Part shown: in pieces, positions 1-64,000 of the stretch
Layout: each line of letters begins with the position of its first letter
How positions within the stretch are numbered: the first letter of the stretch is position 1
NCBI GenBank assembly: GCA_016841605.1
Contig: JAENYV010000010.1
Location: forward strand, 62,001-126,000
DNA from: Dethiobacter alkaliphilus
GTDB lineage: Bacteria > Bacillota > Dethiobacteria > DTU022 > UBA8154
DNA: 64,000 nucleotides
Direction of reading: 5' to 3'
Position numbers and translations under genes: made by a program
Notes under the pieces: generated by a model
The model's input: the letters and a program-made list of their open reading frames with translations, nothing else
What the model was told of the DNA's origin: nothing
The model's database searches: none

Positions 1-10
1 AAATAAGAAA

Positions 11-56
11 ATAAAAGACCGACCTTCATTTTCAGATGATCGTCGGTCTGTATTTA
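11..56 (-). terminator. Rho-independent terminator of the GlpA-like/HbpS operon
   Basis: An 8-bp perfect stem (AGACCGAC at 16-23 with GTCGGTCT at 42-49) encloses an 18-nt loop. Read on the minus strand it is followed at once by a T-rich run (TTTTATTTTC). It sits just past the stop codon of the last minus-strand gene at 65. Confidence 0.8.
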
Positions 57-64
57 CTTTCAAA

Positions 65-469
65 TTAACGCGATCTTATTGCTGCTTCACATATGGAAAC
101 ATCTTCTTCAGGGGTTCCGCCGCATACTCCAATTCCCCCGATCACCTTGCCGGCATCTCCCCTGATCGGCAGGCCGCCGGGAATAGTAGTGAGCCTGTCG
201 TTCCAGTTTTGTCTGCTAAAGCCTGCACCCGGTTTTGACGGATCTCCGAATTTATCGATATCCGAACTTGGCATTCTAAAAACTGCTGCGGTCCATGCCT
301 TGTCACGAGCTATATCCACGGTTGGAATCAGGGACTCATCCATTCGATAGAGGGCAACTAAAAATCCTTTATTATCAACCACTGCAACGCTGCACAGTAT
401 GTTCATTCCCCGGGCTTGCTTAATTGCAGCTTTTATCATCTTCTTAGCAATGTCTAGATTCATAACCAT
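65..469 (-). CDS. HbpS/GlcG-family protein (second of a tandem pair)
   Basis: A 134-residue protein of the GlcG/HbpS family (DUF336), whose members include heme-binding and cobalamin-adenosylation-associated proteins; the ligand here is unknown. The frame carries the family signatures A-V-V-D near the N terminus, a central F-R-M-P segment, the P-G-G-L-P-I-R turn and a glycine-rich G-G-I-G-V-C-G-G segment near the end. The frame is open 24 codons further upstream, but an AGGAAAGGGG box sits about 10 nt before the ATG at 469 and the upstream gene still occupies the longer start, so 469 is preferred. It follows its paralogue by 28 bp, so the two are probably co-transcribed last in the operon with the flavoenzymes. 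It may be a soluble cofactor-binding accessory, which is inference. Confidence 0.8.
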   Translation of the reverse strand: MVMNLDIAKKMIKAAIKQARGMNILCSVAVVDNKGFLVALYRMDESLIPTVDIARDKAWTAAVFRMPSSDIDKFGDPSKPGAGFSRQNWNDRLTTIPGGLPIRGDAGKVIGGIGVCGGTPEEDVSICEAAIRSR

Positions 470-497
470 GATTTTTTTCCCCTTTCCTAGAAAAGAA

Positions 498-950
498 CTA
501 GTCAATTTCCTCGTACACAGCGGCATAACCAGCTTGAACAACTGTAGTATCGCTAACTTCTCCTACGCCGTCCGGAACGCCGCTGCAACCGATTCCTCCG
601 ATTACCTTCATATCATCGTCTCTTATGGGGATGCCGCCTGGAATGAAAACGAGACGCAGTTTGGCCTGGGTTAACAGTCCCATCCCACCGCTTCCGATTA
701 TTGGCCCTATGGTACGGGAATCGAGCATTCTGGCCAGCCTTAAGGTCGGTCCGCCCGTATATGCCGCGGAAAAGGCTTTATTGATGGCAATATCGGTAGT
801 CATGGGGCTGGCACCGTCCATCCTGTGAAAGGCGATAACCGATCCTGACCCGTCAACAACGGCAATGCTACAGGGAAAGCCGGCAAGGCCGGCCCATCTT
901 TCGGCAGCTTCAAGAATTTTTTCGGCTATTTCTAAGGTTACTTCTTTCAT
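498..950 (-). CDS. HbpS/GlcG-family protein (first of a tandem pair)
   Basis: A 150-residue GlcG/HbpS-family (DUF336) protein, paralogous to the next gene downstream. It shows the same order of signatures: S-I-A-V-V-D, F-H-R-M-D, P-G-G-I-P-I-R and the glycine-rich V-I-G-G-I-G motif. A GAGGAGG box ends six bases before the ATG at 950; a GTG five codons upstream lies inside that box and is not credible. The 140 bp before it hold a REP-like inverted repeat rather than a clear promoter, so it is probably read from the DUF1667/oxidoreductase operon. Pairs of these small proteins occur next to oxidoreductases and catabolic operons; the ligand cannot be read from sequence. Confidence 0.8.
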   Translation of the reverse strand: MKEVTLEIAEKILEAAERWAGLAGFPCSIAVVDGSGSVIAFHRMDGASPMTTDIAINKAFSAAYTGGPTLRLARMLDSRTIGPIIGSGGMGLLTQAKLRLVFIPGGIPIRDDDMKVIGGIGCSGVPDGVGEVSDTTVVQAGYAAVYEEID

Positions 951-1002
951 TATAAGCCTCCTCACGATTATTGGTATATATCCAGTGAAACCGGTTGCTT
1001 AA

Positions 1003-1077
1003 GCCATGAGGACAGTTCGAGCGTCACCGAAGCGAAGAGGAGGTCCGAAGGGAAAACGATGGAACCGTCCCCATGGC
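1003..1077. repeat. REP-like imperfect inverted repeat with GGACGGTTC core
   Basis: GCCATGAGGACAGTTC at 1003-1018 pairs with GGAACCGTCCCCATGGC at 1061-1077, with 14 of 16 positions Watson-Crick. The two mismatches become G-T wobbles on the minus strand, so the minus-strand transcript can fold fully. The GAACCGTCCC core also occurs beside the RAYT transposase gene near 42 kb. The element lies inside the minus-strand operon, between the DUF1667 gene and the HbpS pair. Confidence 0.5.
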
Positions 1078-1090
1078 TCTCCCATGGCTT

Positions 1091-1468
1091 TTAGTCATTT
1101 ATTAAAGGAAGATTGTCGGCGGCAACCACGTCTACTCCGGTGTCTAAGAAATTTTTTATAATTACTTCACCGATCTTTAAAGTATGATTAACCTTTATTT
1201 TAGCCAGAGCAAACATGCCCTGTTTGAGCTGAGTTTTTAAAATAGGTTTATCGGTTTTAACCGGCAGCAGGGGCCGGCTGCTGTTTCCTGTGCGAACAGT
1301 AGCTGTGAGTATTCTGACGGGATTCAGATATTCCTCAAGGGCATATGCTTTGCCCTCCCGGCAAGAATTTCCCTGAACTTTGCTTACTTCTCCATTATCG
1401 TTGAGGGTCAACGTTATCTCGCACCCCAGGGGACAGCCCACGCAAATTATCATTTTTTCTTCGGGCAT
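1091..1468 (-). CDS. DUF1667 protein, partner of the flavoenzyme pair
   Basis: A 125-residue DUF1667 protein. The N terminus carries C-V-G-C-P-L-G-C, a cysteine cluster expected to hold a metal or Fe-S centre, followed by the family signature C-R-E-G-K-A-Y-A-L-E-E. DUF1667 proteins typically sit directly after an anaerobic glycerol-3-phosphate dehydrogenase-like enzyme and an NAD(P)/FAD oxidoreductase, exactly as here, and are thought to act as a small electron-transfer subunit. An AAAGGAGG box overlaps the end of the upstream gene, only 5 bp away, which suggests translational coupling. The exact biochemical role is not established. Confidence 0.85.
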   Translation of the reverse strand: MPEEKMIICVGCPLGCEITLTLNDNGEVSKVQGNSCREGKAYALEEYLNPVRILTATVRTGNSSRPLLPVKTDKPILKTQLKQGMFALAKIKVNHTLKIGEVIIKNFLDTGVDVVAADNLPLIND

Positions 1469-1473
1469 TATTT

Positions 1474-2724
1474 TCAGCCTCCTTTAACCTGGCAGTCAAC
1501 AACTATTTCCTTACCTTCGTACTTTTGCAATTCAGCGGCGGAAACTTCCACCTTTACCATGGTGCTGGGTTTAACTCCCATTATGGTCAAGCTCGACATA
1601 ATATCTCCTACTTTTATTTTAACGTTTTTTTCAGGTTCTTTTACCCGCATATAGAGGGTTGCATCGTTTTCTCCGCTGATGACTTGCGGTAAAACATATT
1701 TTATGTTTCTGCCCGGTTTTAACGTTATCTGTTCCTCCGGGATCTTTCTCCCTTGAGCAAACTTTGCTGCGTTTTCTCCGGCTAGTTCGCTTTCCCAGGA
1801 AACGTTATCGACCAGGTCGTGAACGTGAAGTACATTTCCTCCGGCAAAGATACCTGAAATATTGGTCTGCCTCATCTCATTCACCACCGCGCCTCCGGTT
1901 AGCGGGTCCAATTTAACTCCGGCCATTGTTGAAAGTTCGTTTTCCGGAATAAGGCCGACGGATAGGAGAAGAGTATCGCATTCTATTTTTCTTTCTGTTC
2001 CGGCGATGGGTCTTTGCCGGGCATCCAAGGCTGCAATAGTCACCGCTTCTATTCTGTCCTCGCCATGTATCTGCGTAATGGTATGCTGAAGGAGCACCGG
2101 TATCTGAAAATCATGCAGGCATTGTACCTCATTTCTGATTAACCCGCCGACATATGGCAGTATTTCCACCACACCTTTAACCTGAGCCCCTTCCAAAGTA
2201 AGACGGCGGGCCATTATCATCCCAATGTCACCGGTACCCAGTATGACGATCTTATTGCCCGGCACAAAGCCTTCAATATTAACAAGTCTCTGGGCTGTTC
2301 CGGCGGTCAGCACTCCTGCCGGTCTGGTTCCGGGTATATTTATACCCCCTCTGCTTCGTTCCCGGCAACCCATGGCCAGAACTATGGACTTCGGTTTCAA
2401 GGTAAAAAGGCCGTCCCGGCTGTTAACAGCCGTAATTTCCCGCTCCCCGGAAACTTTAAGCACCATCGTGTCCGGCAATGGTTTCACGCCTGTATCCATC
2501 AGCTTTTCGGCAAAGCGGTAACTGTATTCGGGACCGGTAAGGTTTTCTCCAAAATAGAGTAAGCCGAAGCCGTTATGAATGCATTGATGCAGCAACCCTC
2601 CCAGCAGTGCGTCCCTCTCTATGATCACCACATTTTCAGCTCCGGTTTCCTTTGCCCTGATGGCTGCAGCCATTCCTGCCGGCCCCGCGCCGATAACGGC
2701 TACATCTATATCTTCTAACTTCAT
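1474..2724 (-). CDS. NAD(P)/FAD-dependent oxidoreductase, middle subunit of the GlpA-like operon
   Basis: A 416-residue flavoprotein of the pyridine nucleotide-disulfide oxidoreductase type. The N-terminal dinucleotide motif G-A-G-P-A-G-M binds FAD and a second one, G-T-G-D-I-G-M, near residues 160-170 binds NAD(P). A C-x-x-N-G-F-G segment follows the first fold. It lacks the adjacent CxxC of disulfide reductases. The start ATG abuts the stop of the upstream gene and has a TGGAGGTAG box inside that gene. It probably passes electrons between the FAD-dependent dehydrogenase upstream and NAD(P) or a quinone, with the DUF1667 protein as small subunit; the true acceptor is inferred. Confidence 0.88.
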   Translation of the reverse strand: MKLEDIDVAVIGAGPAGMAAAIRAKETGAENVVIIERDALLGGLLHQCIHNGFGLLYFGENLTGPEYSYRFAEKLMDTGVKPLPDTMVLKVSGEREITAVNSRDGLFTLKPKSIVLAMGCRERSRGGINIPGTRPAGVLTAGTAQRLVNIEGFVPGNKIVILGTGDIGMIMARRLTLEGAQVKGVVEILPYVGGLIRNEVQCLHDFQIPVLLQHTITQIHGEDRIEAVTIAALDARQRPIAGTERKIECDTLLLSVGLIPENELSTMAGVKLDPLTGGAVVNEMRQTNISGIFAGGNVLHVHDLVDNVSWESELAGENAAKFAQGRKIPEEQITLKPGRNIKYVLPQVISGENDATLYMRVKEPEKNVKIKVGDIMSSLTIMGVKPSTMVKVEVSAAELQKYEGKEIVVDCQVKGG

Positions 2725-4206
2725 TTATTCTACCTCCAGTAATTCTTTGCTTTTATGCAGCAAGTACCTGGATTGGCCGCCCTTCTTGGTTACTTCTTCC
2801 TCGGAAATACCCAACTCCCGCGCTAAAATTTTAATTATCTTGGGGCCGCAGAAACCGCCATGACAGCGCCCCATGCCCGGTCTGCATCTAAACTTAACCC
2901 CATCCAGGCTTCTCGCCCCGTTTTTTATTGCGGCAACTATTTCCCCTTCGGTAACCGTTTCGCAGCGGCAGACTATATGTCCGTACCTTTGATCTTTCGC
3001 CATAAGCTCTCTCTTTTCGTCATCCGAAAGCTCGTTAAAGACAGGAGGAGCTTTTCGAAACGGTTGGAAGTCGGGATTTTGTTCCAGCTTCAGCCCTTCC
3101 CGGGCCAACAGGCCGATCATTTCCCGGGCTGCCGCGGGCGCGGCACAAATACCGGGAAAACCAATACTGGCGTTAATAAAGCGTGGCAACCACCTCGATA
3201 CTCCCACAGAACATTCATGCCAGCCCACTTCAAAGTTCCTATACATAATAAAGCCGACCCACGAATTGATAATATCTCTCTCCGATATTGCCGGCACCAA
3301 TTGTCGGGCATGTTCGAAAGCTGCATCGGCTATCTTTTTGTCTGTCGCGTGGTCGTGTATCTTCCCCAGTCGCTGCGAGCCCGGAGAGGTTCCAAAAAAT
3401 AAATTCCCATAAACTGTGGGGTTTATTGTCCCGTGTTCCTCCATGGTTACCATATGGTTAACCAGGTTTCCCACCTTTTGATCCAGGACAGCCATGTACG
3501 ATTTTACAGGATACAACGCAAAATCGTCTGCATTAACCTTTTGCGCAATTTTAACGACGTATTCTCCTGCCGCATTAATAATGTACCGGCAGTTTATTGT
3601 TCCTTTATTTGTCTCTACGGCAAATCTATCCGCTTGATGCCATATATCCAGCACTTCGGTTTCCAGCATCGTCAAAATACCATTTTGCCTTGCATTTTCA
3701 GCCAGGGCGATGGTTAGTCTCACAGGGTCTATAACGGCGATATTGGGGTCATATACTGCACCGATAAATTCCTTATTAATGTTGGGCTCCCAACTGTGGA
3801 GTGTTTCTCTATCGATAAGCTGCAGCGGCTCTGCTTGCGGCATGTACTTGCCGCTCCATTCCTCAAATTTTTGCAGCATTTTTTTGGGATGGCGCATTCC
3901 CGCTTGATTCTTAAACAACGTTAAGGAGCCGATTTTTTGATACGGCACCTGAAGTTCTCGGCATAAAGGCTCCATTAAAGGCCTACCGGCCCAAACCAGA
4001 CGACTGTTGTGATATTCCGGCCTGAATTTAATAACATTCGAGCCCTGGTTTACGATAGTAGAGCTGCTTTTGGTAATACCCTGGCCGAAATCCATCCCTT
4101 TTTCTACCAGCGTTACATCAGCCTTATACTTGGATAGTCCTCTTGCTATTGCCGCTCCGGCAATACCACCGCCGATAATTAATACTTCCGTTTCATATAT
4201 AGCCAT
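2725..4206 (-). CDS. GlpA-like FAD-dependent dehydrogenase with C-terminal [2Fe-2S] BFD-like domain
   Basis: A 493-residue FAD-dependent oxidoreductase of the DAO/glycerol-3-phosphate dehydrogenase family. Residues 6-35 hold the FAD motif I-I-G-G-G-I-A-G-A followed by an acidic strand end. The last 90 residues form a bacterioferritin-associated-ferredoxin-like domain with the cysteines C-R-C, C-R-P-G-M-G-R-C and G-F-C. This is the layout of anaerobic GlpA. It leads a minus-strand operon with an NAD(P)/FAD oxidoreductase and DUF1667. The ATG at 4206 is six bases from GGGAGG; a TTG two codons upstream is less likely. The substrate may be glycerol-3-phosphate or another hydroxy or amino acid, since no glycerol kinase or facilitator is present. 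Confidence 0.85.
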   Translation of the reverse strand: MAIYETEVLIIGGGIAGAAIARGLSKYKADVTLVEKGMDFGQGITKSSSTIVNQGSNVIKFRPEYHNSRLVWAGRPLMEPLCRELQVPYQKIGSLTLFKNQAGMRHPKKMLQKFEEWSGKYMPQAEPLQLIDRETLHSWEPNINKEFIGAVYDPNIAVIDPVRLTIALAENARQNGILTMLETEVLDIWHQADRFAVETNKGTINCRYIINAAGEYVVKIAQKVNADDFALYPVKSYMAVLDQKVGNLVNHMVTMEEHGTINPTVYGNLFFGTSPGSQRLGKIHDHATDKKIADAAFEHARQLVPAISERDIINSWVGFIMYRNFEVGWHECSVGVSRWLPRFINASIGFPGICAAPAAAREMIGLLAREGLKLEQNPDFQPFRKAPPVFNELSDDEKRELMAKDQRYGHIVCRCETVTEGEIVAAIKNGARSLDGVKFRCRPGMGRCHGGFCGPKIIKILARELGISEEEVTKKGGQSRYLLHKSKELLEVE

Positions 4207-4355
4207 ATACAACCTCCCAGTAAAATATATGTACTAGTCGTTAGGTTGAAAACAATAATTATTATTTATAACAATATTCAACAATTGATAAGAAATTTCC
4301 TGTAGATTTTCAAATAATTAATATCTGCTTTACTTCTAACACTAAAAAATGATAG

Positions 4356-4384
4356 TTGACAAAAAAGAGTATAGGTGCTATATA
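4356..4384 (+). promoter_or_regulatory. Sigma-A-type promoter of the methyltransferase gene
   Basis: A perfect -35 TTGACA (4356-4361) is separated by 17 bp from TATATA (4379-4384). It lies about 80 bp before the methyltransferase start, in AT-rich sequence diverging from the GlpA-like operon. Confidence 0.75.
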
Positions 4385-4462
4385 CTTATTGTTGACGAAT
4401 TTGCCTTTTAAATATCAAGAATCAGCTCCACACTTTTACGGGTGAGGCGGGAGGGTGTATTA

Positions 4463-5023
4463 ATGGGCTTAACAGGAATTTGGGCGGTTATGCTAAACAA
4501 AAGAGCAAAAAAGGATTCCAGGCATGTGCTTGATAGCCTTGAGATCGGAACAGGGGAGGTAATTGCGGATATCGGCTCCGGCGGCGGGCTTTTTGTCTTT
4601 GAGTTTGCCGAAAGAATAGGCTCCGGCGGAAAGGTATTTGCTGTGGATACAAACAAAGCCCTGCTGTCGCGGCTGGAAAAGATGCTGCAAAAACAGCAGA
4701 TTGAGAATGTAGAAACGCTCCTCGGCAATGAAGACGGCTGTCCTCTGCCAAAGTCAAGCTGTGACTTGATTTTTATGCGGAATGTGTTTCACCACATTGC
4801 CAACCCTGTATTATATTTACGGAATGTGAAAGAAAGCCTGAAATCCGGCGGAAGGCTGGCAATTATTGAATGGAGCCCGGATATGCGGCGCAACTATATA
4901 AGCCGCGCCGGACACTGCACCCCGGAGGGGGAAATTCGCCGGGTAATGCAGGAGGCGGGCTTAGGACATTTAAAAACATTAGATTTTTTAGAAGGGCAAT
5001 CCTTCAATATCTTTTCTAATTAA
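4463..5023 (+). CDS. Class I SAM-dependent methyltransferase
   Basis: A 186-residue Rossmann-fold methyltransferase of the UbiE/Methyltransf_11 type. Motif I (A-D-I-G-S-G-G-G) follows a short helical N terminus, an acidic residue ends strand 2 (A-V-D-T-N), and N-V-F-H-H-I plus a G-G-R-L-A-I-I-E-W segment mark motifs III to V. The substrate cannot be read from the sequence; the family includes quinone and small-molecule methylases. The ATG at 4463 has GGGAGGG seven bases upstream, better than the in-frame GTG at 4442. It is a single-gene unit with its own strong promoter and faces the converging oxidoreductase operon. Confidence 0.85.
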   Translation: MGLTGIWAVMLNKRAKKDSRHVLDSLEIGTGEVIADIGSGGGLFVFEFAERIGSGGKVFAVDTNKALLSRLEKMLQKQQIENVETLLGNEDGCPLPKSSCDLIFMRNVFHHIANPVLYLRNVKESLKSGGRLAIIEWSPDMRRNYISRAGHCTPEGEIRRVMQEAGLGHLKTLDFLEGQSFNIFSN

Positions 5024-5140
5024 GTCGCACCTTGCCCGGCGTTTCACCCGAGTAGCTGGCGTATACGAAAGCAAAGAGGAAAGCAATTTTTCGCTGTAGT
5101 ACTATGTAATTCAAGATCAGGAAACGTCTGAAAAAAGCGG

Positions 5141-5722
5141 TTAGGGGAGAGTGCCTTCTATCGGCCCGTTGTCCGCTGTCGGCTGCCATTCGTAACCGCA
5201 GCGGACAGCCCGGATCATCCGGGGGAGGGTTTTCTTTTTGCTGCCGCTGAAAATTTCTTCCATGGCTGCTTCAGTCTTCTCCATGCCGACAACTTTGCAG
5301 GCGTTGATAAGCATACCAAGCATGACCATATTGGCCATTTTGTGCTCACCCACCTGCTGATGCGCAATCTCGCTGGCAGGGAGGCATATTTTTGTTACGT
5401 CTTTTCTGGTAACAAGGGATGCTTCTACAAAGGAAGTATTGACGATTAACAGTCCGCCTTCTTTCACCTTGTCCTGGTATTTGAAGAGGGATGGTTTGCT
5501 CATGCAAAAGAGACAGCAGGGAGCCTCAGCAAAGGGAGAACCGATACGCTCGGAGGAGATAACCACAGTACAGCTTGCCGCGCCTCCTCTCATCTCCACC
5601 CCGTAGGATGGCATCCAGGTGACGTGTTTAGACTCCAGCATGGCGGCATGGGCCAGGACATCCCCGGCCAGGAGAATCCCCTGTCCGCCGAACCCGGAAA
5701 AGACGACATCATAATAATCCAT
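5141..5722 (-). CDS. 2-oxoacid:ferredoxin oxidoreductase, gamma subunit
   Basis: A 193-residue gamma subunit of a 2-oxoacid:acceptor oxidoreductase (KorC/VorC type). It opens with the family signature F-S-G-F-G-G-Q-G-I and continues with P-S-Y-G-V-E-M-R-G-G, both typical of the pyruvate/ketoisovalerate oxidoreductase gamma domain. It is last in a delta-alpha-beta-gamma gene order and overlaps or abuts the beta gene. The ATG at 5722 has an AAGGAGA box about 11 bases upstream; an in-frame GTG four codons earlier has that box directly against it and is less likely. Substrate choice between 2-oxoglutarate and branched-chain oxoacids is not decided by sequence alone. Confidence 0.88.
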   Translation of the reverse strand: MDYYDVVFSGFGGQGILLAGDVLAHAAMLESKHVTWMPSYGVEMRGGAASCTVVISSERIGSPFAEAPCCLFCMSKPSLFKYQDKVKEGGLLIVNTSFVEASLVTRKDVTKICLPASEIAHQQVGEHKMANMVMLGMLINACKVVGMEKTEAAMEEIFSGSKKKTLPRMIRAVRCGYEWQPTADNGPIEGTLP

Positions 5723-5730
5723 TGACTGGT

Positions 5731-6504
5731 TCACTCTCCTTCCGTCCCTGTATCCTGTCCCGCTCCTGCCCCGGTATCCTTGTAAATTCCCGGCGGAAAG
5801 GCGGGAAGGACTTTTTCATCAATATGTTTAATGCACTGTTGCGGAGCAAGTCCCCAGTTGGTGGGGCAGGCGGAAAGGAATTCCACAAAGGAGAAGCCCC
5901 GTTTATCCAGTTGTGCTTCAAAGGCCCGCTGCAATGCGCGGCGTGCTTTTTTCACATGGGCCGGGGTATGCAGGCATACTCTGGCGGCAAAGGCCACACC
6001 CTCCAGGGGGGCCAGCATTTCTGTCATTCGCAGCGGATAACCGTCATTGTGATGGTCCCGTCCGGAGGGCGAAGTGGTGGTGCGCTGGCCCAGCAGGGTA
6101 GTGGGAGCCATCTGCCCTCCTGTCATCCCATAGACGCTGTTATTAATAAAAAGAACCGTGACATTTTCTCCCCGGTTGGCCGTGTGAATAACCTCGGCAA
6201 TGCCGATGGCCGCCAGGTCGCCGTCGCCCTGGTAAGTAAAGACGAAATGCTCCGGCAGCACCCGTTTAATTCCGGTGGCCACGGCCGTGGCCCGTCCGTG
6301 GGGAGCTTCGCAGGTATCAATTGCTACGTAATCATAGAGGAAAACCCCGCACCCCACCCCCGGAACGCCGATGGCCTTCTCCTGCAGATCAAAATGGTCC
6401 AGCGTTTCGCAGAGAAGGCGGTGAGCGATGCCGTGATGGCAGCCGGGACAGAAATGAAAGCCGGTCTCCCGTAGCGTGGCCGGTCTAGCGAACACTTTTT
6501 GCAA
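5731..6504 (-). CDS. 2-oxoacid:ferredoxin oxidoreductase, beta (TPP-binding) subunit
   Basis: A 257-residue thiamine-diphosphate-binding beta subunit. It shows the early F-C-P-G-C-H-H-G motif, G-V-G-C, and the TPP/magnesium motif G-D-G-D-L-A-A-I-G with the downstream asparagine of I-N-N-S-V-Y-G-M-T-G-G-Q. With the alpha, gamma and ferredoxin subunits it forms a cytoplasmic enzyme that decarboxylates a 2-oxoacid with CoA to an acyl-CoA and reduced ferredoxin. The frame overlaps the alpha gene by 20 bp. The first start available is TTG at 6504, with an in-frame GTG at 6495; neither has an ideal ribosome binding site, so translation is probably coupled. Confidence 0.9.
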   Translation of the reverse strand: MQKVFARPATLRETGFHFCPGCHHGIAHRLLCETLDHFDLQEKAIGVPGVGCGVFLYDYVAIDTCEAPHGRATAVATGIKRVLPEHFVFTYQGDGDLAAIGIAEVIHTANRGENVTVLFINNSVYGMTGGQMAPTTLLGQRTTTSPSGRDHHNDGYPLRMTEMLAPLEGVAFAARVCLHTPAHVKKARRALQRAFEAQLDKRGFSFVEFLSACPTNWGLAPQQCIKHIDEKVLPAFPPGIYKDTGAGAGQDTGTEGE

Positions 6505-7564
6505 GAGAATCGCCTGCCTTTATGAATTTTTCTATTTCTTCCAGTATTTGATACGGAGTGGGAATACTGCCGCCCGGACGGGCCAGCAGACGGCACTGGC
6601 AGCCGGGATAAACGGAGAGACGAACGTCATCCCACATTTGCCCCGTGTTCATCTCCACCGTCAGGACCTTGCCCGCGAGGCGGGAAACCTGGCGGACGGT
6701 GTCAGCGGGGAAAGGAAAGAGGGTAATGGGGCGTACAAGGCCGACCCTGAAACCCCGGGAACGGGCCAGCGCGACCGCTGATGCAACCATGCGCGAGCAG
6801 GAACCAAAGGAGACGAGCAGAAGATCCATCTGCTCCTCCAGGTCCGTCTCTACCAGCACTTCCGTCTCCTCCAGACGCCGGTATTTTTCGTGCATGTGCC
6901 GGATATGTTTCTCCATTTCCCCATCGGCCAGGAAAAGGGATTTAATCAGTTGGGGATTGCGCCCCTTGGCACCGGTAAGGGCCCATGGTTTGGCGGGGAT
7001 CTCCACCTCCGGCGGCGAGAGTGTCACCGGTTCCTTCATCTGCCCCAGGATGGCATCAGCCAGGATCATGGCCGGATTGCGGAACTTGTCTGCCAGGTGG
7101 AAAGCCTTGATTGTCAGACTGTACATCTCCTGCACCGAATTGGGCGCCAGCACAATTATACGGTAATCACCATGCCCGCCTCCCCGGGTGGCCTGCCAGT
7201 AATCTCCCTGGCAGGCGGCAATCCCGCCCAGTCCGGGACCGAGACGTGTAATATTGACGATTAGCGCCGGCAGCTCCGAACCGGCCATGTAGGAAAGCCC
7301 TTCCTGCATGAGTGAAATACCCGGTCCGGAGGAAGAGGTCATGGCCCGTGCTCCGACTGCCGCTGCGCCCAAAAGCATGTTGATGGAGGCGATCTCACTC
7401 TCCGCCTGCATAAAAACGCCTCCGACCTCAGGCAGCAGCGCCGACAAATGTTCGGAGATCTCGTTCTGAGGGGTAATAGGGTAACCGAAATAATACCGGC
7501 ACCCCGCGGTAATCGCTCCTTCGGCCAGGGCGATGCTCCCCCGCATCATCTTACGCTCCTTCAC
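6485..7564 (-). CDS. 2-oxoacid:ferredoxin oxidoreductase, alpha subunit
   Basis: A 359-residue alpha subunit with the pyrimidine-binding and transketolase-like C-terminal domains. The segment G-C-R-Y-Y-F-G-Y-P-I-T-P-Q-N-E near residues 20-35 is the family hallmark, and S-S-S-G-P-G-I-S-L-M-Q-E-G follows. The chosen GTG at 7564 overlaps the ferredoxin stop as GTGA, a classical coupled start; ATGs at 7549 and 7546, with an AAGGAG box six bases before the first of them, are alternatives. It sits second in the delta-alpha-beta-gamma operon. Confidence 0.9.
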   Translation of the reverse strand: MKERKMMRGSIALAEGAITAGCRYYFGYPITPQNEISEHLSALLPEVGGVFMQAESEIASINMLLGAAAVGARAMTSSSGPGISLMQEGLSYMAGSELPALIVNITRLGPGLGGIAACQGDYWQATRGGGHGDYRIIVLAPNSVQEMYSLTIKAFHLADKFRNPAMILADAILGQMKEPVTLSPPEVEIPAKPWALTGAKGRNPQLIKSLFLADGEMEKHIRHMHEKYRRLEETEVLVETDLEEQMDLLLVSFGSCSRMVASAVALARSRGFRVGLVRPITLFPFPADTVRQVSRLAGKVLTVEMNTGQMWDDVRLSVYPGCQCRLLARPGGSIPTPYQILEEIEKFIKAGDSLAKSVR

Positions 7565-7800
7565 TTGCGACCACCCGCCTTCTTTCTTTTTCGATAAACT
7601 TCGATAAGAACTTCGGGACATATTTCCGCACAGAGAGCACAGCCTGTACAGGGCGCTGCGTCATTGTTCGTAAAGACGGCCGGGTTATATCCCAGGTTGT
7701 TGATTCTGCTTTGGTCAATGCCGATTAGTTTCCGCGGGCAGGCGAGGACACAGTACGAACACCCCTTGCAGCCTGCTTCCTTGATCACAATATAACTCAT
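7561..7800 (-). CDS. 2[4Fe-4S] ferredoxin subunit of the 2-oxoacid oxidoreductase
   Basis: A 79-residue ferredoxin with two complete cluster motifs, C-K-G-C-S-Y-C-V-L-A-C-P near residue 11 and C-T-G-C-A-L-C-A-E-I-C-P near residue 51. It is the delta subunit that takes electrons from the oxidoreductase. A GGTGGGAGAG box precedes the ATG. It is first in the operon, with a good promoter 54-82 bp upstream. The basic C-terminal tail (K-R-K-K) is unremarkable. Confidence 0.92.
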   Translation of the reverse strand: MSYIVIKEAGCKGCSYCVLACPRKLIGIDQSRINNLGYNPAVFTNNDAAPCTGCALCAEICPEVLIEVYRKRKKAGGRK

Positions 7801-7839
7801 AAAATCTCTCCCACCGGATTAATGTTCATAGAAACATTC

Positions 7840-7882
7840 AGCGTAATATTTAAATTATACGCTAAATCTGACGAATGGGCAA
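7840..7882 (-). promoter_or_regulatory. Promoter with overlapping palindrome for the 2-oxoacid oxidoreductase operon
   Basis: On the minus strand TTGCCC (7877-7882) and TATAAT (7854-7859) are 17 bp apart. A near-perfect 24-bp palindrome at 7840-7863 (AGCGTAAT and its complement around an AT-rich centre, two mismatched pairs) covers the -10 box and the start region, a natural repressor site. The regulator is not encoded nearby. Confidence 0.65.
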
Positions 7883-8010
7883 AAAAAATATGCAAAGGCG
7901 GTTAGTAAAAGTTTGTTGAATCTTGAGTAGGAATAGGTTTATGATGAGAGTCTTATTTTTATTTTATAAGCATAATAGCACAATTTGACGTTAAATTTTT
8001 CCTTGTTTAC

Positions 8011-8019
8011 TGGTATAAT
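8011..8019 (+). promoter_or_regulatory. Extended -10 promoter of the PTS-EAL gene
   Basis: TGGTATAAT (8011-8019) matches an extended -10 element; no good -35 lies at the right distance. It is 71 bp before the GTG start of the fusion gene and diverges from the oxidoreductase operon promoter. Confidence 0.55.
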
Positions 8020-8089
8020 GTCTATAATTTAAGGGAAAGGAAAGAATAATGTCATAAAATGGTAGCAGAAGGAAGGGATGAAGAGGTAA

Positions 8090-10240
8090 GTGCCAAATTT
8101 TAGTAGTATGGCAAAAGCATTTTTCTACTTAAATGAGAAAATTGGAGAAAACACGCTGCTAATTTCCATAAGGCGGGGACTTACATATCTAATTCCTCTG
8201 GTGATGATTGGTTCCCTGGCTTTGGTTTTTGTGAGTTTGCCTGTTCCGGCGTACCAACAATTAATGGAAGAAGTCTTCGGCAGTCAGTGGAAAAATATTT
8301 TTCTTTATGTCCGTGACGGTACTTTCAATATCCTGTCGCTTCTTATGGTTCTTTCCATCAGCTATTCATATTCTGCCGGTTCCGACGGACGCGGACGATA
8401 TGGACACAATGTAAGCCCGATTATTACGGCTTTAGTGGCTTTATCTTCATTTGTGGCAATTTCCGGAATCAGCAAAGAGGGATTTACTATAGCGAATTTT
8501 GGAGTAATAGGTATTTTTATGGCCATAATGGTAGCTGTTATTTCTTCCATGCTTTTTCTGAAGCTCTGTTCCATCGGGGCTCTGAGAATAAGGGCTTTTA
8601 CCGACGGGGCTAACCTGGTCTTCAATGATGCTTTAACGTCCATTTATCCTGCTGCTATTACTGTAACTGCCTTTGCCGGTATCAATCAGGCCCTGATGTT
8701 CCTTTGGGGCATAGCGGATTTGCAAAGTTTTCTGGCGGACTTTTTGAATAATATATTTTCCAGAATGGAATCTCCATTTTGGAGTGCTATTTTGTTTATA
8801 GCTCTGGTACATATTTTCTGGTTTCTGGGTATGCATGGCAGTAATATCCTTGAACCGGTGGCCCAGAGCATATTTGTACCGGCTCTCACAGTCAATAAAT
8901 TGTTGGTTGAGTCCGGTCAGGCACCGACAGAAGTCTTCACCAAAACCTTCTTCGATACTTTTATTCTGATGGGAGGTTGCGGGACAATTCTCTGTCTTAT
9001 ATTGGCTCTTTTCATCAAGGGTAGACATAAAAACCAATTGCAGCTGGCAAAATTATCATTTATCCCTGTTTTTTTTAATATAAATGAGCTGATCGTTTTT
9101 GGTATCCCCATTGTTTTCAACCCGGTTTATCTTATACCTTTTCTCTTTGTCCCGATAATCTTGACGGTGAGTTCCTTTTTCTCTATTCATTACGGTCTGG
9201 TGCCCCATACAAGCAATCTTGTGGAATGGACAACCCCAATTTTTTTAAGCGGCTATTACTCAACCAATTCAATTAACGGCAGTCTTTTGCAACTGTTCAA
9301 TTTGGTTTTGGGAACTCTCTGCTATTTACCCTTTATTAAACTTGCCCAAGGTGTTTCGGATGCCCAGGGAAGGAATAATCTGAACAAGGTGTATGCCATG
9401 TTCAGGCAAAGTGAGGAACGGGGGACGGCTTCCACGCTCTTGACCAGACAGGACGACATTGGCAATATAGCGAGATTTCTGGCGGCAGATTTGCAGCATG
9501 ACCTGCAAAATAACAAAGTAGCTTTATATTATCAGCCGCAGGTGGATTTTGACGGCAATGTTTTTGGCGTGGAAGCATTGTTGAGGTGGAAGCATGACAG
9601 TTATGGATATATCTATCCTCCCTTGGTTATTGCCCTTGCTGAGGAATCACGGCTTACAGATAAGCTTGGTTCCTGGATATTGGATACTGCCTGCAATGAT
9701 CTGAAAAAAATATCTGAACTAAACCTTCAAGATATAACTGTATCAGTAAATGTTTCCGCGGTTCAATTGGAGAACGACAGCTTTATCAAAAATCTTAAAG
9801 CAAGTATTGAAAAACATAAGATCAGGCCAAGGAACCTGAAAATTGAAATAACAGAGCAGCTAGCCCTGGCTAGCAGCAGTAAAATTATCGAGCGGATTAA
9901 CTCAATTAAAGAAATGGGAGTCAAACTGGCCATGGATGATTTCGGCATGGGGCACAGTTCTCTTAAGTACCTCAAAGAATATTCTTTTGACACCATTAAA
10001 ATCGATGGTTCTCTCATTCGGGAGCTCTCTTCCAATAATAACTGCTCTAATATTATTTCATCCATCGTCTATTTGAGTAAATCATTAAACTTTTCGATTA
10101 TAGCAGAATATGTGGAAAATGAGGAGCAAAGGATCATTCTACACGAGCTTGGTTGTGACCAATATCAAGGCTATCTTTACAGCAAAGCCGTCCCCAATAA
10201 TGAGGTAATTGATTATATTAAGGGTCAGAGTTTTCGATAG
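8090..10240 (+). CDS. PTS EIIC domain fused to an EAL (cyclic-di-GMP phosphodiesterase) domain
   Basis: A 716-residue fusion. Residues about 1-435 are a multi-pass cellobiose-type PTS EIIC permease domain (for example F-F-N-I-N-E-L and the V-P-H-T-S-N segment). Residues about 455-710 are an EAL domain. Catalytic features are mostly kept: E495-A-L, N in S-V-N-V-S, the E-I-T-E segment, D616-D617-F-G, K637 in T-I-K-I-D and E673/E676. Two positions deviate: the loop is D-D-F-G-M-G instead of D-D-F-G-T-G and A-E-Y-V-E replaces A-E-G-V-E. No EIIA or EIIB domain or gene is nearby, so the EIIC part may act as a sugar sensor rather than a transporter. The GTG at 8090 has only a weak ribosome binding site. 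EIIC-EAL proteins are known in Clostridia. Confidence 0.9.
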   Translation: MPNFSSMAKAFFYLNEKIGENTLLISIRRGLTYLIPLVMIGSLALVFVSLPVPAYQQLMEEVFGSQWKNIFLYVRDGTFNILSLLMVLSISYSYSAGSDGRGRYGHNVSPIITALVALSSFVAISGISKEGFTIANFGVIGIFMAIMVAVISSMLFLKLCSIGALRIRAFTDGANLVFNDALTSIYPAAITVTAFAGINQALMFLWGIADLQSFLADFLNNIFSRMESPFWSAILFIALVHIFWFLGMHGSNILEPVAQSIFVPALTVNKLLVESGQAPTEVFTKTFFDTFILMGGCGTILCLILALFIKGRHKNQLQLAKLSFIPVFFNINELIVFGIPIVFNPVYLIPFLFVPIILTVSSFFSIHYGLVPHTSNLVEWTTPIFLSGYYSTNSINGSLLQLFNLVLGTLCYLPFIKLAQGVSDAQGRNNLNKVYAMFRQSEERGTASTLLTRQDDIGNIARFLAADLQHDLQNNKVALYYQPQVDFDGNVFGVEALLRWKHDSYGYIYPPLVIALAEESRLTDKLGSWILDTACNDLKKISELNLQDITVSVNVSAVQLENDSFIKNLKASIEKHKIRPRNLKIEITEQLALASSSKIIERINSIKEMGVKLAMDDFGMGHSSLKYLKEYSFDTIKIDGSLIRELSSNNNCSNIISSIVYLSKSLNFSIIAEYVENEEQRIILHELGCDQYQGYLYSKAVPNNEVIDYIKGQSFR

Positions 10241-10408
10241 TTTTCTATAACAAAAAAATGGCAGATTTTCATTATTTTATGAAGGTAATTAAAAGCAAAA
10301 TGTAGAAAACACTTTAATAAAAGAAAAGAAGAAGGAAAAATTTGAGGCAAAATTTTATCCGGAGGCAGGGACCCAAAATAGAGAATATTTTTACTGAGGA
10401 GGAAGAAG

Positions 10409-10747
10409 ATGGAAATTCGTGAAAGTAAAAGCGGGTCTCTGGTTATTCTTGAGCTGCACGGAAGGCTTGATGGAAGCACCTCAGGAACGCTGGAGAAATA
10501 TTTTCTGGAGTTGCTGAACAAAGGAGAGAAATATTTTGTTTTTGACTTCGAGCAGTTGGATTACATCAGCAGCGCAGGACTGAGGATACTGCTCCTGGCA
10601 GCGAAGAAAACGAAGGGCACCGGCGGTAAAATAGCCCTTTCATCTCTCAAGGAGCACGTTAAAGAGGTCTTTGACATTGCCGGTTTTACTGCTATCTTTA
10701 CCATCTGCTCCACCTGCGCTGATGCTGTTGCGCTGTTGAATCAATGA
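10409..10747 (+). CDS. STAS-domain anti-sigma-factor antagonist-like protein
   Basis: A 112-residue single STAS domain of the SpoIIAA/RsbV type. The signature D-Y-I-S-S-A-G-L-R at residues 51-59 contains the Ser54-Ser55 pair, the position that a cognate kinase phosphorylates in this family. A GAGGAGGAAG box lies just before the ATG. It opens the plus-strand operon, 26 bp ahead of a protein with a degenerate HATPase domain, its likely partner. No sigma factor gene is present, so the partner-switching output may differ from classical sigma control, which is inference. Confidence 0.88.
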   Translation: MEIRESKSGSLVILELHGRLDGSTSGTLEKYFLELLNKGEKYFVFDFEQLDYISSAGLRILLLAAKKTKGTGGKIALSSLKEHVKEVFDIAGFTAIFTICSTCADAVALLNQ

Positions 10748-10772
10748 AAAATCGAGAAAGGGAAAAGATGAA

Positions 10773-12098
10773 ATGTCCAACGATAATACCCGCAAATTAT
10801 CCCTTGAACTCACCCTGCACTCCACATTACTGCCGGTGGTGACTTCCCTGACGGAAAAAGCGTCCCTGGCTTTCGGTATGGAGAAACGTGACGCCCTGCG
10901 GCTGACACTGGCGGTGGAAGAAGTTTTCAGTTACCTCGCGCAAAAGAGCCGTCATAATGAAATGATCTCCCTGCACTGCCTTGACGGCAGGTACTATATT
11001 GAAATTAAATTTATCTTCCCCCTGAAAGACTTGAATTTAAGGGCATTCAACCTTACTTCCACCGTCTCGCCGGAAGATGAAGCGCAATGGGAGGAAATGG
11101 GGCTGTTGCTGGCATCACGCCAGGTAGACCGTCTTCAGCTTTTTCCGGTAAACAACCGCAACATGTGTCTCTCCCTCTCTAAAGATAAGTCTTACCCGAA
11201 AGCAGGGGGAGAAAGACCTGTTCTCCAGGAAGATTTACAGGATTTCTTCATTTCCGTACCCGGCGCAGAAGATATTAAACAATTCTGCCGGGGAATCATC
11301 GCAAATTATGAAAGTTACTTCTATCCTCCTTTTATACTTCTGCCGGGAAAACTGGTGGATATGGTGAGCAGTGGTGAATACCATGCCGCACTGGCCTATA
11401 ATAAGAAGAAACAGGTTATGGGAGGGATAATCTGGAGTGAACAGCAGGAGAAAACCGTGGAATGTTTCGGCCCCTATGCTTTCACCGTTAACCCGGAAAT
11501 GACGGCAAAACTTCTGGAGCATTGTCTGGAACAGGTCGGCCGTTCCCGCGCCCCTGGCCTGCTAAATCGCTGCATCAGGCCCGGTTCTCTGGCGGAAGGC
11601 TATTTTGAAAAGCTGGGAGCAACCGTCTTTCATCAACCGGAGGGCCGCACCAGGGAAAAAACGGCTTTTTACCGGCAGCTGGGCGAAGATCTGGGAGACA
11701 GGGTCTGGGTTCATCCCATGCTGACGGAATTTTTGACGGAAGAGTACCGGCGTCTTTATCTGCCCCGGGATATTCGTGAACTTAAGGAAATGGGGGAGCA
11801 GAATCATGCCCATGACCTTGCCCATTCCGTGTTCTCCTGCGAATTTGCCCCAAAAGAGGTGACCCTGCGCCCCCTTTTAGGAGGCGCAGACGCGGCTCTC
11901 AACCTGGAGCAGCACCTGCAACTTTTTGCCCAAGAGGATATTAAAAATATCTTTTTTGAACTCGATCTGGGAGAAGAATGGCCAGGCCGGCTGGTCCCCG
12001 CACTGCTGGAAAACAAATTTTACCCATGCCTAATTTTGCCCTATGCCGGAAAAGGGGATATCCTACTCTTTCAGCACCGGGCAGGTGAAAAAAGATGA
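10773..12098 (+). CDS. Degenerate HATPase (RsbW-like) domain fused to a double GNAT-like module
   Basis: A 441-residue protein. Residues about 1-145 resemble an RsbW/SpoIIAB-type HATPase: L-A-V-E-E-V lines up with the N-box helix and G-L-L-L-A-S-R-Q-V-D with the C-terminal helix. However, the catalytic Asn after the Glu pair and the D-x-G-x-G loop are not visible, so it may bind its STAS partner without kinase activity. Residues about 150-435 look like two GNAT-type folds; the last part matches the C-terminal half of the 339-residue protein encoded two genes downstream. It overlaps the aminotransferase gene by 4 bp (ATGA). Function is unknown. Confidence 0.7.
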   Translation: MSNDNTRKLSLELTLHSTLLPVVTSLTEKASLAFGMEKRDALRLTLAVEEVFSYLAQKSRHNEMISLHCLDGRYYIEIKFIFPLKDLNLRAFNLTSTVSPEDEAQWEEMGLLLASRQVDRLQLFPVNNRNMCLSLSKDKSYPKAGGERPVLQEDLQDFFISVPGAEDIKQFCRGIIANYESYFYPPFILLPGKLVDMVSSGEYHAALAYNKKKQVMGGIIWSEQQEKTVECFGPYAFTVNPEMTAKLLEHCLEQVGRSRAPGLLNRCIRPGSLAEGYFEKLGATVFHQPEGRTREKTAFYRQLGEDLGDRVWVHPMLTEFLTEEYRRLYLPRDIRELKEMGEQNHAHDLAHSVFSCEFAPKEVTLRPLLGGADAALNLEQHLQLFAQEDIKNIFFELDLGEEWPGRLVPALLENKFYPCLILPYAGKGDILLFQHRAGEKR

Positions 12099-13201
12099 TA
12101 GTACCTACTCTGAACGAACTGGTTCCTTCATACATAAAAGGCTTTGACGCCTATATCCCCAGCAAACCGGACCCGGAACTGAAAAAACTTTTTGGCTGTA
12201 CAAGACTTTACCGTCTCAACAATAATGAAAACCCCCTGGGACCTCCACCTGCAGCCCAAGAAGTTCTGTGCAGGTTCCATCCGCCCCTGGCGGCAGTTTA
12301 TCCCAGCGGAGATTCGTATTATCTCAGGGAAAAACTGGCTGAGATGCACGGTTTACACCCGGAACAGATCCTGGTCGGCAACGGAGCCAATGAAGTCATA
12401 ACCTTTGTCATTAAAGCTTTCTGCGAAGCGGGCGACAATATTATAACCGCTGATAAAACCTTTGCCGTCTATGAGTGGGTAGCCATCTTCTCCGGTTATG
12501 AAGCACGCCTCGTTCCGTTAAAAGATTTGGTCTTTGACGATGAGGGCATGCTGGAAAGGATTGATGGCAGGACAAAAATAATTTTTATCTGCAACCCCAA
12601 TAATCCCACAGGCACCTATTGGAACAGGGAAAAACTCTGCCGTTTTCTGGACAGCATCGACGGAAAACAGATTGTGGTGGTGGACGAGGCCTATTTTGAA
12701 TTTGTGGAAAAGGAAGATTTTCCGGACGGCATCTCACTGCTTGACCGCTATCCCAACCTGGTGGTTTTTCGCACCTTTTCCAAGATGTACGGGCTGGCGG
12801 GGCTGCGTATCGGCTATCTGGCGGGCAATAAGGACGTGGTCGAGATAATTCGCCGGGCCTGCGTGGTTTACTCCGTCAACACCCTGGCCCAGGAAGCGGC
12901 CCTGCGCGCCCTGGATGACAGGGAGGACCATATCCGGCGCACCAGAAATCTCCTGCGCGAAGAAAAGGACTATCTGCGCCGGCATTTGACCGCTTTGAAG
13001 CTGCCCTTTGTCATCAATGAGGGCAATTTCGTCATGGTAAAGCTGCCCATGAGCGACACGCTGGCCTACCGTAAGCTCATGGGCCGCGGAGTGATGGTGC
13101 GCACCATGACCGGCTTCCGATTTCCCAACTATATTCGCATAACCATCGCCCGCCATGAAGCTATGGAGGCGCTGGTCGACGGTTTGAAAACCATTCTTTG
13201 A
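12095..13201 (+). CDS. hisC: Histidinol-phosphate aminotransferase-like PLP enzyme
   Basis: A 368-residue fold-type I aminotransferase of the HisC group. Seen: L-N-N-N-E-N-P-L-G-P (41-50), N-P-N-N-P-T-G (167-173), D197-E-A-Y200, the PLP lysine K230 in T-F-S-K and R238 in G-L-R-I-G-Y. Length and motifs fit HisC. No other histidine gene is nearby and it is translationally coupled to the HATPase-GNAT gene, so it may transaminate a different substrate in this operon, such as an aromatic or phosphonate-like oxoacid. Such HisC-like enzymes also occur in natural-product and cobalamin pathways. Confidence 0.85.
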   Translation: MIVPTLNELVPSYIKGFDAYIPSKPDPELKKLFGCTRLYRLNNNENPLGPPPAAQEVLCRFHPPLAAVYPSGDSYYLREKLAEMHGLHPEQILVGNGANEVITFVIKAFCEAGDNIITADKTFAVYEWVAIFSGYEARLVPLKDLVFDDEGMLERIDGRTKIIFICNPNNPTGTYWNREKLCRFLDSIDGKQIVVVDEAYFEFVEKEDFPDGISLLDRYPNLVVFRTFSKMYGLAGLRIGYLAGNKDVVEIIRRACVVYSVNTLAQEAALRALDDREDHIRRTRNLLREEKDYLRRHLTALKLPFVINEGNFVMVKLPMSDTLAYRKLMGRGVMVRTMTGFRFPNYIRITIARHEAMEALVDGLKTIL

Positions 13202-13225
13202 AATGGCAGGAGGTATTAGATTAAA

Positions 13226-14245
13226 ATGAACAGTGACGATTACAGGCAGCAAAACGAAGCCTCCCTGGTCATACGCTTAATGGAGGAGCAGGACGCCCCC
13301 GGAGTCGTTGAACTGTACAGAGCGGTTTATGGCGACGAATATCCGGTAAAAACCGTCTATGACCCGGAGAGCATTATCCGGCAGCAGCAAAATGGAGATA
13401 TGCTGCGCATCCTGGCCCTCTCCGGCCCTAAGGTCGTGGGACAGGTGGCTCTTTACCGCTCATCCTCACCCAACCGGATGCTCTATGAAGAGGGACAGGG
13501 CATTGTTCTGGCGGATTACAGGAAGCGGGGAATTATTCAGCAGTGCATGAACTGCGGTCACCTGGAAGTTTATCCGCGGCTGCAGATTGAACAGATATGG
13601 GGGGAAGCTGTCTGCAACCACACCTTCATGCAAAAAGTATGCGCGCATCTGGATTATTGCGAAACAGGCCTGGAGCTCGATTTAATGCCGGCCTCATCAT
13701 ACGCTAAAGAGCAGAGCAGCAAGGGGAGGGTCTCTACCCTGCTTGTGTTTAAAACCTACAAAGCCCGTGCCCGGACAGTCTACCTGCCGGAGCATTATGA
13801 GGATTCCCTGCGCTACCTCTATACCGTCTGTAATTTCGGCCACAATTTCCTGCCCGCCCGGGACCCGCTTCCCCCTTCGGCAACCCTGGGCAAGGAAGAA
13901 ATATTTGAGGGTGCAGGGGTGGCCCGCTTTACCCTGCCGGCGCCCGGTGCGGACCTGCACGACTACCTTGTCCGGCAGGAAAGAGCAGCTTTGGATAAAA
14001 ACTGTTCTATTTTTCAAGTCTATATGAGCCTTGCCTCATCATCAATGGGAGCTGCTGTGGATGTCCTGAGAAAACACGGTTATTTCCTGGGGGGAATTCT
14101 TCCCCGCTGGTTCGATGAAGACGGATTGCTGATGCAAAAACTTCTGCACGAGCCTGATGCGCAAAATATTCAGCTCCATTCGGACCGGGCTGCCCGGATG
14201 CTGGAGATGATTTTAGCAGACCGGAAGTCGGTCTGCCATAAATAA
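13226..14245 (+). CDS. GNAT-family protein with two acetyltransferase-like domains
   Basis: A 339-residue protein. The first 150 residues fit a GNAT acetyltransferase (I-R-L-M-E-E-Q-D-A at the start, then R-K-R-G-I-I-Q-Q-C as the acetyl-CoA loop). The second half, with V-Y-L-P-E-H-Y-E-D and a final L-R-K-H-G-Y-F-L-G-G segment, resembles the C-terminal part of the HATPase fusion encoded two genes earlier, so both proteins share a double-GNAT layout. An AGGAGG box lies about 12 bases before the ATG. The substrate is unknown; operon context suggests a small molecule. Confidence 0.75.
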   Translation: MNSDDYRQQNEASLVIRLMEEQDAPGVVELYRAVYGDEYPVKTVYDPESIIRQQQNGDMLRILALSGPKVVGQVALYRSSSPNRMLYEEGQGIVLADYRKRGIIQQCMNCGHLEVYPRLQIEQIWGEAVCNHTFMQKVCAHLDYCETGLELDLMPASSYAKEQSSKGRVSTLLVFKTYKARARTVYLPEHYEDSLRYLYTVCNFGHNFLPARDPLPPSATLGKEEIFEGAGVARFTLPAPGADLHDYLVRQERAALDKNCSIFQVYMSLASSSMGAAVDVLRKHGYFLGGILPRWFDEDGLLMQKLLHEPDAQNIQLHSDRAARMLEMILADRKSVCHK

Positions 14246-14266
14246 GTCTGTTGGCGGAGGGATATT

Positions 14267-16582
14267 ATGAACGGCCTGACATCTATAGGTGCACCATTAA
14301 CGCGGGTCGACGGCCCGGCCAAGGCGCGCGGGCTGGAAAAGTATGCCGCGGACCACTACCCGCCCGGCCTGCTCTGGGCGGGGGTGAAACGTTCCGACCA
14401 TGCCCATGCCATGATCAAGAAGATTGATATTTTTTCTGCCGGGACTGTCCCGGGGGTTGCCGCGGTGTTGACATCCAAAAACATCAAGGGAAGCAACCGG
14501 GTGGGCCTCCCGGAAATGGACCAGCCCATCCTGGCGGATGACAAGGTACGCTTTCGGGGGGACCCGGTGGCACTGGTGCTGGCCGAGGATAAGAGCGCCC
14601 TGGCCCTTGCTTTGGAGCAGATAAGCGTTGAATATCAGGTGCTCAACGCGGTTTTTGACCCCGAACAGGCCATGGAACAGGATGCGCCGGTGCTGCATGA
14701 AAACCGCGGGGCTGACAAGGGGAAAAATATTCTCATCAGCGGCACGTTAAAACGGGGGAACATAACGGAAGCCCTTGAGCAGTGTGATGCCCTGGTGGAA
14801 GGGGAATTTCATTTGCCCCGCCAGGAACACGCCTATCTGGAAACCGAAGCGGGCGTGGCCCGTCTGACCGGGGACAATATACTGGAAATCACCGTTTCCA
14901 CCCAAACCCCTTACCGGGACCGTACCGAGCTGGCTCATGCCCTGGGACTCCCCGCGGATAAAATAAGGGTCATTGCCCCTTACCTGGGCGGCGGTTTCGG
15001 AGGCAAAGACGGGATTACGGTCCAGGGTCTCCTTGGCCTGGCGGCTCTGCATTCCGGAGGTAGACCGGTCAAAATGTGGACTACCCGCGAAGAAAGCTTT
15101 ATCTGCTCCCCCAAAAGACACCCGGCCCGCATCCGCTATCGCCTGGGCTGTAAAAACGGAACCCTGCATGCCATGACCTGCCGCATTATCATGGATACCG
15201 GAGCCTACGCCTCCCTGGGCGGACCGGTGCTGGCCATGGCCATGGAACATGCCGCGGGCGTATACCGGATTCCCCATGTTCTGGTGGAGGGGTACTCGGT
15301 TTATACCAACAATCCCGTATCCGGTGCCTTTCGGGGATTTGGCGCCTGCCAGGTTCTGGCCGGCCTGGAACAGACGGTCGATATGCTGGCTGTCAAAGGG
15401 GGCCTGGACGCGCTGGAGTTCCGTCTGAAAAATGCGGTAAACCGGGGAGATACAACCGGCTGCGGGGTGCATATGAGCAACTCCACCGGCATAATACCCT
15501 GTCTGAAAACCGTTCAACAGCATCCTTTCTGGGTAAACCGCGATAAATGGGTCAGCGAAGCCCCTGCTTTCAAGCGGAGAGGTGTGGGGATCGCGGCCGG
15601 GATGCAGGGCACAGGCTACGGCCCTGTTGTTCCGGATATAGCCAATGCCAAGATAAAATTGTTGCCTGAGGGCAGGTTCCGCATCTATTCCGGTGTTTCG
15701 GACATGGGCCAGGGCAATAATTCTACTAACGTACATATCGCCGGAGAAGTGCTCTGTCAGGAGCCGGATGCCTTTGAACTGCTTCAGCCGGATACATTTC
15801 GCACACTTCCCTCCGGCTCATCCTCGGCCAGCCGGACCACTTTCACCTTTGGGAATGCTCTCAAGGAGGCCTGTATACTATTAAAAGAGCGGATTCTGGC
15901 GAGGGCCTGCAACTTAGCTCTGGGTGTCTATAAGGAAGATTTGCTTCTTATCCCCGGAAAGGTGCTTCACCTTCCCACCGGCCGGGAAATCCCCCTGGCC
16001 CTTATCGCTTCCGCCATGGCTGAAGACGAGCGGGTTTGTGTTTCGACCTGGACAGCGCCTGTGGCACGGTATCCGGATTCCGTAAACCCGGAGATACGGG
16101 CTGCCGGATTTCCCCACCGGGTCTTTTCCTTTGCCTGTCACCTGGTCCGTTTAGAGATTGACGAACTGACCGGTGAAATTGCTGTCTGTGACTACCTGGC
16201 CTGTACGGATGGAGGCAGGGTGCTGAACCCCCAGGCCTATGAACAGCAGATTCAGGGAGGGGTTGTCCAGGGCATGGGCTATGCTCTGTGGGAGGATTTC
16301 AAGGTTGCGGAGGGAGGAGAGACCTTGACCCGAAATCTGGCTACCTACATACTCCCCACAGCCGCGGACGTGCCGAATATCATCAGCCTGCCCGTGGAAA
16401 CGGAAGAAGAAACAGGTCCTTTCGGCATGAAAGGGATCGGTGAAATCGTTATCAACCTCCCCTTTCCCGCCATAGCCAATGCTGTGGCGATGGGACTGGG
16501 GAGACGCATCTTCCAAGGTCCCCTGAACCTCGAACATCTTCAGGAGGCTCTGCAAGGGAGTGAAAAGGAGGCCCCGCAATGA
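14267..16582 (+). CDS. Molybdenum hydroxylase (xanthine dehydrogenase family), molybdopterin-binding subunit
   Basis: A 771-residue large subunit of the xanthine dehydrogenase/aldehyde oxidase family, with the a/b hammerhead domain first and the molybdopterin domain after. Seen: G-G-G-F-G-G-K near residue 240, A-F-R-G-F-G near 355 and K-G-I-G-E with the predicted catalytic Glu726. It should hydroxylate an aromatic N-heterocycle, purine or aldehyde using water; the substrate is undetermined. It follows the GNAT gene by 21 bp with a GGAGGG box and overlaps the Fe-S subunit gene (ATGA). No MoCo insertion chaperone (XdhC) gene is present in the window. Confidence 0.92.
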   Translation: MNGLTSIGAPLTRVDGPAKARGLEKYAADHYPPGLLWAGVKRSDHAHAMIKKIDIFSAGTVPGVAAVLTSKNIKGSNRVGLPEMDQPILADDKVRFRGDPVALVLAEDKSALALALEQISVEYQVLNAVFDPEQAMEQDAPVLHENRGADKGKNILISGTLKRGNITEALEQCDALVEGEFHLPRQEHAYLETEAGVARLTGDNILEITVSTQTPYRDRTELAHALGLPADKIRVIAPYLGGGFGGKDGITVQGLLGLAALHSGGRPVKMWTTREESFICSPKRHPARIRYRLGCKNGTLHAMTCRIIMDTGAYASLGGPVLAMAMEHAAGVYRIPHVLVEGYSVYTNNPVSGAFRGFGACQVLAGLEQTVDMLAVKGGLDALEFRLKNAVNRGDTTGCGVHMSNSTGIIPCLKTVQQHPFWVNRDKWVSEAPAFKRRGVGIAAGMQGTGYGPVVPDIANAKIKLLPEGRFRIYSGVSDMGQGNNSTNVHIAGEVLCQEPDAFELLQPDTFRTLPSGSSSASRTTFTFGNALKEACILLKERILARACNLALGVYKEDLLLIPGKVLHLPTGREIPLALIASAMAEDERVCVSTWTAPVARYPDSVNPEIRAAGFPHRVFSFACHLVRLEIDELTGEIAVCDYLACTDGGRVLNPQAYEQQIQGGVVQGMGYALWEDFKVAEGGETLTRNLATYILPTAADVPNIISLPVETEEETGPFGMKGIGEIVINLPFPAIANAVAMGLGRRIFQGPLNLEHLQEALQGSEKEAPQ

Positions 16583-17049
16583 AAATAACCTTTTACCTTA
16601 ATAACGTCAAACAGGAAATCGAGACCCAACCTGACCGCCGGGTGGTGGACATCTTGCGCGAGGACCTGGGGCTGACGGGAACAAAGGAAGGCTGCGGCTC
16701 AGGAGAGTGCGGAGCCTGCACCATTTTGGCGGACGGAGTCAGTAAACTCTCCTGTCTGATGCTCGCGGCACAATTGGAAAACAGGCGCATCCTGACCATT
16801 GAGGGCCTGGCGTCGGGGGAGGAACTTCATCCGCTGCAGAAGGCTTTTGTGGAAAAGGGCGCAATTCAGTGCGGATTTTGCACTCCGGGCATGATCATGG
16901 CCGCGGCGGATTTATTGCAGCGCAACCCGGCTCCGGATAGGAAGGATATCCGGACAGCCCTGAGCGGCAATCTCTGCCGCTGCACCGGTTACCAGAAAAT
17001 CATCGATGCGGTAGAGAGCGCCGCTGAAACAATGAGGAATAAAGCATGA
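16579..17049 (+). CDS. Molybdenum hydroxylase, [2Fe-2S] subunit
   Basis: A 156-residue small subunit with all eight cluster cysteines: C39, C44, C47 and C59 for the plant-type [2Fe-2S] domain, and C98, C101, C133 and C135 for the helical [2Fe-2S]-binding domain. It relays electrons from the molybdenum centre to the FAD subunit. ATGA overlaps at both ends show coupled translation and a fixed stoichiometry with its neighbours. Confidence 0.95.
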
Positions 17050-17915
17050 AAAACGTCATTCTGCCGAACAACAGAGAAGAATTGTGGAAAACATGGGAAA
17101 CCTTTCCTGAAGCTGTTCCCATGGCCGGGGGGACGGACCTGCTGGTTGGCCTACGGGAGAATAAAAGAAAGGCCCGGACCATTATCGGTCTGGAAAAAAT
17201 CCGGGAGCTGTGTCAGGTATCTTTACAAGACGGAGAGATCCTTATCGGAGCCATGGTCACCCACCAACAGCTTCTAGACACCCCTGCAGTTGCCGCCCAT
17301 CTCCCCGGGTTACATGGGGCTGCTGCTGTGGTGGGTTCTCCTGCCGTGCGCCATATGGGGACCATAGGAGGAAATATCTGCTCCGCGTCGCCTGCCGGAG
17401 ACACATTGCCCCCCTTATATACCCTGGGGGCCCGGCTCGAGCTGCTGAATCCGGCAGGAAGCCGGGTTGTCCCTCTCCATGAATTCATCCTCGGACCGGG
17501 CCGGACTGCCCTGCATCAGAGGGAAATACTTTCCCGGGTTAGAATCAGAATTCCTGCCCCGGGGACCCGGAGTTATTACTTCAAGGTGGGACAGCGCAAA
17601 GCCCTGGCCATATCCATCGCCAGTATGGCTGCCCTGCTGCAGCTTGCACCGGACCGCTCGGTGATGGAGGCGCGCTTTGCCTGGGGAAGCGTCGGTCCCA
17701 CTGTCATGCGTTTCCCGGAACTGGAGAAAACACTAACGGGCCGGACTTTTTCCCCGGACTTATTAAACGAGCTGGGAAAAGCTGCTGCCGCCCGTGTAGC
17801 ACCCATTTCAGACATCCGGGGACATGCGAACTATCGCCGGATACTGGTGGCCAACCTGCCCCTGCGCCTTTCGGCAGCTTTAGCGCAAGAGGGAGTGACA
17901 AAAAGAGATGAGTAA
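17046..17915 (+). CDS. Molybdenum hydroxylase, FAD-binding subunit
   Basis: A 289-residue medium subunit of the CoxM/XdhB type. The FAD motifs A-G-G-T-D-L-L (about residue 26) and T-I-G-G-N-I-C (about residue 108) are intact, and the C-terminal CO-dehydrogenase flavoprotein domain follows. It completes an L-S-M set in the order large, small, medium. It starts in an ATGA overlap with the Fe-S gene and overlaps the MATE gene by 8 bp. Confidence 0.93.
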   Translation: MKNVILPNNREELWKTWETFPEAVPMAGGTDLLVGLRENKRKARTIIGLEKIRELCQVSLQDGEILIGAMVTHQQLLDTPAVAAHLPGLHGAAAVVGSPAVRHMGTIGGNICSASPAGDTLPPLYTLGARLELLNPAGSRVVPLHEFILGPGRTALHQREILSRVRIRIPAPGTRSYYFKVGQRKALAISIASMAALLQLAPDRSVMEARFAWGSVGPTVMRFPELEKTLTGRTFSPDLLNELGKAAAARVAPISDIRGHANYRRILVANLPLRLSAALAQEGVTKRDE

Positions 17916-19296
17916 CCTGCCCCAGCGGCTTGATCTGGGAAACGGTCCTATTTCACGGGTTATCCTGACCCTGGCCGTTCCCTCCATGATCTCCATGTTC
18001 TTTCAAAACCTTTATGCTCTGGTGGATACCATGTTCATCTCCTGGCTGGGCACCGTTCCGCTGGCAGCCCAGTCCCTGGCGGTTCCGCTCTTTTATCTGG
18101 CCCTTTCCCTGGGAAAGGGGATTCAGGTGGGGACGGTAACCCTTATGAGCCAGGCCCGCGGCCGGGAGGAAGAGGGGGAAGCCCGTCTTCTGGCCGGAGC
18201 AGCGCTGCCGCTTTTACACCTGTGTATTCTGCCTCTCCTTCTCCTGCTTATCCCGGAAATATGTAACGCCTTTTTCTCTCTGCTGGGAGCAACGGGAGAG
18301 GTCTCACTTCATCTGTACAGTTACACATTCTGGATGATACTGAGTTTTCCGGTTATGGCTTATGTCATGATCTGCGAAGCAATTCTGATGAGTCACGGAG
18401 ATACCGTTAATCCCATGAAAGCCATGCTCCTGGGAAACGGAGCCAATATTATCCTGGACCCCCTGTTTATGTTTACGCTGGGGTGGGGTATTGCCGGCGC
18501 TTCCATTGCCACCCTGGCGGGCCAGTTGGTAGCAGCCTTTTTCATACGTTCCAGGCTTAAACAAGCGGGCCTGACAACCCCCTCGGTAAAATGGAGAAAG
18601 AAATTCATCTCCCGCTGGAAGCAGATTGGCGGGCTGGGATTTTTCGTGGCCGTTACTTATATCGTCAGCCCTCTGGGCATTTCGCTGGTCAACGGGGTAC
18701 TGGCTACTTTCGGGCCAGCGGCCGTGGGCGCATGGAACATCATGTCACGCCTGGAAATGATGGCCCTTCTTCCTCTCTATGGGATGGCCGGGGCGCTGAT
18801 TCCCTTCATGGCCTTTAACTTCGGGCAGGGCAAGCACCACCGTATCCGGGAGGGAGTACGTTTCTGCCTGCTGTCTTCATCCGTCATCGTGCTGCCTATT
18901 ATGGCCATTTTTATCTTCCTGCCCCACCTGCTGATGTTTCCTTTCCAGGCGGACAGCACAGTCAGGGAGCTTGGGGCCTATGCCATCCGCACTGCTGCTC
19001 TGGCACATATTTTTATGCCCGTGGATCTGGCATTATATGGAACTTCCCAGGGGTTAAAGAAACCCTGGTACCCCCTGATAACTTCCGGAATGCGTCTCCT
19101 TTTCCTCCGCTACCCCCTGGCTCTTCTCTTTGCTTACTGCTGGGGCATCCGGGGGATCTACTGGAGCCAGCCTGCTTCCATGAGTATAACAGCAATGCTG
19201 TCTGCTCTCTTGCTGTGGAAGCTCCTGAAAATTATCAGAAGAGAACCTGCCGCGGCCGGAGAAGGGCCGTCCCCTTGCTCCGCTGTCGATATGTAA
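17908..19296 (+). CDS. MATE-family multidrug/small-molecule exporter
   Basis: A 462-residue MATE transporter, the usual family length for 12 membrane helices. It opens with the typical P-I-S-R-V-I-L-T-L-A-V-P-S-M segment and keeps the internal pseudo-repeat with N-P-M-K-A-M-L-L-G-N-G at the domain junction. It should export an organic compound in exchange for Na+ or H+. Overlap with the molybdenum hydroxylase gene makes it part of the operon, so it may export or detoxify the product or substrate of the operon enzymes, which is inference. Confidence 0.9.
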   Translation: MSNLPQRLDLGNGPISRVILTLAVPSMISMFFQNLYALVDTMFISWLGTVPLAAQSLAVPLFYLALSLGKGIQVGTVTLMSQARGREEEGEARLLAGAALPLLHLCILPLLLLLIPEICNAFFSLLGATGEVSLHLYSYTFWMILSFPVMAYVMICEAILMSHGDTVNPMKAMLLGNGANIILDPLFMFTLGWGIAGASIATLAGQLVAAFFIRSRLKQAGLTTPSVKWRKKFISRWKQIGGLGFFVAVTYIVSPLGISLVNGVLATFGPAAVGAWNIMSRLEMMALLPLYGMAGALIPFMAFNFGQGKHHRIREGVRFCLLSSSVIVLPIMAIFIFLPHLLMFPFQADSTVRELGAYAIRTAALAHIFMPVDLALYGTSQGLKKPWYPLITSGMRLLFLRYPLALLFAYCWGIRGIYWSQPASMSITAMLSALLLWKLLKIIRREPAAAGEGPSPCSAVDM

Positions 19297-19339
19297 TAGA
19301 CTGCGGCGAAACTAGAACGATAAACAGATTTTATCATAA

Positions 19340-19414
19340 ACAAATATTGTTATTGGCACGTGGGATAATAATGAATTAATTATTGATTATAGCAGGGGGC
19401 AGAATTTTCGATAG
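19340..19414 (+). pseudogene. Decayed 3' end of an EAL-domain gene
   Basis: Bases 19367-19414 read N-N-E-L-I-I-D-Y-S-R-G-Q-N-F-R-stop, matching the last residues of the PTS-EAL protein (N-N-E-V-I-D-Y-I-K-G-Q-S-F-R-stop). At the DNA level 19382-19418 matches 10208-10244 at 32 of 37 positions, in the same orientation. Upstream the frame soon meets a stop at 19337, so only the tail of a second EAL-type gene copy remains, directly after the MATE gene. Confidence 0.65.
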
Positions 19415-19426
19415 TTTTAGTGCCGC

Positions 19427-20176
19427 TTAGACCTCAAATATTTCCTTGACCGCGATTTCCAAACCATCAAAGAAATAGGAAATTATTGTATCCCCAAGCT
19501 TATATACGGTATATTCATCGACTTCAAAATCCTTAAAGCCATAGACCAGAACTAACTGCTTTTTAGGATCAACGATCCAGAATTCCCGTACACCGGACAA
19601 CATAAACGTATTGAGCTTATCCACCATATCCTTGGAGCGGGTGCTTTTTGATAAAATTTCGATGCAGAGTGTGGGTGTCCCCATATATCTGCCTTTTTCG
19701 TTGACAGTATTCTCTAAATCACAGGCAATAAGTAAATCGGGCTGCATAACATCAGGTGTTTTGAAATCTTTTTTATGGAAATGAACATCAAAAGGAGCAT
19801 AAAAAACTTTACATTTCCTGTCTTTCAGGTATGTCCGCAGCTGAATAAACAGATTCCCGGAAATATCCTGATGAAAGGTATTAGGGGAAGCTAAAAGAAC
19901 TATTTCCCCATTGATATACTCCATCCTCAGCTCGCTTTTTTCGTAAATCTCCATAAATTCCTCGTACGATACTTTCTTGCCGCCATACTGATAATCCAGC
20001 GCATGTTCCTTAACCGTAAAATATCGTTCGATCTCCGTAATATAAGGCGTAATTCGTACGGCTTTTTGGCCGTTTTTCGTAATTATAACCTCGTGGTCAT
20101 CAATCACGTAGTCAAGATACTTGCCCAAATTTGACTTAAACTCCGTAGCTGAAATAACTTTTGTGGTATCGCTCAT
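19427..20176 (-). CDS. Phd/YefM-antitoxin-like domain fused to a Uma2-family endonuclease
   Basis: A 249-residue two-domain protein. Residues about 5-50 are a Phd/YefM-type antitoxin DNA-binding domain (I-S-A-T-E-F-K, L-G-K-Y-L-D, I-T-K-N-G-Q). Residues about 70-245 form a Uma2 (DUF820) PD-(D/E)XK-like nuclease domain with P-D-L-L-I-A-C-D and I-E-I-L-S-K-S-T. Uma2 proteins are abundant in cyanobacteria and some Firmicutes and their biological role is unclear. The ATG at 20176 has GAGGTGAT seven bases upstream; the open frame extends 29 codons further but without a start signal. Twin TCGTACGA sites lie in the promoter, fitting autoregulation. Confidence 0.82.
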   Translation of the reverse strand: MSDTTKVISATEFKSNLGKYLDYVIDDHEVIITKNGQKAVRITPYITEIERYFTVKEHALDYQYGGKKVSYEEFMEIYEKSELRMEYINGEIVLLASPNTFHQDISGNLFIQLRTYLKDRKCKVFYAPFDVHFHKKDFKTPDVMQPDLLIACDLENTVNEKGRYMGTPTLCIEILSKSTRSKDMVDKLNTFMLSGVREFWIVDPKKQLVLVYGFKDFEVDEYTVYKLGDTIISYFFDGLEIAVKEIFEV

Positions 20177-20189
20177 GCTCGTTATCACC

Positions 20190-20247
20190 TCGTACGACGA
20201 TTGTATCATATTGAACGAAAAAAAGCAACAACATAAATATCGTACGA
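20190..20247 (-). promoter_or_regulatory. Promoter with twin TCGTACGA operators for the Phd-Uma2 gene
   Basis: On the minus strand TTGCTT (20223-20228) and TACAAT (20200-20205) are 17 bp apart. Two identical palindromic octamers TCGTACGA lie just outside the boxes at 20190-20197 and 20240-20247, exactly 50 bp apart. This is a typical arrangement for cooperative binding by an antitoxin-like repressor. Confidence 0.7.
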
Positions 20248-20263
20248 AAAAATATTTTAGCAA

Positions 20264-20593
20264 AAATTTTTTGGATTACTTGCAAAACTTAAGGTTATCT
20301 GTTATAATAAAATCAAGCACCATCCCTATAGTGACTTCGGTTCAAATGCTTTTGCAAGACCATTTAATTTCCGGTTTTTTGCAAGGTAGTTAATCAGTCT
20401 GAGGATAGTGTTTTTTTTACAATTGATCCGACATGTTTCAAAAAAATGTTTGTTTTGTTAGTCCGATTCGTAAGTGGATCCGTAAGTAATTGACAGTTAG
20501 AAAGTGTGTTAAGAATCTTTATGGTAACAAGACCAGGTAATCCCGAATCAGGTTCGTTTAGTTGTTTGATTAAGCTATAGGGATGGTTGCTGT
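20264..20593. other. Gene-poor AT-rich stretch upstream of two hairpins
   Basis: I see no convincing gene here. One 72-codon minus-strand frame (20394-20612) lacks a ribosome binding site and recognisable features. The stretch TCTTTATGGTAACAAGACC at 20516-20534 recurs with one change at 61997-62015. This may be the remains of a mobile element or an unannotated transcript ending at the hairpin that follows. Confidence 0.3.
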
Positions 20594-20626
20594 AACGGGG
20601 GGGGGTAAGCAAACCCCCCCGTTTTT
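20594..20626 (+). terminator. G-rich/C-rich terminator hairpin
   Basis: AACGGGGGGG (from 20594) pairs with CCCCCCCGTT across a short A-rich loop, followed by TTTTT (20622-20626). It has the form of a strong plus-strand Rho-independent terminator, though no recognised plus-strand gene precedes it. Confidence 0.6.
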
Positions 20627-20639
20627 AGTTCTGTATTAC

Positions 20640-20668
20640 GAAAACCACCTGATATGCAGGTGGTTTTC
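20640..20668. terminator. 12-bp perfect hairpin, likely terminator after the methyltransferase gene
   Basis: GAAAACCACCTG (20640-20651) and CAGGTGGTTTTC (20657-20668) enclose a 5-nt loop. On either strand the right arm ends in TTTTC. It lies 200 bp past the stop of the minus-strand methyltransferase gene and probably ends that transcript. Confidence 0.45.
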
Positions 20669-20737
20669 ATAGAACACAGCGACATTTCTCCTTAATGCCG
20701 CCGTTTTCTATGAAAAGGGCGTAACGAACCAAGCCCC

Positions 20738-20857
20738 CTAATTATGCGTCGCGCTTCCATCACCGTTCATAAGCCGGGTCATTTCTTTAATGCGTTCCAA
20801 CGGAAATGGCGGCGAAGCAGTTCCTGGTCCGGTATATGAAGCAGCGGCGTAAATCAT
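20738..20857 (-). CDS. 39-codon open frame after the methyltransferase gene, possibly a gene remnant
   Basis: The frame begins at an ATG 9 bp past the methyltransferase stop and encodes 39 residues with coding-like composition (…Y-T-G-P-G-T-A-S-P-P…, ending G-D-G-S-A-T-H-N). No ribosome binding site precedes the ATG, so it may be a translated tail or the 3' remnant of a lost gene. I do not recognise it. Confidence 0.25.
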   Translation of the reverse strand: MIYAAASYTGPGTASPPFPLERIKEMTRLMNGDGSATHN

Positions 20858-20865
20858 TATTATTT

Positions 20866-21633
20866 TTACATTTTTTTCCCAATATAAAATACATATCCAT
20901 AATACTGTTTGTATTTTGAATACAAGTCTGCCTCACGCCTCATAAATGCAATCATATCCTCAACGGTTTTATTTCCCGCATGTTTTTTCAAGAATACCTC
21001 TTGCCTTGCTTTTTGCGGAATAAAATAATTGTCTATCCAACAATTTTCAGGCAGCGTAAATGCGGCAACAGGAATATAACCTATTCTTTGCATGATAGAA
21101 ATATTATGCCCTATTGTGTCAATTTCAGGAACTGCGTCCACCCACCACTTCTCAATTTCAGCGGGGCGCTCTTCGGTAAACCATGACTCATATGTTACGG
21201 CAATATAACCATCTTTTTTGAGGAAGCCCTTCCAGTGATTCAAACCTTTTTCAAAACCTATATTGGCAATGGCGCCCTCAGACCATATAAGATCAAATTC
21301 GTCATTCTGAAACGGCAAATTATCCATTGAACCGACGATACCTTTTACCCTGTTCTGTAAACCAAGTTTTGCGGCTGTTGCGTTAAGTTTATCAATCGAG
21401 CCGGCGTAAAGGTCGAGGGCGGTGATGGTTGCTTCTGTATTTTGTGCCAGAACCATTGTTTGAGCGCCTGTTCCGCAGCCTAAATCGGCGATTTTTGTTT
21501 TGTTTGAAAGATTGCCGATAAAACCTAATGCCCTGATGGTTTCTTCGGGGCTGCCGGGTCCCTGCCGTTCAAGCTCTGTGAAAAATTCATTGATGAGGCC
21601 AAAATCAAATTCATGGATTGTTATTTCTTTCAT
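20866..21633 (-). CDS. Class I SAM-dependent methyltransferase
   Basis: A 255-residue methyltransferase with motif I A-D-L-G-C-G-T-G near residue 50, an acidic strand-2 end (A-L-D-L-Y), and F-D-L-I-W-S-E-G-A as motif IV. The long C-terminal part (after about residue 150) is rich in aromatic residues and may bind the substrate. The ATG at 21633 is seven bases after AAGGAG; another ATG two codons upstream almost touches that box. It is a single gene flanked by hairpins, in an accessory, lower-GC stretch. Substrate unknown. Confidence 0.85.
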   Translation of the reverse strand: MKEITIHEFDFGLINEFFTELERQGPGSPEETIRALGFIGNLSNKTKIADLGCGTGAQTMVLAQNTEATITALDLYAGSIDKLNATAAKLGLQNRVKGIVGSMDNLPFQNDEFDLIWSEGAIANIGFEKGLNHWKGFLKKDGYIAVTYESWFTEERPAEIEKWWVDAVPEIDTIGHNISIMQRIGYIPVAAFTLPENCWIDNYFIPQKARQEVFLKKHAGNKTVEDMIAFMRREADLYSKYKQYYGYVFYIGKKM

Positions 21634-21664
21634 TGTCATACTCCTTATCTTCTAATTAGTATTA

Positions 21665-21704
21665 AGCCCTTATAGGGCTGAAGCAAACTACCCGCTGAGC
21701 GGGT
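21665..21704. terminator. Two short perfect hairpins between the methyltransferase and ABC exporter genes
   Basis: AGCCCT-TAT-AGGGCT (21665-21679) and ACCCGC-TGA-GCGGGT (21690-21704) are two perfect 6-bp stems with 3-nt loops. They lie past the stop of the ABC exporter operon and before the methyltransferase start, both on the minus strand. Neither has a strong T-run, so termination is only probable. Confidence 0.4.
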
Positions 21705-21737
21705 GGTCCTGATTAAGGGAAGGTTTAAAGGGACAGT

Positions 21738-23588
21738 CTATGACGCCTTTTCAAATTGGCTATTGTAAAGGTTTGCATAGAAACCATCTCTTTTGATCAA
21801 TTGACCATGCGTACCCTGTTCGACTATATCTCCGTCATTCATGCAAAGTATCAAATCAGCATTTCTGATTGTAGACAGCCTGTGGGCGATGATAAAGGTG
21901 GTACGTCCCCGCATGAGATTATCCATAGCTTTTTGAATAAGAATTTCCGTGCGAGTATCCACCGAACTTGTCGCTTCGTCAAGAATGAGGACTTTTGCAT
22001 CGGCTAGGACGGCTCTGGCTATCGTCAGCAACTGTTTCTGTCCTTGCGAAATGTTTGTCGCTTCTTCGTTAATGATCATATGATAACCGCCGGGCAGTGT
22101 GCGGATGAAATGATCCGCCTGTGCTTTTTTTGCCGCTTCAATAACTTCATCGTCCCTGGCCTCCAATTTGCCGTAACGAATATTTTCCATAATTGTTTCG
22201 TTATATAACCATGTGTCTTGTAAGACCATGCTAAATTCCGTCCGTAAATCGGAGCGGGTAAAATCTGTTATATTACGCCCATCTAAATAAATTGCTCCGC
22301 CTTTTAATTCATGGAACCGCATGAGCAATTTAACCATTGTTGTTTTACCGGCGCCAGTCGGACCGACAATAGCAATTTTCTGCCCTGCTTTTACATGGGC
22401 TGTAAAATCTTTAATGATAATTTTATCGCTGTCTTCATAACCAAATTTTACGTGGTTGAAAAGAATATTTCCTTCTATATCGTTCTCCTTCATGGTAATT
22501 TTTGCTTCATTCTCAACCTCTTCCGGTTCGCCCAAGAACTCAAACACACGCTCGGCTGAGGCTGCCATTTGTTGAAGCTGGTTTGAAATGTTGGCAAGTT
22601 GGATAATGGGCTGTGTAAAGGAGCGGACATACTGAATAAAGGCCTGGATACCGCCGATGGTCATCGTTCCGGCCGCCGCCATCGCAGCTCCGAGGATACA
22701 AATGACAACATAGCTGATATTTCCGACAAAGCTCATGATAGGCATGATAAGTCCCGATAAAAACTGGGCTTTCCACGCGGATTCGTAAATCTTATCATTG
22801 CTTTCATCAAACTTTTGAATGGATCTTTTTTCACCGTTGAATGCTTTCATGACCGTATGCCCGCTGTACATTTCCTCAACATGACCATTGACTTCTCCCA
22901 GTTGCTTTTGTTGATTTTTGAAATGTTTTTGGGATTTTTTCATGACACTGATCATCAATATTAAGGAAACGGGGATAATGAAGAGAGCTACCATGGTCAA
23001 TTGCCACGAAATGGTCAGCATCATAGTCAATACGCCGATAACGGTTGTGACTGAAGTGATGATTTGCGTAATACTCTGATTTAAACTCTGGGTAAGGGTG
23101 TCAACATCATTTGTGATGCGGGAAAGCACTTGACCGTGACTTGTTTTATGAAAATAGGAAAGGGGCAGGCGGTTTATTTTGACCATAATGGCATTACGCA
23201 AGTTGTAGGATACCTTTGTGGATACTCCTGCCATTACATGCCCCTGGAAATAGGCAAAAGCCGCACTGCTCAAATACAAACAAGTTATTATGAAGATGAT
23301 ATTTCCGATATAGTCAAAATTGATACCAATACTGCCGCCTGTAATCATACTCGACATGCCGCGTACTATTTCATCTGTGGCCTTGGCCAAAATCTTAGGG
23401 CCGACGATGGCAAATACGGATGATACGGCCGCGAAGAGGGCAACAACCAGTATCATCCACCTGAAGGGTTGCAGATACTTTATCAGCTTTATTGTGCTGC
23501 CTTTAAAATCTTTTGCTTTAACAATAGTTCTGTCGCCCATTGGAGGCCCATGCCTAGGTCTGTTGCCACCGGATTTTTGCTCGTTCAT
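21738..23588 (-). CDS. ABC exporter half-transporter with canonical ATPase site
   Basis: A 616-residue type IV (B-family) ABC exporter half: membrane domain to about residue 350, nucleotide-binding domain after. Seen: Walker A G-P-T-G-A-G-K-T-T, signature N-I-S-Q-G-Q (S-Q-G-Q replaces S-G-G-Q), Walker B I-L-D-E-A with its catalytic Glu, and the switch His in I-A-H-R-L-S. It overlaps its partner gene by 4 bp (ATGA). Its partner has a degenerate Walker B, so together they form an asymmetric heterodimer of the BmrCD/TM287-288 kind. The cargo is probably a drug, lipid or peptide. Confidence 0.92.
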   Translation of the reverse strand: MNEQKSGGNRPRHGPPMGDRTIVKAKDFKGSTIKLIKYLQPFRWMILVVALFAAVSSVFAIVGPKILAKATDEIVRGMSSMITGGSIGINFDYIGNIIFIITCLYLSSAAFAYFQGHVMAGVSTKVSYNLRNAIMVKINRLPLSYFHKTSHGQVLSRITNDVDTLTQSLNQSITQIITSVTTVIGVLTMMLTISWQLTMVALFIIPVSLILMISVMKKSQKHFKNQQKQLGEVNGHVEEMYSGHTVMKAFNGEKRSIQKFDESNDKIYESAWKAQFLSGLIMPIMSFVGNISYVVICILGAAMAAAGTMTIGGIQAFIQYVRSFTQPIIQLANISNQLQQMAASAERVFEFLGEPEEVENEAKITMKENDIEGNILFNHVKFGYEDSDKIIIKDFTAHVKAGQKIAIVGPTGAGKTTMVKLLMRFHELKGGAIYLDGRNITDFTRSDLRTEFSMVLQDTWLYNETIMENIRYGKLEARDDEVIEAAKKAQADHFIRTLPGGYHMIINEEATNISQGQKQLLTIARAVLADAKVLILDEATSSVDTRTEILIQKAMDNLMRGRTTFIIAHRLSTIRNADLILCMNDGDIVEQGTHGQLIKRDGFYANLYNSQFEKAS

Positions 23589-25816
23589 GCTAATTCCTCC
23601 TTGGAAAGTTGACTTTCGGCAATTTCCCTGTAGACTTCGCAGGTTCTCAGCAATTCCTTATGTGTGCCTGATCCGACAATTCTACCATGGTCAAGGACAA
23701 TAATTTGTTCCGCATGCATAATTGTGTTAACACGCTGTGCCACAATCAGAACGGCAGCATTGCCTGTATATCCTTTCAATGCTTTGCGGAGTGCCGCGTC
23801 GGTTTTGAAGTCCAGAGAGGAAAAGCTGTCGTCAAATAGATAAATCGGTGGATTTTTGGCTAGGGCCCGAGCAATGGAAAGGCGTTGTTTTTGTCCGCCG
23901 CTGATATTGCTTCCGCCCTGTGCAATTGGAGTTGTAAGACTTTTTTCTGTCTGATCCACGAAATCTTTAGCCTGAGCCACCTCAATTGCCTCATTTATTT
24001 CCGAAATTGTCGCTTCTTCTTTGCCGTATTGGATATTAGATCGAATATCGCCCGAAAACAGGACACCTTTTTGCGGTACGTAGCCAATATATTCGCGAAG
24101 CTCATTTTGCGAAACGTCCCGTATGTCAATACCATCTATTTCAATCGCACCATCTGTCACATCATAAAAGCGGGGAATCAGGTTTATAAGGGTTGATTTG
24201 CCGGAACCGGTTGAACCGATAATGGCGGTGGTTTGCCCCGGCTGTGCTGTAAAATTAATATTACTTAAAACGTTTTTTTCCGCATTGGAGTAGCGGAAAG
24301 AAACATTATTAAAGGTAATTTGCCCTCTCATATTAATAAATCGTTTCGTATCCGGTTTGTCCGTAAGAGAAGGCTCCGTGTTCAGTACTTCATTAATACG
24401 ATTTGCCGAAACCATGGCGCGAGGAAGCATGACAAACATGATGGCCAGCATCAAAAACGCCATAATAATTTGCATGGCATACTGCATAAACGCCATCATA
24501 TCGCCTACTTGCAGTGTAGAACGGGCAATGGCATTTGCTCCCACCCAGATGATAAGCAGAGTGACACCATTCATAATTAATGTCATTGCCTGCATCATAA
24601 AGGCCATAATTCGTTGAGTAAACATATTGGTGTCGGCCAGTTCTTTGTTGGCGGAATCAAAGCGCCTTTCCTCATGCCGTTCATTGGCAAAGGAGCGCAC
24701 AACCATTAAACCTGATAAATTCTCTCTACTGACAAGATTAAGTTTATCAATCAATTTTTGCAGAACATTAAATTTGGGCAATGCGATCGCAAACAGAATA
24801 GATACCAGTCCAATTATGAAAACAACTGCCGCTCCTATTGTCCAGCTAAGTGACGGGCTTTTGCCGATAGCAAAGACGGTGCCTCCGATTCCCATAATGG
24901 GTGCATAACACAACATACGAATTCCTATAACAATGAACTGCTGCACCTGCTGAACATCATTTGTGGTTCTGGTAATCAGAGAGGCTGTTGAGAATGTATC
25001 GAATTCTTTGTTGGAAAAATTTTCTACTTTGTAAAATACGTCGCGGCGCATTTTTTGTGTTACCCCTGAGGCTACCTTTGCGGCAATAAACCCGACAAAG
25101 ATCATACACAGACCGCCAAACAGAGCAATTAGCAGCATAAGGAGACCTTTCTTTATGATATAACCTTGCTGTATGGCAGTCAGATCTACGCCCAGTTCGG
25201 TGTAAAACATGGTGGTTAATGTAGTGCCGACCTGGCTTTGAAGCAGCGAATCCGACGCTCCTGCGACCCGGATTGCTTCCTCAATATTTTCCCGGGGCGT
25301 AGACTGAAGCAGGGGAAGGTATTCATAAAACACGGTAATGTTAATGTCTGCGGGAGCATTTTCCGTACCGTCAGGCACTTCTTTACCGTTTACGCCTGTC
25401 TGCATAGATTGAAAATAAGTCATCATCGCATACGCTGTTTTGCCGTATACCGTTTTTAGCTCTGCAAGGGTCCTTTTATCAGTTTCGGTCAAAATAAAAA
25501 TAGAAGTATTTCGGAGTACCGGATAATCTTCAATGTACTTTTCCGCTGCACTGGAATCCGGCTCGATAAGTTTATAACTGTTCTCAAAAAGTTGTCTGTC
25601 GGTATCGTTTCCAAATAATTTAATCAAGGAAAACCCGTTTTTGCTGATGGCCGTTGGCGCGCCGGCTTCAACTCCCTTCTGCTGGATGCCTATATTTACA
25701 ATGTCACTCATCAGACTCGGCAAACTTAAATCGCTGAATGCTTGACCAAACAGCAGAATCAAGCTAACTGCCAACATGGCAAGAAAAGGTTTTAAATATT
25801 TTAAAATCAGCTTCAC
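23585..25816 (-). CDS. ABC exporter half-transporter with degenerate Walker B and large extracytoplasmic insertion
   Basis: A 743-residue ABC exporter half. Membrane helices 1 and 2 are separated by about 150 residues of hydrophilic sequence, an unusual external domain seen in some clostridial exporters. The ATPase domain has G-S-T-G-S-G-K-S-T and N-I-S-G-G-Q, but Walker B ends L-F-D-D (Asp instead of catalytic Glu) and the switch position reads V-A-Q-R, so this half carries the non-catalytic site. The GTG at 25816 gives the usual K-L-I-L-K-Y-L-K-P start with a GAGGGG box upstream; an ATG nine codons earlier is the alternative. Likely controlled by the divergent PadR. Confidence 0.9.
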   Translation of the reverse strand: MKLILKYLKPFLAMLAVSLILLFGQAFSDLSLPSLMSDIVNIGIQQKGVEAGAPTAISKNGFSLIKLFGNDTDRQLFENSYKLIEPDSSAAEKYIEDYPVLRNTSIFILTETDKRTLAELKTVYGKTAYAMMTYFQSMQTGVNGKEVPDGTENAPADINITVFYEYLPLLQSTPRENIEEAIRVAGASDSLLQSQVGTTLTTMFYTELGVDLTAIQQGYIIKKGLLMLLIALFGGLCMIFVGFIAAKVASGVTQKMRRDVFYKVENFSNKEFDTFSTASLITRTTNDVQQVQQFIVIGIRMLCYAPIMGIGGTVFAIGKSPSLSWTIGAAVVFIIGLVSILFAIALPKFNVLQKLIDKLNLVSRENLSGLMVVRSFANERHEERRFDSANKELADTNMFTQRIMAFMMQAMTLIMNGVTLLIIWVGANAIARSTLQVGDMMAFMQYAMQIIMAFLMLAIMFVMLPRAMVSANRINEVLNTEPSLTDKPDTKRFINMRGQITFNNVSFRYSNAEKNVLSNINFTAQPGQTTAIIGSTGSGKSTLINLIPRFYDVTDGAIEIDGIDIRDVSQNELREYIGYVPQKGVLFSGDIRSNIQYGKEEATISEINEAIEVAQAKDFVDQTEKSLTTPIAQGGSNISGGQKQRLSIARALAKNPPIYLFDDSFSSLDFKTDAALRKALKGYTGNAAVLIVAQRVNTIMHAEQIIVLDHGRIVGSGTHKELLRTCEVYREIAESQLSKEELA

Positions 25817-25843
25817 CTGTCTATCCCCTCGTTCATCTTTCAT

Positions 25844-26116
25844 CTTTTATCTTTCATTATTCAATTTTCAATATTCAATATTCAAGTAAAGGTGCGCTTT
25901 ATTCTGTTCTTTCAGAGAACCGGATGTGCCGGATAAAGAAGCGAAGTCCTCATCTGTGCGTACATTAAGTACATTATAATCCGCTGCCTCTTGGACTTCA
26001 ACAATTACTGAATTTTGGGCGTCTTCCAAAAAGAACAAAAAAAATTTATACGAATAGGCGATAACACAAAATAAAACGAAATAATAATGTTTGGGGCAAG
26101 TTGGTAATAAAAAGAA
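25844..26116. other. Intergenic stretch between the ABC exporter and the PadR-DUF4180 gene
   Basis: It holds short TTTCAT and TTCAATA tandem runs (about 25835-25885). A 106-codon minus-strand frame crosses it (25868-26188), but it starts inside the PadR operator and has no ribosome binding site. I see no clear gene; a leader or promoter for the exporter operon is probably here. Confidence 0.35.
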
Positions 26117-26159
26117 TTGACAAACATAATAACATATGTTATTAATAACATATGTTATT
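26117..26159 (+). promoter_or_regulatory. Promoter buried in two abutting 16-bp palindromes (PadR operator)
   Basis: TTGACA (26117-26122) and TATTAA (26140-26145) are 17 bp apart. Two identical perfect palindromes AATAACATATGTTATT fill 26128-26143 and 26144-26159 without a gap. Their position over the -10 box and start site indicates repression, most simply by the PadR encoded 22 bp downstream, and possibly of the divergent ABC exporter too. Confidence 0.8.
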
Positions 26160-26180
26160 ATGTTGAAGGGAGCAATTCTT

Positions 26181-27095
26181 ATGTCCATTACTCATGCAAT
26201 TTTAGGAATTCTCAGCTGTAGACCTTTAACCGGATATGACCTGAAAAAAATTATTCAAGAGTCATCTTTTATGTATTGGTCCGGAAACAATAATCAAATA
26301 TATAAATCATTGCTAGAACTTATTCATGAGGGTTTCGTTACGAATGAGGTTCAGCATCAGGAAAGCTCTCCTTCCAAAAAGATTTATACAATTACCGAAG
26401 AAGGATTAGCTGAGTTGAAAGAGTGGGTCCTTTCTCCTCCGGAACCCCCCGAATTGAAGAACACCTTTCTTATTCAGCTTGCTTGGGCGGATCAGCTCCA
26501 GCCGGAAGAACTAAACACCATGCTATCCGCATATGAAAACCAAATCAGGATGCAAATTTTATTACAAAAGGAAAAACAACGCAGGGGCACCTTTTCCCCG
26601 GCCAGGACCGCCCGGGAAAACTCTTTATGGGAGATGATTCAAGAAAATATTATTTCATGCTACGAAAATGAATTAACCTGGATAGAGAAAATACGCGAGA
26701 CACTTTGTAGTGAGAGCAGGGAGGAGAAAAACAAGATGAATTATCGAGTCGTTGAAAAAAACAATAAAAAGTATATCGAGTGTTCTTCGGCAGAATCCCC
26801 GATTCGTATGGAGCAGGATGCGTTGGACCTGATTGCTGCTTGCGGTGAAAACGATACCAACCTCTTGCTGCTCCATGCGGCAGCCTTAACTGACGACTTC
26901 TTTAAACTCAAAACAAGCTTAGCCGGTATGATCATGCAAAAGTTCGTCAACTATCACGTCAAGACTGCAGTTGTGTTACATGAAAAGTTGAAAATTACCG
27001 GTAAATTTAAAGAACTGCTTGCTGAATCAAAGAAAAGCAATGATTTCAGAGTATTTAACAACACTTCCGAAGCTGAAGATTGGTTAGTAAAATAA
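26181..27095 (+). CDS. PadR-family regulator fused to a DUF4180 domain
   Basis: A 304-residue protein. Residues 1-175 are a PadR regulator: winged helix starting S-I-T-H-A-I-L-G-I-L, then T-G-Y-D-L-K-K-I, followed by a Vir_act_alpha_C-like helical part. Residues about 190-304 form a DUF4180 domain (starts M-N-Y-R-V-V-E), a family of unknown function found alone or fused to PadR. The ATG at 26181 is preceded by GAAGGGAG; a longer frame starts inside the operator and is rejected. It probably senses a toxic compound and represses the adjoining exporter and hydrolase, which is inference. Confidence 0.85.
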   Translation: MSITHAILGILSCRPLTGYDLKKIIQESSFMYWSGNNNQIYKSLLELIHEGFVTNEVQHQESSPSKKIYTITEEGLAELKEWVLSPPEPPELKNTFLIQLAWADQLQPEELNTMLSAYENQIRMQILLQKEKQRRGTFSPARTARENSLWEMIQENIISCYENELTWIEKIRETLCSESREEKNKMNYRVVEKNNKKYIECSSAESPIRMEQDALDLIAACGENDTNLLLLHAAALTDDFFKLKTSLAGMIMQKFVNYHVKTAVVLHEKLKITGKFKELLAESKKSNDFRVFNNTSEAEDWLVK

Positions 27096-27117
27096 AAATG
27101 AGGTGGCGAATAGTACA

Positions 27118-27969
27118 GTGAAAACAAAACTCGCTTTTAAGTCGCCGGAAGGGAAAGCTGCTGTTTTAAAATCCTATGATTCATTGCTTGAACATTGGAC
27201 TTTGCCGAATGAAAAAATATATGTTAATACACGTTACGGAAAAACATTTGTTGTTGCCTGCGGTGAAAAAAATGCTCCACCGCTGATATTACTTCACGGC
27301 AGTGCTATGAATTCTATCATGTGGATGGGAGATGCACGAGAGTATTCCCGTAATTATCGCGTCTATGCTGTAGACCTGCCGGGGGAGCCGGGACGAAGCG
27401 AGGAAAATCAGCTGCCGTTTAAGGGCACTCCTTTTGCAGAATGGCTTTATGATGTCTATAATTCCCTCTCCCTAGAAAAAGCAAGCCTTATTGGTATTTC
27501 TTTGGGCGCGTGGCTGTCAATCAAGTTTTCTGTGAATTATCCGGAAAAAGTAGATAAACTTGTGCTGCTTTGCCCGGCTGGTATCGGACCGCAAAGGACC
27601 TCTTTCCTTTTTAAAGCGATGGCTTATATCATTTTCGGAGAAAAGGGAATGGATCGCTTATACAAGAAAGTCAACGGAAATCAGCCCATACCTGACGTAG
27701 TGTTAAAATATCAAAAACTAATCGGAAAAAATTTTAATTATCGCCGTGAGGTTATTCCGTTATTTTCTGACAGTGAATTAAAGAGATTATCTATGCCTGT
27801 GCTCCTGTTTGTGGGCGAAAAAGATATTATGATTCATTCTGCAAAGACTGCTGAACGCTTTGGGGACCTGCTGCCGCAAGCCAAAGTGAATATTCTCCCC
27901 GGGGCCGGTCACACGCTTATTAACCTTACGGAAAAGATAAGTCATTTTTTGGAGGCAGCCAAACCTTAA
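27118..27969 (+). CDS. Alpha/beta hydrolase
   Basis: A 283-residue alpha/beta hydrolase. The oxyanion segment L-L-H-G-S-A-M, nucleophile elbow G-I-S-L-G, acid Asp in G-E-K-D-I and catalytic His in G-A-G-H-T are all present, so it should be active. It follows the PadR-DUF4180 gene closely and is likely co-transcribed. The GTG at 27118 lies 12 bases after GAGGTG; an earlier GTG at 27103 is inside that box. Substrate unknown; a carboxylesterase or a C-C hydrolase is possible. Confidence 0.87.
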   Translation: MKTKLAFKSPEGKAAVLKSYDSLLEHWTLPNEKIYVNTRYGKTFVVACGEKNAPPLILLHGSAMNSIMWMGDAREYSRNYRVYAVDLPGEPGRSEENQLPFKGTPFAEWLYDVYNSLSLEKASLIGISLGAWLSIKFSVNYPEKVDKLVLLCPAGIGPQRTSFLFKAMAYIIFGEKGMDRLYKKVNGNQPIPDVVLKYQKLIGKNFNYRREVIPLFSDSELKRLSMPVLLFVGEKDIMIHSAKTAERFGDLLPQAKVNILPGAGHTLINLTEKISHFLEAAKP

Positions 27970-28013
27970 AAAAACACTATTACAGTAAAAACTATTTTGA
28001 ATCAACATGTGTG

Positions 28014-28072
28014 AGAGCAGAAAAACCTGCAGTTGCATTGCCGCGGCTGGAGGTTTCTGCTTTTTTATCTAT
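28014..28072 (+). terminator. Terminator after the PadR/hydrolase cassette
   Basis: AGCAGAAA…ACCT (from 28014) pairs with AGGTTTCTGCT ending near 28061, with a bulge and a partly paired inner part, and is followed by TTTTTT. It ends the plus-strand cassette. Confidence 0.7.
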
Positions 28073-28213
28073 CACTGTAGTGAAAAATAGTATTTAGCGG
28101 TTCATAATGACAGCGATGGAAATGCCGTGTTTTTTGCAACTAATAGAAGCCTATAATAAATAAAAATGATATAATAAGTTATACAATACAATTTATTTAA
28201 AGGAGGATAAACC

Positions 28214-28579
28214 ATGAAATTTTGTTGGAGTACAATAGAAGTTAACAATATGGAGGAATCTCTAAAGTTTTATCAAGAAGTAGTTGGGCTTACTATGAAT
28301 CAAAGGTATGAAGGCAGTCCGGGAGTTGAAATCGCATTTTTAGGGGCTGGGGAAACAAAGGTAGAGTTGGTATACAAGGCAGCAAATAGCAAAGTTAATA
28401 TTGGGCCGGATATTTCCCTGGGATTTGAAGTAAACTCAGTTGATGAAATGATGGCATTTGTTAAAGGAAAAGGTTTGGCTATACATAGCGGACCATTTCA
28501 GCCAAACCCATATGTTAAGTTTTTCTTTGTATCGGATCCAAACGGTTTAAAAATCCAGTTTGTAGAGAATAGAAAGTAA
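28214..28579 (+). CDS. VOC-superfamily (glyoxalase/bleomycin-resistance-like) protein
   Basis: A 121-residue vicinal-oxygen-chelate protein. It shows the two beta-alpha-beta-beta-beta units: an early W-S-T-I-E-V-N-N-M-E-E-S-L-K-F-Y segment and a late F-V-S-D-P-N-G-L-K-I-Q-F segment with its E near the end. It could be a lyase, a dioxygenase or an antibiotic-binding protein; sequence alone does not say. An AAAGGAGGATAAACC leader gives a strong ribosome binding site. It is a single gene. Confidence 0.85.
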   Translation: MKFCWSTIEVNNMEESLKFYQEVVGLTMNQRYEGSPGVEIAFLGAGETKVELVYKAANSKVNIGPDISLGFEVNSVDEMMAFVKGKGLAIHSGPFQPNPYVKFFFVSDPNGLKIQFVENRK

Positions 28580-28609
28580 TTAAAAGGGGCGGCTTTTCCG
28601 CTTTCATTA

Positions 28610-28801
28610 TTAGCTTGATATAAATATATCCTCAACGCGTGTTTCAAAAAATTGGGCGACCTTCATTGCAAGCCTTAAAGTAGGGTCATATTTTTTGTTT
28701 TCTATGGCAATAATTGTTTGTCTGGTTACATTAAGAGCACGGGCCAGTTCTTCCTGGGTTAGGCCACGCCCCAGCCGCAGTTCTTTTATCCTGTTTTCCA
28801 T
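28610..28801 (-). CDS. XRE-family helix-turn-helix regulator (63 aa)
   Basis: A 63-residue one-domain repressor: N-R-I-K-E-L-R at the start, T-Q-E-E-L-A as first HTH helix, T-R-Q-T-I-I-A-I-E as recognition helix and V-E-D-I-F at the end. This small class often regulates the membrane protein encoded with it. Its ATG overlaps the upstream stop (TGATG), so the two are coupled. The long inverted repeat at the shared promoter is its likely binding site. Confidence 0.9.
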   Translation of the reverse strand: MENRIKELRLGRGLTQEELARALNVTRQTIIAIENKKYDPTLRLAMKVAQFFETRVEDIFISS

Positions 28802-29034
28802 CAGCCACCCAGCTTCTTTCTATAGTAAATGTACGAAACCCAGAAAACAATTTGTGAAACAGAAAAAACTGCAAATTGAATCGGTAGATCCCCTGTGCGC
28901 AGGAAGTCCTGGAATGACCAAACCATCAGGATAATTGTCGTAAACACCCAGGCGATCCTCCCGGCGTAGAATCCGATATAAATTGACCGCTCATCGCCTC
29001 TCGCAAAACCCGGCTTTTTTAAAAAGGCCACCAA
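28801..29034 (-). CDS. Small two-helix membrane protein paired with an XRE regulator
   Basis: A 77-residue protein with two predicted membrane helices (about 22-40 and 51-70) and basic ends. Proteins of this size and layout (DUF2178-like) are commonly co-transcribed with a 60-70-residue XRE regulator. An AAAGGAGGT box precedes its ATG. Function is unknown; it may anchor or inhibit the regulator. Confidence 0.8.
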   Translation of the reverse strand: MVAFLKKPGFARGDERSIYIGFYAGRIAWVFTTIILMVWSFQDFLRTGDLPIQFAVFSVSQIVFWVSYIYYRKKLGG

Positions 29035-29052
29035 ATAACCTCCTTTTTAATA

Positions 29053-29114
29053 ATGTAAAAAGTTCTTTACATAGTATAACCCGATGTCGGGCTTATGTAA
29101 AGAACTTTTTACAT
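29053..29114 (-). promoter_or_regulatory. Promoter bracketed by a perfect 21-bp inverted repeat
   Basis: The arms 29053-29073 and 29094-29114 are exact reverse complements (core GTAAAAAGTTCTTTAC). The 20-bp spacer contains a further palindrome, CCCGATGTCGGG (29080-29091). On the minus strand TTTACA (29096-29101) and TATACT (29073-29078) are 17 bp apart, so both promoter boxes lie in the arms. Each arm is itself nearly palindromic and could bind one XRE dimer. Confidence 0.8.
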
Positions 29115-29125
29115 CAGATGCATTG

Positions 29126-29779
29126 CTAAATTATGCGTGGACTTAATAAGACCCTTACCGGAGAGGCCTCAGCACCCGGAATTTTTAAAGGTGCCGCAAA
29201 CATGGTATAAAGGCCTTCTTTTACGTCTTTCAGAAGCAAGCCCTCCATAATTATTACTTTATTATTGAACAATATCTTGTGAGTAGGGTGACCCGGCTGA
29301 TTTCGTTCAATACCCAGGCTGTCAATACCCACTCCCTTAATTCCCTGTCTGACCAGATATTCTGCTCCCGATTTTTCCAGGTAAACAAAGTCATAATTAA
29401 AGATATTATTATGGATACTTCTGAAGGAATTTCCGGTTTTTAACAGAATAAAATCGTCTTTTTCGATTTCCTTTTCTTTAAGCTCAGTAATGGTTACCAT
29501 TTCTTGAATCCCGGTAAAATCCAAAACTTTGCAGGGTGTAACCATATCGTTTAAATTATAGCCGGCAATATCATCTCCGCCGGGAATCATGTGTAAGGGG
29601 ACATCCACATGAGTACCGGTATGCAGGTACAGGTGCAGGACAGACTCCGTTACCCCTGTCCGTGGATTGCTTAACACCTCGAGTTGCGGTCTTTTTTCTT
29701 CCCTGTTTTTATAGACGGTCATATCCCGGGTAATGGGCATGGAGACATCTAGTAATTTTCCCTTCAAATCATCCACCAT
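29126..29779 (-). CDS. Cyclase-family (kynurenine formamidase-like) metal hydrolase
   Basis: A 217-residue cyclase-family protein (PF04199). The metal-binding signature H-T-G-T-H-V-D-V-P-L-H is present near residue 60. Relatives include kynurenine formamidase and isatin hydrolase. The ATG at 29779 has GACGGGAG upstream and overlaps the end of zwf by 16 bp, so it is probably the third gene of the gnd-zwf operon. The link to the oxidative pentose phosphate enzymes is not obvious; a role in hydrolysing a lactone or amide is only a guess. Confidence 0.85.
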   Translation of the reverse strand: MVDDLKGKLLDVSMPITRDMTVYKNREEKRPQLEVLSNPRTGVTESVLHLYLHTGTHVDVPLHMIPGGDDIAGYNLNDMVTPCKVLDFTGIQEMVTITELKEKEIEKDDFILLKTGNSFRSIHNNIFNYDFVYLEKSGAEYLVRQGIKGVGIDSLGIERNQPGHPTHKILFNNKVIIMEGLLLKDVKEGLYTMFAAPLKIPGAEASPVRVLLSPRII

Positions 29780-31314
29780 TTTCTCCCGTCTCTTTGCAGT
29801 AGTTCCTGCGCTTGCAGGGGGCCCCAGGTTCCCGCCGCATAGTTGGGAAAAAGAACTTCCTGTGTTTTCCAAACAGCGGCTATTTTATCAGTAAAAGACC
29901 AGGCATGTTCTATTTCGTCCCAGCCGGTAAACAACGCAGTTTCACCGCAGATGATATCATGTAAAAGCCTTTCATAAGCTTCCGGCGAATCCTCGGGGTA
30001 TGCGCAGTTTTGGCAGTAATCCATCTGCACAGGAACTACTTCCCCTTTTGTGGCTAACTTTTTAGCATTAAACTGCAAAAAAACGCCTTCCTGAGGTTGT
30101 ATTTTTATTACCAGGATATTGGGCAACAGAAGATCATATTTCTCAAAAAAAAGAACACCCGGCAGGGATTTGAATTCGATCACGATTTCCGCGGATCTTC
30201 GGGGCAGCCTTTTGCCGGTTCTGAGATAAAAGGGGACCCCGGCCCAACGGAAATTATTAATACTTAACTTCATGGCAATAAATGTTTCGGTAGCTGAGTC
30301 GGGAGCAATATGCGCTTCACAGCGATACATGGCGACATTTTCTCCGTTAATAATACCTTTCCCGTACTGCCCTCTTACTATATTTTCTGAGCAAAAATTA
30401 ATTGACTTATTCTGGAGTAACTGCAAAATCTTTATTTTTTCGTTTTTAATATCTCCTACCTCCAAGCTTACCGGTGGTTCCATGGTGATCAATGTCAGCA
30501 GTTGCAGTAAATGATTTTGGACCATATCGCGCAGCGCACCGGCATCCTCGTAGTATTTACCCCTTGTCCCGATTCCGGCAGTATCGCTGACGCTGATTTG
30601 CACATTGTCAATATATTTATTGTTCCAAAGGGGCTCAAATAATGAATTGGCAAAACGGATGATCATAATATTTTGCAGCATCTCTTTGCCCAGAAAATGG
30701 TCGATACGGTAGACATCGTTTGTATTGAATACTTTCGTAATAGTATCATTTAAATTCCTGGCGGTGTGAAGATCCCGGCCAAACGGTTTTTCCACGATTA
30801 ATCGTAATTTGCTGTTATTGTTGTTTTTAGTTATCATGCAGGAACGAAGTTGTTCTACAATGGGAATAAAACAATCTGGAGCTACCGCCAAAAAAAAGAT
30901 TCTATTACCATAGATGCCATGGGTAAAATCGAGCCGGGATAAAAGCGTCTCCAACCTGACAAAGTCGCCCGGATTATTTAAATCCAGACGTTGGTAGTAA
31001 AAGAATTGCAGCATATTATGACAGATCTGCATATTAACTTTTCGCGAAAATTTACTGACGGATTCACACACTTCTTTTTGAAATTCTTCACGGCAGTTAA
31101 CTCTGCGCCCGAGACCGACAACCGCGAAACGCTCCGGCAGCAACTTATCCCGGTACAGGTTGTAGATGGCCGGAAACAGTTTCCTTTCAGCCAGATTGCC
31201 GGTGGCACCGAAAATAACCAGCACGCATGATTCACCTGTTAAAGCATTGTTTTTCTTATTTGTTCCCGTTTCTCCGGTGTTCTGGATGTTGTCTATCAGG
31301 TCTATTATAACCAT
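29764..31314 (-). CDS. zwf: Glucose-6-phosphate 1-dehydrogenase
   Basis: A 516-residue G6PD. The NADP-binding motif F-G-A-T-G-N-L-A near residue 35 and the active-site segment R-I-D-H-F-L-G-K-E near residue 200, with substrate-binding Lys and His, are intact. It oxidises glucose-6-phosphate to 6-phosphogluconolactone. It overlaps gnd upstream by 10 bp and the cyclase gene downstream by 16 bp. A 6-phosphogluconolactonase gene is not seen here; the cyclase-family neighbour is not a known one. Confidence 0.95.
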   Translation of the reverse strand: MVIIDLIDNIQNTGETGTNKKNNALTGESCVLVIFGATGNLAERKLFPAIYNLYRDKLLPERFAVVGLGRRVNCREEFQKEVCESVSKFSRKVNMQICHNMLQFFYYQRLDLNNPGDFVRLETLLSRLDFTHGIYGNRIFFLAVAPDCFIPIVEQLRSCMITKNNNNSKLRLIVEKPFGRDLHTARNLNDTITKVFNTNDVYRIDHFLGKEMLQNIMIIRFANSLFEPLWNNKYIDNVQISVSDTAGIGTRGKYYEDAGALRDMVQNHLLQLLTLITMEPPVSLEVGDIKNEKIKILQLLQNKSINFCSENIVRGQYGKGIINGENVAMYRCEAHIAPDSATETFIAMKLSINNFRWAGVPFYLRTGKRLPRRSAEIVIEFKSLPGVLFFEKYDLLLPNILVIKIQPQEGVFLQFNAKKLATKGEVVPVQMDYCQNCAYPEDSPEAYERLLHDIICGETALFTGWDEIEHAWSFTDKIAAVWKTQEVLFPNYAAGTWGPLQAQELLQRDGRKWWMI

Positions 31315-32750
31315 CGCGTATGGAACAAACCTTCCTGATCAATTCTTTTATAACCGTGCGAACCAAAATAGTCCCTTTGCGCTTGAACCAAATTAGTGGG
31401 CAGGTAGTCCGTCAAGTACATGTCAAAATATCCCAGGGCAGAGGCCATGACCGGAGCGGCGACTCCTTCCTGTACGGAAAGACAAATAACCTTGCGCCAA
31501 CCGGTGGTCAGACCGGGTAAAATTTCCTTAAAAGCAGGCATAAGCAGCATATTCTTCGCCTTCGGCTTTATCTGATACGCATCAATAATAGTATCAAGGA
31601 GCCGCGCCCTGATAATACAGCCGGCTCTCCACACGGAAGCAATTTCGGACGCATTAAGGTACCAGCCATATTGAAGTGCCGCCTTGCCAAGCAGGGCAAA
31701 TCCCTGTGCGTATGAAATGATCATCGTGGCATACAAAGCATTCTCAAGATCGCTTATGTTGGTCTCTTCATCTTCATCTTTAATATCTTTATTTTTCTCT
31801 TCGTCTTCTTTTTTCGGAAACCCTTCTCTAAGCGGAGAGTTAAATAATCGTGCGGCAGCCGTCCTTTCCTCTTTTAAAGCGGATAGATAACGAATAAAGA
31901 CAGCTTCAGCAATATTGGAAAGCGGTACTCCCAGGTTCAGAGCTTCTGCCGCAGCCCATTTCCCCGTATCATTTTGTTCAGCTAGATCCAGAATAAGTTC
32001 GACCAGAGGTTTCCCTGACTCCCCGTCAATCCTCGAAAAAATGTGCCCCGTAATTTCTATCAGATACGAGCTAAGTTTTCCCCTGTTCCATTGTGTAAAA
32101 GTATGGCCGATTTTTTCTGCAGGCATCTTTAACAATCTTTTCATGATAAAGTAACATTCGGCAATTGCCTGCATAAAAGCATATTCAATGCCGTTATGAA
32201 CCATCTTGACATAATGGCCGGCTCCGTCGGAACCGAAGTAAGCACAGCATGCCGTTCCATCCGGTGCCCTGGCCGAAATCGCTCTTAGCAGAGGGGCAGC
32301 CTGCTCCCATCCACATGATGAGCCTCCCAGCATAATACTCGGGCCCTTTAAAGCACCCTCTTCACCGCCGGAGATGCCTGCGCCTAAAAATAGTATGCCT
32401 GCTTTTCCCAACGCCTGGGTTCTCCTGATTGTATCTCGAAAAAAGGAATTGCCGCCGTCGATCAGAAGATCGCCTTTATTCAGGAGTGGGACTAACCTGT
32501 CGATGATGTTGTCCACCGCTTCTCCCGCCCTGATCATGAGCAGGATTATCTTCGGCGTCTTCAGAGAATTAACCAGTTCCGGCAATGAGTAAGTCCCGGT
32601 CACATTATTCCCTTGTGCCCTGAGAAAATCATCAACCCTGCCGGGAGTTCGATTGTAAACAGACACCCTGTAACCTTTGGTGAGCATATTCAGGGCAAGG
32701 TTGCGGCCCATTACGGCAAGACCGACCAGTCCCACATCTGATTTATGCAT
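31305..32750 (-). CDS. gnd: 6-phosphogluconate dehydrogenase, decarboxylating, with charged insertion
   Basis: A 481-residue 6PGDH. Seen: the NADP motif G-L-A-V-M-G-R-N (near 11-18), G-G-N-S-F-F near 100 and the catalytic K-M-V-H-N-G-I-E-Y near 185. Around residues 315-335 there is a stretch dominated by Lys, Glu and Asp that interrupts the helical domain and looks like a low-complexity insertion. The C-terminal H-T-R-W is conserved. It begins the operon; no strong ribosome binding site precedes its ATG. Confidence 0.93.
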   Translation of the reverse strand: MHKSDVGLVGLAVMGRNLALNMLTKGYRVSVYNRTPGRVDDFLRAQGNNVTGTYSLPELVNSLKTPKIILLMIRAGEAVDNIIDRLVPLLNKGDLLIDGGNSFFRDTIRRTQALGKAGILFLGAGISGGEEGALKGPSIMLGGSSCGWEQAAPLLRAISARAPDGTACCAYFGSDGAGHYVKMVHNGIEYAFMQAIAECYFIMKRLLKMPAEKIGHTFTQWNRGKLSSYLIEITGHIFSRIDGESGKPLVELILDLAEQNDTGKWAAAEALNLGVPLSNIAEAVFIRYLSALKEERTAAARLFNSPLREGFPKKEDEEKNKDIKDEDEETNISDLENALYATMIISYAQGFALLGKAALQYGWYLNASEIASVWRAGCIIRARLLDTIIDAYQIKPKAKNMLLMPAFKEILPGLTTGWRKVICLSVQEGVAAPVMASALGYFDMYLTDYLPTNLVQAQRDYFGSHGYKRIDQEGLFHTRWL

Positions 32751-32963
32751 ATAAACGGGCAGTCTTTCATCTTTGATTTTTACGTCTTTATTATTATATT
32801 TTGTGACTTTATTTGACTATTTGACTCTGCCCATATTCTCCTTCCCGAGATGTTCAGATTCTCTTTGTTTGTCTCCTTTCAAGTATTTCCTGAAGTGATT
32901 TGGACAATTCACTTAAGAAAATTTATACCTTTACTATTTTTGTTCTGCAGGGTCCTTCCTATC

Positions 32964-33797
32964 CTATCTGCATCGATGAAGCCTTGTTAGGAGAATTGTT
33001 CCAACAAGTATGAGCACCCCTAGCGCAAGGGTTGAGAGCGATGCGAAAATCGGCAGCGGTCGATCAATGATACTTCTCCATGCCGGATCATTGATCATGA
33101 TGAGTGCCATCATTAAGCCTACAGGTATAAGCATGGGAATCATAAGTTTCAACTTTTGCATACCATCCCATTGTTGACGGGTCGATTTACGAATACTGAG
33201 AATCAACCATGGTACGAAGACATATGCGATGATGAAGTATGTAGCCACGATTCCTATATCAAGCGTCTCGCTGTTCAGCACTGCCGGGGTGATACTTCCG
33301 GTGCGGATTACTTTGTAGGCCTTGATGAATAAGAGAAACCCCAGAAAAAGTGATGTGCTGTAGCCGAAAAGATATCCTGGTGATTGGCTTTTTCCGGTTT
33401 CATTTGCGAAGCTATCCACAAAAGATGCCAGATTTCCGCCGACGACATCATCCACAGGGCGTTGATCCAGATTTGCGTGCTCAAAAATCTCCAGAACCAT
33501 TGATAGAATATTCTGTCTGTCATATTCCGACATTCTATAGGTGCCTAATAACTCATGTATATTAAGATAGGTCGTCTGATAATCTCCGGGAAGTCTTGAA
33601 ACCCTCTCCTTGATGCGCTTATATTTTTCATATGCACAAACCACACTCAGGAGAGCCATTAAGACGACGGCTCCCGACAGCGTCAAGAGAACCGGTCGGG
33701 CAGCGGGAGTTGCAGCAAAGATCACCAGTAACGCCACAATAATTAATAATGTCGTCCCAATACTCAGAAACAATTTGTTCTTACCTTGATAGTTCAC
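32964..33797 (-). CDS. Polytopic membrane protein with a DUF1048-like segment
   Basis: A 277-residue protein with two N-terminal helices, a cytosolic part and four further C-terminal helices. The middle (about residues 70-125), with Y-R-M-S-E-Y-D-R-Q and V-L-E-I-F-E-H-A…V-V-G-G, recalls DUF1048 proteins, which are commonly encoded after a PadR gene, as here. The start is uncertain: GTG at 33797 has AAGGTGG upstream, and another GTG exists at 33809. It overlaps the PadR gene, so expression is coupled. Function unknown, perhaps a PadR-controlled envelope stress protein. Confidence 0.7.
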   Translation of the reverse strand: MNYQGKNKLFLSIGTTLLIIVALLVIFAATPAARPVLLTLSGAVVLMALLSVVCAYEKYKRIKERVSRLPGDYQTTYLNIHELLGTYRMSEYDRQNILSMVLEIFEHANLDQRPVDDVVGGNLASFVDSFANETGKSQSPGYLFGYSTSLFLGFLLFIKAYKVIRTGSITPAVLNSETLDIGIVATYFIIAYVFVPWLILSIRKSTRQQWDGMQKLKLMIPMLIPVGLMMALIMINDPAWRSIIDRPLPIFASLSTLALGVLILVGTILLTRLHRCR

Positions 33798-34125
33798 TAT
33801 CCATACCACCTTTCATAATCTTATCAACTACTGCAGCGATTTCCGACCACAGTCTGGAAAAATCGCGGAGATACACTTCTCCTTTTGATGTCAGTCTGAA
33901 ATATTTTCGACTTGGTCCAATGGATGATTTCTTCGTTTTAGCAGAAACCAATCCTCTTCGTTCAAGGCGCATTAATGAAGGATAAACACTGCCTTCGTTC
34001 AGTTCCTTGAATCCGTAATCGTTTAAATCGCTTGTTATACGATAACCGTATGTTTCACCTTGTGCAATAATCTTAAGGATGCAGCCGTCCAGGAGGCCTT
34101 TCAAGATTTGAGAGCGATCAACCAT
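33781..34125 (-). CDS. PadR-family transcriptional regulator
   Basis: A 114-residue short PadR regulator: L-K-G-L-L-D-G-C-I-L, then the recognition region E-G-S-V-Y-P-S-L-M-R-L-E and the wing ending R-K-Y-F-R-L-T-S-K-G. It has the subfamily-2 length without the long C-terminal domain. It is co-transcribed with the overlapping membrane protein gene and has a good promoter upstream with repeated TAGTAGTA-like sequences. Confidence 0.92.
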   Translation of the reverse strand: MVDRSQILKGLLDGCILKIIAQGETYGYRITSDLNDYGFKELNEGSVYPSLMRLERRGLVSAKTKKSSIGPSRKYFRLTSKGEVYLRDFSRLWSEIAAVVDKIMKGGMDSELSR

Positions 34126-34171
34126 ACACCTTTTAACCTCGCTACTTTATATTATACAGTAGTATACTTAC

Positions 34172-34199
34172 ATTATACTCTACTACTTTATAATGTCAA
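34172..34199 (-). promoter_or_regulatory. Promoter of the PadR/membrane protein pair
   Basis: On the minus strand TTGACA (34194-34199) and TATAAT (34172-34177) are 16 bp apart. The surrounding 34155-34205 contains several ACTACT/AGTAGT elements in both orientations, probable PadR binding sequences. Confidence 0.75.
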
Positions 34200-34311
34200 G
34201 TAGTAAAATATCCGGACTTTTGCGTTAAGTTTTCAAAGCTGATGATAGTCGTAGCGAATGTTTCCACACGTCTTGCGAGTTTACTTCTATATACAAAGCA
34301 CGGTTATTAAT

Positions 34312-34515
34312 ATGGAATTGGTCAATAATCTAAGAGCCGTTCGGCGAAGCAAAGTAGACATTACACAGCAAGATCTGGCAGATGCGGTGGGATGTACGAG
34401 ACAAACAATCATTGCATTGGAACAGAATAAATACAATCCTTCTCTCAAATTGGCATTGAAACTAGCAAAATATTTGGGGGTATCGGTTGAGGAGATCTTC
34501 CATCTTGATGAGTAG
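34312..34515 (+). CDS. XRE-family helix-turn-helix regulator (67 aa)
   Basis: A 67-residue one-domain repressor: N-N-L-R-A-V-R at the start, T-Q-Q-D-L-A as first helix, T-R-Q-T-I-I-A-L-E as recognition helix and V-E-E-I-F at the end. It is similar in type to the regulator at 28.7 kb. The ATG at 34312 is the likely start although its ribosome binding site is weak. No partner membrane gene follows; a terminator closes it after 44 bp. Confidence 0.85.
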
Positions 34516-34558
34516 CACAAAGTATCCTGCCGGCAAAGTTGTGAATATTTATAGAACG

Positions 34559-34583
34559 AGGCTGTGTCAACAGCCTTTTTTTT
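34559..34583 (+). terminator. Rho-independent terminator after the XRE gene
   Basis: AGGCTGT (34559-34565) pairs with ACAGCCT (34570-34576) around GTCA, followed by seven further T residues. A textbook terminator. Confidence 0.9.
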
Positions 34584-34595
34584 ATGTAATAGTAT

Positions 34596-34651
34596 TTGAC
34601 AATATTCCACTTATATTATATTATACATGTATAATATAATATAAGTGGAAT
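34596..34651 (+). promoter_or_regulatory. Promoter overlapped by a 48-bp perfect palindrome
   Basis: Bases 34604-34651 form a perfect palindrome centred on ACATGT, starting ATTCCACTTATATT. TTGACA (34596-34601) and TATTAT (34619-34624) are 17 bp apart, so the -10 box and start site lie inside it. The PadR gene begins 40 bp later, making it the likely autorepression operator. Confidence 0.82.
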
Positions 34652-34691
34652 TAATAATTAATAAGGAGTTCTATGTAAGAGGTGGAAGCAC

Positions 34692-35267
34692 ATGTCCTTA
34701 AGATTTGGCATATTAGGTTTATTGAGATATGGCAAAATGACGGGTTATGAAATAAACAAATACTTTAAAGAATCTATCGGCTATTTTTGGAATGCCCAGC
34801 AAAGTCAGATTTATCGGGAGCTTGCGGCTTTAGAAAAGGAGGCGATGGTGGAATCGGAATTAATATATCAGACTGTTAAACCGAATAAAAAATTGTATGG
34901 CATCAATGAGTATGGGAGGGAGCAATTTCAAAAATGGCTTGATGATGAGAAAGGAATAGACGGTTTTTTCAAAAACAGAAATGTTGTCCTCTTAAAGCTC
35001 TTTTTTAGTGCGAGTTTACCACATGAAAATGTAATAAAAATGCTGGAGAGATTTAAAAAAAAATGCGAGCTGGAAGTGAAAGAAGTAGCCGAACATACCT
35101 CCGACCTCAGTAGTTATGAAGCACTCGTAGAGAACAAGGATGAATCACTTTTTTGGAAAATGACGGCAATGTATGGCTTAATGAGTCATAAATGTTTTAT
35201 CCAATGGGCTCAAAACTGCATTGATATTCTAAAAAAGAAGGAGGAAGAAGGTTATAATGATCAATAA
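34692..35267 (+). CDS. PadR-family transcriptional regulator with C-terminal helical domain
   Basis: A 191-residue PadR protein. The winged helix covers residues 1-80 (F-G-I-L-G-L-L, T-G-Y-E-I-N-K-Y-F, S-Q-I-Y-R-E-L), and the remainder is a Vir_act_alpha_C-type dimerisation and sensing domain. AGAGGTGG precedes the ATG. It overlaps the downstream flavoenzyme fusion by 11 bp, so it most likely controls that operon in response to a small molecule. Confidence 0.92.
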   Translation: MSLRFGILGLLRYGKMTGYEINKYFKESIGYFWNAQQSQIYRELAALEKEAMVESELIYQTVKPNKKLYGINEYGREQFQKWLDDEKGIDGFFKNRNVVLLKLFFSASLPHENVIKMLERFKKKCELEVKEVAEHTSDLSSYEALVENKDESLFWKMTAMYGLMSHKCFIQWAQNCIDILKKKEEEGYNDQ

Positions 35268-36912
35268 TATTTTAATAATAAACGGCAGCCCGCGAAGTGA
35301 AAAGAGCCATACAATGATGATTACCGACAGTTTTGTCGATGGTTTGAAACAGACTTATCAAGAGCTGAACATAGAGACGATTAATCTTAAGGAGCAAAAT
35401 ATTCAAACCTGCCGCGGATGTTTTGCGTGTTGGCGAAACGATAGAGGGGAATGTATTATTAAGGATGATATGAATGATATAATGGAAAAGTACCTGAGGA
35501 GCGATCTTATTATTTGGAGTTTTCCCCTTTATCATTATGGCATGCCGGCTATTGTTAAGGCCTTTCACGAAAGGACTTTGCCGATGGTTCTTCCTTTTAT
35601 TGACCGGTTTGAAGACGGATCTTGCACTCATCCGGTACGTGATGAAAGATACAAGGACAAAAAACATGTAGTCATAAGCAGTTGTGGCTTTTGTTCTATA
35701 AAGAATAATTATGAGGCTTTGACGAAGCATCTCGATATATTGATGAATAAACGCTATGAGAAGATCTATTGTGTCGAAGGAGAACTGTTAGGACAGCCAA
35801 TGCTCAAACGAGCTATACAACCCTATTTAGAAGCGGTTAAGCAGGCCGGTATCGAGTATGCAAGTTTAGGGCACATATCGGATGATACCCGACAAATCTT
35901 AAGTATTCCTTTTGTTGAAGAAAAAACGTTCATTGAAATGGCAAATGCCAGTTGGGGTATTGAGGATAAGAGAAACAGCGAACCTGGAAATAAATCGTTT
36001 GAAGCCTTGAAGGCGTATCGTTTTATGCGTCAAATGAGTGCAGCGTTTAATCCGGAAGCGAAAAGAAATCTCGATGCCGTCTTAGAGATTAATTATACGG
36101 ATATAAACGAAACCTACCAATTAGTTATGAAGAATAATGAATGTCAATTGGTTGTGGGAGCAGAACTTGTTCCAACTACAACAATTAAGACAGCGATAGA
36201 TACCTGGAAGAAGATAGCCAAAGGAAGTCTAAATGGGCCACAGGCCATGATGGAGGGAAAATATCAAGTCTCCGGAGATTTTAATCTGATGCTGGTTCTC
36301 GACGATTTGTTCGGTGGTAAAAGGACTTCTGCTCCGTCATCGGCCGGACAGAATGAAAGGAAAGGTCAAAAAAAATCTCAAATGGTGTTGTTTTTGCTTC
36401 CCTGGATTCTTTTTTGGGTGATATCCCCTCTGAATGCCCTATACGGCTCATTATCTGCAGTGTTATCGGCCTGTCTAGCGGTAGCCGCAGGAGAGTTAAA
36501 ATGGGAATTAACCGTTTATGAACGCCTTAATCCATTATTTTTATCCGGTCTACTTATTATAATTACTCTGGATTCGGCGACATCGCAGATTGTAATAGTG
36601 GGCTCCTATTTATTGTTTGCTTTGATTTGGTTAATATCATCCTTTTTAAAAATACCTTTTACTTCTTGGTACTCACGATATAGCTACGGAGAAAATATGC
36701 TGGACAATCCTCTCTTCATAAAAACAAACCGGATATTAACATTTTTATGGGGACTGTTATATGTTTTTACAGCAATATGGACTTATTTCCTCGCCCTGAG
36801 CCCGGCCTTTCCCTACATAGGCCTGATAAACTCAATAGCACCCATCTTCATGGGTTTGTTTACAACCTGGTTTGCTCATTGGTATCCTGCCAAGGTAGCT
36901 AAAGGGGCATAA
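35257..36912 (+). CDS. NAD(P)H-dependent FMN reductase, SCP2-like and membrane-domain fusion
   Basis: A 551-residue three-part protein. Residues 1-190 form a flavodoxin-fold FMN reductase (I-N-G-S-P-R near residue 7, the C-R-G-C-F-A-C-W cysteine cluster and W-S-F-P-L-Y-H-Y-G-M). Residues about 260-355 resemble an SCP2 sterol/lipid-carrier domain ending in D-L-F-G-G-K. Residues about 370-545 contain about six membrane helices. The combination suggests reduction of a hydrophobic substrate, such as a quinone or nitro-aromatic, at the membrane. It is translationally coupled to the PadR gene. Confidence 0.78.
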   Translation: MINNILIINGSPRSEKSHTMMITDSFVDGLKQTYQELNIETINLKEQNIQTCRGCFACWRNDRGECIIKDDMNDIMEKYLRSDLIIWSFPLYHYGMPAIVKAFHERTLPMVLPFIDRFEDGSCTHPVRDERYKDKKHVVISSCGFCSIKNNYEALTKHLDILMNKRYEKIYCVEGELLGQPMLKRAIQPYLEAVKQAGIEYASLGHISDDTRQILSIPFVEEKTFIEMANASWGIEDKRNSEPGNKSFEALKAYRFMRQMSAAFNPEAKRNLDAVLEINYTDINETYQLVMKNNECQLVVGAELVPTTTIKTAIDTWKKIAKGSLNGPQAMMEGKYQVSGDFNLMLVLDDLFGGKRTSAPSSAGQNERKGQKKSQMVLFLLPWILFWVISPLNALYGSLSAVLSACLAVAAGELKWELTVYERLNPLFLSGLLIIITLDSATSQIVIVGSYLLFALIWLISSFLKIPFTSWYSRYSYGENMLDNPLFIKTNRILTFLWGLLYVFTAIWTYFLALSPAFPYIGLINSIAPIFMGLFTTWFAHWYPAKVAKGA

Positions 36913-36931
36913 AAAATGGTGAGGTTACAAT

Positions 36932-37447
36932 ATGCGATTCAATAAATATCACTGGAGCATGATTATTTTAATTTTTTTATTTATTGGTTTGTCTATCTAT
37001 TATCCGCTAAGTAAATATGAGTTATTACCGGATCAGATACCTACACATTTTGGCATATCCGGCGAACCTGATGCATGGAGCAATAAGAGCGTAGGTACAT
37101 TATTGCTGGGGCCATTTATCACCTTGCCTACACTCTTGATTATGCTGCCGATTATCTGGTGGATCGCCACAATAGATGATCCTCGTAAAATAATTAACGG
37201 TCCCCGGGAAAAAATACAAAAAATGAGTCCGGAAAGAGCAGAAGAAGTTCGTCAGACTACGGTTTTTCATCTTCTCATCATAATGCTGCTTGTGGCGGTA
37301 TTAATTATGGTCATCTCAGTTAAGCAAGTTTCGGTAGCGCTTGGGAGCCTGACAACACTTGGTCCCAGTGTGCCCATTATTGTAATCTTGCTACTAGGTG
37401 ATACGATTTACTTTGCTTGGAAGGTTATAAGGCTGGTCAATAAATAA
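36932..37447 (+). CDS. DUF1648/SdpI-like membrane protein
   Basis: A 171-residue protein with four likely membrane helices. The segment L-P-D-Q-I-P-T-H-F-G-I-S-G-E-P-D-A-W after the first helix is the DUF1648 signature found in SdpI-type immunity/signalling proteins. It follows the flavoenzyme fusion by 19 bp with GTGAGG as ribosome binding site and is probably the third gene of the PadR operon. Confidence 0.85.
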   Translation: MRFNKYHWSMIILIFLFIGLSIYYPLSKYELLPDQIPTHFGISGEPDAWSNKSVGTLLLGPFITLPTLLIMLPIIWWIATIDDPRKIINGPREKIQKMSPERAEEVRQTTVFHLLIIMLLVAVLIMVISVKQVSVALGSLTTLGPSVPIIVILLLGDTIYFAWKVIRLVNK

Positions 37448-37511
37448 AAGCAGGGTTATATAAAATTATGCTTGGTTCATCATTTTTCTTCTTTTTCCAA
37501 TCTGTTTGCTT

Positions 37512-37549
37512 CCCGGCGGTTCCTTACTTTAACGAGCGGAGCCGCCGGG
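37512..37549. terminator. GC-rich 12-bp hairpin between converging operons
   Basis: CCCGGCGGTTCC (37512-37523) pairs with GGAGCCGCCGGG (37538-37549) with one wobble and a 14-nt loop. It lies between the stops of the converging DUF1648 and flavodoxin genes. It lacks a T-run on the plus strand, so it may act as a bidirectional stop or transcript end stabiliser. Confidence 0.5.
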
Positions 37550-37563
37550 GATGTTAAATTAAA

Positions 37564-38100
37564 TTAAAGACGGCAAGCCAGGTTTTTGGCACTTTCCTGA
37601 ATTCTCTTTAAGTCTTCTTCACTGGGTAATCCTTTAATGTTGCCCATTCTTCCCAGGGTATTGTTTTCTTCGTTACCATGAAATTCGCTAAGGACATACC
37701 ATTCATCCACCAGCGTAAAGCCGAAATGTTCAAAGTATTGCCCCATGCATTTTCCCACAGGTATGGCCTCGTTTATCCCCGTATGGGGTCCGGAATAAGT
37801 GCAAAATATCAGGGTATATTTCCCCAATATTTTGGGGGCATTTACCTTAATTCGTCCTTCCTTTTTGTAACTGTTGAATTTTCTTTTTAAGTAATCATCA
37901 ACAGGTTTGGGAAGATGCCAGTTGTGGGACGGTGCCCCAATACAGATAAGGTCGAAATTATAAAAATCAAGATTTTCGGCTTCCTGTGTTTTCAAGAGAG
38001 AGACATGGAACCCGCCTTCTTCCAACCCTTTTTGGATACTCACTGCGACTTTTTCTGTATTACCGGAATGAGACCAAAAAAGAACTGCAGCCCTTTTCAT
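37564..38100 (-). CDS. Flavodoxin-family protein
   Basis: A 178-residue flavodoxin-like protein. The FMN phosphate loop S-H-S-G-N-T-E-K is at residues 10-17, followed by the I-G-A-P-S-H-N-W loop and C-T-Y-S-G-P-H-T-G that would flank the isoalloxazine ring. It may carry electrons or act as a small FMN-dependent reductase. AAAGGAG precedes the ATG by 12 bases. Single gene. Confidence 0.88.
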   Translation of the reverse strand: MKRAAVLFWSHSGNTEKVAVSIQKGLEEGGFHVSLLKTQEAENLDFYNFDLICIGAPSHNWHLPKPVDDYLKRKFNSYKKEGRIKVNAPKILGKYTLIFCTYSGPHTGINEAIPVGKCMGQYFEHFGFTLVDEWYVLSEFHGNEENNTLGRMGNIKGLPSEEDLKRIQESAKNLACRL

Positions 38101-38235
38101 TTTCTTTTTTGCTCCTTTCTTTATTCCTTTTACTATATTATAAGAATATCATAAGAGAATATCTATGGAAACAGGACCTGTCGTTTTTAATTTTTGACAG
38201 GAAAAATGGGAGGGTAGGAATAATTTGTTTTAATA

Positions 38236-38244
38236 TGCTATAAT
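38236..38244 (+). promoter_or_regulatory. Extended -10 promoter of the PHP-helicase gene
   Basis: TGCTATAAT (38236-38244) is a consensus extended -10 element 41 bp before the TTG start. A TTGACA sits further upstream, near 38195, but is too distant to pair with it. Confidence 0.55.
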
Positions 38245-38284
38245 AGGAAAGAGAATTACAGGAACAGAAAACAGGTGTCATATA

Positions 38285-41200
38285 TTGTTTATCGCTGATT
38301 TTCATATACATTCAAAATACTCCAGAGCTACAAGCAGGGATTGTGTCCCGGAAATGCTCGATTTTTGGGCGCGGCGCAAGGGGATAGACGTTATCGGCAC
38401 GGGTGATTTTACGCACCGGGCCTGGCGTGAGGAATTAAAGGAGAAGCTGGTTCCTTCAAAAGAAGGGGAAGGCATTTATACCCTTAAAAAGAATCTCCGC
38501 CAGGAGGACAAGGTTGCCGGAGCAGTTCTGCAGCCTCAATTCATCGTTAGCGGTGAGATCAGTTCCATTTACAAAAAGAACGGAAAGGTAAGAAAGATTC
38601 ACAACCTTATTATCCTGCCCGGCCTGGAGGAAGCCGAATCAATATCCTCCCGCCTCGAGGCTGTCGGCAATTTGCATTCCGACGGCAGGCCCATACTGGG
38701 ACTTGACAGCAGGGATTTGTTGGAGATTGTCCTTGATATCTGCCCGCAAGCGATCTTTATACCTGCTCATATCTGGACGCCTCACTTCTCCCTGTACGGT
38801 GCATATTCCGGTTTTGACGATATTACAGAGTGTTTTGGGGACCTCACAGACTATATTTATGCCCTTGAAACGGGTCTCTCCTCCGACCCTCCCATGAACT
38901 GGCGTCTTTCCGCGTTGGATAATTTCACGCTGGTTTCCAACTCTGATGCCCATTCTCCCTCCAAGCTGGGAAGAGAAGCAAACATCTTTAAAACCGAACT
39001 TTCTTACCCATGCATATTGAATGCTTTAAAAAACCGCAGCACAGAGGAATTCCACGGGACAATAGAGTTTTTTCCGGAGGAAGGCAAATACCATTACGAC
39101 GGCCACCGGGCCTGCAAGGTCTGCTGTAAGCCTGCGGAGACAAAAGCTGCGGGAGGTGTCTGCCCTGTCTGCGGCGGCAGGATTACGGTAGGGGTCCTTC
39201 ACCGGATTGAAGCCCTTGCCGACAGGGAAGAAGGATTTGTTCCCCCTGCGGCAAAGCATTTTGAAAGTCTTGTTCCCCTCAATGAGGTGATAGCTGCCTC
39301 CATCGGTTTTACTGTCAACAGTAAGAAGGTGCAGGGACAGTACGAAGCCCTGCTGCAGGACCTCGGCGCGGAATTGTTTATCCTCCGTGAGGCGCCGCTG
39401 AAAGATATTGAAGCCGCGGCGGGACCGTACATAGCCGAAGGCATCCGTCGGCTGAGATGCGGCCGTGTCGAAAGACAACCGGGATTCGACGGTGAATACG
39501 GCAAGATTAAAATAATGGATAAAAGCGAGACAGAGAAACTTTCAGGCCAGTTATCCTTTATTAACGATGTAGGTAAATACCTTAAAAAAAGCTTGTCAAC
39601 GACATCCAAAACCGGTAAGGAGAGCAAGATTCCCGCCCGTAAAACAACGGAACCAAAACCGGAGCCGGAAACACCGGAACACGCGCCGCTTTTAGCGGAC
39701 AAGCCTCCGTCAAACATTCCGTACGGATTAAACGAAGAACAGTGGGAAGCCGTTTCCTCCACCAGCCCGGTTATTACCGTAATTGCCGGACCCGGGACCG
39801 GAAAAACAAAAACACTGGTGACCCGGATCGCCTATCTTGTGGAAAAATGCGGGGTACATCCATCCCAGGTAACTGCGGTAACCTTTACCAATAAGGCTGC
39901 CTATGAGATGCGGACCCGCCTGGAAAAACATTTTGGGGAGAAACATACGGCAGCAACCATGACAATAGGAACGTTCCACTCCATTTGCCTGCATCTTCTA
40001 TCGAAAGGGCGTGGCAAAGATAAGATAACTATTATTGATGAAGAACATGCCGTTTCCATCATGGAGGAACTTTTGCAGGAGATAAAATTGAAAATTTCTC
40101 CTCGAAATGCCATAAGAGGAATATCGCTGATTAAAAACGGTGCAAGTGCCTCCCGGAAGGGAGAGCAGAAAAAAATTGCTGTTCCGGACGTTTTATACGA
40201 TGCATATTGCTCGCGGCTTCAGGATTACGGTGTAATGGATTATGACGACATTCTCCTCCAAGTCCTGCAGCACTTTGAGTGCGGGAACACAAAAGATGCA
40301 GCGGAGAGGAGCCTGGAAAAGCCTTTTTCATATTTGCTGGTGGACGAGTTCCAGGATATAAATGAGATGCAATACCGCTTGATAAAAGAATGGGGCCGGA
40401 AAAGCGAGAGTATTTTTATTATCGGTGATCCCGACCAGGCGATCTATGGTTTCCGAGGTTCGGATTTGCGCTATTTTACCAGGTTTAAAGAGGATTTCCC
40501 CGATATCCGGCACGTCCGGTTAACTCGGAATTACCGCTCCACGTCCGAGATTATCGCTTCCGCTCAAGGGGTAATCAGTGGAAAGGCCGCAAAGAGGGCT
40601 CCTTCTTTACTTAATGCCAAAAGGGGAAGCGGCGCCAAAGTACGTCTTTTAGAAACCAGCGATGAATTTTCGGAGGCACTGTTTGTTACCAAGGAAATAA
40701 ACCGTATGGTTGGCGGGATTGATATGCTTGATACAGAGACGCTGCCTGGAACCAACAAAAAAAAACCTGCGGAAAAATACCCCAGAGGCTTTGCCGATAT
40801 TGCCGTATTATACCGTACCAATCGCCAGGCGGAAATTCTGGAGTACTGCTTTTTAAAAGAGGGTATCCAGTATGTGGTCGCCGGGCGTGACAAGTTCCTT
40901 GCAGATAAACATGTTCGTGAGGCGCTGGCGTTTTTCAGGTTTTTGCTTAACCCCGGGGATATGGCCTCACTGTTGGTCTGCCTTCAAGCAGAAAACATTT
41001 TTTCGGCAGATCTGCACCAAAAAGTCCTGGTAAAATACCTTGCCGGTGAGAAAAGCGTATCATCCCTGGCCGGGATCATGGAAGAAGCGCAGCAGCAGGC
41101 GCGGCTGAAACCGGGCAGCACACGCAATTTCCCGGAGATGCTAAGGAAATATGAAGCCATCATCAAGAAAAAAAAGCCGGGGAAGATTATCGATTCATGG

Positions 41201-41650
41201 ATTAAAGACAACGACCTCTCAGATGTGAGGTCCATGGAACTGCTTTTAAATACGACTATTTTGCATAACGAAATGGCTTCTTTTTTACAGAACCTTGTTC
41301 TGGGCCTGGAAAGCGATATTGTTCGCAGCGGCAGCAAAGTCTATTCTCCGGATGCGGTTATGTTAATGACCATGCATGCGGCAAAGGGTCTTGAATTTCC
41401 CATTGTCTTCATCTGCGGCGTAAACGATGGCTTGATTCCTTTAAAGAACACTAACCCCGACTTTGATCTTGACGAGGAGAGGCGGCTTTTCTATGTGGGA
41501 ATGACAAGGGCACAGGATGAGCTTATACTCCTCACCTCCCGGACGCCGTCTCCTTTTCTTACCGACATAGCTCCTGAGCAGCTTATCAGGGAAACTGCTT
41601 TCAAACAAAAAAAAGCGCCCCAATACAAACAAACCACCCTTTTCGACTAG
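38285..41650 (+). CDS. PHP-domain, zinc-ribbon and UvrD-type helicase fusion
   Basis: A 1121-residue protein. Residues 1-270 are a PHP phosphoesterase domain (D-F-H-I-H-S at 5-10, G-T-G-D-F, N-S-D-A-H-S). Residues about 278-300 hold paired cysteines (C-K-V-C-C and C-P-V-C) typical of a zinc ribbon. From about residue 480 a UvrD/PcrA superfamily 1 helicase follows: G-P-G-T-G-K-T, V-D-E-F-Q-D, G-D-P-D-Q-A-I-Y-G-F-R-G and T-M-H-A-A-K-G-L-E-F. It probably unwinds DNA and processes ends with its PHP nuclease-like domain. The TTG start has only an AGGTG box. The N-terminal part matches the TIGR00375-type family. Confidence 0.88.
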   Translation: MFIADFHIHSKYSRATSRDCVPEMLDFWARRKGIDVIGTGDFTHRAWREELKEKLVPSKEGEGIYTLKKNLRQEDKVAGAVLQPQFIVSGEISSIYKKNGKVRKIHNLIILPGLEEAESISSRLEAVGNLHSDGRPILGLDSRDLLEIVLDICPQAIFIPAHIWTPHFSLYGAYSGFDDITECFGDLTDYIYALETGLSSDPPMNWRLSALDNFTLVSNSDAHSPSKLGREANIFKTELSYPCILNALKNRSTEEFHGTIEFFPEEGKYHYDGHRACKVCCKPAETKAAGGVCPVCGGRITVGVLHRIEALADREEGFVPPAAKHFESLVPLNEVIAASIGFTVNSKKVQGQYEALLQDLGAELFILREAPLKDIEAAAGPYIAEGIRRLRCGRVERQPGFDGEYGKIKIMDKSETEKLSGQLSFINDVGKYLKKSLSTTSKTGKESKIPARKTTEPKPEPETPEHAPLLADKPPSNIPYGLNEEQWEAVSSTSPVITVIAGPGTGKTKTLVTRIAYLVEKCGVHPSQVTAVTFTNKAAYEMRTRLEKHFGEKHTAATMTIGTFHSICLHLLSKGRGKDKITIIDEEHAVSIMEELLQEIKLKISPRNAIRGISLIKNGASASRKGEQKKIAVPDVLYDAYCSRLQDYGVMDYDDILLQVLQHFECGNTKDAAERSLEKPFSYLLVDEFQDINEMQYRLIKEWGRKSESIFIIGDPDQAIYGFRGSDLRYFTRFKEDFPDIRHVRLTRNYRSTSEIIASAQGVISGKAAKRAPSLLNAKRGSGAKVRLLETSDEFSEALFVTKEINRMVGGIDMLDTETLPGTNKKKPAEKYPRGFADIAVLYRTNRQAEILEYCFLKEGIQYVVAGRDKFLADKHVREALAFFRFLLNPGDMASLLVCLQAENIFSADLHQKVLVKYLAGEKSVSSLAGIMEEAQQQARLKPGSTRNFPEMLRKYEAIIKKKKPGKIIDSWIKDNDLSDVRSMELLLNTTILHNEMASFLQNLVLGLESDIVRSGSKVYSPDAVMLMTMHAAKGLEFPIVFICGVNDGLIPLKNTNPDFDLDEERRLFYVGMTRAQDELILLTSRTPSPFLTDIAPEQLIRETAFKQKKAPQYKQTTLFD

Positions 41651-41709
41651 AAGGGGAAGAGACAGGGGACGGTTCGTTGACTCATTGAAGTAATGAAGTA
41701 ATGAAGTAA
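41651..41709. repeat. REP-like element and TAATGAAG tandem repeat left of the RAYT gene
   Basis: GGGGACGGTTCGTTGACTC (41665-41683) is the inverted counterpart of sequences right of the transposase gene. It is followed by three imperfect 8-bp TAATGAAG units up to 41709. The element lies directly between the helicase stop and the transposase promoter region. Confidence 0.65.
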
Positions 41710-41741
41710 GATGTTATAATTTTCCTATAAGGAGGAGAATT

Positions 41742-42551
41742 ATGCCAAGACAAAGCAGGAGGCTGAGTGAAAGCAAAACCTATCATATTATGATTAGAGG
41801 AAATGAGAGAAAAAATATTTTTAGAGACGACAATGATAGGATGCGATTTCTTCATATTTTATACGAAAAAAACAAAGATAGGAAGTTTTCTGTTTATGCC
41901 TACTGCTTGATGAACAATCATGTCCACATCCTGATTAATGAAGGTAGTGAAAAAATCGCCCGGATCATGAAAAGAATCAATGTAAGCTATGCATATTACT
42001 TTAATAAAAAATATCAAAGAATCGGGCACCTTTTTCAAGATAGGTTTAAGAGTGAAGCAATTGAATCAGACCGATACCTGCTGGCGGTTGTAAGATATAT
42101 ACATAAAAATCCTGTAAAAGCAAATATAGTAGAGGACCCGGGACTTTTCAAGTGGAGCAGTTATAATACGTATATAAAAGGAAACAAAGGAAACCAACAC
42201 TTTGAGAGTATTATCGAAACCGGACCAATTCTTGGTATTTTTTCACAGAATTTGAACACTGCAGTAAGATCTTTAATTGAATATACAAAGCAGGAATCAA
42301 ATGATGAATTTATTGAGTATAACGAAGAAGAAAAGAAGGACAATGAAATTGAAGGGGAGAAGGACGCCAGGATCTTTATTGCCAAACATTTAAGCAGTAA
42401 AGGCCAGACACTGGATAAGTTACAAGAAAAGCAAAACACAGCAATAAGAAATGAACTTATAAAACTTTTAAAAGTGAAGTCCAACCTATCAGTTCGACAG
42501 TTAGCGTGTATTCTTGAGTTGGATCGAAACGTCATCCAAAGAGTTAAGTGA
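41742..42551 (+). CDS. REP-associated tyrosine transposase (RAYT, Y1_Tnp family)
   Basis: A 269-residue IS200-like HUH transposase. Histidines H60 and H62 in M-N-N-H-V-H-I-L are the metal ligands; R-Y-L-L-A-V-V-R-Y-I-H-K-N-P-V-K-A is the helix with the catalytic Tyr typical of RAYTs. A C-terminal helix-turn-helix-like part (from about 200) recalls a DnaA-type DNA-binding domain, known in this subgroup. AAGGAGG precedes the ATG. Flanking inverted repeats with a GGGACGGTTC core are probably its substrates. It is a domesticated-type single copy, without IS ends that I can see. Confidence 0.9.
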   Translation: MPRQSRRLSESKTYHIMIRGNERKNIFRDDNDRMRFLHILYEKNKDRKFSVYAYCLMNNHVHILINEGSEKIARIMKRINVSYAYYFNKKYQRIGHLFQDRFKSEAIESDRYLLAVVRYIHKNPVKANIVEDPGLFKWSSYNTYIKGNKGNQHFESIIETGPILGIFSQNLNTAVRSLIEYTKQESNDEFIEYNEEEKKDNEIEGEKDARIFIAKHLSSKGQTLDKLQEKQNTAIRNELIKLLKVKSNLSVRQLACILELDRNVIQRVK

Positions 42552-42556
42552 GCGGA

Positions 42557-42648
42557 TGAGACAACGAACCGTCCCTTGAATCTCCCCCTTGACTCTCCTT
42601 AGGTCAGGGGGAAGAGTCAGCGAACCGTCCCCTGACTCTTCCCCCTGA
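42557..42648. repeat. REP-like hairpins right of the RAYT gene
   Basis: The inner copy has GAACCGTCCC at 42566-42575. The outer copy is a perfect 17-bp hairpin: stem 42604-42620 (TCAGGGGGAAGAGTCAG) with 42632-42648, loop CGAACCGTCCC. Both oppose the orientation of the left copy. The outer hairpin covers the stop codon of the minus-strand TetR gene. Confidence 0.75.
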
Positions 42649-43201
42649 GGCCGTAAAAAATGAGCTTGGCTAAATCAATGAGCTGTTTCTTCCCCAGTGA
42701 CAATGATGCTGTGTCTTTGAAGGATTCAAGATAAAACAGCAACGCTTCATTTGACAGATCAGGATCAATATCGCCCTCATGTTTTCCCTGCTCAATGAAT
42801 TTTAGAAAGAGAGGTTTGGTATTGGTTTCGTAATAGATGCTTAGGAACTCCTGCATCTTGGGAGATAACAAGATTTTATGGCTCAAAAGACTTTCGTGCA
42901 ATTTTTCGGCAGTATCTATTTTTAACTTATAAAGAAGTTTAAATTTTTCTTGGAAAGATAAATTACCGTCTACAATTTTGATGAATGCTAAGAGATTTTT
43001 GTCCATTAAAGCATACAATACTTGCCGGGCCAGCTCTTCCTTACCGCCGAAATAATTATAGACACTGACCTTGGAGACATGGGCTTTTTGAGCGATATCC
43101 GTCATTCTGACGGCTTCCACACCATCTTGATTAAATAGCTCAAAGGCAGCGCGGAGAATGGCGCTTCTTTTTTCTTCTCTGCGTCTTTCAAAGCCGTTCA
43201 T
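42617..43201 (-). CDS. TetR-family transcriptional regulator
   Basis: A 194-residue TetR regulator. Residues 10-60 contain the HTH: A-A-F-E-L-F-N-Q-D-G at helix 1, T-D-I-A-Q-K-A-H-V-S-K-V-S-V-Y-N-Y-F as the recognition region. The last codons (G-K-S-Q-G-T-V-R) run into the REP-like hairpin, so the C terminus has probably been replaced by the element. It diverges from the MacB-type export operon and likely represses it. No strong ribosome binding site is visible before the ATG at 43201. Confidence 0.9.
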   Translation of the reverse strand: MNGFERRREEKRSAILRAAFELFNQDGVEAVRMTDIAQKAHVSKVSVYNYFGGKEELARQVLYALMDKNLLAFIKIVDGNLSFQEKFKLLYKLKIDTAEKLHESLLSHKILLSPKMQEFLSIYYETNTKPLFLKFIEQGKHEGDIDPDLSNEALLFYLESFKDTASLSLGKKQLIDLAKLIFYGLRGKSQGTVR

Positions 43202-43260
43202 TCCGTATCATCCATCTAACATCGTCTCTTCTAAGTTTTTTTGATCGGTTTATTAAGTAA

Positions 43261-43338
43261 ATAATAGCAAAAGTTATGAACAATATCAATTAAAAAGTTC
43301 AAAAATGTATTGACAAAGAAATGACGAGGTTATATTCT
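43261..43338. promoter_or_regulatory. Divergent promoters of the TetR gene and the MacB-type operon
   Basis: Minus strand: TATCAA (43284-43289, read TTGATA) and ATAATA (43261-43266, read TATTAT), 17 bp apart with an extended TGC. Plus strand: TTGACA (43310-43315) and TATTCT (43333-43338), 17 bp apart. The 20 bp between the two -35 boxes is a natural site for the TetR repressor. Confidence 0.7.
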
Positions 43339-43425
43339 GAAATGAGAAGCTGTAATAAATAAAAATAAAAATTATTGTTATTAACGATTTATATTGCCGA
43401 TTTCTGGAAAAAGATGGCTTTCCGG

Positions 43426-43463
43426 ACAGAGACAGCACCGCCGGCGGGCGGTGCTGTCTCTGT
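43426..43463 (+). promoter_or_regulatory. 17-bp perfect hairpin in the leader of the MacB-type operon
   Basis: ACAGAGACAGCACCGCC (43426-43442) pairs perfectly with 43447-43463 around a GGCG loop. It lies about 80 bases after the promoter and 80 before the GTG start. No T-run follows, so it is not a standard terminator; it could pause polymerase or stabilise the transcript. Confidence 0.6.
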
Positions 43464-43544
43464 GTCGCCGTTGCCGTCCACAGGCGGTGAGAAACCCTGT
43501 TGTGTCGTCCATATGTGTCCATATGTGGTAAAGGTGGTGAAAAC

Positions 43545-44249
43545 GTGAATGTGATCCTGGAAGGGAAGAAGGTAAGCAAATGGTATCAAATGGGGGAGAT
43601 ACGCGTCGACGCCTTAAAGGGGGTCAACTTTGAGCTCTATCAGGGTGAGTTTGTGGTTGTGCTTGGCCCCAGCGGTTCTGGTAAGAGTACTCTGTTGAAT
43701 ATTATCGGCGGTATGGACCAGGTAAGTGCAGGAGAGCTGTTCTATCAGGGAAAGCCGCTGCAAGGAGCGGAAGAAAGTGCGATGACCCTCTATCGCCGTA
43801 ATGCAGTCGGTTTTATTTTTCAATTTTATAACTTGATGCCAAATCTTACGGCCTATGAAAATGTCCAGTTAGCTACGGAAATAGCGACAGATCCCCTGTC
43901 CGCGGCGGATATATTGGCTGAGGTGGGCCTGAAGGATCGAGCGGGTCATTTCCCGACGCAGTTGTCCGGCGGTGAACAGCAGCGGGTGGCCGTGGCGCGG
44001 GCAGTAGCCAAAAATCCGGAGTTGCTGTTGTGCGACGAACCGACCGGCGCTCTGGACCTTAAAACAGGTATTCAAATATTAAAACTGCTGCGCGATTTCA
44101 ATTTAAGATACAAGAAAACAGTTATGGTCATTACACATAATGCCGGTATTGCGGATATGGCTGATCGGGTCTTCAACCTAAAAGACGGTGAACTGGCTTC
44201 CGTCCGGGTTATTGACAATCCCAAAGCACCGGAAGAGGTGAGCTGGTAA
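43545..44249 (+). CDS. MacB/LolD-type ABC transporter ATPase
   Basis: A 234-residue ATPase of the MacB/LolD class. Walker [11 protein letters not shown]-loop F-I-F-Q-F-Y, signature L-S-G-G-E-Q-Q-R-V, Walker [12 protein letters not shown] and the switch His in I-T-H-N are intact. It powers the FtsX-like permease encoded next (TAATG overlap). The GTG at 43545 follows GGTGGTG; the open frame upstream is extra. With the permease and membrane-fusion-like adaptor it forms a complete export unit in a Gram-positive cell. Confidence 0.93.
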
Positions 44250-46606
44250 TGTTGTGGAAAAAAATGTGGCGGGAACTCAGGGAGAACAAAGCCGCCTATC
44301 TCGCCTGCATTACTGTTATTGCCATCGGACTGATGCTTTTTGTCTCCATGTCCGTCGTTTTTGAAGGACTTAGTGACGCCAAAAATAATTTTTACGGCGA
44401 TTACCGGTTTGCTGACGGTTTTGCCGATGTTAGCGGCCTTTCCCAAACCCAGGTGGAGAGACTTGCTTCTGTGGAAGGAGTTGGGAGCCTGGAGGGCCGC
44501 AAGGTCGAAGATGTCCGTGTTTTTGCCCCGGAGCGGGAGGAGAATGTTTACCTGCGCCTGGTCTCCATCCGGCCGGAGCAGACCGTCCGGCTTAATGATG
44601 TGATGCTTCTCGCAGGAGCCATGCCGGCCGCGGGCACGCGGAATATCCTTGTGGACCCTGCCTTTCTGGAGGCAAACGGTCTGCAAACAGGTGACATAAT
44701 CCCCGTGATTATCGCCGGAAAACAGGTGGAATTTACCGTCACCGGCGTGGGGCTCAGTCCGGAATTTGTTTATATTCTGCGTAACCCTATGGATATCTAC
44801 CCCGACCCGGCCACTTTCGGGGTGGCCTATTCGCCGCTGGACGTGATGCAAACTTTATTTGGGGATGACTCTTTAAACGACATTATCTTTACGCTGGCGG
44901 CAGGAGATACCTATGAAGATGTGGAAGGCCGCTTAAAACCCAGGCTCGAATCTTTCGGTCTGGAAAGTATTTATGCCAGGGAAGACCAGTTCAGCGAAGC
45001 GATGCTTGACCAGGAACTCAATTCGGTGCAGTCAATGGTTACATCAGTCCCACTGCTTTTTTTGATTGTGGCGGCGACTATTCTCTATATACTTCTTAAG
45101 AGAATGGTGGAACAGCAGCGAGGGCAGATCGGCATACTGAAAGCTTTAGGTTATTCCAGCCGGGAAATTCTCTTCCATTATATTTCTTACGCTTTGATCA
45201 TCGGTGCCCTTGGCGGAATTTTGGGCTCTCTGCTCGGCTTTTGGCTCTCTTACCCCCTCATGACCATGTATAAAACGTTTTTTAATCTGCCCGGACTGAC
45301 AGGCTGTTTTTCTTTCAGTTATTTGGTTTTGGGTGTTCTCTTTTCCACCGGCTTTGGGGTCCTGGCAGGCTATTTTGGCAGTAAAGAGGTCCTGAAATTA
45401 CAGCCGTCGGAAGCGATGAGGCCGCCGGCGCCGCCTCCGGCCAAACAGACGCTGCTGGAGGGCTTGCGTCTTTATTGGGATAACTTAACGGTTCAGGGCA
45501 AAATGGCCACACGCAACGCGTTTCGTAACCTCGGCCGCAGTTTTTTTACCCTGATCGGTGTCATGTTTGCTTTCAGCCTCATTGCAACCACAGGATATTT
45601 TTTGTCAATCACAGATGTGCTTATTATGGACCAGTTTACCAAGGTTCAGACGCACGATGTGAAAGTTGTTTTTGCCGCGCCGACCGACAGCGAGGCTGCC
45701 CGGCTGGAATTGTCGCATCTGCCTGGTGTAAACAGGTTTGAGGCGTACCTGGAAGTGCCTGCTACCATAAGTCAGAGCTGGTATGAAAAGGACACGATGA
45801 TTTTGGGTCTGGAGGCGGATTCTGAAATGTATAGTCTCCTGACCCGCAACGGAGTAAAAGTGCCTTTGCCGCCTGAGGGCATGGTCCTCTCCCAAAACCT
45901 TGCCGAGCGCCTTCAGGCCAAGATAGGGTCCCGGCTGGAGATAGAGAGCCCTTATGCGGAAGATTCCCCTGTTTATAGCGAAGTTGTGGACATTGTCCCG
46001 CAGTATTTGGGATCAAACGCTTATATGGATATTGATGCTCTCGGGCGCCTGCTCGGCCAGGGCCGGATCAGCACGGCCGCGCTCCTTTCCGTGGAAGAGG
46101 GGGCCTTCCCTGCTTTAAAAGACCGCTACAGGGAAGCGCAAGGCGTTTTTTCCGTGGAAGAGAAGGGCTCCATGCTGAATAAATTTACTGAATTAATGGA
46201 GTCTTACAGCTTTACTTATTGGATTTTGGCCTTGTTTGGCATGTTCACGGGTTTTGCGGTTATCTATAACTCCGGGATAGTATCCCTTTCCGAGAGAAGG
46301 AGGGAGCTGGCGTCTCTGCGGGTTATGGGGATGACGCCTCCTGAAGTGCTCCAGGTATTGTCCTTTGAGCAATGGTTTATCAGTTTGTTCGGTATATTGG
46401 CCGGTGTGCCGATGACCATGCTTTTTTTACAGGGCATGGCCAGTGCGATGGACAATGATCTGTTTACATTTCCAGTTATGTTTGAACTGCAGCCGTTTAT
46501 TCTTGGGACCGTGGGGACCGTGGCCTCAATCTGGCTGACACTGAGGGTTATTTTCAGGAAAATCCGCCGGCTTTCCATGGTGGAAGCCCTGAAAGAAAGG
46601 GACTAA
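44249..46606 (+). CDS. FtsX-family ABC transporter permease
   Basis: A 785-residue permease with two FtsX/MacB units. An N-terminal helix (about 18-38) precedes a large external domain, then three helices near 265-385; a second set begins near 430 with another external domain and ends with three helices. This is the long, duplicated form used for exporting lipids, lipoproteins or peptides, or for mechanotransmission. It starts in a TAATG overlap with the ATPase gene. Substrate unknown. Confidence 0.92.
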   Translation: MLWKKMWRELRENKAAYLACITVIAIGLMLFVSMSVVFEGLSDAKNNFYGDYRFADGFADVSGLSQTQVERLASVEGVGSLEGRKVEDVRVFAPEREENVYLRLVSIRPEQTVRLNDVMLLAGAMPAAGTRNILVDPAFLEANGLQTGDIIPVIIAGKQVEFTVTGVGLSPEFVYILRNPMDIYPDPATFGVAYSPLDVMQTLFGDDSLNDIIFTLAAGDTYEDVEGRLKPRLESFGLESIYAREDQFSEAMLDQELNSVQSMVTSVPLLFLIVAATILYILLKRMVEQQRGQIGILKALGYSSREILFHYISYALIIGALGGILGSLLGFWLSYPLMTMYKTFFNLPGLTGCFSFSYLVLGVLFSTGFGVLAGYFGSKEVLKLQPSEAMRPPAPPPAKQTLLEGLRLYWDNLTVQGKMATRNAFRNLGRSFFTLIGVMFAFSLIATTGYFLSITDVLIMDQFTKVQTHDVKVVFAAPTDSEAARLELSHLPGVNRFEAYLEVPATISQSWYEKDTMILGLEADSEMYSLLTRNGVKVPLPPEGMVLSQNLAERLQAKIGSRLEIESPYAEDSPVYSEVVDIVPQYLGSNAYMDIDALGRLLGQGRISTAALLSVEEGAFPALKDRYREAQGVFSVEEKGSMLNKFTELMESYSFTYWILALFGMFTGFAVIYNSGIVSLSERRRELASLRVMGMTPPEVLQVLSFEQWFISLFGILAGVPMTMLFLQGMASAMDNDLFTFPVMFELQPFILGTVGTVASIWLTLRVIFRKIRRLSMVEALKERD

Positions 46607-46627
46607 GACTGAGAGATTGGAGTGTTA

Positions 46628-47839
46628 ATGATGAAAAAGCGTCTTAAATGGATACTATGGGGAGTTTTGATCGCCGCACTTGCGGGCGCCTCCGTCTATT
46701 CGGCCACACGCCCGCTTCAGGCGGAAATGCTGGAAATAAAGCCCCGGACCATTGAGAAGAAGTTTACCGAGTCGGGGACAGTCTCGGCAACCTGGCAAAA
46801 GGACTTTTTTAGTGTCGCAGGTGGGAAGGTAATGACGGTCAATGTTCATGAAGGCGATACGGTTACAACGGAAGAACTGCTGCTGGCGCTGGATACTCGG
46901 GATATCGATTACCAGATCGCTCAGCTGGAAGGACAGCTGGCGAGTCTTAAGGGACAGGAAAGGCAGGCCCTTAGCGGCCCCGGCCCCGCGGAAGACCGGC
47001 AACAGCCTGCTATCGAACAACTGGAAATCCAGTTGCAAACAGCACAAGAGGAATATGAACGGTTGGAAGCCCTTTACCGGGCCGACGCGGTGAGCCGGTC
47101 CGCGCTCGATGAAGCCGAAAGGGCGGTAAGACAACTGGAGATTCTCCTCTCCCAACAGAAGCAGCTCTTACTCGGAGCTGAGGAACAGTTTTCCGGTCTG
47201 CAGGCTGCAGCGAGCGCGCAGATCGCCTTGCTCGAATACCAGCGGGAAAATGCCGAAATAACTGCGCCCGCGCATGCCACTGTTGCTGCTGTGCATGCTA
47301 AAGAAGGGGAAATCGTTGCTCCGGGAGGCCCCCTTATTTCCCTTTTCCGTCCCGGAGAATATGAGGTAGAGGTCTTCCTGTTGGCAGAGGATGTAGTTCA
47401 TGTGCAGCCCGGGATGGATGTGCGAGTCGCTTACCGGGGCCTAAGCGGTGATGAGGAGTTTGGCGGTAAAGTTGATAAAATTGCCCAGTCGGCAGTGGAG
47501 CGCATATCCTCGCTGGGGTTGGTGGAACAAAGGGTAAAAGTTACCGTCGGGATGTCGGGAGACCTTGGCAACCTGCGTCCTGGTTATGAGATGGATGTAA
47601 CCTTTGTTACCCGGCACGAAGAGGATAAACTTGTTGTTCCCAAAACAGCGCTTTTTAATTATGAAGATGGGAGCGCGGTCTGGGTGGTGCGCCGTGGAAA
47701 AGCGGAAATTCAGCGTGTGGAAAAGGGACTGGAGACGGACGATGAAGTAGCTGTGGAATCCGGTCTTGCGAAGGGAGACCTGGTTATTCGTAATACACGT
47801 CTGGATGGATTAAAAGTCGGGGCGCGTATCGTCCCATAA
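46628..47839 (+). CDS. HlyD/MacA-like efflux adaptor protein
   Basis: A 403-residue membrane-anchored adaptor. An N-terminal helix (about 7-25) is followed by a lipoyl half-motif (V-H-E-G-D-T-V), a coiled coil from about 80 to 200 (L-E-G-Q-L-A…Y-Q-R-E-N), the second lipoyl half (A-K-E-G-E-I-V) and beta-barrel domains. It works with the ATPase and permease upstream. Starts at 46628 or 46631 (two adjacent ATGs) follow GGAG; a GTG at 46622 is inside that box. Confidence 0.9.
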   Translation: MMKKRLKWILWGVLIAALAGASVYSATRPLQAEMLEIKPRTIEKKFTESGTVSATWQKDFFSVAGGKVMTVNVHEGDTVTTEELLLALDTRDIDYQIAQLEGQLASLKGQERQALSGPGPAEDRQQPAIEQLEIQLQTAQEEYERLEALYRADAVSRSALDEAERAVRQLEILLSQQKQLLLGAEEQFSGLQAAASAQIALLEYQRENAEITAPAHATVAAVHAKEGEIVAPGGPLISLFRPGEYEVEVFLLAEDVVHVQPGMDVRVAYRGLSGDEEFGGKVDKIAQSAVERISSLGLVEQRVKVTVGMSGDLGNLRPGYEMDVTFVTRHEEDKLVVPKTALFNYEDGSAVWVVRRGKAEIQRVEKGLETDDEVAVESGLAKGDLVIRNTRLDGLKVGARIVP

Positions 47840-47869
47840 TTTCAGCAGAAGAAGAGGAGAAAGAGGACT

Positions 47870-49033
47870 TTGTATTTTTTTATCGTCAGCATTTTCCTGG
47901 CCTTATACGGAGGGTTAAACTACTATATCGGTCTGCGGGGTTGGCAGTTTTGGGGCCAGAGGGTGTCTTTTTTGGATATAAGGGTTTATTGGGCCGTCTT
48001 TGCTGTTATTGTCCTGTTCAGTGTTCTCGGCATTGCCTTCAAAAATTTTTTGCCGGATTTTTTGCGGAGCGGTTTATATCTTCTCGCTTCCTACTGGCTT
48101 GCTGCCATGGCTTATTTTCTTCTTTTTCTTGTTTTTTTCGACCTTGTACGGCTGCTGGACAGATGGACGGGCTTTTTACCAAAGGTAATGCAGAGCAATT
48201 CCTCCTTTACTTTTATTATGTGGTCGTTTGTTGTACTTTTTACGGCAGTTTTGCTGCTTTACGGGACGTGGAATGCGCAAAATCTCAAAGTAACATCGTA
48301 CGAAATTAATATTCCAAAACAGGCAGGTCCTTTAAGCCGTCTTCATATTGCCCTCATCTCCGACACCCATCTTGGAGCAATCAATGATCAACGACAGAAA
48401 AAGATTATTGATACTGCCAACAGTTTAAACCCTGATCTTGTTTTGTTCCCGGGGGATATTATTGATGATATTCTCTTTTTTGAGAAATACGGAATTGCCG
48501 ATGATTTGCAGAAAATAAAAAGTAAATATGGGATTTATGCTTCTCTGGGAAATCATGATTCTTTAAGTAAAGATTTGCGCTTGAATATTGACGGTCTGAA
48601 CAAAGCCGGAATTGAGCTGTTGAGAGACAGCAGCGTAAAGGTGGCGGATAGTTTTTATATCATCGGACGAGAAGATAAGTCTTCTGCAATGAGCAGCGGG
48701 AAGAAACGGGCAGAGTTAGGGAAATTGATGCAGGGAATGGATCTCTCACTACCTGTGATCCTGCTGGATCATCAGCCCATTGACCTGGAGGAAGCAAAGA
48801 GCGCCGGAGTAGATCTGCAGTTATCGGGACATACTCATAAAGGACAGTTTTTCCCAATCAATCTTATTACACGCAAAATTTTTGCGGTGGATTACGGTTA
48901 CCTGCAGACGGAAAGCCTGCAAGTAATTGTGACAAGCGGCGCGGCTACATGGGGTCCCCCTCTCAGGATTGGAAGCTCCTGCGAAATTGTTGATCTTATC
49001 GTTAACATCAAAGGGGAAGGGTACTCGTCCTGA
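47870..49033 (+). CDS. Membrane-anchored metallophosphoesterase
   Basis: A 387-residue protein. Residues 1-140 contain four or five membrane helices; the rest is a calcineurin-like phosphoesterase with D-T-H-L-G, P-G-D-I, G-N-H-D-S, D-H-Q-P and G-H-T-H, the full two-metal set. Such proteins hydrolyse phosphodiesters or UDP-sugars at the outer membrane face or cytoplasm, depending on topology. The start is TTG with GAGGAG ten bases before it. It follows the export operon by 30 bp and may belong to it. Confidence 0.9.
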   Translation: MYFFIVSIFLALYGGLNYYIGLRGWQFWGQRVSFLDIRVYWAVFAVIVLFSVLGIAFKNFLPDFLRSGLYLLASYWLAAMAYFLLFLVFFDLVRLLDRWTGFLPKVMQSNSSFTFIMWSFVVLFTAVLLLYGTWNAQNLKVTSYEINIPKQAGPLSRLHIALISDTHLGAINDQRQKKIIDTANSLNPDLVLFPGDIIDDILFFEKYGIADDLQKIKSKYGIYASLGNHDSLSKDLRLNIDGLNKAGIELLRDSSVKVADSFYIIGREDKSSAMSSGKKRAELGKLMQGMDLSLPVILLDHQPIDLEEAKSAGVDLQLSGHTHKGQFFPINLITRKIFAVDYGYLQTESLQVIVTSGAATWGPPLRIGSSCEIVDLIVNIKGEGYSS

Positions 49034-49160
49034 GAGAGTAATAAACTAGAAAGGCTTACTAAAAGTTTTATAGCGTTTTATAGTGATGATAGGTTATGAT
49101 GGCGATGAACGCTTTGATATACTGACTTAAAGAGTAAAAAGAGAAAGGGTGCATCTGTCA

Positions 49161-49592
49161 ATGTATTTGCAACACCAGTATAGTACGGGCAGGAAGTGGT
49201 TGGCCAGGCTGCCTTATGAAGGGGATTTGCTGGAGGTATTGGAGAAATTTGCTGCCGAAAAAAGCATCAGGGTCGGTCATGTGGGAGTCATCGGGGCAGT
49301 AAAAAAAGCGGTGGTGGCCTATTATGACCAGCAGAAAAAGGAATATGGCTCACTAGTTTTTGACGAGCCTTTGGAAATTTTGCACTGTACCGGCAACTTA
49401 AGTCTAAAAGACGGAGCTCCTAAGGCGCATATGCATATTATCCTGGGCAGTAAACAAGGTTCGGCTCTGGGAGGGCATCTTATGCCCGGAACCATTCTTT
49501 TTGCCGGGGAAGCAGTTATTGAGGAACTCATTGGCCCTGAACTGATTCGAGGTTATGACCCGCAAACAGGGCTTCCCCTCTGGGAAAAATAA
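49161..49592 (+). CDS. PPC/DUF296-domain protein
   Basis: A 143-residue protein made of a PPC (DUF296) domain. The family core is visible: G-D-L-L-E-V-L near the start, G-H-V-G-V-I-G-A-V, and H-M-H-I-I-L-G…G-G-H-L, whose histidines form a metal site. Bacterial members are stand-alone trimers of unknown function. AAAGGGTG lies about ten bases before the ATG at 49161; a GTG at 49149 is an alternative. Confidence 0.85.
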   Translation: MYLQHQYSTGRKWLARLPYEGDLLEVLEKFAAEKSIRVGHVGVIGAVKKAVVAYYDQQKKEYGSLVFDEPLEILHCTGNLSLKDGAPKAHMHIILGSKQGSALGGHLMPGTILFAGEAVIEELIGPELIRGYDPQTGLPLWEK

Positions 49593-49659
49593 TGCAGGCG
49601 GAGATTCGGATGGACCGGGCGGTAAAGTTGCGGTCCCGTCCGTCCGCTTCCGTCCATTT

Positions 49660-50247
49660 TTAATCTGCGATAGTATACGAATTTAAGAATTGCTGGAATT
49701 TATATTTTGCCGCTTTATATTCGGCCTCCTTCAGTTCAAAATCCTTTTTGTCTATTTCACCGGCTTTCAACTCAGCCCCGGCTAATTTAAGTTCCAATCT
49801 TTTTATTTCATAATTCTGTAATAATAAAGTTCCCTGGACGGTATTCGTCCAATTATAAAAACCTAAATATTGTATTTCCCAACCGGTATTGCCTACCTCA
49901 GCAATCTCCTCGGAAATCTTACCTTCAGCTTTTTCCGTGAGCAGGCGAAAGCTGTTTAATGCTTCACTTATTTGCTCAGTTCGGCTTACTGCTCCTTCAG
50001 CAGTAAATATGCCCTCCAGGCTTTCACCTTCAGGCAAATTACTTAAATTAAAAATATTGTCGCTGTCCAACTCAGCCATTATTTCTTGCCCATCGATTAT
50101 TTCCTGCTCATCCAACTGCTGCTCATTGAGCTCATTATTTGCCCCTTCCTGCTCGGTATTACCAGCATTTTTATTGGTGTTTTCTCCGCTGCATCCTGCA
50201 ACAAAAAAAGCGATAATAACCAGGATAACGGTGATTTTACTTTTCAC
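49660..50247 (-). CDS. Lipoprotein of unknown function
   Basis: A 195-residue secreted lipoprotein. The signal peptide ends in a lipobox F-V-A-G-C, giving Cys19 as the lipidated residue. A low-complexity N/E/Q-rich linker (about 22-60) follows, and the C-terminal 100 residues are predicted helical (L-E-L-K-L-A-G-A-E and E-A-E-Y-K-A-A-K). The start is GTG with GGGAGG eight bases upstream. I do not recognise the family. Confidence 0.75.
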   Translation of the reverse strand: MKSKITVILVIIAFFVAGCSGENTNKNAGNTEQEGANNELNEQQLDEQEIIDGQEIMAELDSDNIFNLSNLPEGESLEGIFTAEGAVSRTEQISEALNSFRLLTEKAEGKISEEIAEVGNTGWEIQYLGFYNWTNTVQGTLLLQNYEIKRLELKLAGAELKAGEIDKKDFELKEAEYKAAKYKFQQFLNSYTIAD

Positions 50248-50480
50248 AATGCAGACCTCCCTCTTCGGCGCTCCCGCGTTTTTTTTTCCCCTTTGCTCTT
50301 TAGACGTGGAAAGCGACTCCAGGGTTCAAAAAGTATATATTTACAATCTTGAATAATTGGGAAAATAACTAAACATAATTAAGGAAGGATCGCCGGAAAA
50401 GCCGAGGGACAAATAAAGGCGGCCAAAACATAAAAAGCAAAAGCAAATCACAACTACGCAACGTTAAGGGGGAAACCCGT

Positions 50481-53117
50481 CTGAATTCGTATTCATATTC
50501 ATATGTGCTTGGTTTCCGGGAGATTGACAAACAGAAGCTCATGGTCGTCGGAGGTAAAGGTTTAAACTTGGGAGAACTGTCAAGGATTGAGGGATTACGG
50601 GTGCCGGAGGGATTCTGCGTTACCACTGAGGCTTACAGAAGAATGGTCGGGCAGAACGAGGAGTTTAAGAGTTTGCTTGAGCAGTTATCGCTGCTCAAGG
50701 CTGTTGACCGGGAAAGAATTGGTGAAATCAGTGCAAAGATTCGCGAAGTCATTAAAGGGATAGTGATTGCCGGGGATATTGAGGAAGAAGTGACCCGCTT
50801 TCTCTTAAAGCTTGGTGAGGAGCATGCCTATGCCGTCCGTTCCAGCGCCACCGCGGAGGATCTGCCGTCAGCCTCCTTTGCCGGACAGCAGGATACGTAT
50901 TTGAACATCAAAGGAAAGGATTCGATCCTAAAGCATATCAGCAAATGTTGGGCCTCGCTGTTTACCGAACGTGCCGTGACCTACCGCATACAAAACGGCT
51001 TCGAACACGGCAAGGTCTTCCTTTCCGTTATCATTCAGCGGATGGTTTTCCCGGAAGTTTCGGGGATCATGTTTACAGCCGATCCCGTCACCTCCAACAG
51101 GAAAGTGCTCTCCATTGATGCGGGCTTTGGGCTCGGCGAAGCCCTTGTTTCCGGTCTGGTGAATGCTGATATCTATAAGGTACTGGAGGGTAAAATTGTT
51201 GATAAAAAGATATCGGCCAAAAAATTGGCTGTCTATGCCTTAAAAGAGGGGGGTACGGAAGAACGCGGGATCGAAGCACATCGGCAAAATATGCAGACGC
51301 TGAGTGACGAGCAGATTTTGCAGCTTGAAGGTATGGGCAGAAAAATCGAAGGATATTTTGACTCTCCCCAGGACATCGAATGGTGTCTCTGTGAAGATAC
51401 ATTCTATGCGGTTCAGAGCCGTCCGATCACTACTTTATTCCCTATCCCGGAGGGGGCCGGCGGGCAGAAACGGGTCTATATATCAGTGGGCCATGGGCAG
51501 ATGATGACGGATGCCATCAAACCATTGGGGATATCCTTTTTTCAGCATTTATCTAACAATTATCCGTTACTTACAGCCGGTGGAAGGCTGTTCATTGATT
51601 TAACGCATGACCTGGCCTCGAACATTGGAAGAAAAATAGTGCTCGTTTCGCTGGGCAAGAACGATCCCCTGATGAAAAGCGCGCTCAAAAGTTTAATACA
51701 GCGGAAGCATTTTATAAAATCATTGCCGCGCGGAAAGAAAATTTTCAGCATGCGGACCGAGGGACTCTCCTGGGCAATCTTTTCCCAGGCTTACAAGATT
51801 TACCGCGCCAACGACGACGCGATCATTCAAGATCTCATTTCCTCCAACGAGGCATCTATCGGAGAGCTGCAACAAAGGATTGCAAACGTATCCGGCGATG
51901 AAGTGTTTTCCTTTATTTTGCAGGATCATGAGCAATTAAAAAAAATTATGTATAATCCGCAAAACATGGGAGTGATCATTGTCGGAATGTTTGCCGCCAA
52001 TTGGATTAATAAGAAAATGGAAAAATGGCTGGGCGAAAAGGGCGCGGCCGACACGCTTTCCCAATCCGTATCCGACAACATTACATCCGAAATGGGGCAT
52101 GCCCTGCTGGATGTAGCGGATGTCGTCCGGCAATATCCGGCTGTTATGGAATATTTTCATAATCCCGGTGATGAGACTTTTTTTGGGGATCTCGCCAAAC
52201 TGGAAGGCGGCGAGGCTGTCAGCCGCTCAATCCGGGCGTACCTGGAAAAATACGGTATGCGTTGTACCGGCGAGATCGATATCACCAGGACCCGTTGGAG
52301 CGAACAGCCAACCGCTCTCATTCCCATCATCCTCGGCAACATCAAAAATTTTAAGCCCCATGCCCGTCCCGTTATCTTTGAGCGGGGACGGAGAGAAGCG
52401 GAGCAGAAGGAAAAGGAACTCCTCAAGCGCCTGGAGCGGCTGCCCCGCGGCAAACAAAAGGCCAAAAAAACCGGGAAGATGATCAGCGTTTTGCGCAATT
52501 TTATCGGGTACCGGGAATATCCCAAGTATGCCCTTATCAGCCGGTATTACCTTTATAAGCAGGCCCTGCTGAAAGAGGCCGTCAGGCTTGTACAAAAGGG
52601 GCTCATCCGGGAGAAGGAGGATATTTACTATCTTTCCTTTGAGGAACTCCGGGATGTTGTCCGCACGAACCGGGTGGATTACAGCATTATAACCGAGAGA
52701 AAGGATGAGTATGCGGTCTATGAGAAGCTGACGCCGCCGCGGGTAATGACCTCCGAGGGCGAGGTCATTTTTGGTGAATATAACACCGGTAAGATCCCCC
52801 GGGGTGCTTTGCCGGGTTTACCGGTTTCGTCGGGTATTATTGAGGGGAAGGCCCGGGTGGCTTTAAAAATGGAGGAGGCCCGTCTGGAAGAGGGCGATAT
52901 TTTGGTTACCACATTCACTGACCCCAGTTGGACGCCGCTGTTTGTCTCCGCCAAAGGTTTAGTAACGGAAGTCGGCGGGCTGATGACCCATGGCGCAGTA
53001 ATTACACGCGAATACGGTATCCCGGGTGTAGTGGGCGTGGAAAACGCGACAAAGCTGATCAAAGACGGGCAGCTGATCCGGGTTAACGGGACGGAAGGGT
53101 ATGTGGAAATACTCTAA
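50481..53117 (+). CDS. Rifampin phosphotransferase/PEP synthase-like enzyme, probable CTG start
   Basis: An 878-residue protein (870 if started at the GTG at 50505). The N-terminal 310 residues form the PPDK-type ATP-grasp domain (V-G-G-K-G-L-N-L-G-E-L, R-S-S-A-T-A-E-D); the middle has G-E-I-D-I-T-R-T-R-W; the C-terminal swivelling domain has G-G-L-M-T-H-G-A-V-I with the phospho-accepting His. The PEP-binding TIM barrel of true PEP synthase is absent, as in rifampin phosphotransferases of this length. Homologues begin S-Y-V-L-G-F; here that sequence is encoded only upstream of the GTG, and an AGGGGGA box precedes an in-frame CTG at 50481. Confidence 0.82.
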   Translation: MNSYSYSYVLGFREIDKQKLMVVGGKGLNLGELSRIEGLRVPEGFCVTTEAYRRMVGQNEEFKSLLEQLSLLKAVDRERIGEISAKIREVIKGIVIAGDIEEEVTRFLLKLGEEHAYAVRSSATAEDLPSASFAGQQDTYLNIKGKDSILKHISKCWASLFTERAVTYRIQNGFEHGKVFLSVIIQRMVFPEVSGIMFTADPVTSNRKVLSIDAGFGLGEALVSGLVNADIYKVLEGKIVDKKISAKKLAVYALKEGGTEERGIEAHRQNMQTLSDEQILQLEGMGRKIEGYFDSPQDIEWCLCEDTFYAVQSRPITTLFPIPEGAGGQKRVYISVGHGQMMTDAIKPLGISFFQHLSNNYPLLTAGGRLFIDLTHDLASNIGRKIVLVSLGKNDPLMKSALKSLIQRKHFIKSLPRGKKIFSMRTEGLSWAIFSQAYKIYRANDDAIIQDLISSNEASIGELQQRIANVSGDEVFSFILQDHEQLKKIMYNPQNMGVIIVGMFAANWINKKMEKWLGEKGAADTLSQSVSDNITSEMGHALLDVADVVRQYPAVMEYFHNPGDETFFGDLAKLEGGEAVSRSIRAYLEKYGMRCTGEIDITRTRWSEQPTALIPIILGNIKNFKPHARPVIFERGRREAEQKEKELLKRLERLPRGKQKAKKTGKMISVLRNFIGYREYPKYALISRYYLYKQALLKEAVRLVQKGLIREKEDIYYLSFEELRDVVRTNRVDYSIITERKDEYAVYEKLTPPRVMTSEGEVIFGEYNTGKIPRGALPGLPVSSGIIEGKARVALKMEEARLEEGDILVTTFTDPSWTPLFVSAKGLVTEVGGLMTHGAVITREYGIPGVVGVENATKLIKDGQLIRVNGTEGYVEIL

Positions 53118-53174
53118 CCGGCCGGGTGAAATCATCCGCCACTATCTATACTTAACTGTATTGGTTACTACCAT

Positions 53175-53232
53175 TATCCGCTATCCGCTATCCGCTATCC
53201 GCTGTCAGCTGCGCGGGGGTAGCTGACAGCGG
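53175..53232. repeat. TATCCGC heptamer repeat and 12-bp hairpin
   Basis: Four exact TATCCGC units (53175-53202) run into a hairpin: CCGCTGTCAGCT (53199-53210) pairs with AGCTGACAGCGG (53221-53232) around a G-rich 10-nt loop. The hairpin covers the last codons and stop of pheA (minus) and may end transcripts from both directions, although no T-run follows. Confidence 0.6.
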
Positions 53233-54047
53233 ACAGCGGGGTAGCTGCCCAGTATTTTGAGAAAAAGAGCTTTTTCCCTGACCAGGCGGATGGCGATATC
53301 TACCTTTTCATCCCGGCGGTGTCCCTGGATATCCAGGAAAAAGATATACTTACCCAGATCGCCGCGTACAGGTCTTGATTCAATCTTGGTAAGGTTGAGT
53401 CCGCAATGTGCGAGCACGCCGAGAAGGTCATACAGACTCCCCGGTCTGTCCGGCAGGCCCAGGAGCAAGGATGTTTTGTCATCTCCCGTGGGCAGGGCAT
53501 CCTGCAGGGACAGTAAAAGAAAGCGGGTTACATTGCCCCTTTCGTCCTGCAGGTCTGCCCGGAGCACCTCCAGCCCGTGGCGTGCGGCCGCATGGCTGGA
53601 GGCCAGGACCCCGAGCCCGGGGCGTTGCCCGGCCAGGCGGGCCGCCTCTGCCGTGCTGATTGCCTCCCGGGTGGGAACTCCCGGAAGCAGCGCGGCCAGA
53701 TTGCGGCGACACTGGGCCAGAGGCTGGGGATGGGAGCAGACTTCTTTAATGCCGGTCAACTTCTCTCCCTTTTGTGCCAGCAAAAAATGGCGCACCGGGA
53801 GAATGACCTCACCCTGGATTTGTACGCTGCTTTCCCGTAAAAGATCAAGGGTAAGGTTAACGGAACCCTCCAGGGAGTTTTCCACCGGAACAATGCCCAG
53901 TTCCACTTCTTTTTTTTCCACCGCAGTTGTCACCAGATCGATCCCCGGATAAGGTTCCAGGCGGAGCGATTTGCCCGCGGCATAGAGAAGGGCTGCCTCT
54001 TCGCTAAACGTACCCGGTGGTCCCAGGTAGGCGATTTTTGTCCCCAT
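53205..54047 (-). CDS. pheA: Prephenate dehydratase
   Basis: A 280-residue monofunctional prephenate dehydratase. Seen: Y-L-G-P-P-G-T-F-S-E-E-A at the start, the N-S-L-E-G-S-V-N loop, the N-V-T-R-F catalytic segment near 170, and a C-terminal ACT domain with E-S-R-P that binds phenylalanine. It makes phenylpyruvate for Phe synthesis. A GAGGGGGT box lies inside the end of the DAHP synthase gene, two bases of gap away. The last codons overlap a hairpin, so the C terminus is slightly unusual. Confidence 0.95.
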   Translation of the reverse strand: MGTKIAYLGPPGTFSEEAALLYAAGKSLRLEPYPGIDLVTTAVEKKEVELGIVPVENSLEGSVNLTLDLLRESSVQIQGEVILPVRHFLLAQKGEKLTGIKEVCSHPQPLAQCRRNLAALLPGVPTREAISTAEAARLAGQRPGLGVLASSHAAARHGLEVLRADLQDERGNVTRFLLLSLQDALPTGDDKTSLLLGLPDRPGSLYDLLGVLAHCGLNLTKIESRPVRGDLGKYIFFLDIQGHRRDEKVDIAIRLVREKALFLKILGSYPAVRCQLPPRS

Positions 54048-54049
54048 GT

Positions 54050-55099
54050 TTATACCCCCTCTGCAGATTCGTCTGCGGTTGTCAGGGTGCGTCCGCAGGC
54101 AAGCGCAACTTTCCGCAGGTCCGCCATGAGGAGGGAAAAGTCCTGTGGAGTCAAAGATTGGGGACCGTCACAGAGGGCCTTTTCCGGATAGGGATGGACC
54201 TCCACGAGCAGTCCGTCCGCTCCCGCGGCGACGGCAGCCCGGGATAGAGCGGGAACGAGCCTGCGCTCCCCGCTGCTGTGGCTTGGATCGGCGATCACCG
54301 GAAGGTGGCTGTAAATGTTTACCAGAGGGATGGCGCTGACATCCAGGGTGTTGCGCGTGTACTGCTCAAATGTACGGATTCCCCGTTCGCAGAGGATTAC
54401 ATTGTAATTGCCTTCGCTTAAGATATACTCTGCGGCCATAAGCCACTCTTCAATGGTGGCCGAGAGGCCGCGCTTGAGGAGCACGGGCCGGTTTTGTTTT
54501 CCCAGTTCCTTGAGCAAGGTGAAGTTCTGCATGTTGCGCGCCCCGACCTGCAGTATATCCGCGTAAGCCGAAACCAGGGGAACATCCTGGGCATTGATTA
54601 TTTCGGTGACGATCTTCAGACCTGTCCGCTCGCGGGCACGGGCCATCATCTCCAGGCCTTTTTCTTCCAGACCCTGAAAACTGTAAGGGGATGTGCGGGG
54701 TTTGAAGGCCCCCCCGCGCAGCACCTTGGCCCCTGCCGTGGCTACCTTTTCCGCCACTTCACAAAGGTTTTCCTCATTTTCCACCGCGCAGGGTCCGGCC
54801 ATGACGACAATTTCCTTGCCGCCGACAACAACCCCGTCTCCCAGGTCGATAAGAGTTTTCTCTCGCTTTACCGTATGGCTTACCAGTTTATATGGAGACA
54901 TAATGGGAACCACTTTTTCCACCTGGGGAAGCATCTCCAGGGAATCAATTACGACCTCCCGTTTCTTTTCTCCGACAGCCCCGATCACGATCCGTTCAAC
55001 CCCCCGGATCAGGTGAGCCCGGAAGCCGTGTTCCGCCAGCTTTTCCTCCACTTTGGCAATATCTTTTTCGGTGGCATCCAGTTTCATTACGATAACCAT
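54050..55099 (-). CDS. aroF: 3-deoxy-7-phosphoheptulonate (DAHP) synthase
   Basis: A 349-residue type I-beta DAHP synthase with an N-terminal ferredoxin-like regulatory domain (about 1-65, M-V-I-V-M-K-L) and the catalytic barrel ([24 protein letters not shown]). It makes the first committed compound of aromatic amino acid synthesis from PEP and erythrose-4-phosphate. The ATG at 55099 follows TGGAGGG. A T-box leader precedes it, so the pair with pheA is controlled by a tRNA, most likely tRNA-Phe. Confidence 0.95.
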
Positions 55100-55183
55100 G
55101 TTTTTCCCTCCAAATATAATTTCTATAAAATAAAAGGAGGCTGCACATTTCAAGGACGAAAGTACAAACCTCCCAAAATAAAA

Positions 55184-55500
55184 AACTTCCTGCCAGGGAC
55201 AGGAAGTTGCTTCCGCGGTACCACCCTGATTGGCCTTTGCAGGCCCATCTTTTGCAGGAGCGGGATCGCCGTTTTGACGGTCCGATTCCTGTTTCTTTGC
55301 TAACGGGTGAAAAACCCGGCACAGCCTACTTTTCCTTTCCTCTCTGCAGGAAACGGTTTCAGCCTGCGGCTTCAGAGGGAACTTCAGCCAACCACTTTAC
55401 CGACAGGGCTTACAGCCAAAGGCCCCGCCTCTCTGAGGCAAGCCGGCTCGCTTACTTTTCTCTTTCATCGCTTTTTGCTTAACTATTTTGCTTGACTAAT
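55184..55500 (-). ncRNA. T-box leader (probable tRNA-Phe specifier)
   Basis: Read on the minus strand. The conserved T-box sequence AGGGTGGTACCGCGG is at 55213-55227. The terminator is AACTTCCTG with CAGGAAGTT (55184-55192 and 55200-55208), followed by TTTTTTATTTT. Upstream lie Stem I features including AGTA and the CAGAGAG segment. A candidate specifier TTC occurs at 55379-55381, which would read phenylalanine and suits the aroF-pheA operon; the specifier assignment needs a fold. Confidence 0.92.
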
Positions 55501-55508
55501 TACCAACT

Positions 55509-55538
55509 ATTATAGCACGGCTTTCGGCAGCACGTCAA
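55509..55538 (-). promoter_or_regulatory. Promoter of the T-box operon
   Basis: On the minus strand TTGACG (55533-55538) and TATAAT (55509-55514) are 18 bp apart with an extended TGC before the -10. Transcription would begin near 55502, at the start of the T-box leader. Confidence 0.8.
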
Positions 55539-55595
55539 TAAAAAATTCGGCAAATGTTATGGTTAAAGGGGCAGCTTTTTGGGGAAACCTTTGCA

Positions 55596-56954
55596 TTATA
55601 TTTTTACCGCGGCCTGCAGTACGTTTACCGCTACAGAACCCGCAACTTTACTTCCGGAACCGCCGTTTTCAATTACAACAACAAATGCCAGGGGAGAGTC
55701 CTCTCTGGCTAAAAATCCGGCAAACCACGCATGGGGCTTTTCTACTCCGCCAACTTCCGCTGTGCCCGATTTGGCACAGAGCTCAAGGCCTTTGAAATTT
55801 TCCTCACCGTAGGCGCTTATTGTATTGTTCCTCATCATTTTACCAAGTTTCTCAGCTGTTTTTGATGAGAGTATCCGCGTTTCAGTGGTAGCGGGCAAGG
55901 AAATTATCCCCCTGTCGCTAAGTATTTTCGGTGTAACGCGGACACCATCATTGGCAATCGCGCCCATGAAAGCCATAAAATTTAATGGATTTGCCGTATT
56001 GGTATATTGTCCGATGCCGGCCCAAGCCAGGTCTCCTCCTTCTGCATCCGACAGTTCAGCCTTCCCCATGGCTGTTTTTATGCCATTGATAGTCAAGCTT
56101 GAATTGAATCCGGCCAAATCAGCGTATTTCTGCAATGTATCTGCTCCAAGTTCAAGAGCGATCCGGGCAAAGGCCACATTGCACGAATCAGCAAGGGCTT
56201 CTTCCAGAGTAACTTCGCCATGCGCGGCGAGGCAATTCACCATATCTTCGCCTATCTGCAACTTTCCGTCACAGTGATAAAGCTTCTCATCAATACTGTC
56301 AATATTATCAATGGCCGCTGCAGCCGTTACCAGCTTAAAGACAGAGCCGGGGGTATATGCGGCTGAAAGTAACCGGTTAAGGTAAACCCCTTCGTACTTT
56401 TTGGGGTTAGCTTTTACGTCAGGATGGTTTTCCGGATCAAAAGATGGAGAACTTACCATGCAAAGAATCTCTCCGGTCTTATAGTTATATACGCCCACCG
56501 TTCCCTTGCGCCCATTAAGTTCCTTATATGCCGCGGCACACAAATGGGCATCAAGTGTAAGGGTGAGGTTACTGCCGGAGCTTAGCCTGTCATTAAAGCG
56601 ATATGTTCCATTGACTAAATCCCAGCCGCTGAGACGGTCTCCAAAGGCTACTTGTGCGCCGGTCTCCACATTGCCGGACAAGTCCCCCGTTGCATGCATA
56701 ACAGCCGTGCGCACCGTCTTATCTTCATGAAATTCTATCGTTCCATCGATCATCTGCAGAAGAATAGTGCCTGAACGGTCATATATTGTTCCCGATGAGA
56801 CCAGTTTCCCGCTTGCATACAAATGTTTGTTGGTAGGATACTGTACCCAGGCGGAAGCACTATGAAAATACTTCATAAGAAAAACCGCAAGGCCTAATGA
56901 AAGCAGCAAGGAAAAAATCAGCAACACAGCAGAGCGTTTTAACAACAGTTTCAT
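55596..56954 (-). CDS. Penicillin-binding protein (transpeptidase)
   Basis: A 452-residue transpeptidase with an N-terminal membrane anchor (about 8-28). Catalytic motifs are complete: S204-V-F-K, S257-C-N and K395-S-G-T. It lacks the glycosyltransferase domain, so it is a class B-like or PbpA/SpoVD-related enzyme. It follows an FHA-FtsW fusion gene with a 1-bp gap, the classical pairing of a SEDS glycosyltransferase with its partner transpeptidase for peptidoglycan synthesis. Confidence 0.92.
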   Translation of the reverse strand: MKLLLKRSAVLLIFSLLLSLGLAVFLMKYFHSASAWVQYPTNKHLYASGKLVSSGTIYDRSGTILLQMIDGTIEFHEDKTVRTAVMHATGDLSGNVETGAQVAFGDRLSGWDLVNGTYRFNDRLSSGSNLTLTLDAHLCAAAYKELNGRKGTVGVYNYKTGEILCMVSSPSFDPENHPDVKANPKKYEGVYLNRLLSAAYTPGSVFKLVTAAAAIDNIDSIDEKLYHCDGKLQIGEDMVNCLAAHGEVTLEEALADSCNVAFARIALELGADTLQKYADLAGFNSSLTINGIKTAMGKAELSDAEGGDLAWAGIGQYTNTANPLNFMAFMGAIANDGVRVTPKILSDRGIISLPATTETRILSSKTAEKLGKMMRNNTISAYGEENFKGLELCAKSGTAEVGGVEKPHAWFAGFLAREDSPLAFVVVIENGGSGSKVAGSVAVNVLQAAVKI

Positions 56955-56955
56955 A

Positions 56956-58737
56956 TCAATCCCCCTCGCCGGAAATAGTTCTTTTCCCGGGCGTGATGCG
57001 CTCGTCGGCAGATTTAATAAGTGCCAAAAGACCCCATGAGGCGATCATGGAAGAGCCTCCGTGGGATACAAAAGGAAAGGTTATCCCCGTTAGCGGAAGA
57101 ATATCTACCGAGCCCAAAACATTTAAGGTCGTCTGGAGCAAAAATATGGAAGCCGCTCCACAGGCAACAATGGCATAAAAAGACGAGCGGCAGTCTTTTG
57201 TCAGAAATACGGCATAGCTTGCAAAAAATACCACGATCAAAACTGCTGTAAGTGCAACAAGAAGTCCCCATTCCTCACAGAGCATGCCGAAAACCAGATC
57301 AGTATGGGCTGCAGCAATATTCGCCAGATATCCGTTCCCGCCTCCTACTCCCAAAAGGCCGCCGCTGGCCGCTGCAATCATTGTGCGCGTCTGCTGGTAG
57401 CCGGAGGTATCGGCATACTCCCAGACATTTCCCCATGCCGCAAAGCGGGAAGCAATGTATGGCATAAAAGAGACAACCGCTATGCCTCCCAATACGGCTC
57501 CGGCCGATGTCAGGGCAATGGTTCGCACATCTCCGGAGCGCATAAATGCTATGACAATAAAGGTGGCGAAGAAAACCAGTACATTGCCAAAATCCCTCAT
57601 GAGGATGAGCGCGCCGATGCATGCTGCTGAAAACCCGATAAAGGCAGTCATATTGCGTGTTGTGAGCAGCCTGTCCAGGGTTGCGGCACCGGCCATCACA
57701 AAAGCAATTTTTACGAACTCCGATGGTTGAAATGATATCAGGCCAAGGTCAATCCAGCGTTTTGCACCAAAACGGGTTTCCCCTATGGTCAGATTCAGGA
57801 TCAGGAGCAGTAGGGCAGATGCCGCAAGCAGATATTTTAGCTTGCCCGCCCGTCCAAGATCCCGGATAATCAGATCAAGGGCAGTATACACCGCCAGGCC
57901 CAGAAGAATGGCCGCGAATTGTTTAAAAATAGAATCAGGAGCTGCCGAGGCCACAATCAGCAAACTCAAACCACAAAGCAAATAGCAGAGCAATTCCGGC
58001 TCAAAGCGTTTCCTGCTGCACCACCGCATGATGATATAATGAAAACATTCTGTAAGGATAAAGAAAAGAAATGTCACCGGCACTGCCGGATTTAGTTCAG
58101 CACCTTTAGAAAAACAAATCTGCAGGCCTCCCAAAATTTGCATAAGCAAAATCAGCAAGAAGGTTGTGCCGGGCTTAATATCTCCGCGGGACGAAACATA
58201 TCTTGCAGTATCATTTTGTTGCGCTACTTCCATGGGTTCTTTGTCGGCCTGGACCAGCTCCATTTCCACTCCCCCCAGGGAGATGATATCCCCGTACTGT
58301 ACAGTTTCCGGCTTTTCTATCTTTACCCCGTTAACTTGCACGCCATTTTTTGAGTTAATCTCCGCAATAGACCAGGCCCCATGTCGAAATGTAAGCACAG
58401 CGTGATTTCTGGATACAAAATGCACTTTAATGACAATATCGCAAAAATTGCTCCGTCCGATGGAATTTTCCCAGTGTCTAAGGGGGATACGGGTACCGTC
58501 CGTTATATTTAGATATCCCCATGCCGCGTTTCTCTTCCTATCCTGCAAAAGCGGCAGAATGCAGCGTAAAAATATGGTAACTGCCAATATTGGAAACACC
58601 CATCTTACCAGCAAAGTATACAGCTCCGCTATCACTCCGAAATGTAAAACGAAGCTTCCAATACTTCCGGAAATATCTGCTGCTTTAGTCAAATACATTT
58701 CAAAAAGCTGTTTCACGTTTTCTAAAAAATCACTCAT
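56956..58737 (-). CDS. FHA-domain protein fused to an FtsW/RodA (SEDS) membrane domain
   Basis: A 593-residue fusion. A first membrane helix (about 45-65) is followed by an FHA domain (about 85-165: S-I-G-R-S-N-F-C-D, S-R-N-H-A and N-G-V-Q-V-N-G), then a long SEDS membrane domain with the typical F-Q-P-S-E-F-V-K-I and G-G-S-S-M-I segments. FHA domains bind phosphothreonine, so this SEDS protein could be controlled by a Ser/Thr kinase. The ATG at 58737 follows GAGGAAAA. It forms an operon with the transpeptidase. Confidence 0.9.
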   Translation of the reverse strand: MSDFLENVKQLFEMYLTKAADISGSIGSFVLHFGVIAELYTLLVRWVFPILAVTIFLRCILPLLQDRKRNAAWGYLNITDGTRIPLRHWENSIGRSNFCDIVIKVHFVSRNHAVLTFRHGAWSIAEINSKNGVQVNGVKIEKPETVQYGDIISLGGVEMELVQADKEPMEVAQQNDTARYVSSRGDIKPGTTFLLILLMQILGGLQICFSKGAELNPAVPVTFLFFILTECFHYIIMRWCSRKRFEPELLCYLLCGLSLLIVASAAPDSIFKQFAAILLGLAVYTALDLIIRDLGRAGKLKYLLAASALLLLILNLTIGETRFGAKRWIDLGLISFQPSEFVKIAFVMAGAATLDRLLTTRNMTAFIGFSAACIGALILMRDFGNVLVFFATFIVIAFMRSGDVRTIALTSAGAVLGGIAVVSFMPYIASRFAAWGNVWEYADTSGYQQTRTMIAAASGGLLGVGGGNGYLANIAAAHTDLVFGMLCEEWGLLVALTAVLIVVFFASYAVFLTKDCRSSFYAIVACGAASIFLLQTTLNVLGSVDILPLTGITFPFVSHGGSSMIASWGLLALIKSADERITPGKRTISGEGD

Positions 58738-59128
58738 ATAATTTTCCTCTATTAAATGAATTTTTATCAATGGAATACAGCTGCACTTCCAACGAAGTCG
58801 CTATATTAGAAACAGTTTTTTGCCGTATATCCAATGGGCTTTTTGTTGTACTTTATTATACCGCTAATAATAAAGCATTTTCTATTTTTTTGCCCGGATC
58901 TCTTGTCCTTTTTTTGGAAGCAAAACATTTCTTATTAGCAATAGAGCGAAAATTGTTTTTTTCTTAGGTGGAGACCAAATAAATGCTGAATTAATAAATA
59001 GGTGAGCGAGGTTTTTGTAGGAAAATTAGGGGTTTATTATAAAACGGAGGTTATAATTTAGAGCTAAAAGAATTACCGGGACGGTTTTTCTATTGATACT
59101 ATTAATAAGAATACGATCATTTAATTTC
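58738..59128. other. AT-rich intergenic region upstream of the FHA-FtsW gene
   Basis: On the minus strand TATAAT (58855-58860) could serve the FHA-FtsW operon, but no convincing -35 lies upstream of it. A 65-codon plus-strand frame (58770-58967) has no ribosome binding site. I see no gene. Confidence 0.4.
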
Positions 59129-59764
59129 TTAAACAAGGACGGCAATCGCATTGTAAAAAAAACTTCCGCCAAAAAAAATCAGTATACTGCCGAGCACAAC
59201 AATGACAGAACGATACAGTCTTTGTTTAATGAATTTACGCGTTTTACCGACGATTATGGAAATTAACCCATACCAAATGAAATCGGCCAAAATATGCCCA
59301 ATATAGAACATAAATACTCCTACGATACCAAATGATTTGTAAGCTTGTATGAGAAAGCCGAGGCCAATAATAGCCCACCATAAAAGAAAATAAGGGTTGG
59401 CCGCACTGACCGCCATGCCGGAAATAAACAAGATATTTCCGGCGCTTGATTTTTTTTCGTCCACTTCAATGTTGATTTTCTTCTTCAAAGAACTGAAAAT
59501 CATATCAGAGCCCATATAAATTAACAATAGTCCACCAATAAAACCAATGCCGATCTGTGCAGAGTCGGATTGCAGAATGATGTCGAATCCGAGAAATATG
59601 AGGGCAATCAGAATAAGTTCCAGGACAGCATGTCCAAATATAATGATGAATCCTGAATAGGGGCCGGTATTTAATGCTTGCCGAATAGTGTATGTAAGCA
59701 AAGGACCGGGCATCATGGCGCCCGAGAAAGCTACTGCAAGGGCAGATAAGAAGATCATAGCCAT
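59129..59764 (-). CDS. LysE-family amino acid exporter-like protein
   Basis: A 211-residue LysE/RhtB-type translocator with about six membrane helices. The N-terminal S-G-A-M-M-P-G-P-L-L-T-Y-T segment and the A-A-N-P-Y-F-L-L-W-W motif in the middle are characteristic. It should export amino acids or related metabolites. The ATG at 59764 follows GGAAGGTG; a TTG further upstream lies in that box. Single gene, diverging from adk. Confidence 0.88.
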   Translation of the reverse strand: MAMIFLSALAVAFSGAMMPGPLLTYTIRQALNTGPYSGFIIIFGHAVLELILIALIFLGFDIILQSDSAQIGIGFIGGLLLIYMGSDMIFSSLKKKINIEVDEKKSSAGNILFISGMAVSAANPYFLLWWAIIGLGFLIQAYKSFGIVGVFMFYIGHILADFIWYGLISIIVGKTRKFIKQRLYRSVIVVLGSILIFFGGSFFYNAIAVLV

Positions 59765-59881
59765 TAATAGTGCACCTTCCAAAGATATATTCTATTGGCA
59801 TAACTATTTTAGCATATCATTGTTTTCGCAGAGCTGCAATTAATTATCCGGAGGAAAGATACATTTAAAAAATAACAGATA

Positions 59882-59909
59882 TTCAAAAACAGCTGTAATA
59901 TGATACAAT
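59882..59909 (+). promoter_or_regulatory. Promoter of adk
   Basis: TTCAAA (59882-59887) and TACAAT (59904-59909) are 16 bp apart, with TG three bases before the -10. It lies 50 bp upstream of the adenylate kinase start. Confidence 0.6.
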
Positions 59910-59946
59910 ATGCATTGGTATGGACAAGTACTATCTATTCCATTGA

Positions 59947-60600
<654 letters not shown>

Positions 60601-60624
60601 TAATACTGGATGAAGGAATAAAGC

Positions 60625-60671
60625 AAACGCCGGTAGAGCAGGGGGAGAGAACCCCTGCTCTACCGGCGTTT
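60625..60671. terminator. 20-bp perfect hairpin between converging adk and serpin genes
   Basis: The arms 60625-60644 and 60652-60671 are exact reverse complements (AAACGCCGG… to …CCGGCGTTT) with a 7-nt loop. Both ends are A/T bordered, so it probably terminates transcription from both directions. Confidence 0.8.
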
Positions 60672-60699
60672 GGCGTTTGTGGATTGGAACGATAATCGC

Positions 60700-61959
60700 T
60701 TATATTTCCGGCAGCGGGTCGGTGACCGAGCCCAGAAACAGTATCGAGCCGGTTTTATTATCAACTATACTGAAGAAGAAAGGCCGGTCCACGGTCATGG
60801 AAAACCGGTTCAAGGGAGCCGATTCCAATCTTATTTCCACTGAAGTTGCCCCGGCAGCTTCGGTGCCTTTCTCGTCTACTTCCACAAAGGTTTTATGCTT
60901 GACTTCAGCGATAAAAAGCCGGGGCGGAACGGGCCGCATGCCGGAGAAATCGGCTGCGGTGTCGTCGAAGGCGATCTCCATACCCAGCTCTTTGAGGACA
61001 TCGTTGAAGGATGCCTCGTATCCGAATTTGCAGCGGGGAAGCCCCACCGAGCCTTCTGTTTCCTGGAATGATGCCAACCATGTGTTCCATTCCGCGGGAT
61101 CCAGTTTTTCATATAAGCTTTGCAGGGTCTGCTCAGGGCCGGGCAGAAATATGTACATACTTAGCCGCCCGTTCTTCCCGTAAGGTATGCCGACCGCCTG
61201 AAATCCGTCACCTTCCAGGTAGGGAAATTCTCCTTCCCGGAACATAACGGGATGCTGTTTGGAATCCCCGTTCGGCAGGTGAAAAGGTACCTCCCGGGTT
61301 TGCTGCGGATCGAAAGGTTCGGACCAGTCGGCCTGGAAGTAGACGGCATTAAGTAAAAAAAGCACTGTCAGTGGATGGATCGGCGGCTCAATCAGCTTTT
61401 GAATTTTCCCCTTCGTTTGCTCCTCAACCCATTTGTTCATCGTCACGGCGGCGTCAGGAAAATCGAAATCCAGTGCTGCAACTTCCGCCCCGTAATATTT
61501 TCTGTTCCGTTGCAGGAAATCCTCATAGAAATCAACCCCTGAGCGCGCCCAGAGGGAGTTCGCAATAGCCAATTCCACCTTAGGATCCGGGTTCTCCAGG
61601 ATGGTGCGCAGATCGGCAAAGGCCTCGTTGACCTCCTCCACACTCAAACCCTGAAACTGCAGCACATCTTCCATAGCCGCGGCGGTTTCCCCGTCAGCCC
61701 CGTTATATGTCATTGCCAGGGCCAGAGAAACGCTTGCCGGCGAAATGAAGATGTTTTCAGCGGGTGTTTTTTCCCTGAGAGCATGAAACAGGTCAAAGGC
61801 AAAGGCCGTATTGGCCGTGACCAGACGCGTGTCTACATACTCCGCGGGTTCGGCATACGCTGATTTTTCTCCTGACCGGCAACCCGCGGTGCCGGCCAGG
61901 AGCGCACAAAACATTACCAAAAGGAGTAGGGTTGTCCCTTTTTTTACGTATCTGTTCAT
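60700..61959 (-). CDS. Serpin-family protease inhibitor, lipoprotein
   Basis: A 419-residue serpin with a lipobox G-T-A-G-C, giving Cys27 as lipid anchor. Typical serpin motifs are seen: N-I-F-I-S-P-A-S-V near 69, L-L-N-A-V-Y-F and F-H-L-P-N-G in the middle, the hinge E-K-G-T-E-A-A-G-A-T near 350, and D-R-P-F-F-F-S-I near the end. The intact hinge suggests an inhibitory serpin; the target protease cannot be read from the reactive loop. GAGG precedes the ATG. Bacterial serpins are uncommon and patchily distributed. Confidence 0.93.
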   Translation of the reverse strand: MNRYVKKGTTLLLLVMFCALLAGTAGCRSGEKSAYAEPAEYVDTRLVTANTAFAFDLFHALREKTPAENIFISPASVSLALAMTYNGADGETAAAMEDVLQFQGLSVEEVNEAFADLRTILENPDPKVELAIANSLWARSGVDFYEDFLQRNRKYYGAEVAALDFDFPDAAVTMNKWVEEQTKGKIQKLIEPPIHPLTVLFLLNAVYFQADWSEPFDPQQTREVPFHLPNGDSKQHPVMFREGEFPYLEGDGFQAVGIPYGKNGRLSMYIFLPGPEQTLQSLYEKLDPAEWNTWLASFQETEGSVGLPRCKFGYEASFNDVLKELGMEIAFDDTAADFSGMRPVPPRLFIAEVKHKTFVEVDEKGTEAAGATSVEIRLESAPLNRFSMTVDRPFFFSIVDNKTGSILFLGSVTDPLPEI

Positions 61960-62075
61960 TTACAGTTCCTCGCTCTCCAAAATATTATTTTAAAAGTCTT
62001 TATGGTAATAAGACCTTTCAAGAGGACAAAAAGTTCCCTGAAATAGGCAAAACTAAATAGTAAAAAACTCATGTA

Positions 62076-62124
62076 TTGACAAAATGGCAAAGCAGTAGTA
62101 ATATAGTTTTAGTAAATTACTAAA
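62076..62124 (+). promoter_or_regulatory. Promoter and TTTAGTAA palindrome upstream of the small-gene pair
   Basis: TTGACA (62076-62081) and TAATAT (62099-62104) are 17 bp apart. An inverted repeat TTTAGTAAATTACTAAA at 62108-62124 lies at the start site, and TTAGTAAA recurs just downstream (62133-62140), as for a repressor operator. Confidence 0.75.
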
Positions 62125-62186
62125 TAACTAAATTAGTAAATAAAAACGAGAGATGATTCTCTGAAAATTACATGGGAGGAAAGGTT

Positions 62187-62666
62187 ATGAAAATACCAAC
62201 CAGTTTAAAACATAAACCGGTAATTGTTTCTGAAAACTATGAAAATGTTGATGGCAGATATGCCTATAATTCGGATGCGAAAGGACTTTCTTTAGGTTTG
62301 GCACAATGGAATGATCGGGGCAAGGTTGACATTTCCGCCAAAGTGTGGAGACACACCGGAGAAAAATGGTCCAGACAGTCTGAGGAATTGCCGTTGCACC
62401 GTGTCCTCGACCTGGCGATCCTGGTTTGCAGAACAAAGTTTTATTTTCAAGAAGCTTATCGATATGAAAAATTGTATGATACAGAGAATCCGGCAATCGA
62501 CAGAGTGGGCTTACAGGGTGACGCTATGACAGTGGCTGTCTGTACTGGCAATGAAAAGATCGATGAAGATATTAAGCTTTTTAGCCAGGCGCTCAGTAAC
62601 GATGATGAGCTTATTAGTGAGCGCTTGCGTACGCTGTCGAGGATATTAAAAGAAATGGGGTATTAG
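62187..62666 (+). CDS. Conserved-looking hypothetical protein (159 aa)
   Basis: A 159-residue soluble protein that I cannot place. It opens K-I-P-T-S-L-K-H-K-P-V-I-V-S-E-N-Y and has a conserved-looking middle (Y-N-S-D-A-K-G-L-S-L-G-L-A-Q-W) and a helical C terminus. No signal peptide or membrane helix. GGAGGAAAGG lies just before the ATG at 62187; an ATG five codons earlier is inside that box region. It is followed after 1 bp by a GIY-YIG protein, so the two are likely co-expressed under a palindrome-controlled promoter. Confidence 0.7.
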   Translation: MKIPTSLKHKPVIVSENYENVDGRYAYNSDAKGLSLGLAQWNDRGKVDISAKVWRHTGEKWSRQSEELPLHRVLDLAILVCRTKFYFQEAYRYEKLYDTENPAIDRVGLQGDAMTVAVCTGNEKIDEDIKLFSQALSNDDELISERLRTLSRILKEMGY

Positions 62667-62667
62667 T

Positions 62668-63027
62668 ATGGATAAAAAAAGACGCAAGGAGCTGCTGGAG
62701 GAATACAAGCAACTGAAGACCTATATGGGTGTATTTCAAATAAAAAATAATGCCGGCGGAAAAATTTACGTAGCTTCCTGTACCAACTTGAAAAACCGGT
62801 GGTTGACTATACAATTACAGCTGAATATGGGCAGGCATGCAAATGCCGGGCTGCAAAGGGACTGGAAGGAGATGGGGCCCGAAGCCTTTACCTACGAGGT
62901 GCTGGAGGAAAAGGAAACCCGCGAAGTTGCCGACAGGTGCTGGGAGCTTAAAAAAATGGAAAAAATGTGGCTGGAAAAATTACAGCCCTATGGAGACAGA
63001 GGATATAATAAGCCGCCAAGAAAATAA
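62668..63027 (+). CDS. GIY-YIG nuclease-family protein
   Basis: A 119-residue GIY-YIG-fold protein. The first strand reads G-V-F-Q-I and the second K-I-Y-V-A-S, replacing the canonical G-I-Y and Y-I-G; the helix N-L-K-N-R-W carries the expected Arg, and E72 in P-E-A-F-T-Y-E may be the catalytic Glu region. The degenerate first motif leaves nuclease activity uncertain. It is the second gene of the pair. Confidence 0.75.
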   Translation: MDKKRRKELLEEYKQLKTYMGVFQIKNNAGGKIYVASCTNLKNRWLTIQLQLNMGRHANAGLQRDWKEMGPEAFTYEVLEEKETREVADRCWELKKMEKMWLEKLQPYGDRGYNKPPRK

Positions 63028-63097
63028 TACAATTAAGTAATATGCAAAAAAAGAAGCCTGGACATTGGCAGATATCAGGTGACTTTGGGGCGGCTCC

Positions 63098-63126
63098 TTG
63101 CCAATAAACAGCGTTTGCAGTATAAT
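63098..63126 (+). promoter_or_regulatory. Promoter of the ABC-F leader and gene
   Basis: TTGCCA (63098-63103) and TATAAT (63121-63126) are 17 bp apart. Transcription would start near 63133, giving a leader of about 160 nt. Confidence 0.82.
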
Positions 63127-63163
63127 AAAAGCACTTCAAGCCGACGGCAGAGAGGAGACATTC

Positions 63164-63187
63164 ATGTTCATCTCTTTAGAGGGATAG
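63164..63187 (+). CDS. Leader peptide (7 codons) of the ABC-F gene
   Basis: ATG at 63164 with AGGAG (63153-63157) six bases upstream encodes M-F-I-S-L-E-G, then TAG. Its codons 3-6 include CTCTTTAG (63172-63179), the exact complement of CTAAAGAG (63274-63281) at the ABC-F ribosome binding site. Short leader ORFs before ABC-F resistance genes sense antibiotic-stalled ribosomes. Confidence 0.65.
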   Translation: MFISLEG

Positions 63188-63290
63188 TTGAATAGTTTTT
63201 TCAGGATACCTTACCCCTCAACGAGAAGCTTTTTAGTTTCGGCATGGGTACGCGTACCCATGTTTTTCTATTTCTAAAGAGGTGATCATA
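63172..63290 (+). promoter_or_regulatory. Attenuator: terminator hairpin and Shine-Dalgarno-sequestering leader of the ABC-F gene
   Basis: CATGGGTACG with CGTACCCATG (63243-63262) is a perfect 20-bp palindrome followed by TTTTTC, a terminator within the leader. Separately the leader-peptide segment 63168-63180 can pair with about 63273-63285, covering the SD GAGG of the ABC-F gene (13 bp with one wobble). Ribosome stalling on the leader peptide would free the site. Confidence 0.75.
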
Positions 63291-64000
63291 ATGTCGACCA
63301 TACTACTGGTGAATAGCTTGAAGCAAGAATACGATGTTCATACTGTTTTCCAGGATTTTTCCTTCCATCTGTCGGACGGTGAACGAGTCGGCCTGATCGG
63401 CCGAAACGGGACCGGGAAAAGTACTTTGCTGAAGATCCTTGCCGGCCGGGAAGAGGCGACCGGCGGTCAGGTTCGCCATTACCTGCCACCAGACCGTATC
63501 GGTTATCTCCCCCAGGAACCGGTACTGCCCGGAGGACACACAATTAAATCGTATGCCGCGGCGCTTCATAAACCGGGCAGCATGCCGGATGGGGAAAAAG
63601 CCATAGCCCTCAAGTTTCTGGGTAAACTGGGATTTAACCGGGATGATTTCGAAAAGCCGACAGACGTATTAAGCGGAGGCGAAAAAACCAGACTCTGCCT
63701 GGTCCGCCTGCTACAGCAAGACTGCGGGCTTTTGCTCCTAGACGAGCCTACCACTCATTTGGATATGGGAGGTCTGGAATGGCTCGAGAACTATCTCAAA
63801 AACTTTCGAGGTGCTGCACTCATTGCCTCACACGATCGTTGTTTTCTGGATGAAACTACCGTACGGATATTGGAAATTGATCAAGGAAAGATCCGCTCTT
63901 ACCCCGGTAATTTTTCCCAATATGCCCGTATCAAGGAAGAGGAAAGCCGGAGTCAATGGGAGGCCTATCAGGATTATCGCCGTCAACGCAAGAAACTTAC
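63291..64000 (+). CDS. ABC-F family ribosome-associated ATPase (5' part; runs off the window)
   Basis: The first 236 residues of an ABC-F protein; the gene continues past the window edge. Seen: Walker A G-R-N-G-T-G-K-S-T, signature L-S-G-G-E, Walker B L-L-L-L-D-E-P-T-T-H-L-D and S-H-D-R, with the start of the basic interdomain linker (R-R-Q-R-K-K). ABC-F proteins protect ribosomes from antibiotics or tune translation. The leader with attenuator features points to an antibiotic-resistance type. GAGGTGAT lies before the ATG. Confidence 0.93.
   Translation, partial: MSTILLVNSLKQEYDVHTVFQDFSFHLSDGERVGLIGRNGTGKSTLLKILAGREEATGGQVRHYLPPDRIGYLPQEPVLPGGHTIKSYAAALHKPGSMPDGEKAIALKFLGKLGFNRDDFEKPTDVLSGGEKTRLCLVRLLQQDCGLLLLDEPTTHLDMGGLEWLENYLKNFRGAALIASHDRCFLDETTVRILEIDQGKIRSYPGNFSQYARIKEEESRSQWEAYQDYRRQRKKL

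Follow-up and report, generated by a model that had tools for sequence, protein, structure and literature searches.

A Phd-Uma2 fusion gene of Dethiobacter alkaliphilus with three predicted operators across its own promoter

The stretch of Dethiobacter alkaliphilus DNA analysed here (the window, 64,000 nucleotides in all) carries on its minus strand a gene in which a Phd/YefM-type DNA-binding domain and a Uma2 nuclease-like domain are joined, and whose promoter holds three predicted operators. The reading that we favour, at a probability of roughly 0.72, is that of a stand-alone one-gene module, i.e., a Uma2 nuclease-like protein, likely a nucleic-acid-cutting effector, which is equipped with its own Phd repressor domain and represses itself through these three sites.

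The fusion gene (19427-20176, minus strand) starts with the ATG at 20176 and encodes 249 amino acids, as delimited by the open reading frame, the Pfam matches and the full-length homologs. Residues 6-45 (20042-20161, minus strand) make up the Phd/YefM DNA-binding domain (PF02604, E 2.8e-10), which is also matched by the NCBI Phd family model TIGR01552 and by Foldseek, and residues 72-243 (19448-19963, minus strand) form the Uma2 PD-(D/E)XK nuclease-like domain (PF05685, E 6.4e-28; Foldseek). Both matches, PhdYeFM_antitox and Uma2, exceed the Pfam cut-offs in this product, and the claim of a preliminary description that the two domain types share a single chain is borne out by a real open reading frame. 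Given that Pfam recognises both domains, the architecture is visible to databases. The two domains are also present in 45 of the 45 aligned members, all of them from the window's side of the family (clade A), which were judged at E <= 0.001, the Pfam cut-off itself being shown for the window protein. A structure model built from a 45-sequence alignment has a mean pLDDT of 85.8 and a weak linker, in which residues 50-53 fall below 50. The top Foldseek matches of this model are the Uma2 structures 6okh, 9y1l, 3ot2 and 1wdj (E 5e-14 to 1.5e-10), and a short part of it matches the P1 Phd-operator complexes 4zm2 and 4zm0, VapB46 and the YefM-DNA structure 6l8e, at modest E values of 0.008-0.08.

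The Phd profile was matched at positions 2-42 of 74, which correspond to the N-terminal DNA-binding half only, and with the Pfam match ending at 42 of 74 the toxin-neutralising, toxin-binding tail of Phd is not recognisable in the fusion sequence. The stretch that follows the match is a low-confidence linker, with block-mean pLDDT values of 65 and 52 over residues 41-60. While the joining of the domains stands, the earlier wording of an antitoxin fused to a toxin is therefore too strong. Lysines K14 and K34 of clade A may by motif be the counterparts of R10 and R31 of YefM, and residue 14 of the other side of the family (clade C) is Q in 77 of 81 members, K in three and F in one. YefM reportedly needs both arginines to bind DNA (PMC4803016), and its fold, according to the available text of another study, lacks a canonical DNA-binding motif (PMC3920265). 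Two clade C members that were tested score 24.6 and 23.8, below the Pfam Phd cut-off of 29.8. Elsewhere in the window's genome, a Phd gene on its own, its product bearing a TATELK motif (L007, G000:C11:209576), is followed by a gene whose product resembles a PIN-type toxin, as judged by reading its sequence, and this Phd gene is plausibly a relative of the source of the fusion domain.

In the Uma2 half, the predicted catalytic residues E86, H102, D147, E173 and K187 are invariant in all 93 aligned fusions, which come from three groups of 46, 35 and 12, and likewise in 45 of 45 members of a subset of the same family. The model PDLC04832 of the PADLOC candidate PDC-S03 matches residues 67-248, the Uma2 part only, with an E value of 2.4e-56; we take PDC to mean "phage defence candidate", and the name PDC-S03 was not found in the literature searched. 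The Uma2 residues of the fusion agree with the PD-EXX-K motif reported for COG4636, in which the lysine has migrated (PMC551604). Makarova et al. 2009 called Uma2 a likely solo toxin (PMC2701414), and cyanobacteria are described as having very large numbers of proteins of this family, the function of which is unproven (PMC2701414, PMC551604); in the accessible portions of the literature on the family, no demonstration of Uma2 toxicity was found. Three further Uma2 genes of the window's genome carry an HTH in place of Phd, one assigned by Pfam (L006, HTH_17) and two by sequence likeness (L004 and L005), and excisionase-type HTH-Uma2 genes are also found at L034, L036, L038-L040, L043 and L088, the last of these lying 53 bp from a Phd-Uma2 gene. 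The combination of a DNA-binding domain with Uma2 seems to be a recurring design, and the ten HTH-Uma2 promoters inspected, found by motif, have no operator arrays of the fusion type.

Upstream of the fusion gene, two identical octamers, TCGTACGA, lie exactly 50 bp apart on the minus strand, as had been reported. The proximal predicted operator (20190-20197), which is conserved in homologs, abuts the Shine-Dalgarno sequence GAGGTG (20186-20191, minus strand), the latter overlapping the end of the operator, and the distal one (20240-20247) lies upstream of the -35 box. The two-site system proposed at first overlooked a degenerate third site, TCGTTCAA (20211-20218, minus strand), which agrees with the octamer at six of eight positions, is conserved in homologs and divides the 50 bp into a step of 29 bp, towards the distal site, and one of 21 bp, towards the proximal site. 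At 10.5 bp per turn, the full distance amounts to 4.76 helical turns rather than to the near-integral number that had been assumed; the 21-bp step corresponds to 2.0 turns, and the 29-bp step, at 2.76, is non-integral.

The promoter itself consists of the -35 box TTGCTT (20223-20228), the TTG of which is conserved in homologs, and, after a 17-bp spacer, of the extended -10 box TGA-TACAAT (20200-20205), with TG and TAnnnT conserved, both on the minus strand. A consensus promoter scan listed neither of these boxes, the -35 box being weak, and their register is shared among the homolog promoters, in which a TTG -35 box is separated by 17 bp from an extended -10 box of the form TGnTAnnnT. In this register, the middle operator falls within the spacer and the proximal operator over the expected transcription start. 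Judged from this arrangement of letters, the three sites bracket and fill the promoter, and a protein bound to them would block RNA polymerase directly. A palindromic operator overlapping the promoter is found at the sequence level in clade A, and in clade C with TAGCTA.

The octamer TCGTACGA is present four times in the window, compared with 0.33 expected, a count reached by none of 100 shuffles, and the entire 4.07-Mb genome has 11 copies. Three of these 11 copies fall within 286 bp at the fusion gene, two in the promoter and one within the coding sequence (19962-19969, minus strand), where it spans the codons of S-Y-E. All of the remaining eight lie inside open frames of 60 amino acids or more, the frames having been found mechanically; one of them (L011) has a 7/8 copy 11 bp away, and the 21/29-bp array is present at none of the eight. 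Since only two of the 11 genomic octamers are outside open frames, both at the fusion promoter, the target appears to be the gene itself, and the octamer was rejected as the signal of a regulon. The copy in the coding sequence, which three of 185 fusions have, is probably incidental and was discarded as an internal operator.

The preliminary description had named the absence of the site upstream of homologous genes as the outcome that would count against it. The comparison covered 46 loci, consisting of the window and 45 relatives that are at least 69% identical, drawn from 80 loci, and the exact octamer is present within the last 130 bp upstream in 38 of the 46, window included. Across these 46 promoters there are 137 matches of at least 6/8, where 200 single-base shuffles gave 19.9, with 34 as their largest count, and 34 more distant relatives, at 61-68% identity, have 74 such matches, compared with 14.2 in the shuffles (largest 29). 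The commonest gap in the 46 loci is 21 bp (38 times), and 29 bp is found 22 times. Measured upstream from the proximal anchor, the sites peak at exactly 21 and 50 bp, where matches of at least 6/8 are found in 36/44 and 24/44 promoters, respectively, two of the 46 loci (L074 and L081) having no anchor, i.e., no proximal site of 6/8. Among the distant relatives, a step of 20-23 bp between sites of at least 6/8 is present in 22 of 34 and absent in 12, and three have no site at all.

The middle site was also assessed without selection. From the 185 fusions, promoters were taken that have a proximal site of at least 7/8 and a site of at least 6/8 exactly 50 bp upstream, and in the 26 that qualify the position between them scores 7 in three, 6 in 21 and 5 in two, i.e., at least 6 in 24 of 26. 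It carries on average 1.32 bits of information per position, compared with 0.19 far upstream; the outer sites reach 1.69 and 1.84 bits, values that reflect their selection by octamer likeness, the middle site alone being independent. As these loci are related by descent, the fixed 29+21 geometry does not represent 26 independent events.

The full fusion set, gathered from the window's own genome, 60 relatives, genome contigs and 398 genomes of the phylum, consists of 210 open reading frames found by profile, 185 of them distinct. Two members of an extreme branch (L033 and L035), which may not be Phd fusions, were left out of the clade counts, and one (L107), whose upstream region is a run of N, was left out of the promoter counts. 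The resulting tree of 183 places 102 members on the window's side (clade A) and 81 on the other (clade C); it was made by a quick method with a midpoint root, and the SH-aLRT value of 86 for both sides is below the method's own mark of 95. When operator types were assigned by a rule of our own over the last 140 bp, with clade determined there by identity, 90 of the 102 clade A promoters were CGTACG-type, 12 unassigned and none TAGCTA-type, and 78 of the 81 clade C promoters were TAGCTA-type, three unassigned and none CGTACG-type. The spacing of TAGCTA is less regular, with exact pairs in 77 promoters at 9 bp (21 times), 22 bp (18), 23 bp (13) and 17 bp (9).

Residue 14 follows the same division, being K in 105 of the 185 fusions, Q in 77, A in two and F in one, with K14 accompanying the CGTACG type and Q14 accompanying TAGCTA. 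The hexamer TAGCTA is found in 75 of the 77 promoters of Q14 proteins, compared with 3.1 expected, and CGTACG in 63 of the 105 promoters of K14 proteins, compared with 1.6 expected, and in none of the 77 of the Q14 class. As a sole specificity switch, residue 14 was rejected, given that TAGCTA is kept by L168, L169 and L173, three proteins that have K14 and yet fall within clade C, and its correlation with the operator, running with the clade, represents in effect one evolutionary event. Both operator types are present in the window's genome, with the window gene on one side and the TAGCTA paralogs L002 and L003 on the other, and a TAGCTA pair with a 15-17-base gap is found once in this genome, in the promoter of L003. 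Several loci hold two or three adjacent Phd-Uma2 fusions (L048, L073, L080, L082, L124 and L228, the last being G068:C19), and at L080, L082 and L124 a clade A member neighbours one or two clade C members; one fusion of the G068:C19 pair has an internal stop.

The spread of the fusion is patchy over many Bacillota families, and the paralog L003 has a match at E <= 1e-40 in 62 of 398 phylum genomes, some of them in the Uma2 part only. Among 115 loci, each neighbour family was found at nine at most, within flanks of up to about 3 kb that are often cut by contig ends. The most frequent neighbours belong to a family that is ATPase-like by sequence (9/115 loci, scattered), followed by Uma2-containing genes (8/115), mostly at 205 bp or less and the longest of which is an HTH-Uma2, and by response-regulator-like and MATE-like families, with six loci each. 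Upstream of the fusion gene in the window lies a class I SAM-dependent methyltransferase gene (20866-21639, minus strand), and within the flanks of the 115 loci a methyltransferase was not found as a recurring neighbour. Carriage by phages or plasmids was considered and rejected, as none of the searches returned a full fusion: among viral contigs, eight stretches matched a pattern and none encodes a relative; the phage search gave one partial, Uma2-only match; and the matches in the 41 plasmid records start no earlier than query residue 26, and 39 of them no earlier than residue 51.

Divergent to the fusion gene, on the plus strand (20276-20640), a promoter (TTGCAA, 17 bp, TATAAT) would give rise to an RNA of about 300 nt, possibly an undescribed structured RNA, with ends that pair (GCACCATCCCTATAG with CTATAGGGATGGTTGC) and a strong terminator at its end. 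Its folding energy of -92.3 kcal/mol, compared with a shuffle mean of -70.7 (z -4.6), is better than that of 100 of 100 shuffles. No Rfam family matched this region at its cut-off, and no match was found in the 39 relatives searched; six of 298 other phylum genomes have matches, such as one of 71% over 324 nt in G173. The relatives are L230, L231, L232/L236 and L233, that at L234 being weaker and that at L235 looking like chance, and covariation is weak, both partners having changed in four of the 54 pairs predicted, across four sequences.

In the mechanism that we propose for the autorepressing one-gene module, dimers of the fusion protein would bind the distal, middle and proximal palindromes, spaced 29 and 21 bp, and, with the sites upstream of the -35 box, in the spacer and over the start occupied, RNA polymerase would be blocked and the level of the protein kept low. 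The Uma2 domains would be a natural bridge, in the role played in phd-doc or yefM-yoeB by a separate toxin, and the 21-bp step, by analogy with the 12 bp of YefM, looks as if it left room for a larger body. As repressor and effector share one chain, a ratio-dependent toxin-antitoxin switch cannot operate, and release would instead have to come about through the loss, titration or proteolysis of the fusion protein itself. As effector, Uma2 would most likely cleave nucleic acid, and this might serve defence.

The preliminary description had predicted looping or cooperative self-repression, and it is the latter that agrees best with the anatomy of the promoter, given that sites which bracket and fill it fit steric, cooperative autorepression better than looping. 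A DNA loop that joins two distant operators could draw on the perfect octamer pair at exactly 50 bp, which the window shares with seven of the other 45 loci, but the middle site is present in nearly all of the promoters with this spacing, other promoters use arrays of 21+21, 31+21 or 20-23 bp steps, and 4.76 turns would be very short for a loop, all of which leaves this the least credible of the readings. Hardly more credence can be given to the idea that the fusion acts in the manner of a restriction or homing enzyme, with the Phd domain directing the nuclease to TCGTACGA and the protein cutting there, at its own sites. A site-specific DNA-binding domain, a restriction-like fold and the patchy spread would suit such an enzyme, yet 13 genomes carrying a clade A fusion show no depletion of the octamer (87 copies, the promoter's own sites included, compared with a Markov estimate of 73.1), and no methyltransferase family is recurrent among the neighbours. 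Seven genomes without a match to the fusion have 45 octamers, compared with 42.5 expected, and the window's genome, minus the three copies of the locus, has eight, compared with 8.1; avoidance as a sign of self-cutting was thus not seen in these counts, and with neither this avoidance nor a recurring methyltransferase the gene does not group with restriction-modification systems.

The fusion is a single gene, unlike the two genes in one operon of type II systems, its operators are kept upstream of homologs whose neighbouring genes differ, and the lack of both a recurring neighbour and a recognisable neutralising tail argues against a strict toxin-antitoxin pair. It might nevertheless be a true single-chain unit, in which the Phd part neutralises a toxic Uma2 in cis until it is degraded: the Phd family is derived from antitoxins, single-chain toxin-antitoxin proteins such as EzeT exist (PMC4826407), and the solo-toxin proposal for Uma2 (PMC2701414) points the same way. 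The match to only the DNA-binding half of Phd, the low-confidence linker where the toxin-binding stretch of Phd/YefM would be and the lack of any report of Uma2 toxicity in the available literature speak against it, and we regard it as improbable. A somewhat better case, still an unlikely one, can be made for a protein that is a transcription factor only, with Uma2 kept for oligomerisation or sensing and devoid of nuclease activity, given the strong conservation of the operators and the fact that the nuclease activity is a predicted one. The five invariant residues of the Uma2 half would be unneeded in a purely structural domain, however, and the exact octamer reveals no regulon in the window's genome.

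A bolder extension of the autorepressed module, which we consider speculative and rather unlikely, is that these fusions represent one-gene "tripwire" nucleases in Bacillota, in which the same chain would be repressor, sensor and effector. Bound cooperatively to its triple operator, the fusion protein would be scarce and held in place; its titration or removal, or a disturbance of the promoter, for example during phage attack, would then lead to the bulk production of Uma2, which would cut nucleic acid. The diverged operators of the clades would in this case avoid cross-repression, as non-overlapping CGTACG-type and TAGCTA sites would keep coexisting fusions, even side-by-side ones, from repressing one another. 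The autorepression reading matters in itself, given that a branch of Uma2 brings its own operator, which makes binding, repression and release testable at once and allows a trigger to be sought with a simple reporter, and that two clades with cleanly separated operators provide, in their 168 assigned promoters, a natural data set on site reading by Phd/YefM proteins.

No description of a Phd-Uma2 fusion or of its operators was found in the literature searched, mostly open-access papers, a result short of proof of novelty. The partners that Makarova et al. 2009 name for PHD antitoxins, in the available text, are Fic/Doc, PIN, RelE and a MazF-type family (PMC2701414). With Uma2/COG4636/DUF820 the fusion shares the fold and the predicted PD-EXX-K site; that family has been described mainly from cyanobacteria, where its genes stand alone and are frequently grouped in paralogous cassettes (PMC2701414, PMC551604), and the fusion adds a repressor domain and operators. 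The likeness to the PADLOC candidate PDC-S03 is limited to this Uma2 part, residues 67-248. EzeT and the Ralstonia Phd-RelE fusion similarly have toxin and antitoxin-type domains in one chain (PMC4826407), with effector domains that differ from Uma2, and EzeT, according to the available text, neutralises in cis, for which no counterpart was seen in Phd-Uma2.

Among systems with Phd-type repressors, P1 Phd-Doc has the DNA-binding fold in common with the fusion (Foldseek 4zm2, 4zm0). There, the toxin bridges the antitoxin dimers and the toxin:antitoxin ratio is reported to set repression (PMC4803016), whereas the fusion lacks a recognisable C-terminal toxin-binding tail and its fixed 1:1 chain precludes ratio-dependent conditional cooperativity. 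Not all Phd-type antitoxins work through ratio and bridging, as described for the Enterococcus faecalis Phd, which uses a single palindrome (PMC13034048). In yefM-yoeB and axe-txe, as is predicted for the fusion, a Phd-fold repressor meets GTAC-core palindromes over the spacer, the -10 box or the start, and the paired sites are reported to be bound cooperatively, YefM binding pairs of TGTACA 12 bp apart, centre to centre, which overlap its own promoter (PMC7730913, PMC3920265). The fusion differs from these in the sequence of its sites (TCGTACGA, not TGTACA), in their number and spacing (three, with steps of 21 and 29 bp, not two with a step of 12 bp) and in an effector that is covalently attached to the repressor instead of being encoded by a separate toxin gene.

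Follow-up and report, generated by a model that had tools for sequence, protein, structure and literature searches.

In classical translational attenuators of the ermC and cat-86 type, a ribosome stalled on the leader frees a sequestered RBS. Several genes for ABC-F proteins are preceded by short uORFs, which begin or read MIN in vmlR (PMC9226507), MR[I/M] in cplR (PMC10201436) and MYLIFM in msrD, a proven transcription attenuator (PMC10314930); the corresponding uORFs of vmlR2 and lsaA are MK[L/Q] and MAGN. The stretch of DNA analysed here, referred to as the window, comprises 64,000 nucleotides (G000:C28:62001-126000) and ends within an ABC-F gene whose leader ORF encodes MFISLEG. This peptide differs from all of the published leaders compared, as the first-pass annotation of the window had suspected for the vmlR, msr and vga types, and a text search of the literature for MFIS leaders returned nothing relevant. 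We consider it about 80% probable that the region is a ribosome-operated attenuator that holds an ABC-F ribosome-protection gene silent as long as translation is undisturbed, a reading supported by the precedents of VmlR and CplR.

Layout of the locus and its relatives

The elements identified in the window, all on the forward strand, were as follows.

63098..63126, +, sigma-70-type promoter TTGCCA-17-TATAAT, 11/12 consensus positions, the best of the region
63153..63157, +, leader SD AGGAG, read from the sequence, 6 nt from the ATG
63164..63187, +, leader ORF MFISLEG, ATG to TAG (TAG 63185-63187), beginning with ATGTTCATC as in all five loci
63204..63216, +, GGATACCTTACCC, a conserved segment and candidate antiterminator strand, the top-ranking partner for the 5' arm of the terminator
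63241..63267, +, hairpin GGCATGGGTACGCGTACCCATGTT with T-run (terminator), stem of 10 pairs retained at all five loci, some by compensatory changes
63274..63293, +, ABC-F RBS and start codon, predicted by opening-cost computation to be locked by the leader ORF
63279-63284, +, ABC-F SD GAGGTG, read from the sequence
63291..64000, +, ABC-F gene (574 aa, NF000355), extending beyond the window to about G000:C28:127015

The promoter, the leader ORF with its SD, the hairpin with its T-run and the pairing of the leader with the ABC-F RBS all lie where the first-pass annotation had placed them. Transcription would start at about 63133. No Rfam family matched at its gathering score within the window. 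Directly upstream of the attenuator lie the gene for a DUF6530 protein and, after it, a short GIY-YIG-like ORF that narrowly misses the Pfam cut-off (62172-63027, +). A protease inhibitor of the serpin family, whose N-terminus is lipoprotein-like, is encoded at 60700-61959 (-).

The ABC-F protein consists of two ABC domains joined by an interdomain linker of 90 aa, and it scored 484 bits against NCBIfam NF000355 (ribosomal protection-like ABC-F; cut-off 380), which places it in this family. Scores for all of the named NCBIfam subfamilies searched (Vga, Msr, Sal, CplR, Lsa and OptrA) were below cut-off, for example 391/725 for Vga, 343/680 for Msr and 318/780 for CplR. The nearest solved ABC-F by sequence was N. 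vireti VmlR2 (PDB 8BUU), with 36% identity over the full length.

When 98 genomes of the class and a sample of 398 genomes of the phylum were searched, four further ABC-F proteins with 60-64% identity were found in three class genomes, namely L033 and L037 (both G049), L034 (G040) and L035 (G039), and the 398 phylum genomes contributed no additional relatives. The gene is patchy, occurring in 4/98 class genomes. In a tree in which some rows were fragments, the five proteins grouped with full support in a clade of their own, located on the Vml/Vga/Msr side, and the split (94/94) set them apart from EttA, PoxtA and OptrA. All five linkers were 90 aa long and shared the conserved loop ASS.RTPYLAARAK; the linkers compared were 94 aa in VmlR, 98 in VgaALC, 102 in VmlR2 and MsrE, 75 in PoxtA, 71 in OptrA and 67 in EttA. 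Judged by these sequence features, the protein is probably a ribosome antibiotic-protection protein and would most likely protect against PTC drugs of the lincosamide, pleuromutilin and streptogramin A type; a PTC-drug spectrum like that of VmlR is a first guess from clade and linker length.

A leader, a terminator hairpin and the SD GAGGTGA preceded the gene in all four relatives, TATAAT was also present at the equivalent position in L034, L035 and L037, and sequence outside the attenuator elements had drifted. The comparison set is small: of the five sequences, two share a genome and two more belong to near relatives. A covariance model built from the five loci recovered all of them with E-values no worse than 3e-29 and found nothing else convincing in the 98 class and 398 phylum genomes; further matches resembled, on inspection, chance terminators or coding sequence. 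A scan of genome contigs yielded distant ABC-F proteins only, and no relatives were found in viral contigs or in one further class of the phylum. Genome G049 carries two diverged copies (L033 and L037), each with its own attenuator, and one of them has a changed pairing register.

A second ABC-F gene, of the Msr family, is located on the same contig, some 46.7 kb ahead of the window (L022:3314-4873; G000:C28:15313-16872). Its product of 487 aa shares 74-76% identity with plasmid msr(D), and the gene is preceded by an MsrDL-like leader MFYIFM and a terminator, CGCAGGG-TTTT-CCCTGCG, identical to that of msrD.

Leader ORF and its pairing with the ABC-F start site

The leader reads ATG TTC ATC TCT TTA GAG GGA TAG. 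The seven-codon ORF with its own RBS, as first annotated, is present in the window, and both its start ATGTTCATC and the GGAG of its SD are invariant across the five loci, so that a leader ORF with an SD, as expected of a uORF-type translational attenuator, is conserved in the relatives. The related leader peptides were MFIITVAQ, MFISIMV, MFISIMF and MFIITG; F2 and I3 are invariant and S4 or T5 is present in 5/5. The leader is presumably translated and would be stalled by a drug. Since the invariant TTC and ATC codons are also part of a paired strand, their conservation cannot by itself be taken for a drug-sensing motif.

The exact complementarity between leader codons and ABC-F RBS that had been claimed for the window was borne out, with CTCTTTAG at 63172-63179 matching the complement of CTAAAGAG at 63274-63281. 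When G-U and flanking pairs are included, the helix reaches the ABC-F start codon. Duplexes between the leader (-6 to +27) and the ABC-F start site (-20 to +9) were compared with dinucleotide shuffles. The window duplex had an energy of -24.7 kcal/mol compared to -11.1 kcal/mol for shuffles, and none of 1000 shuffles was as good. Across the five loci the energies were -19 to -25 kcal/mol (shuffles -10 to -13), with z of -4.8 in the window and -3.1, -2.6, -3.9 and -3.5 in the others; MsrD-type leaders put through the same comparison lacked the pairing (z 0.1 and 0.5). In the alignment of the five loci, 90.4% of cells were paired vs 38-56% with the partner slid, and in four pairs, of which three belong to the terminator, both partners had changed. 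At L033 the RBS flank is GGTGACCGTGATGA and the leader pairs further in (TCATCACGGT) in a shifted register; this leader gave -22.5 kcal/mol with its own RBS vs -8 to -13 with any other RBS.

The minimum-energy fold of 63133-63300 had -54.4 kcal/mol (z -4.7, 0/200 shuffles as good). In this fold the leader codons pair with the ABC-F start site, and the terminator hairpin is intact inside the helix.

The effect of a ribosome was modelled with a mask of 31 nt, an assumed footprint, and read out as the cost of opening the region from SD to AUG. For the window, opening cost 14.7 kcal/mol in the free RNA and 4.4-5.3 kcal/mol with a ribosome on the leader (4.7 at codon 4), where the SD retained a weaker partner near the 5' end. 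The codon-4 mask lowered the cost in the other four loci from 13.4 to 4.7, 14.2 to 6.0, 15.7 to 5.7 and 12.9 to 3.5 kcal/mol, and masks at codons 1, 3, 5 and 6 gave 2.9-8.4 kcal/mol. With masks downstream of the leader the cost stayed high, the sole exception being a partial fall at L033 (9.4). When the 5' part was shuffled the mean fall was about zero, and the observed fall was matched in 0, 1, 0, 0 and 0 of 100 shuffles for the five loci. Folding with and without a ribosome on the leader, proposed as a check in the first-pass annotation, therefore released the ABC-F start in 5/5 loci, and the RBS was sequestered in silico unless a ribosome occupied the leader. Every locus behaves in silico as a translational attenuator. 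Translational attenuation by the leader, as modelled here, is well supported by the conserved pairing with the own RBS in five loci together with loss of the lock under the leader mask, and we regard it as strongly supported. Plasmid ermC copies with a recognisable leader (L078, L080 and L082) proved unsuitable as a positive control. Their leaders are shortened, lying only 104 nt ahead of the gene, and their RBS is open, which is what constitutive alleles with leader deletions would show, so that they provided only an unlocked reference.

In the proposed mechanism, most transcripts made without drug would stop at the hairpin 63241-63267. In those that read through, leader codons 2-6, together with bases flanking the leader start, would form a helix with the SD and start codon of the ABC-F gene, and this helix would close around the terminator hairpin so that the ABC-F protein is not made. 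An antibiotic binding in the PTC or tunnel would hold a ribosome on the seven-codon leader, covering the pairing strand, and the lock would open and allow ABC-F translation.

Terminator and alternative explanations

The first-pass annotation had described a perfect 20-bp palindromic terminator. The hairpin and T-run are real; the palindrome CATGGGTACGCGTACCCATG (63243-63262, directly followed by TTTTTCTATTT) measures 20 nt, and the RNA stem has 8-10 bp, with eight Watson-Crick pairs, two G-U pairs on the outside and a loop of 4 nt. All ten stem pairs were kept in 5/5 loci, three of them changed on both sides. By sequence and covariation, the leader contains an intrinsic terminator, as a ribosome-mediated transcription attenuator would. 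A T-rich tail follows the stem in all five loci, and since the T-runs are interrupted in the relatives, termination may be partial. The hairpin presumably terminates transcription, and stalling may relieve this.

The locus could be mainly a transcription attenuator of the MsrD or VmlR sort, in which a stalled ribosome frees GGATACCTTACCC for the terminator 5' arm and the leader:RBS helix serves as a back-up; we rate this as possible at clearly less than even odds. Besides the compensated stem, it is favoured by the position of the best 5'-arm partner, which begins 16-20 nt past the leader stop in 5/5 loci, as with UUACCCUU and AAGGGUAA at L033. However, this partner was above chance only at L033 (p 0.01) and marginal at L034, with z of about 0 in the window and +1.3 at L037, the terminator was lost on stalling only at L037 among the five loci folded, and the conservation signal of the leader:RBS pairing is stronger. 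In equilibrium folding the terminator won by 9-15 kcal/mol with the ribosome present or absent; because msrD behaves likewise despite being a proven transcription attenuator, this calculation cannot decide on antitermination and was rejected as a test of it. Of the combined transcriptional and translational attenuation originally proposed, the translational part stood (pairing and release by the mask), as did a conserved terminator, but the candidate antiterminator of the window locus was no better than chance. The transcription layer of the window locus may be a fixed brake and not a switch.

Compatible with a ribosome-operated attenuator is an arrest peptide specific to one drug, MFI(S/I), which the tunnel would sense jointly with that drug, for instance a macrolide (position 3 being Ile/Leu) or a phenicol or oxazolidinone (Ser/Thr preceding the P-site residue). 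Leu/Ile at position 3 matters for macrolide sensing (PMC10314930), and a penultimate Ala, less so Ser/Thr, favours chloramphenicol and linezolid stalling (PMC8987054). The residues common to all five leaders fit such sensing, but their codons are also the paired strand and their conservation need not serve the peptide; a ribosome on any of codons 1-6 opened the lock in silico, and the linker of 90 aa is closer to that of VmlR than to those of PoxtA, OptrA or MsrE. We hold drug-specific arrest as a tentative proposal. Its extended form, in which MFI[S/I] would be a novel arrest peptide that senses a drug class unlike that of any known ABC-F leader and whose coding bases act as both peptide sensor and anti-RBS strand, seems doubtful. 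That even an initiating ribosome (codon 1) opened the lock in silico, and that the protein does not reach the cut-off of any named resistance subfamily, would also suit a housekeeping sensor of translation stress, with an ABC-F that is no resistance factor and is made whenever leader translation slows; the patchy occurrence and the grouping with Vml, Vga and Msr and not with EttA make this quite unlikely. Random DNA often contains short ORFs and terminator-like sites, but a chance ORF and hairpin ahead of a constitutive gene are for practical purposes excluded by the relatives, with conservation and compensatory change in five loci.

Comparison with described attenuators

The ribosome-operated attenuator proposed here would add another kind of leader to those of ABC-F genes, in a nameless ABC-F clade and in bacteria beyond the studied Bacilli and Clostridia models. 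Its layout is simple and easily testable, with the sensing codons themselves locking the gene, and it illustrates how base pairing can confound peptide conservation when drug-sensing motifs are deduced from aligned uORFs.

Chromosomal cplR of C. difficile (PMC10201436) likewise combines a short uORF, an intrinsic terminator and SD sequestration ahead of an ABC-F gene. In cplR the terminator hairpin hides the SD, whereas here leader codons do so and the terminator is nested; the cplR uORF is MR[I/M] and the present leaders are MFI.. of 6-8 codons. B. subtilis vmlR (PMC9226507) shares the uORF, the terminator and an additional layer on the main SD, but its anti-antiterminator/antiterminator is defined and its SD lies in a local hairpin (SL-4), whereas the SD partner here is the uORF about 110 nt upstream. 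VmlR2 of N. vireti differs in its linker (102 aa vs 90 aa) and its uORF MK[L/Q]. The msrD leader (PMC10314930) is similar in its 6-7 codons, hydrophobic start, terminator and ABC-F gene; it differs in lacking leader:RBS pairing (z about 0) and is described as transcriptional attenuation. The locus differs from the ermC and cat-86 type in that an ABC-F gene follows and the lock encloses a terminator. No description of uORF codons hiding an SD with a nested terminator was found in the literature searched, which covered few subscription journals. The conclusion that this is a known type of resistance switch in a new version, with no new principle, is well supported by these comparisons.
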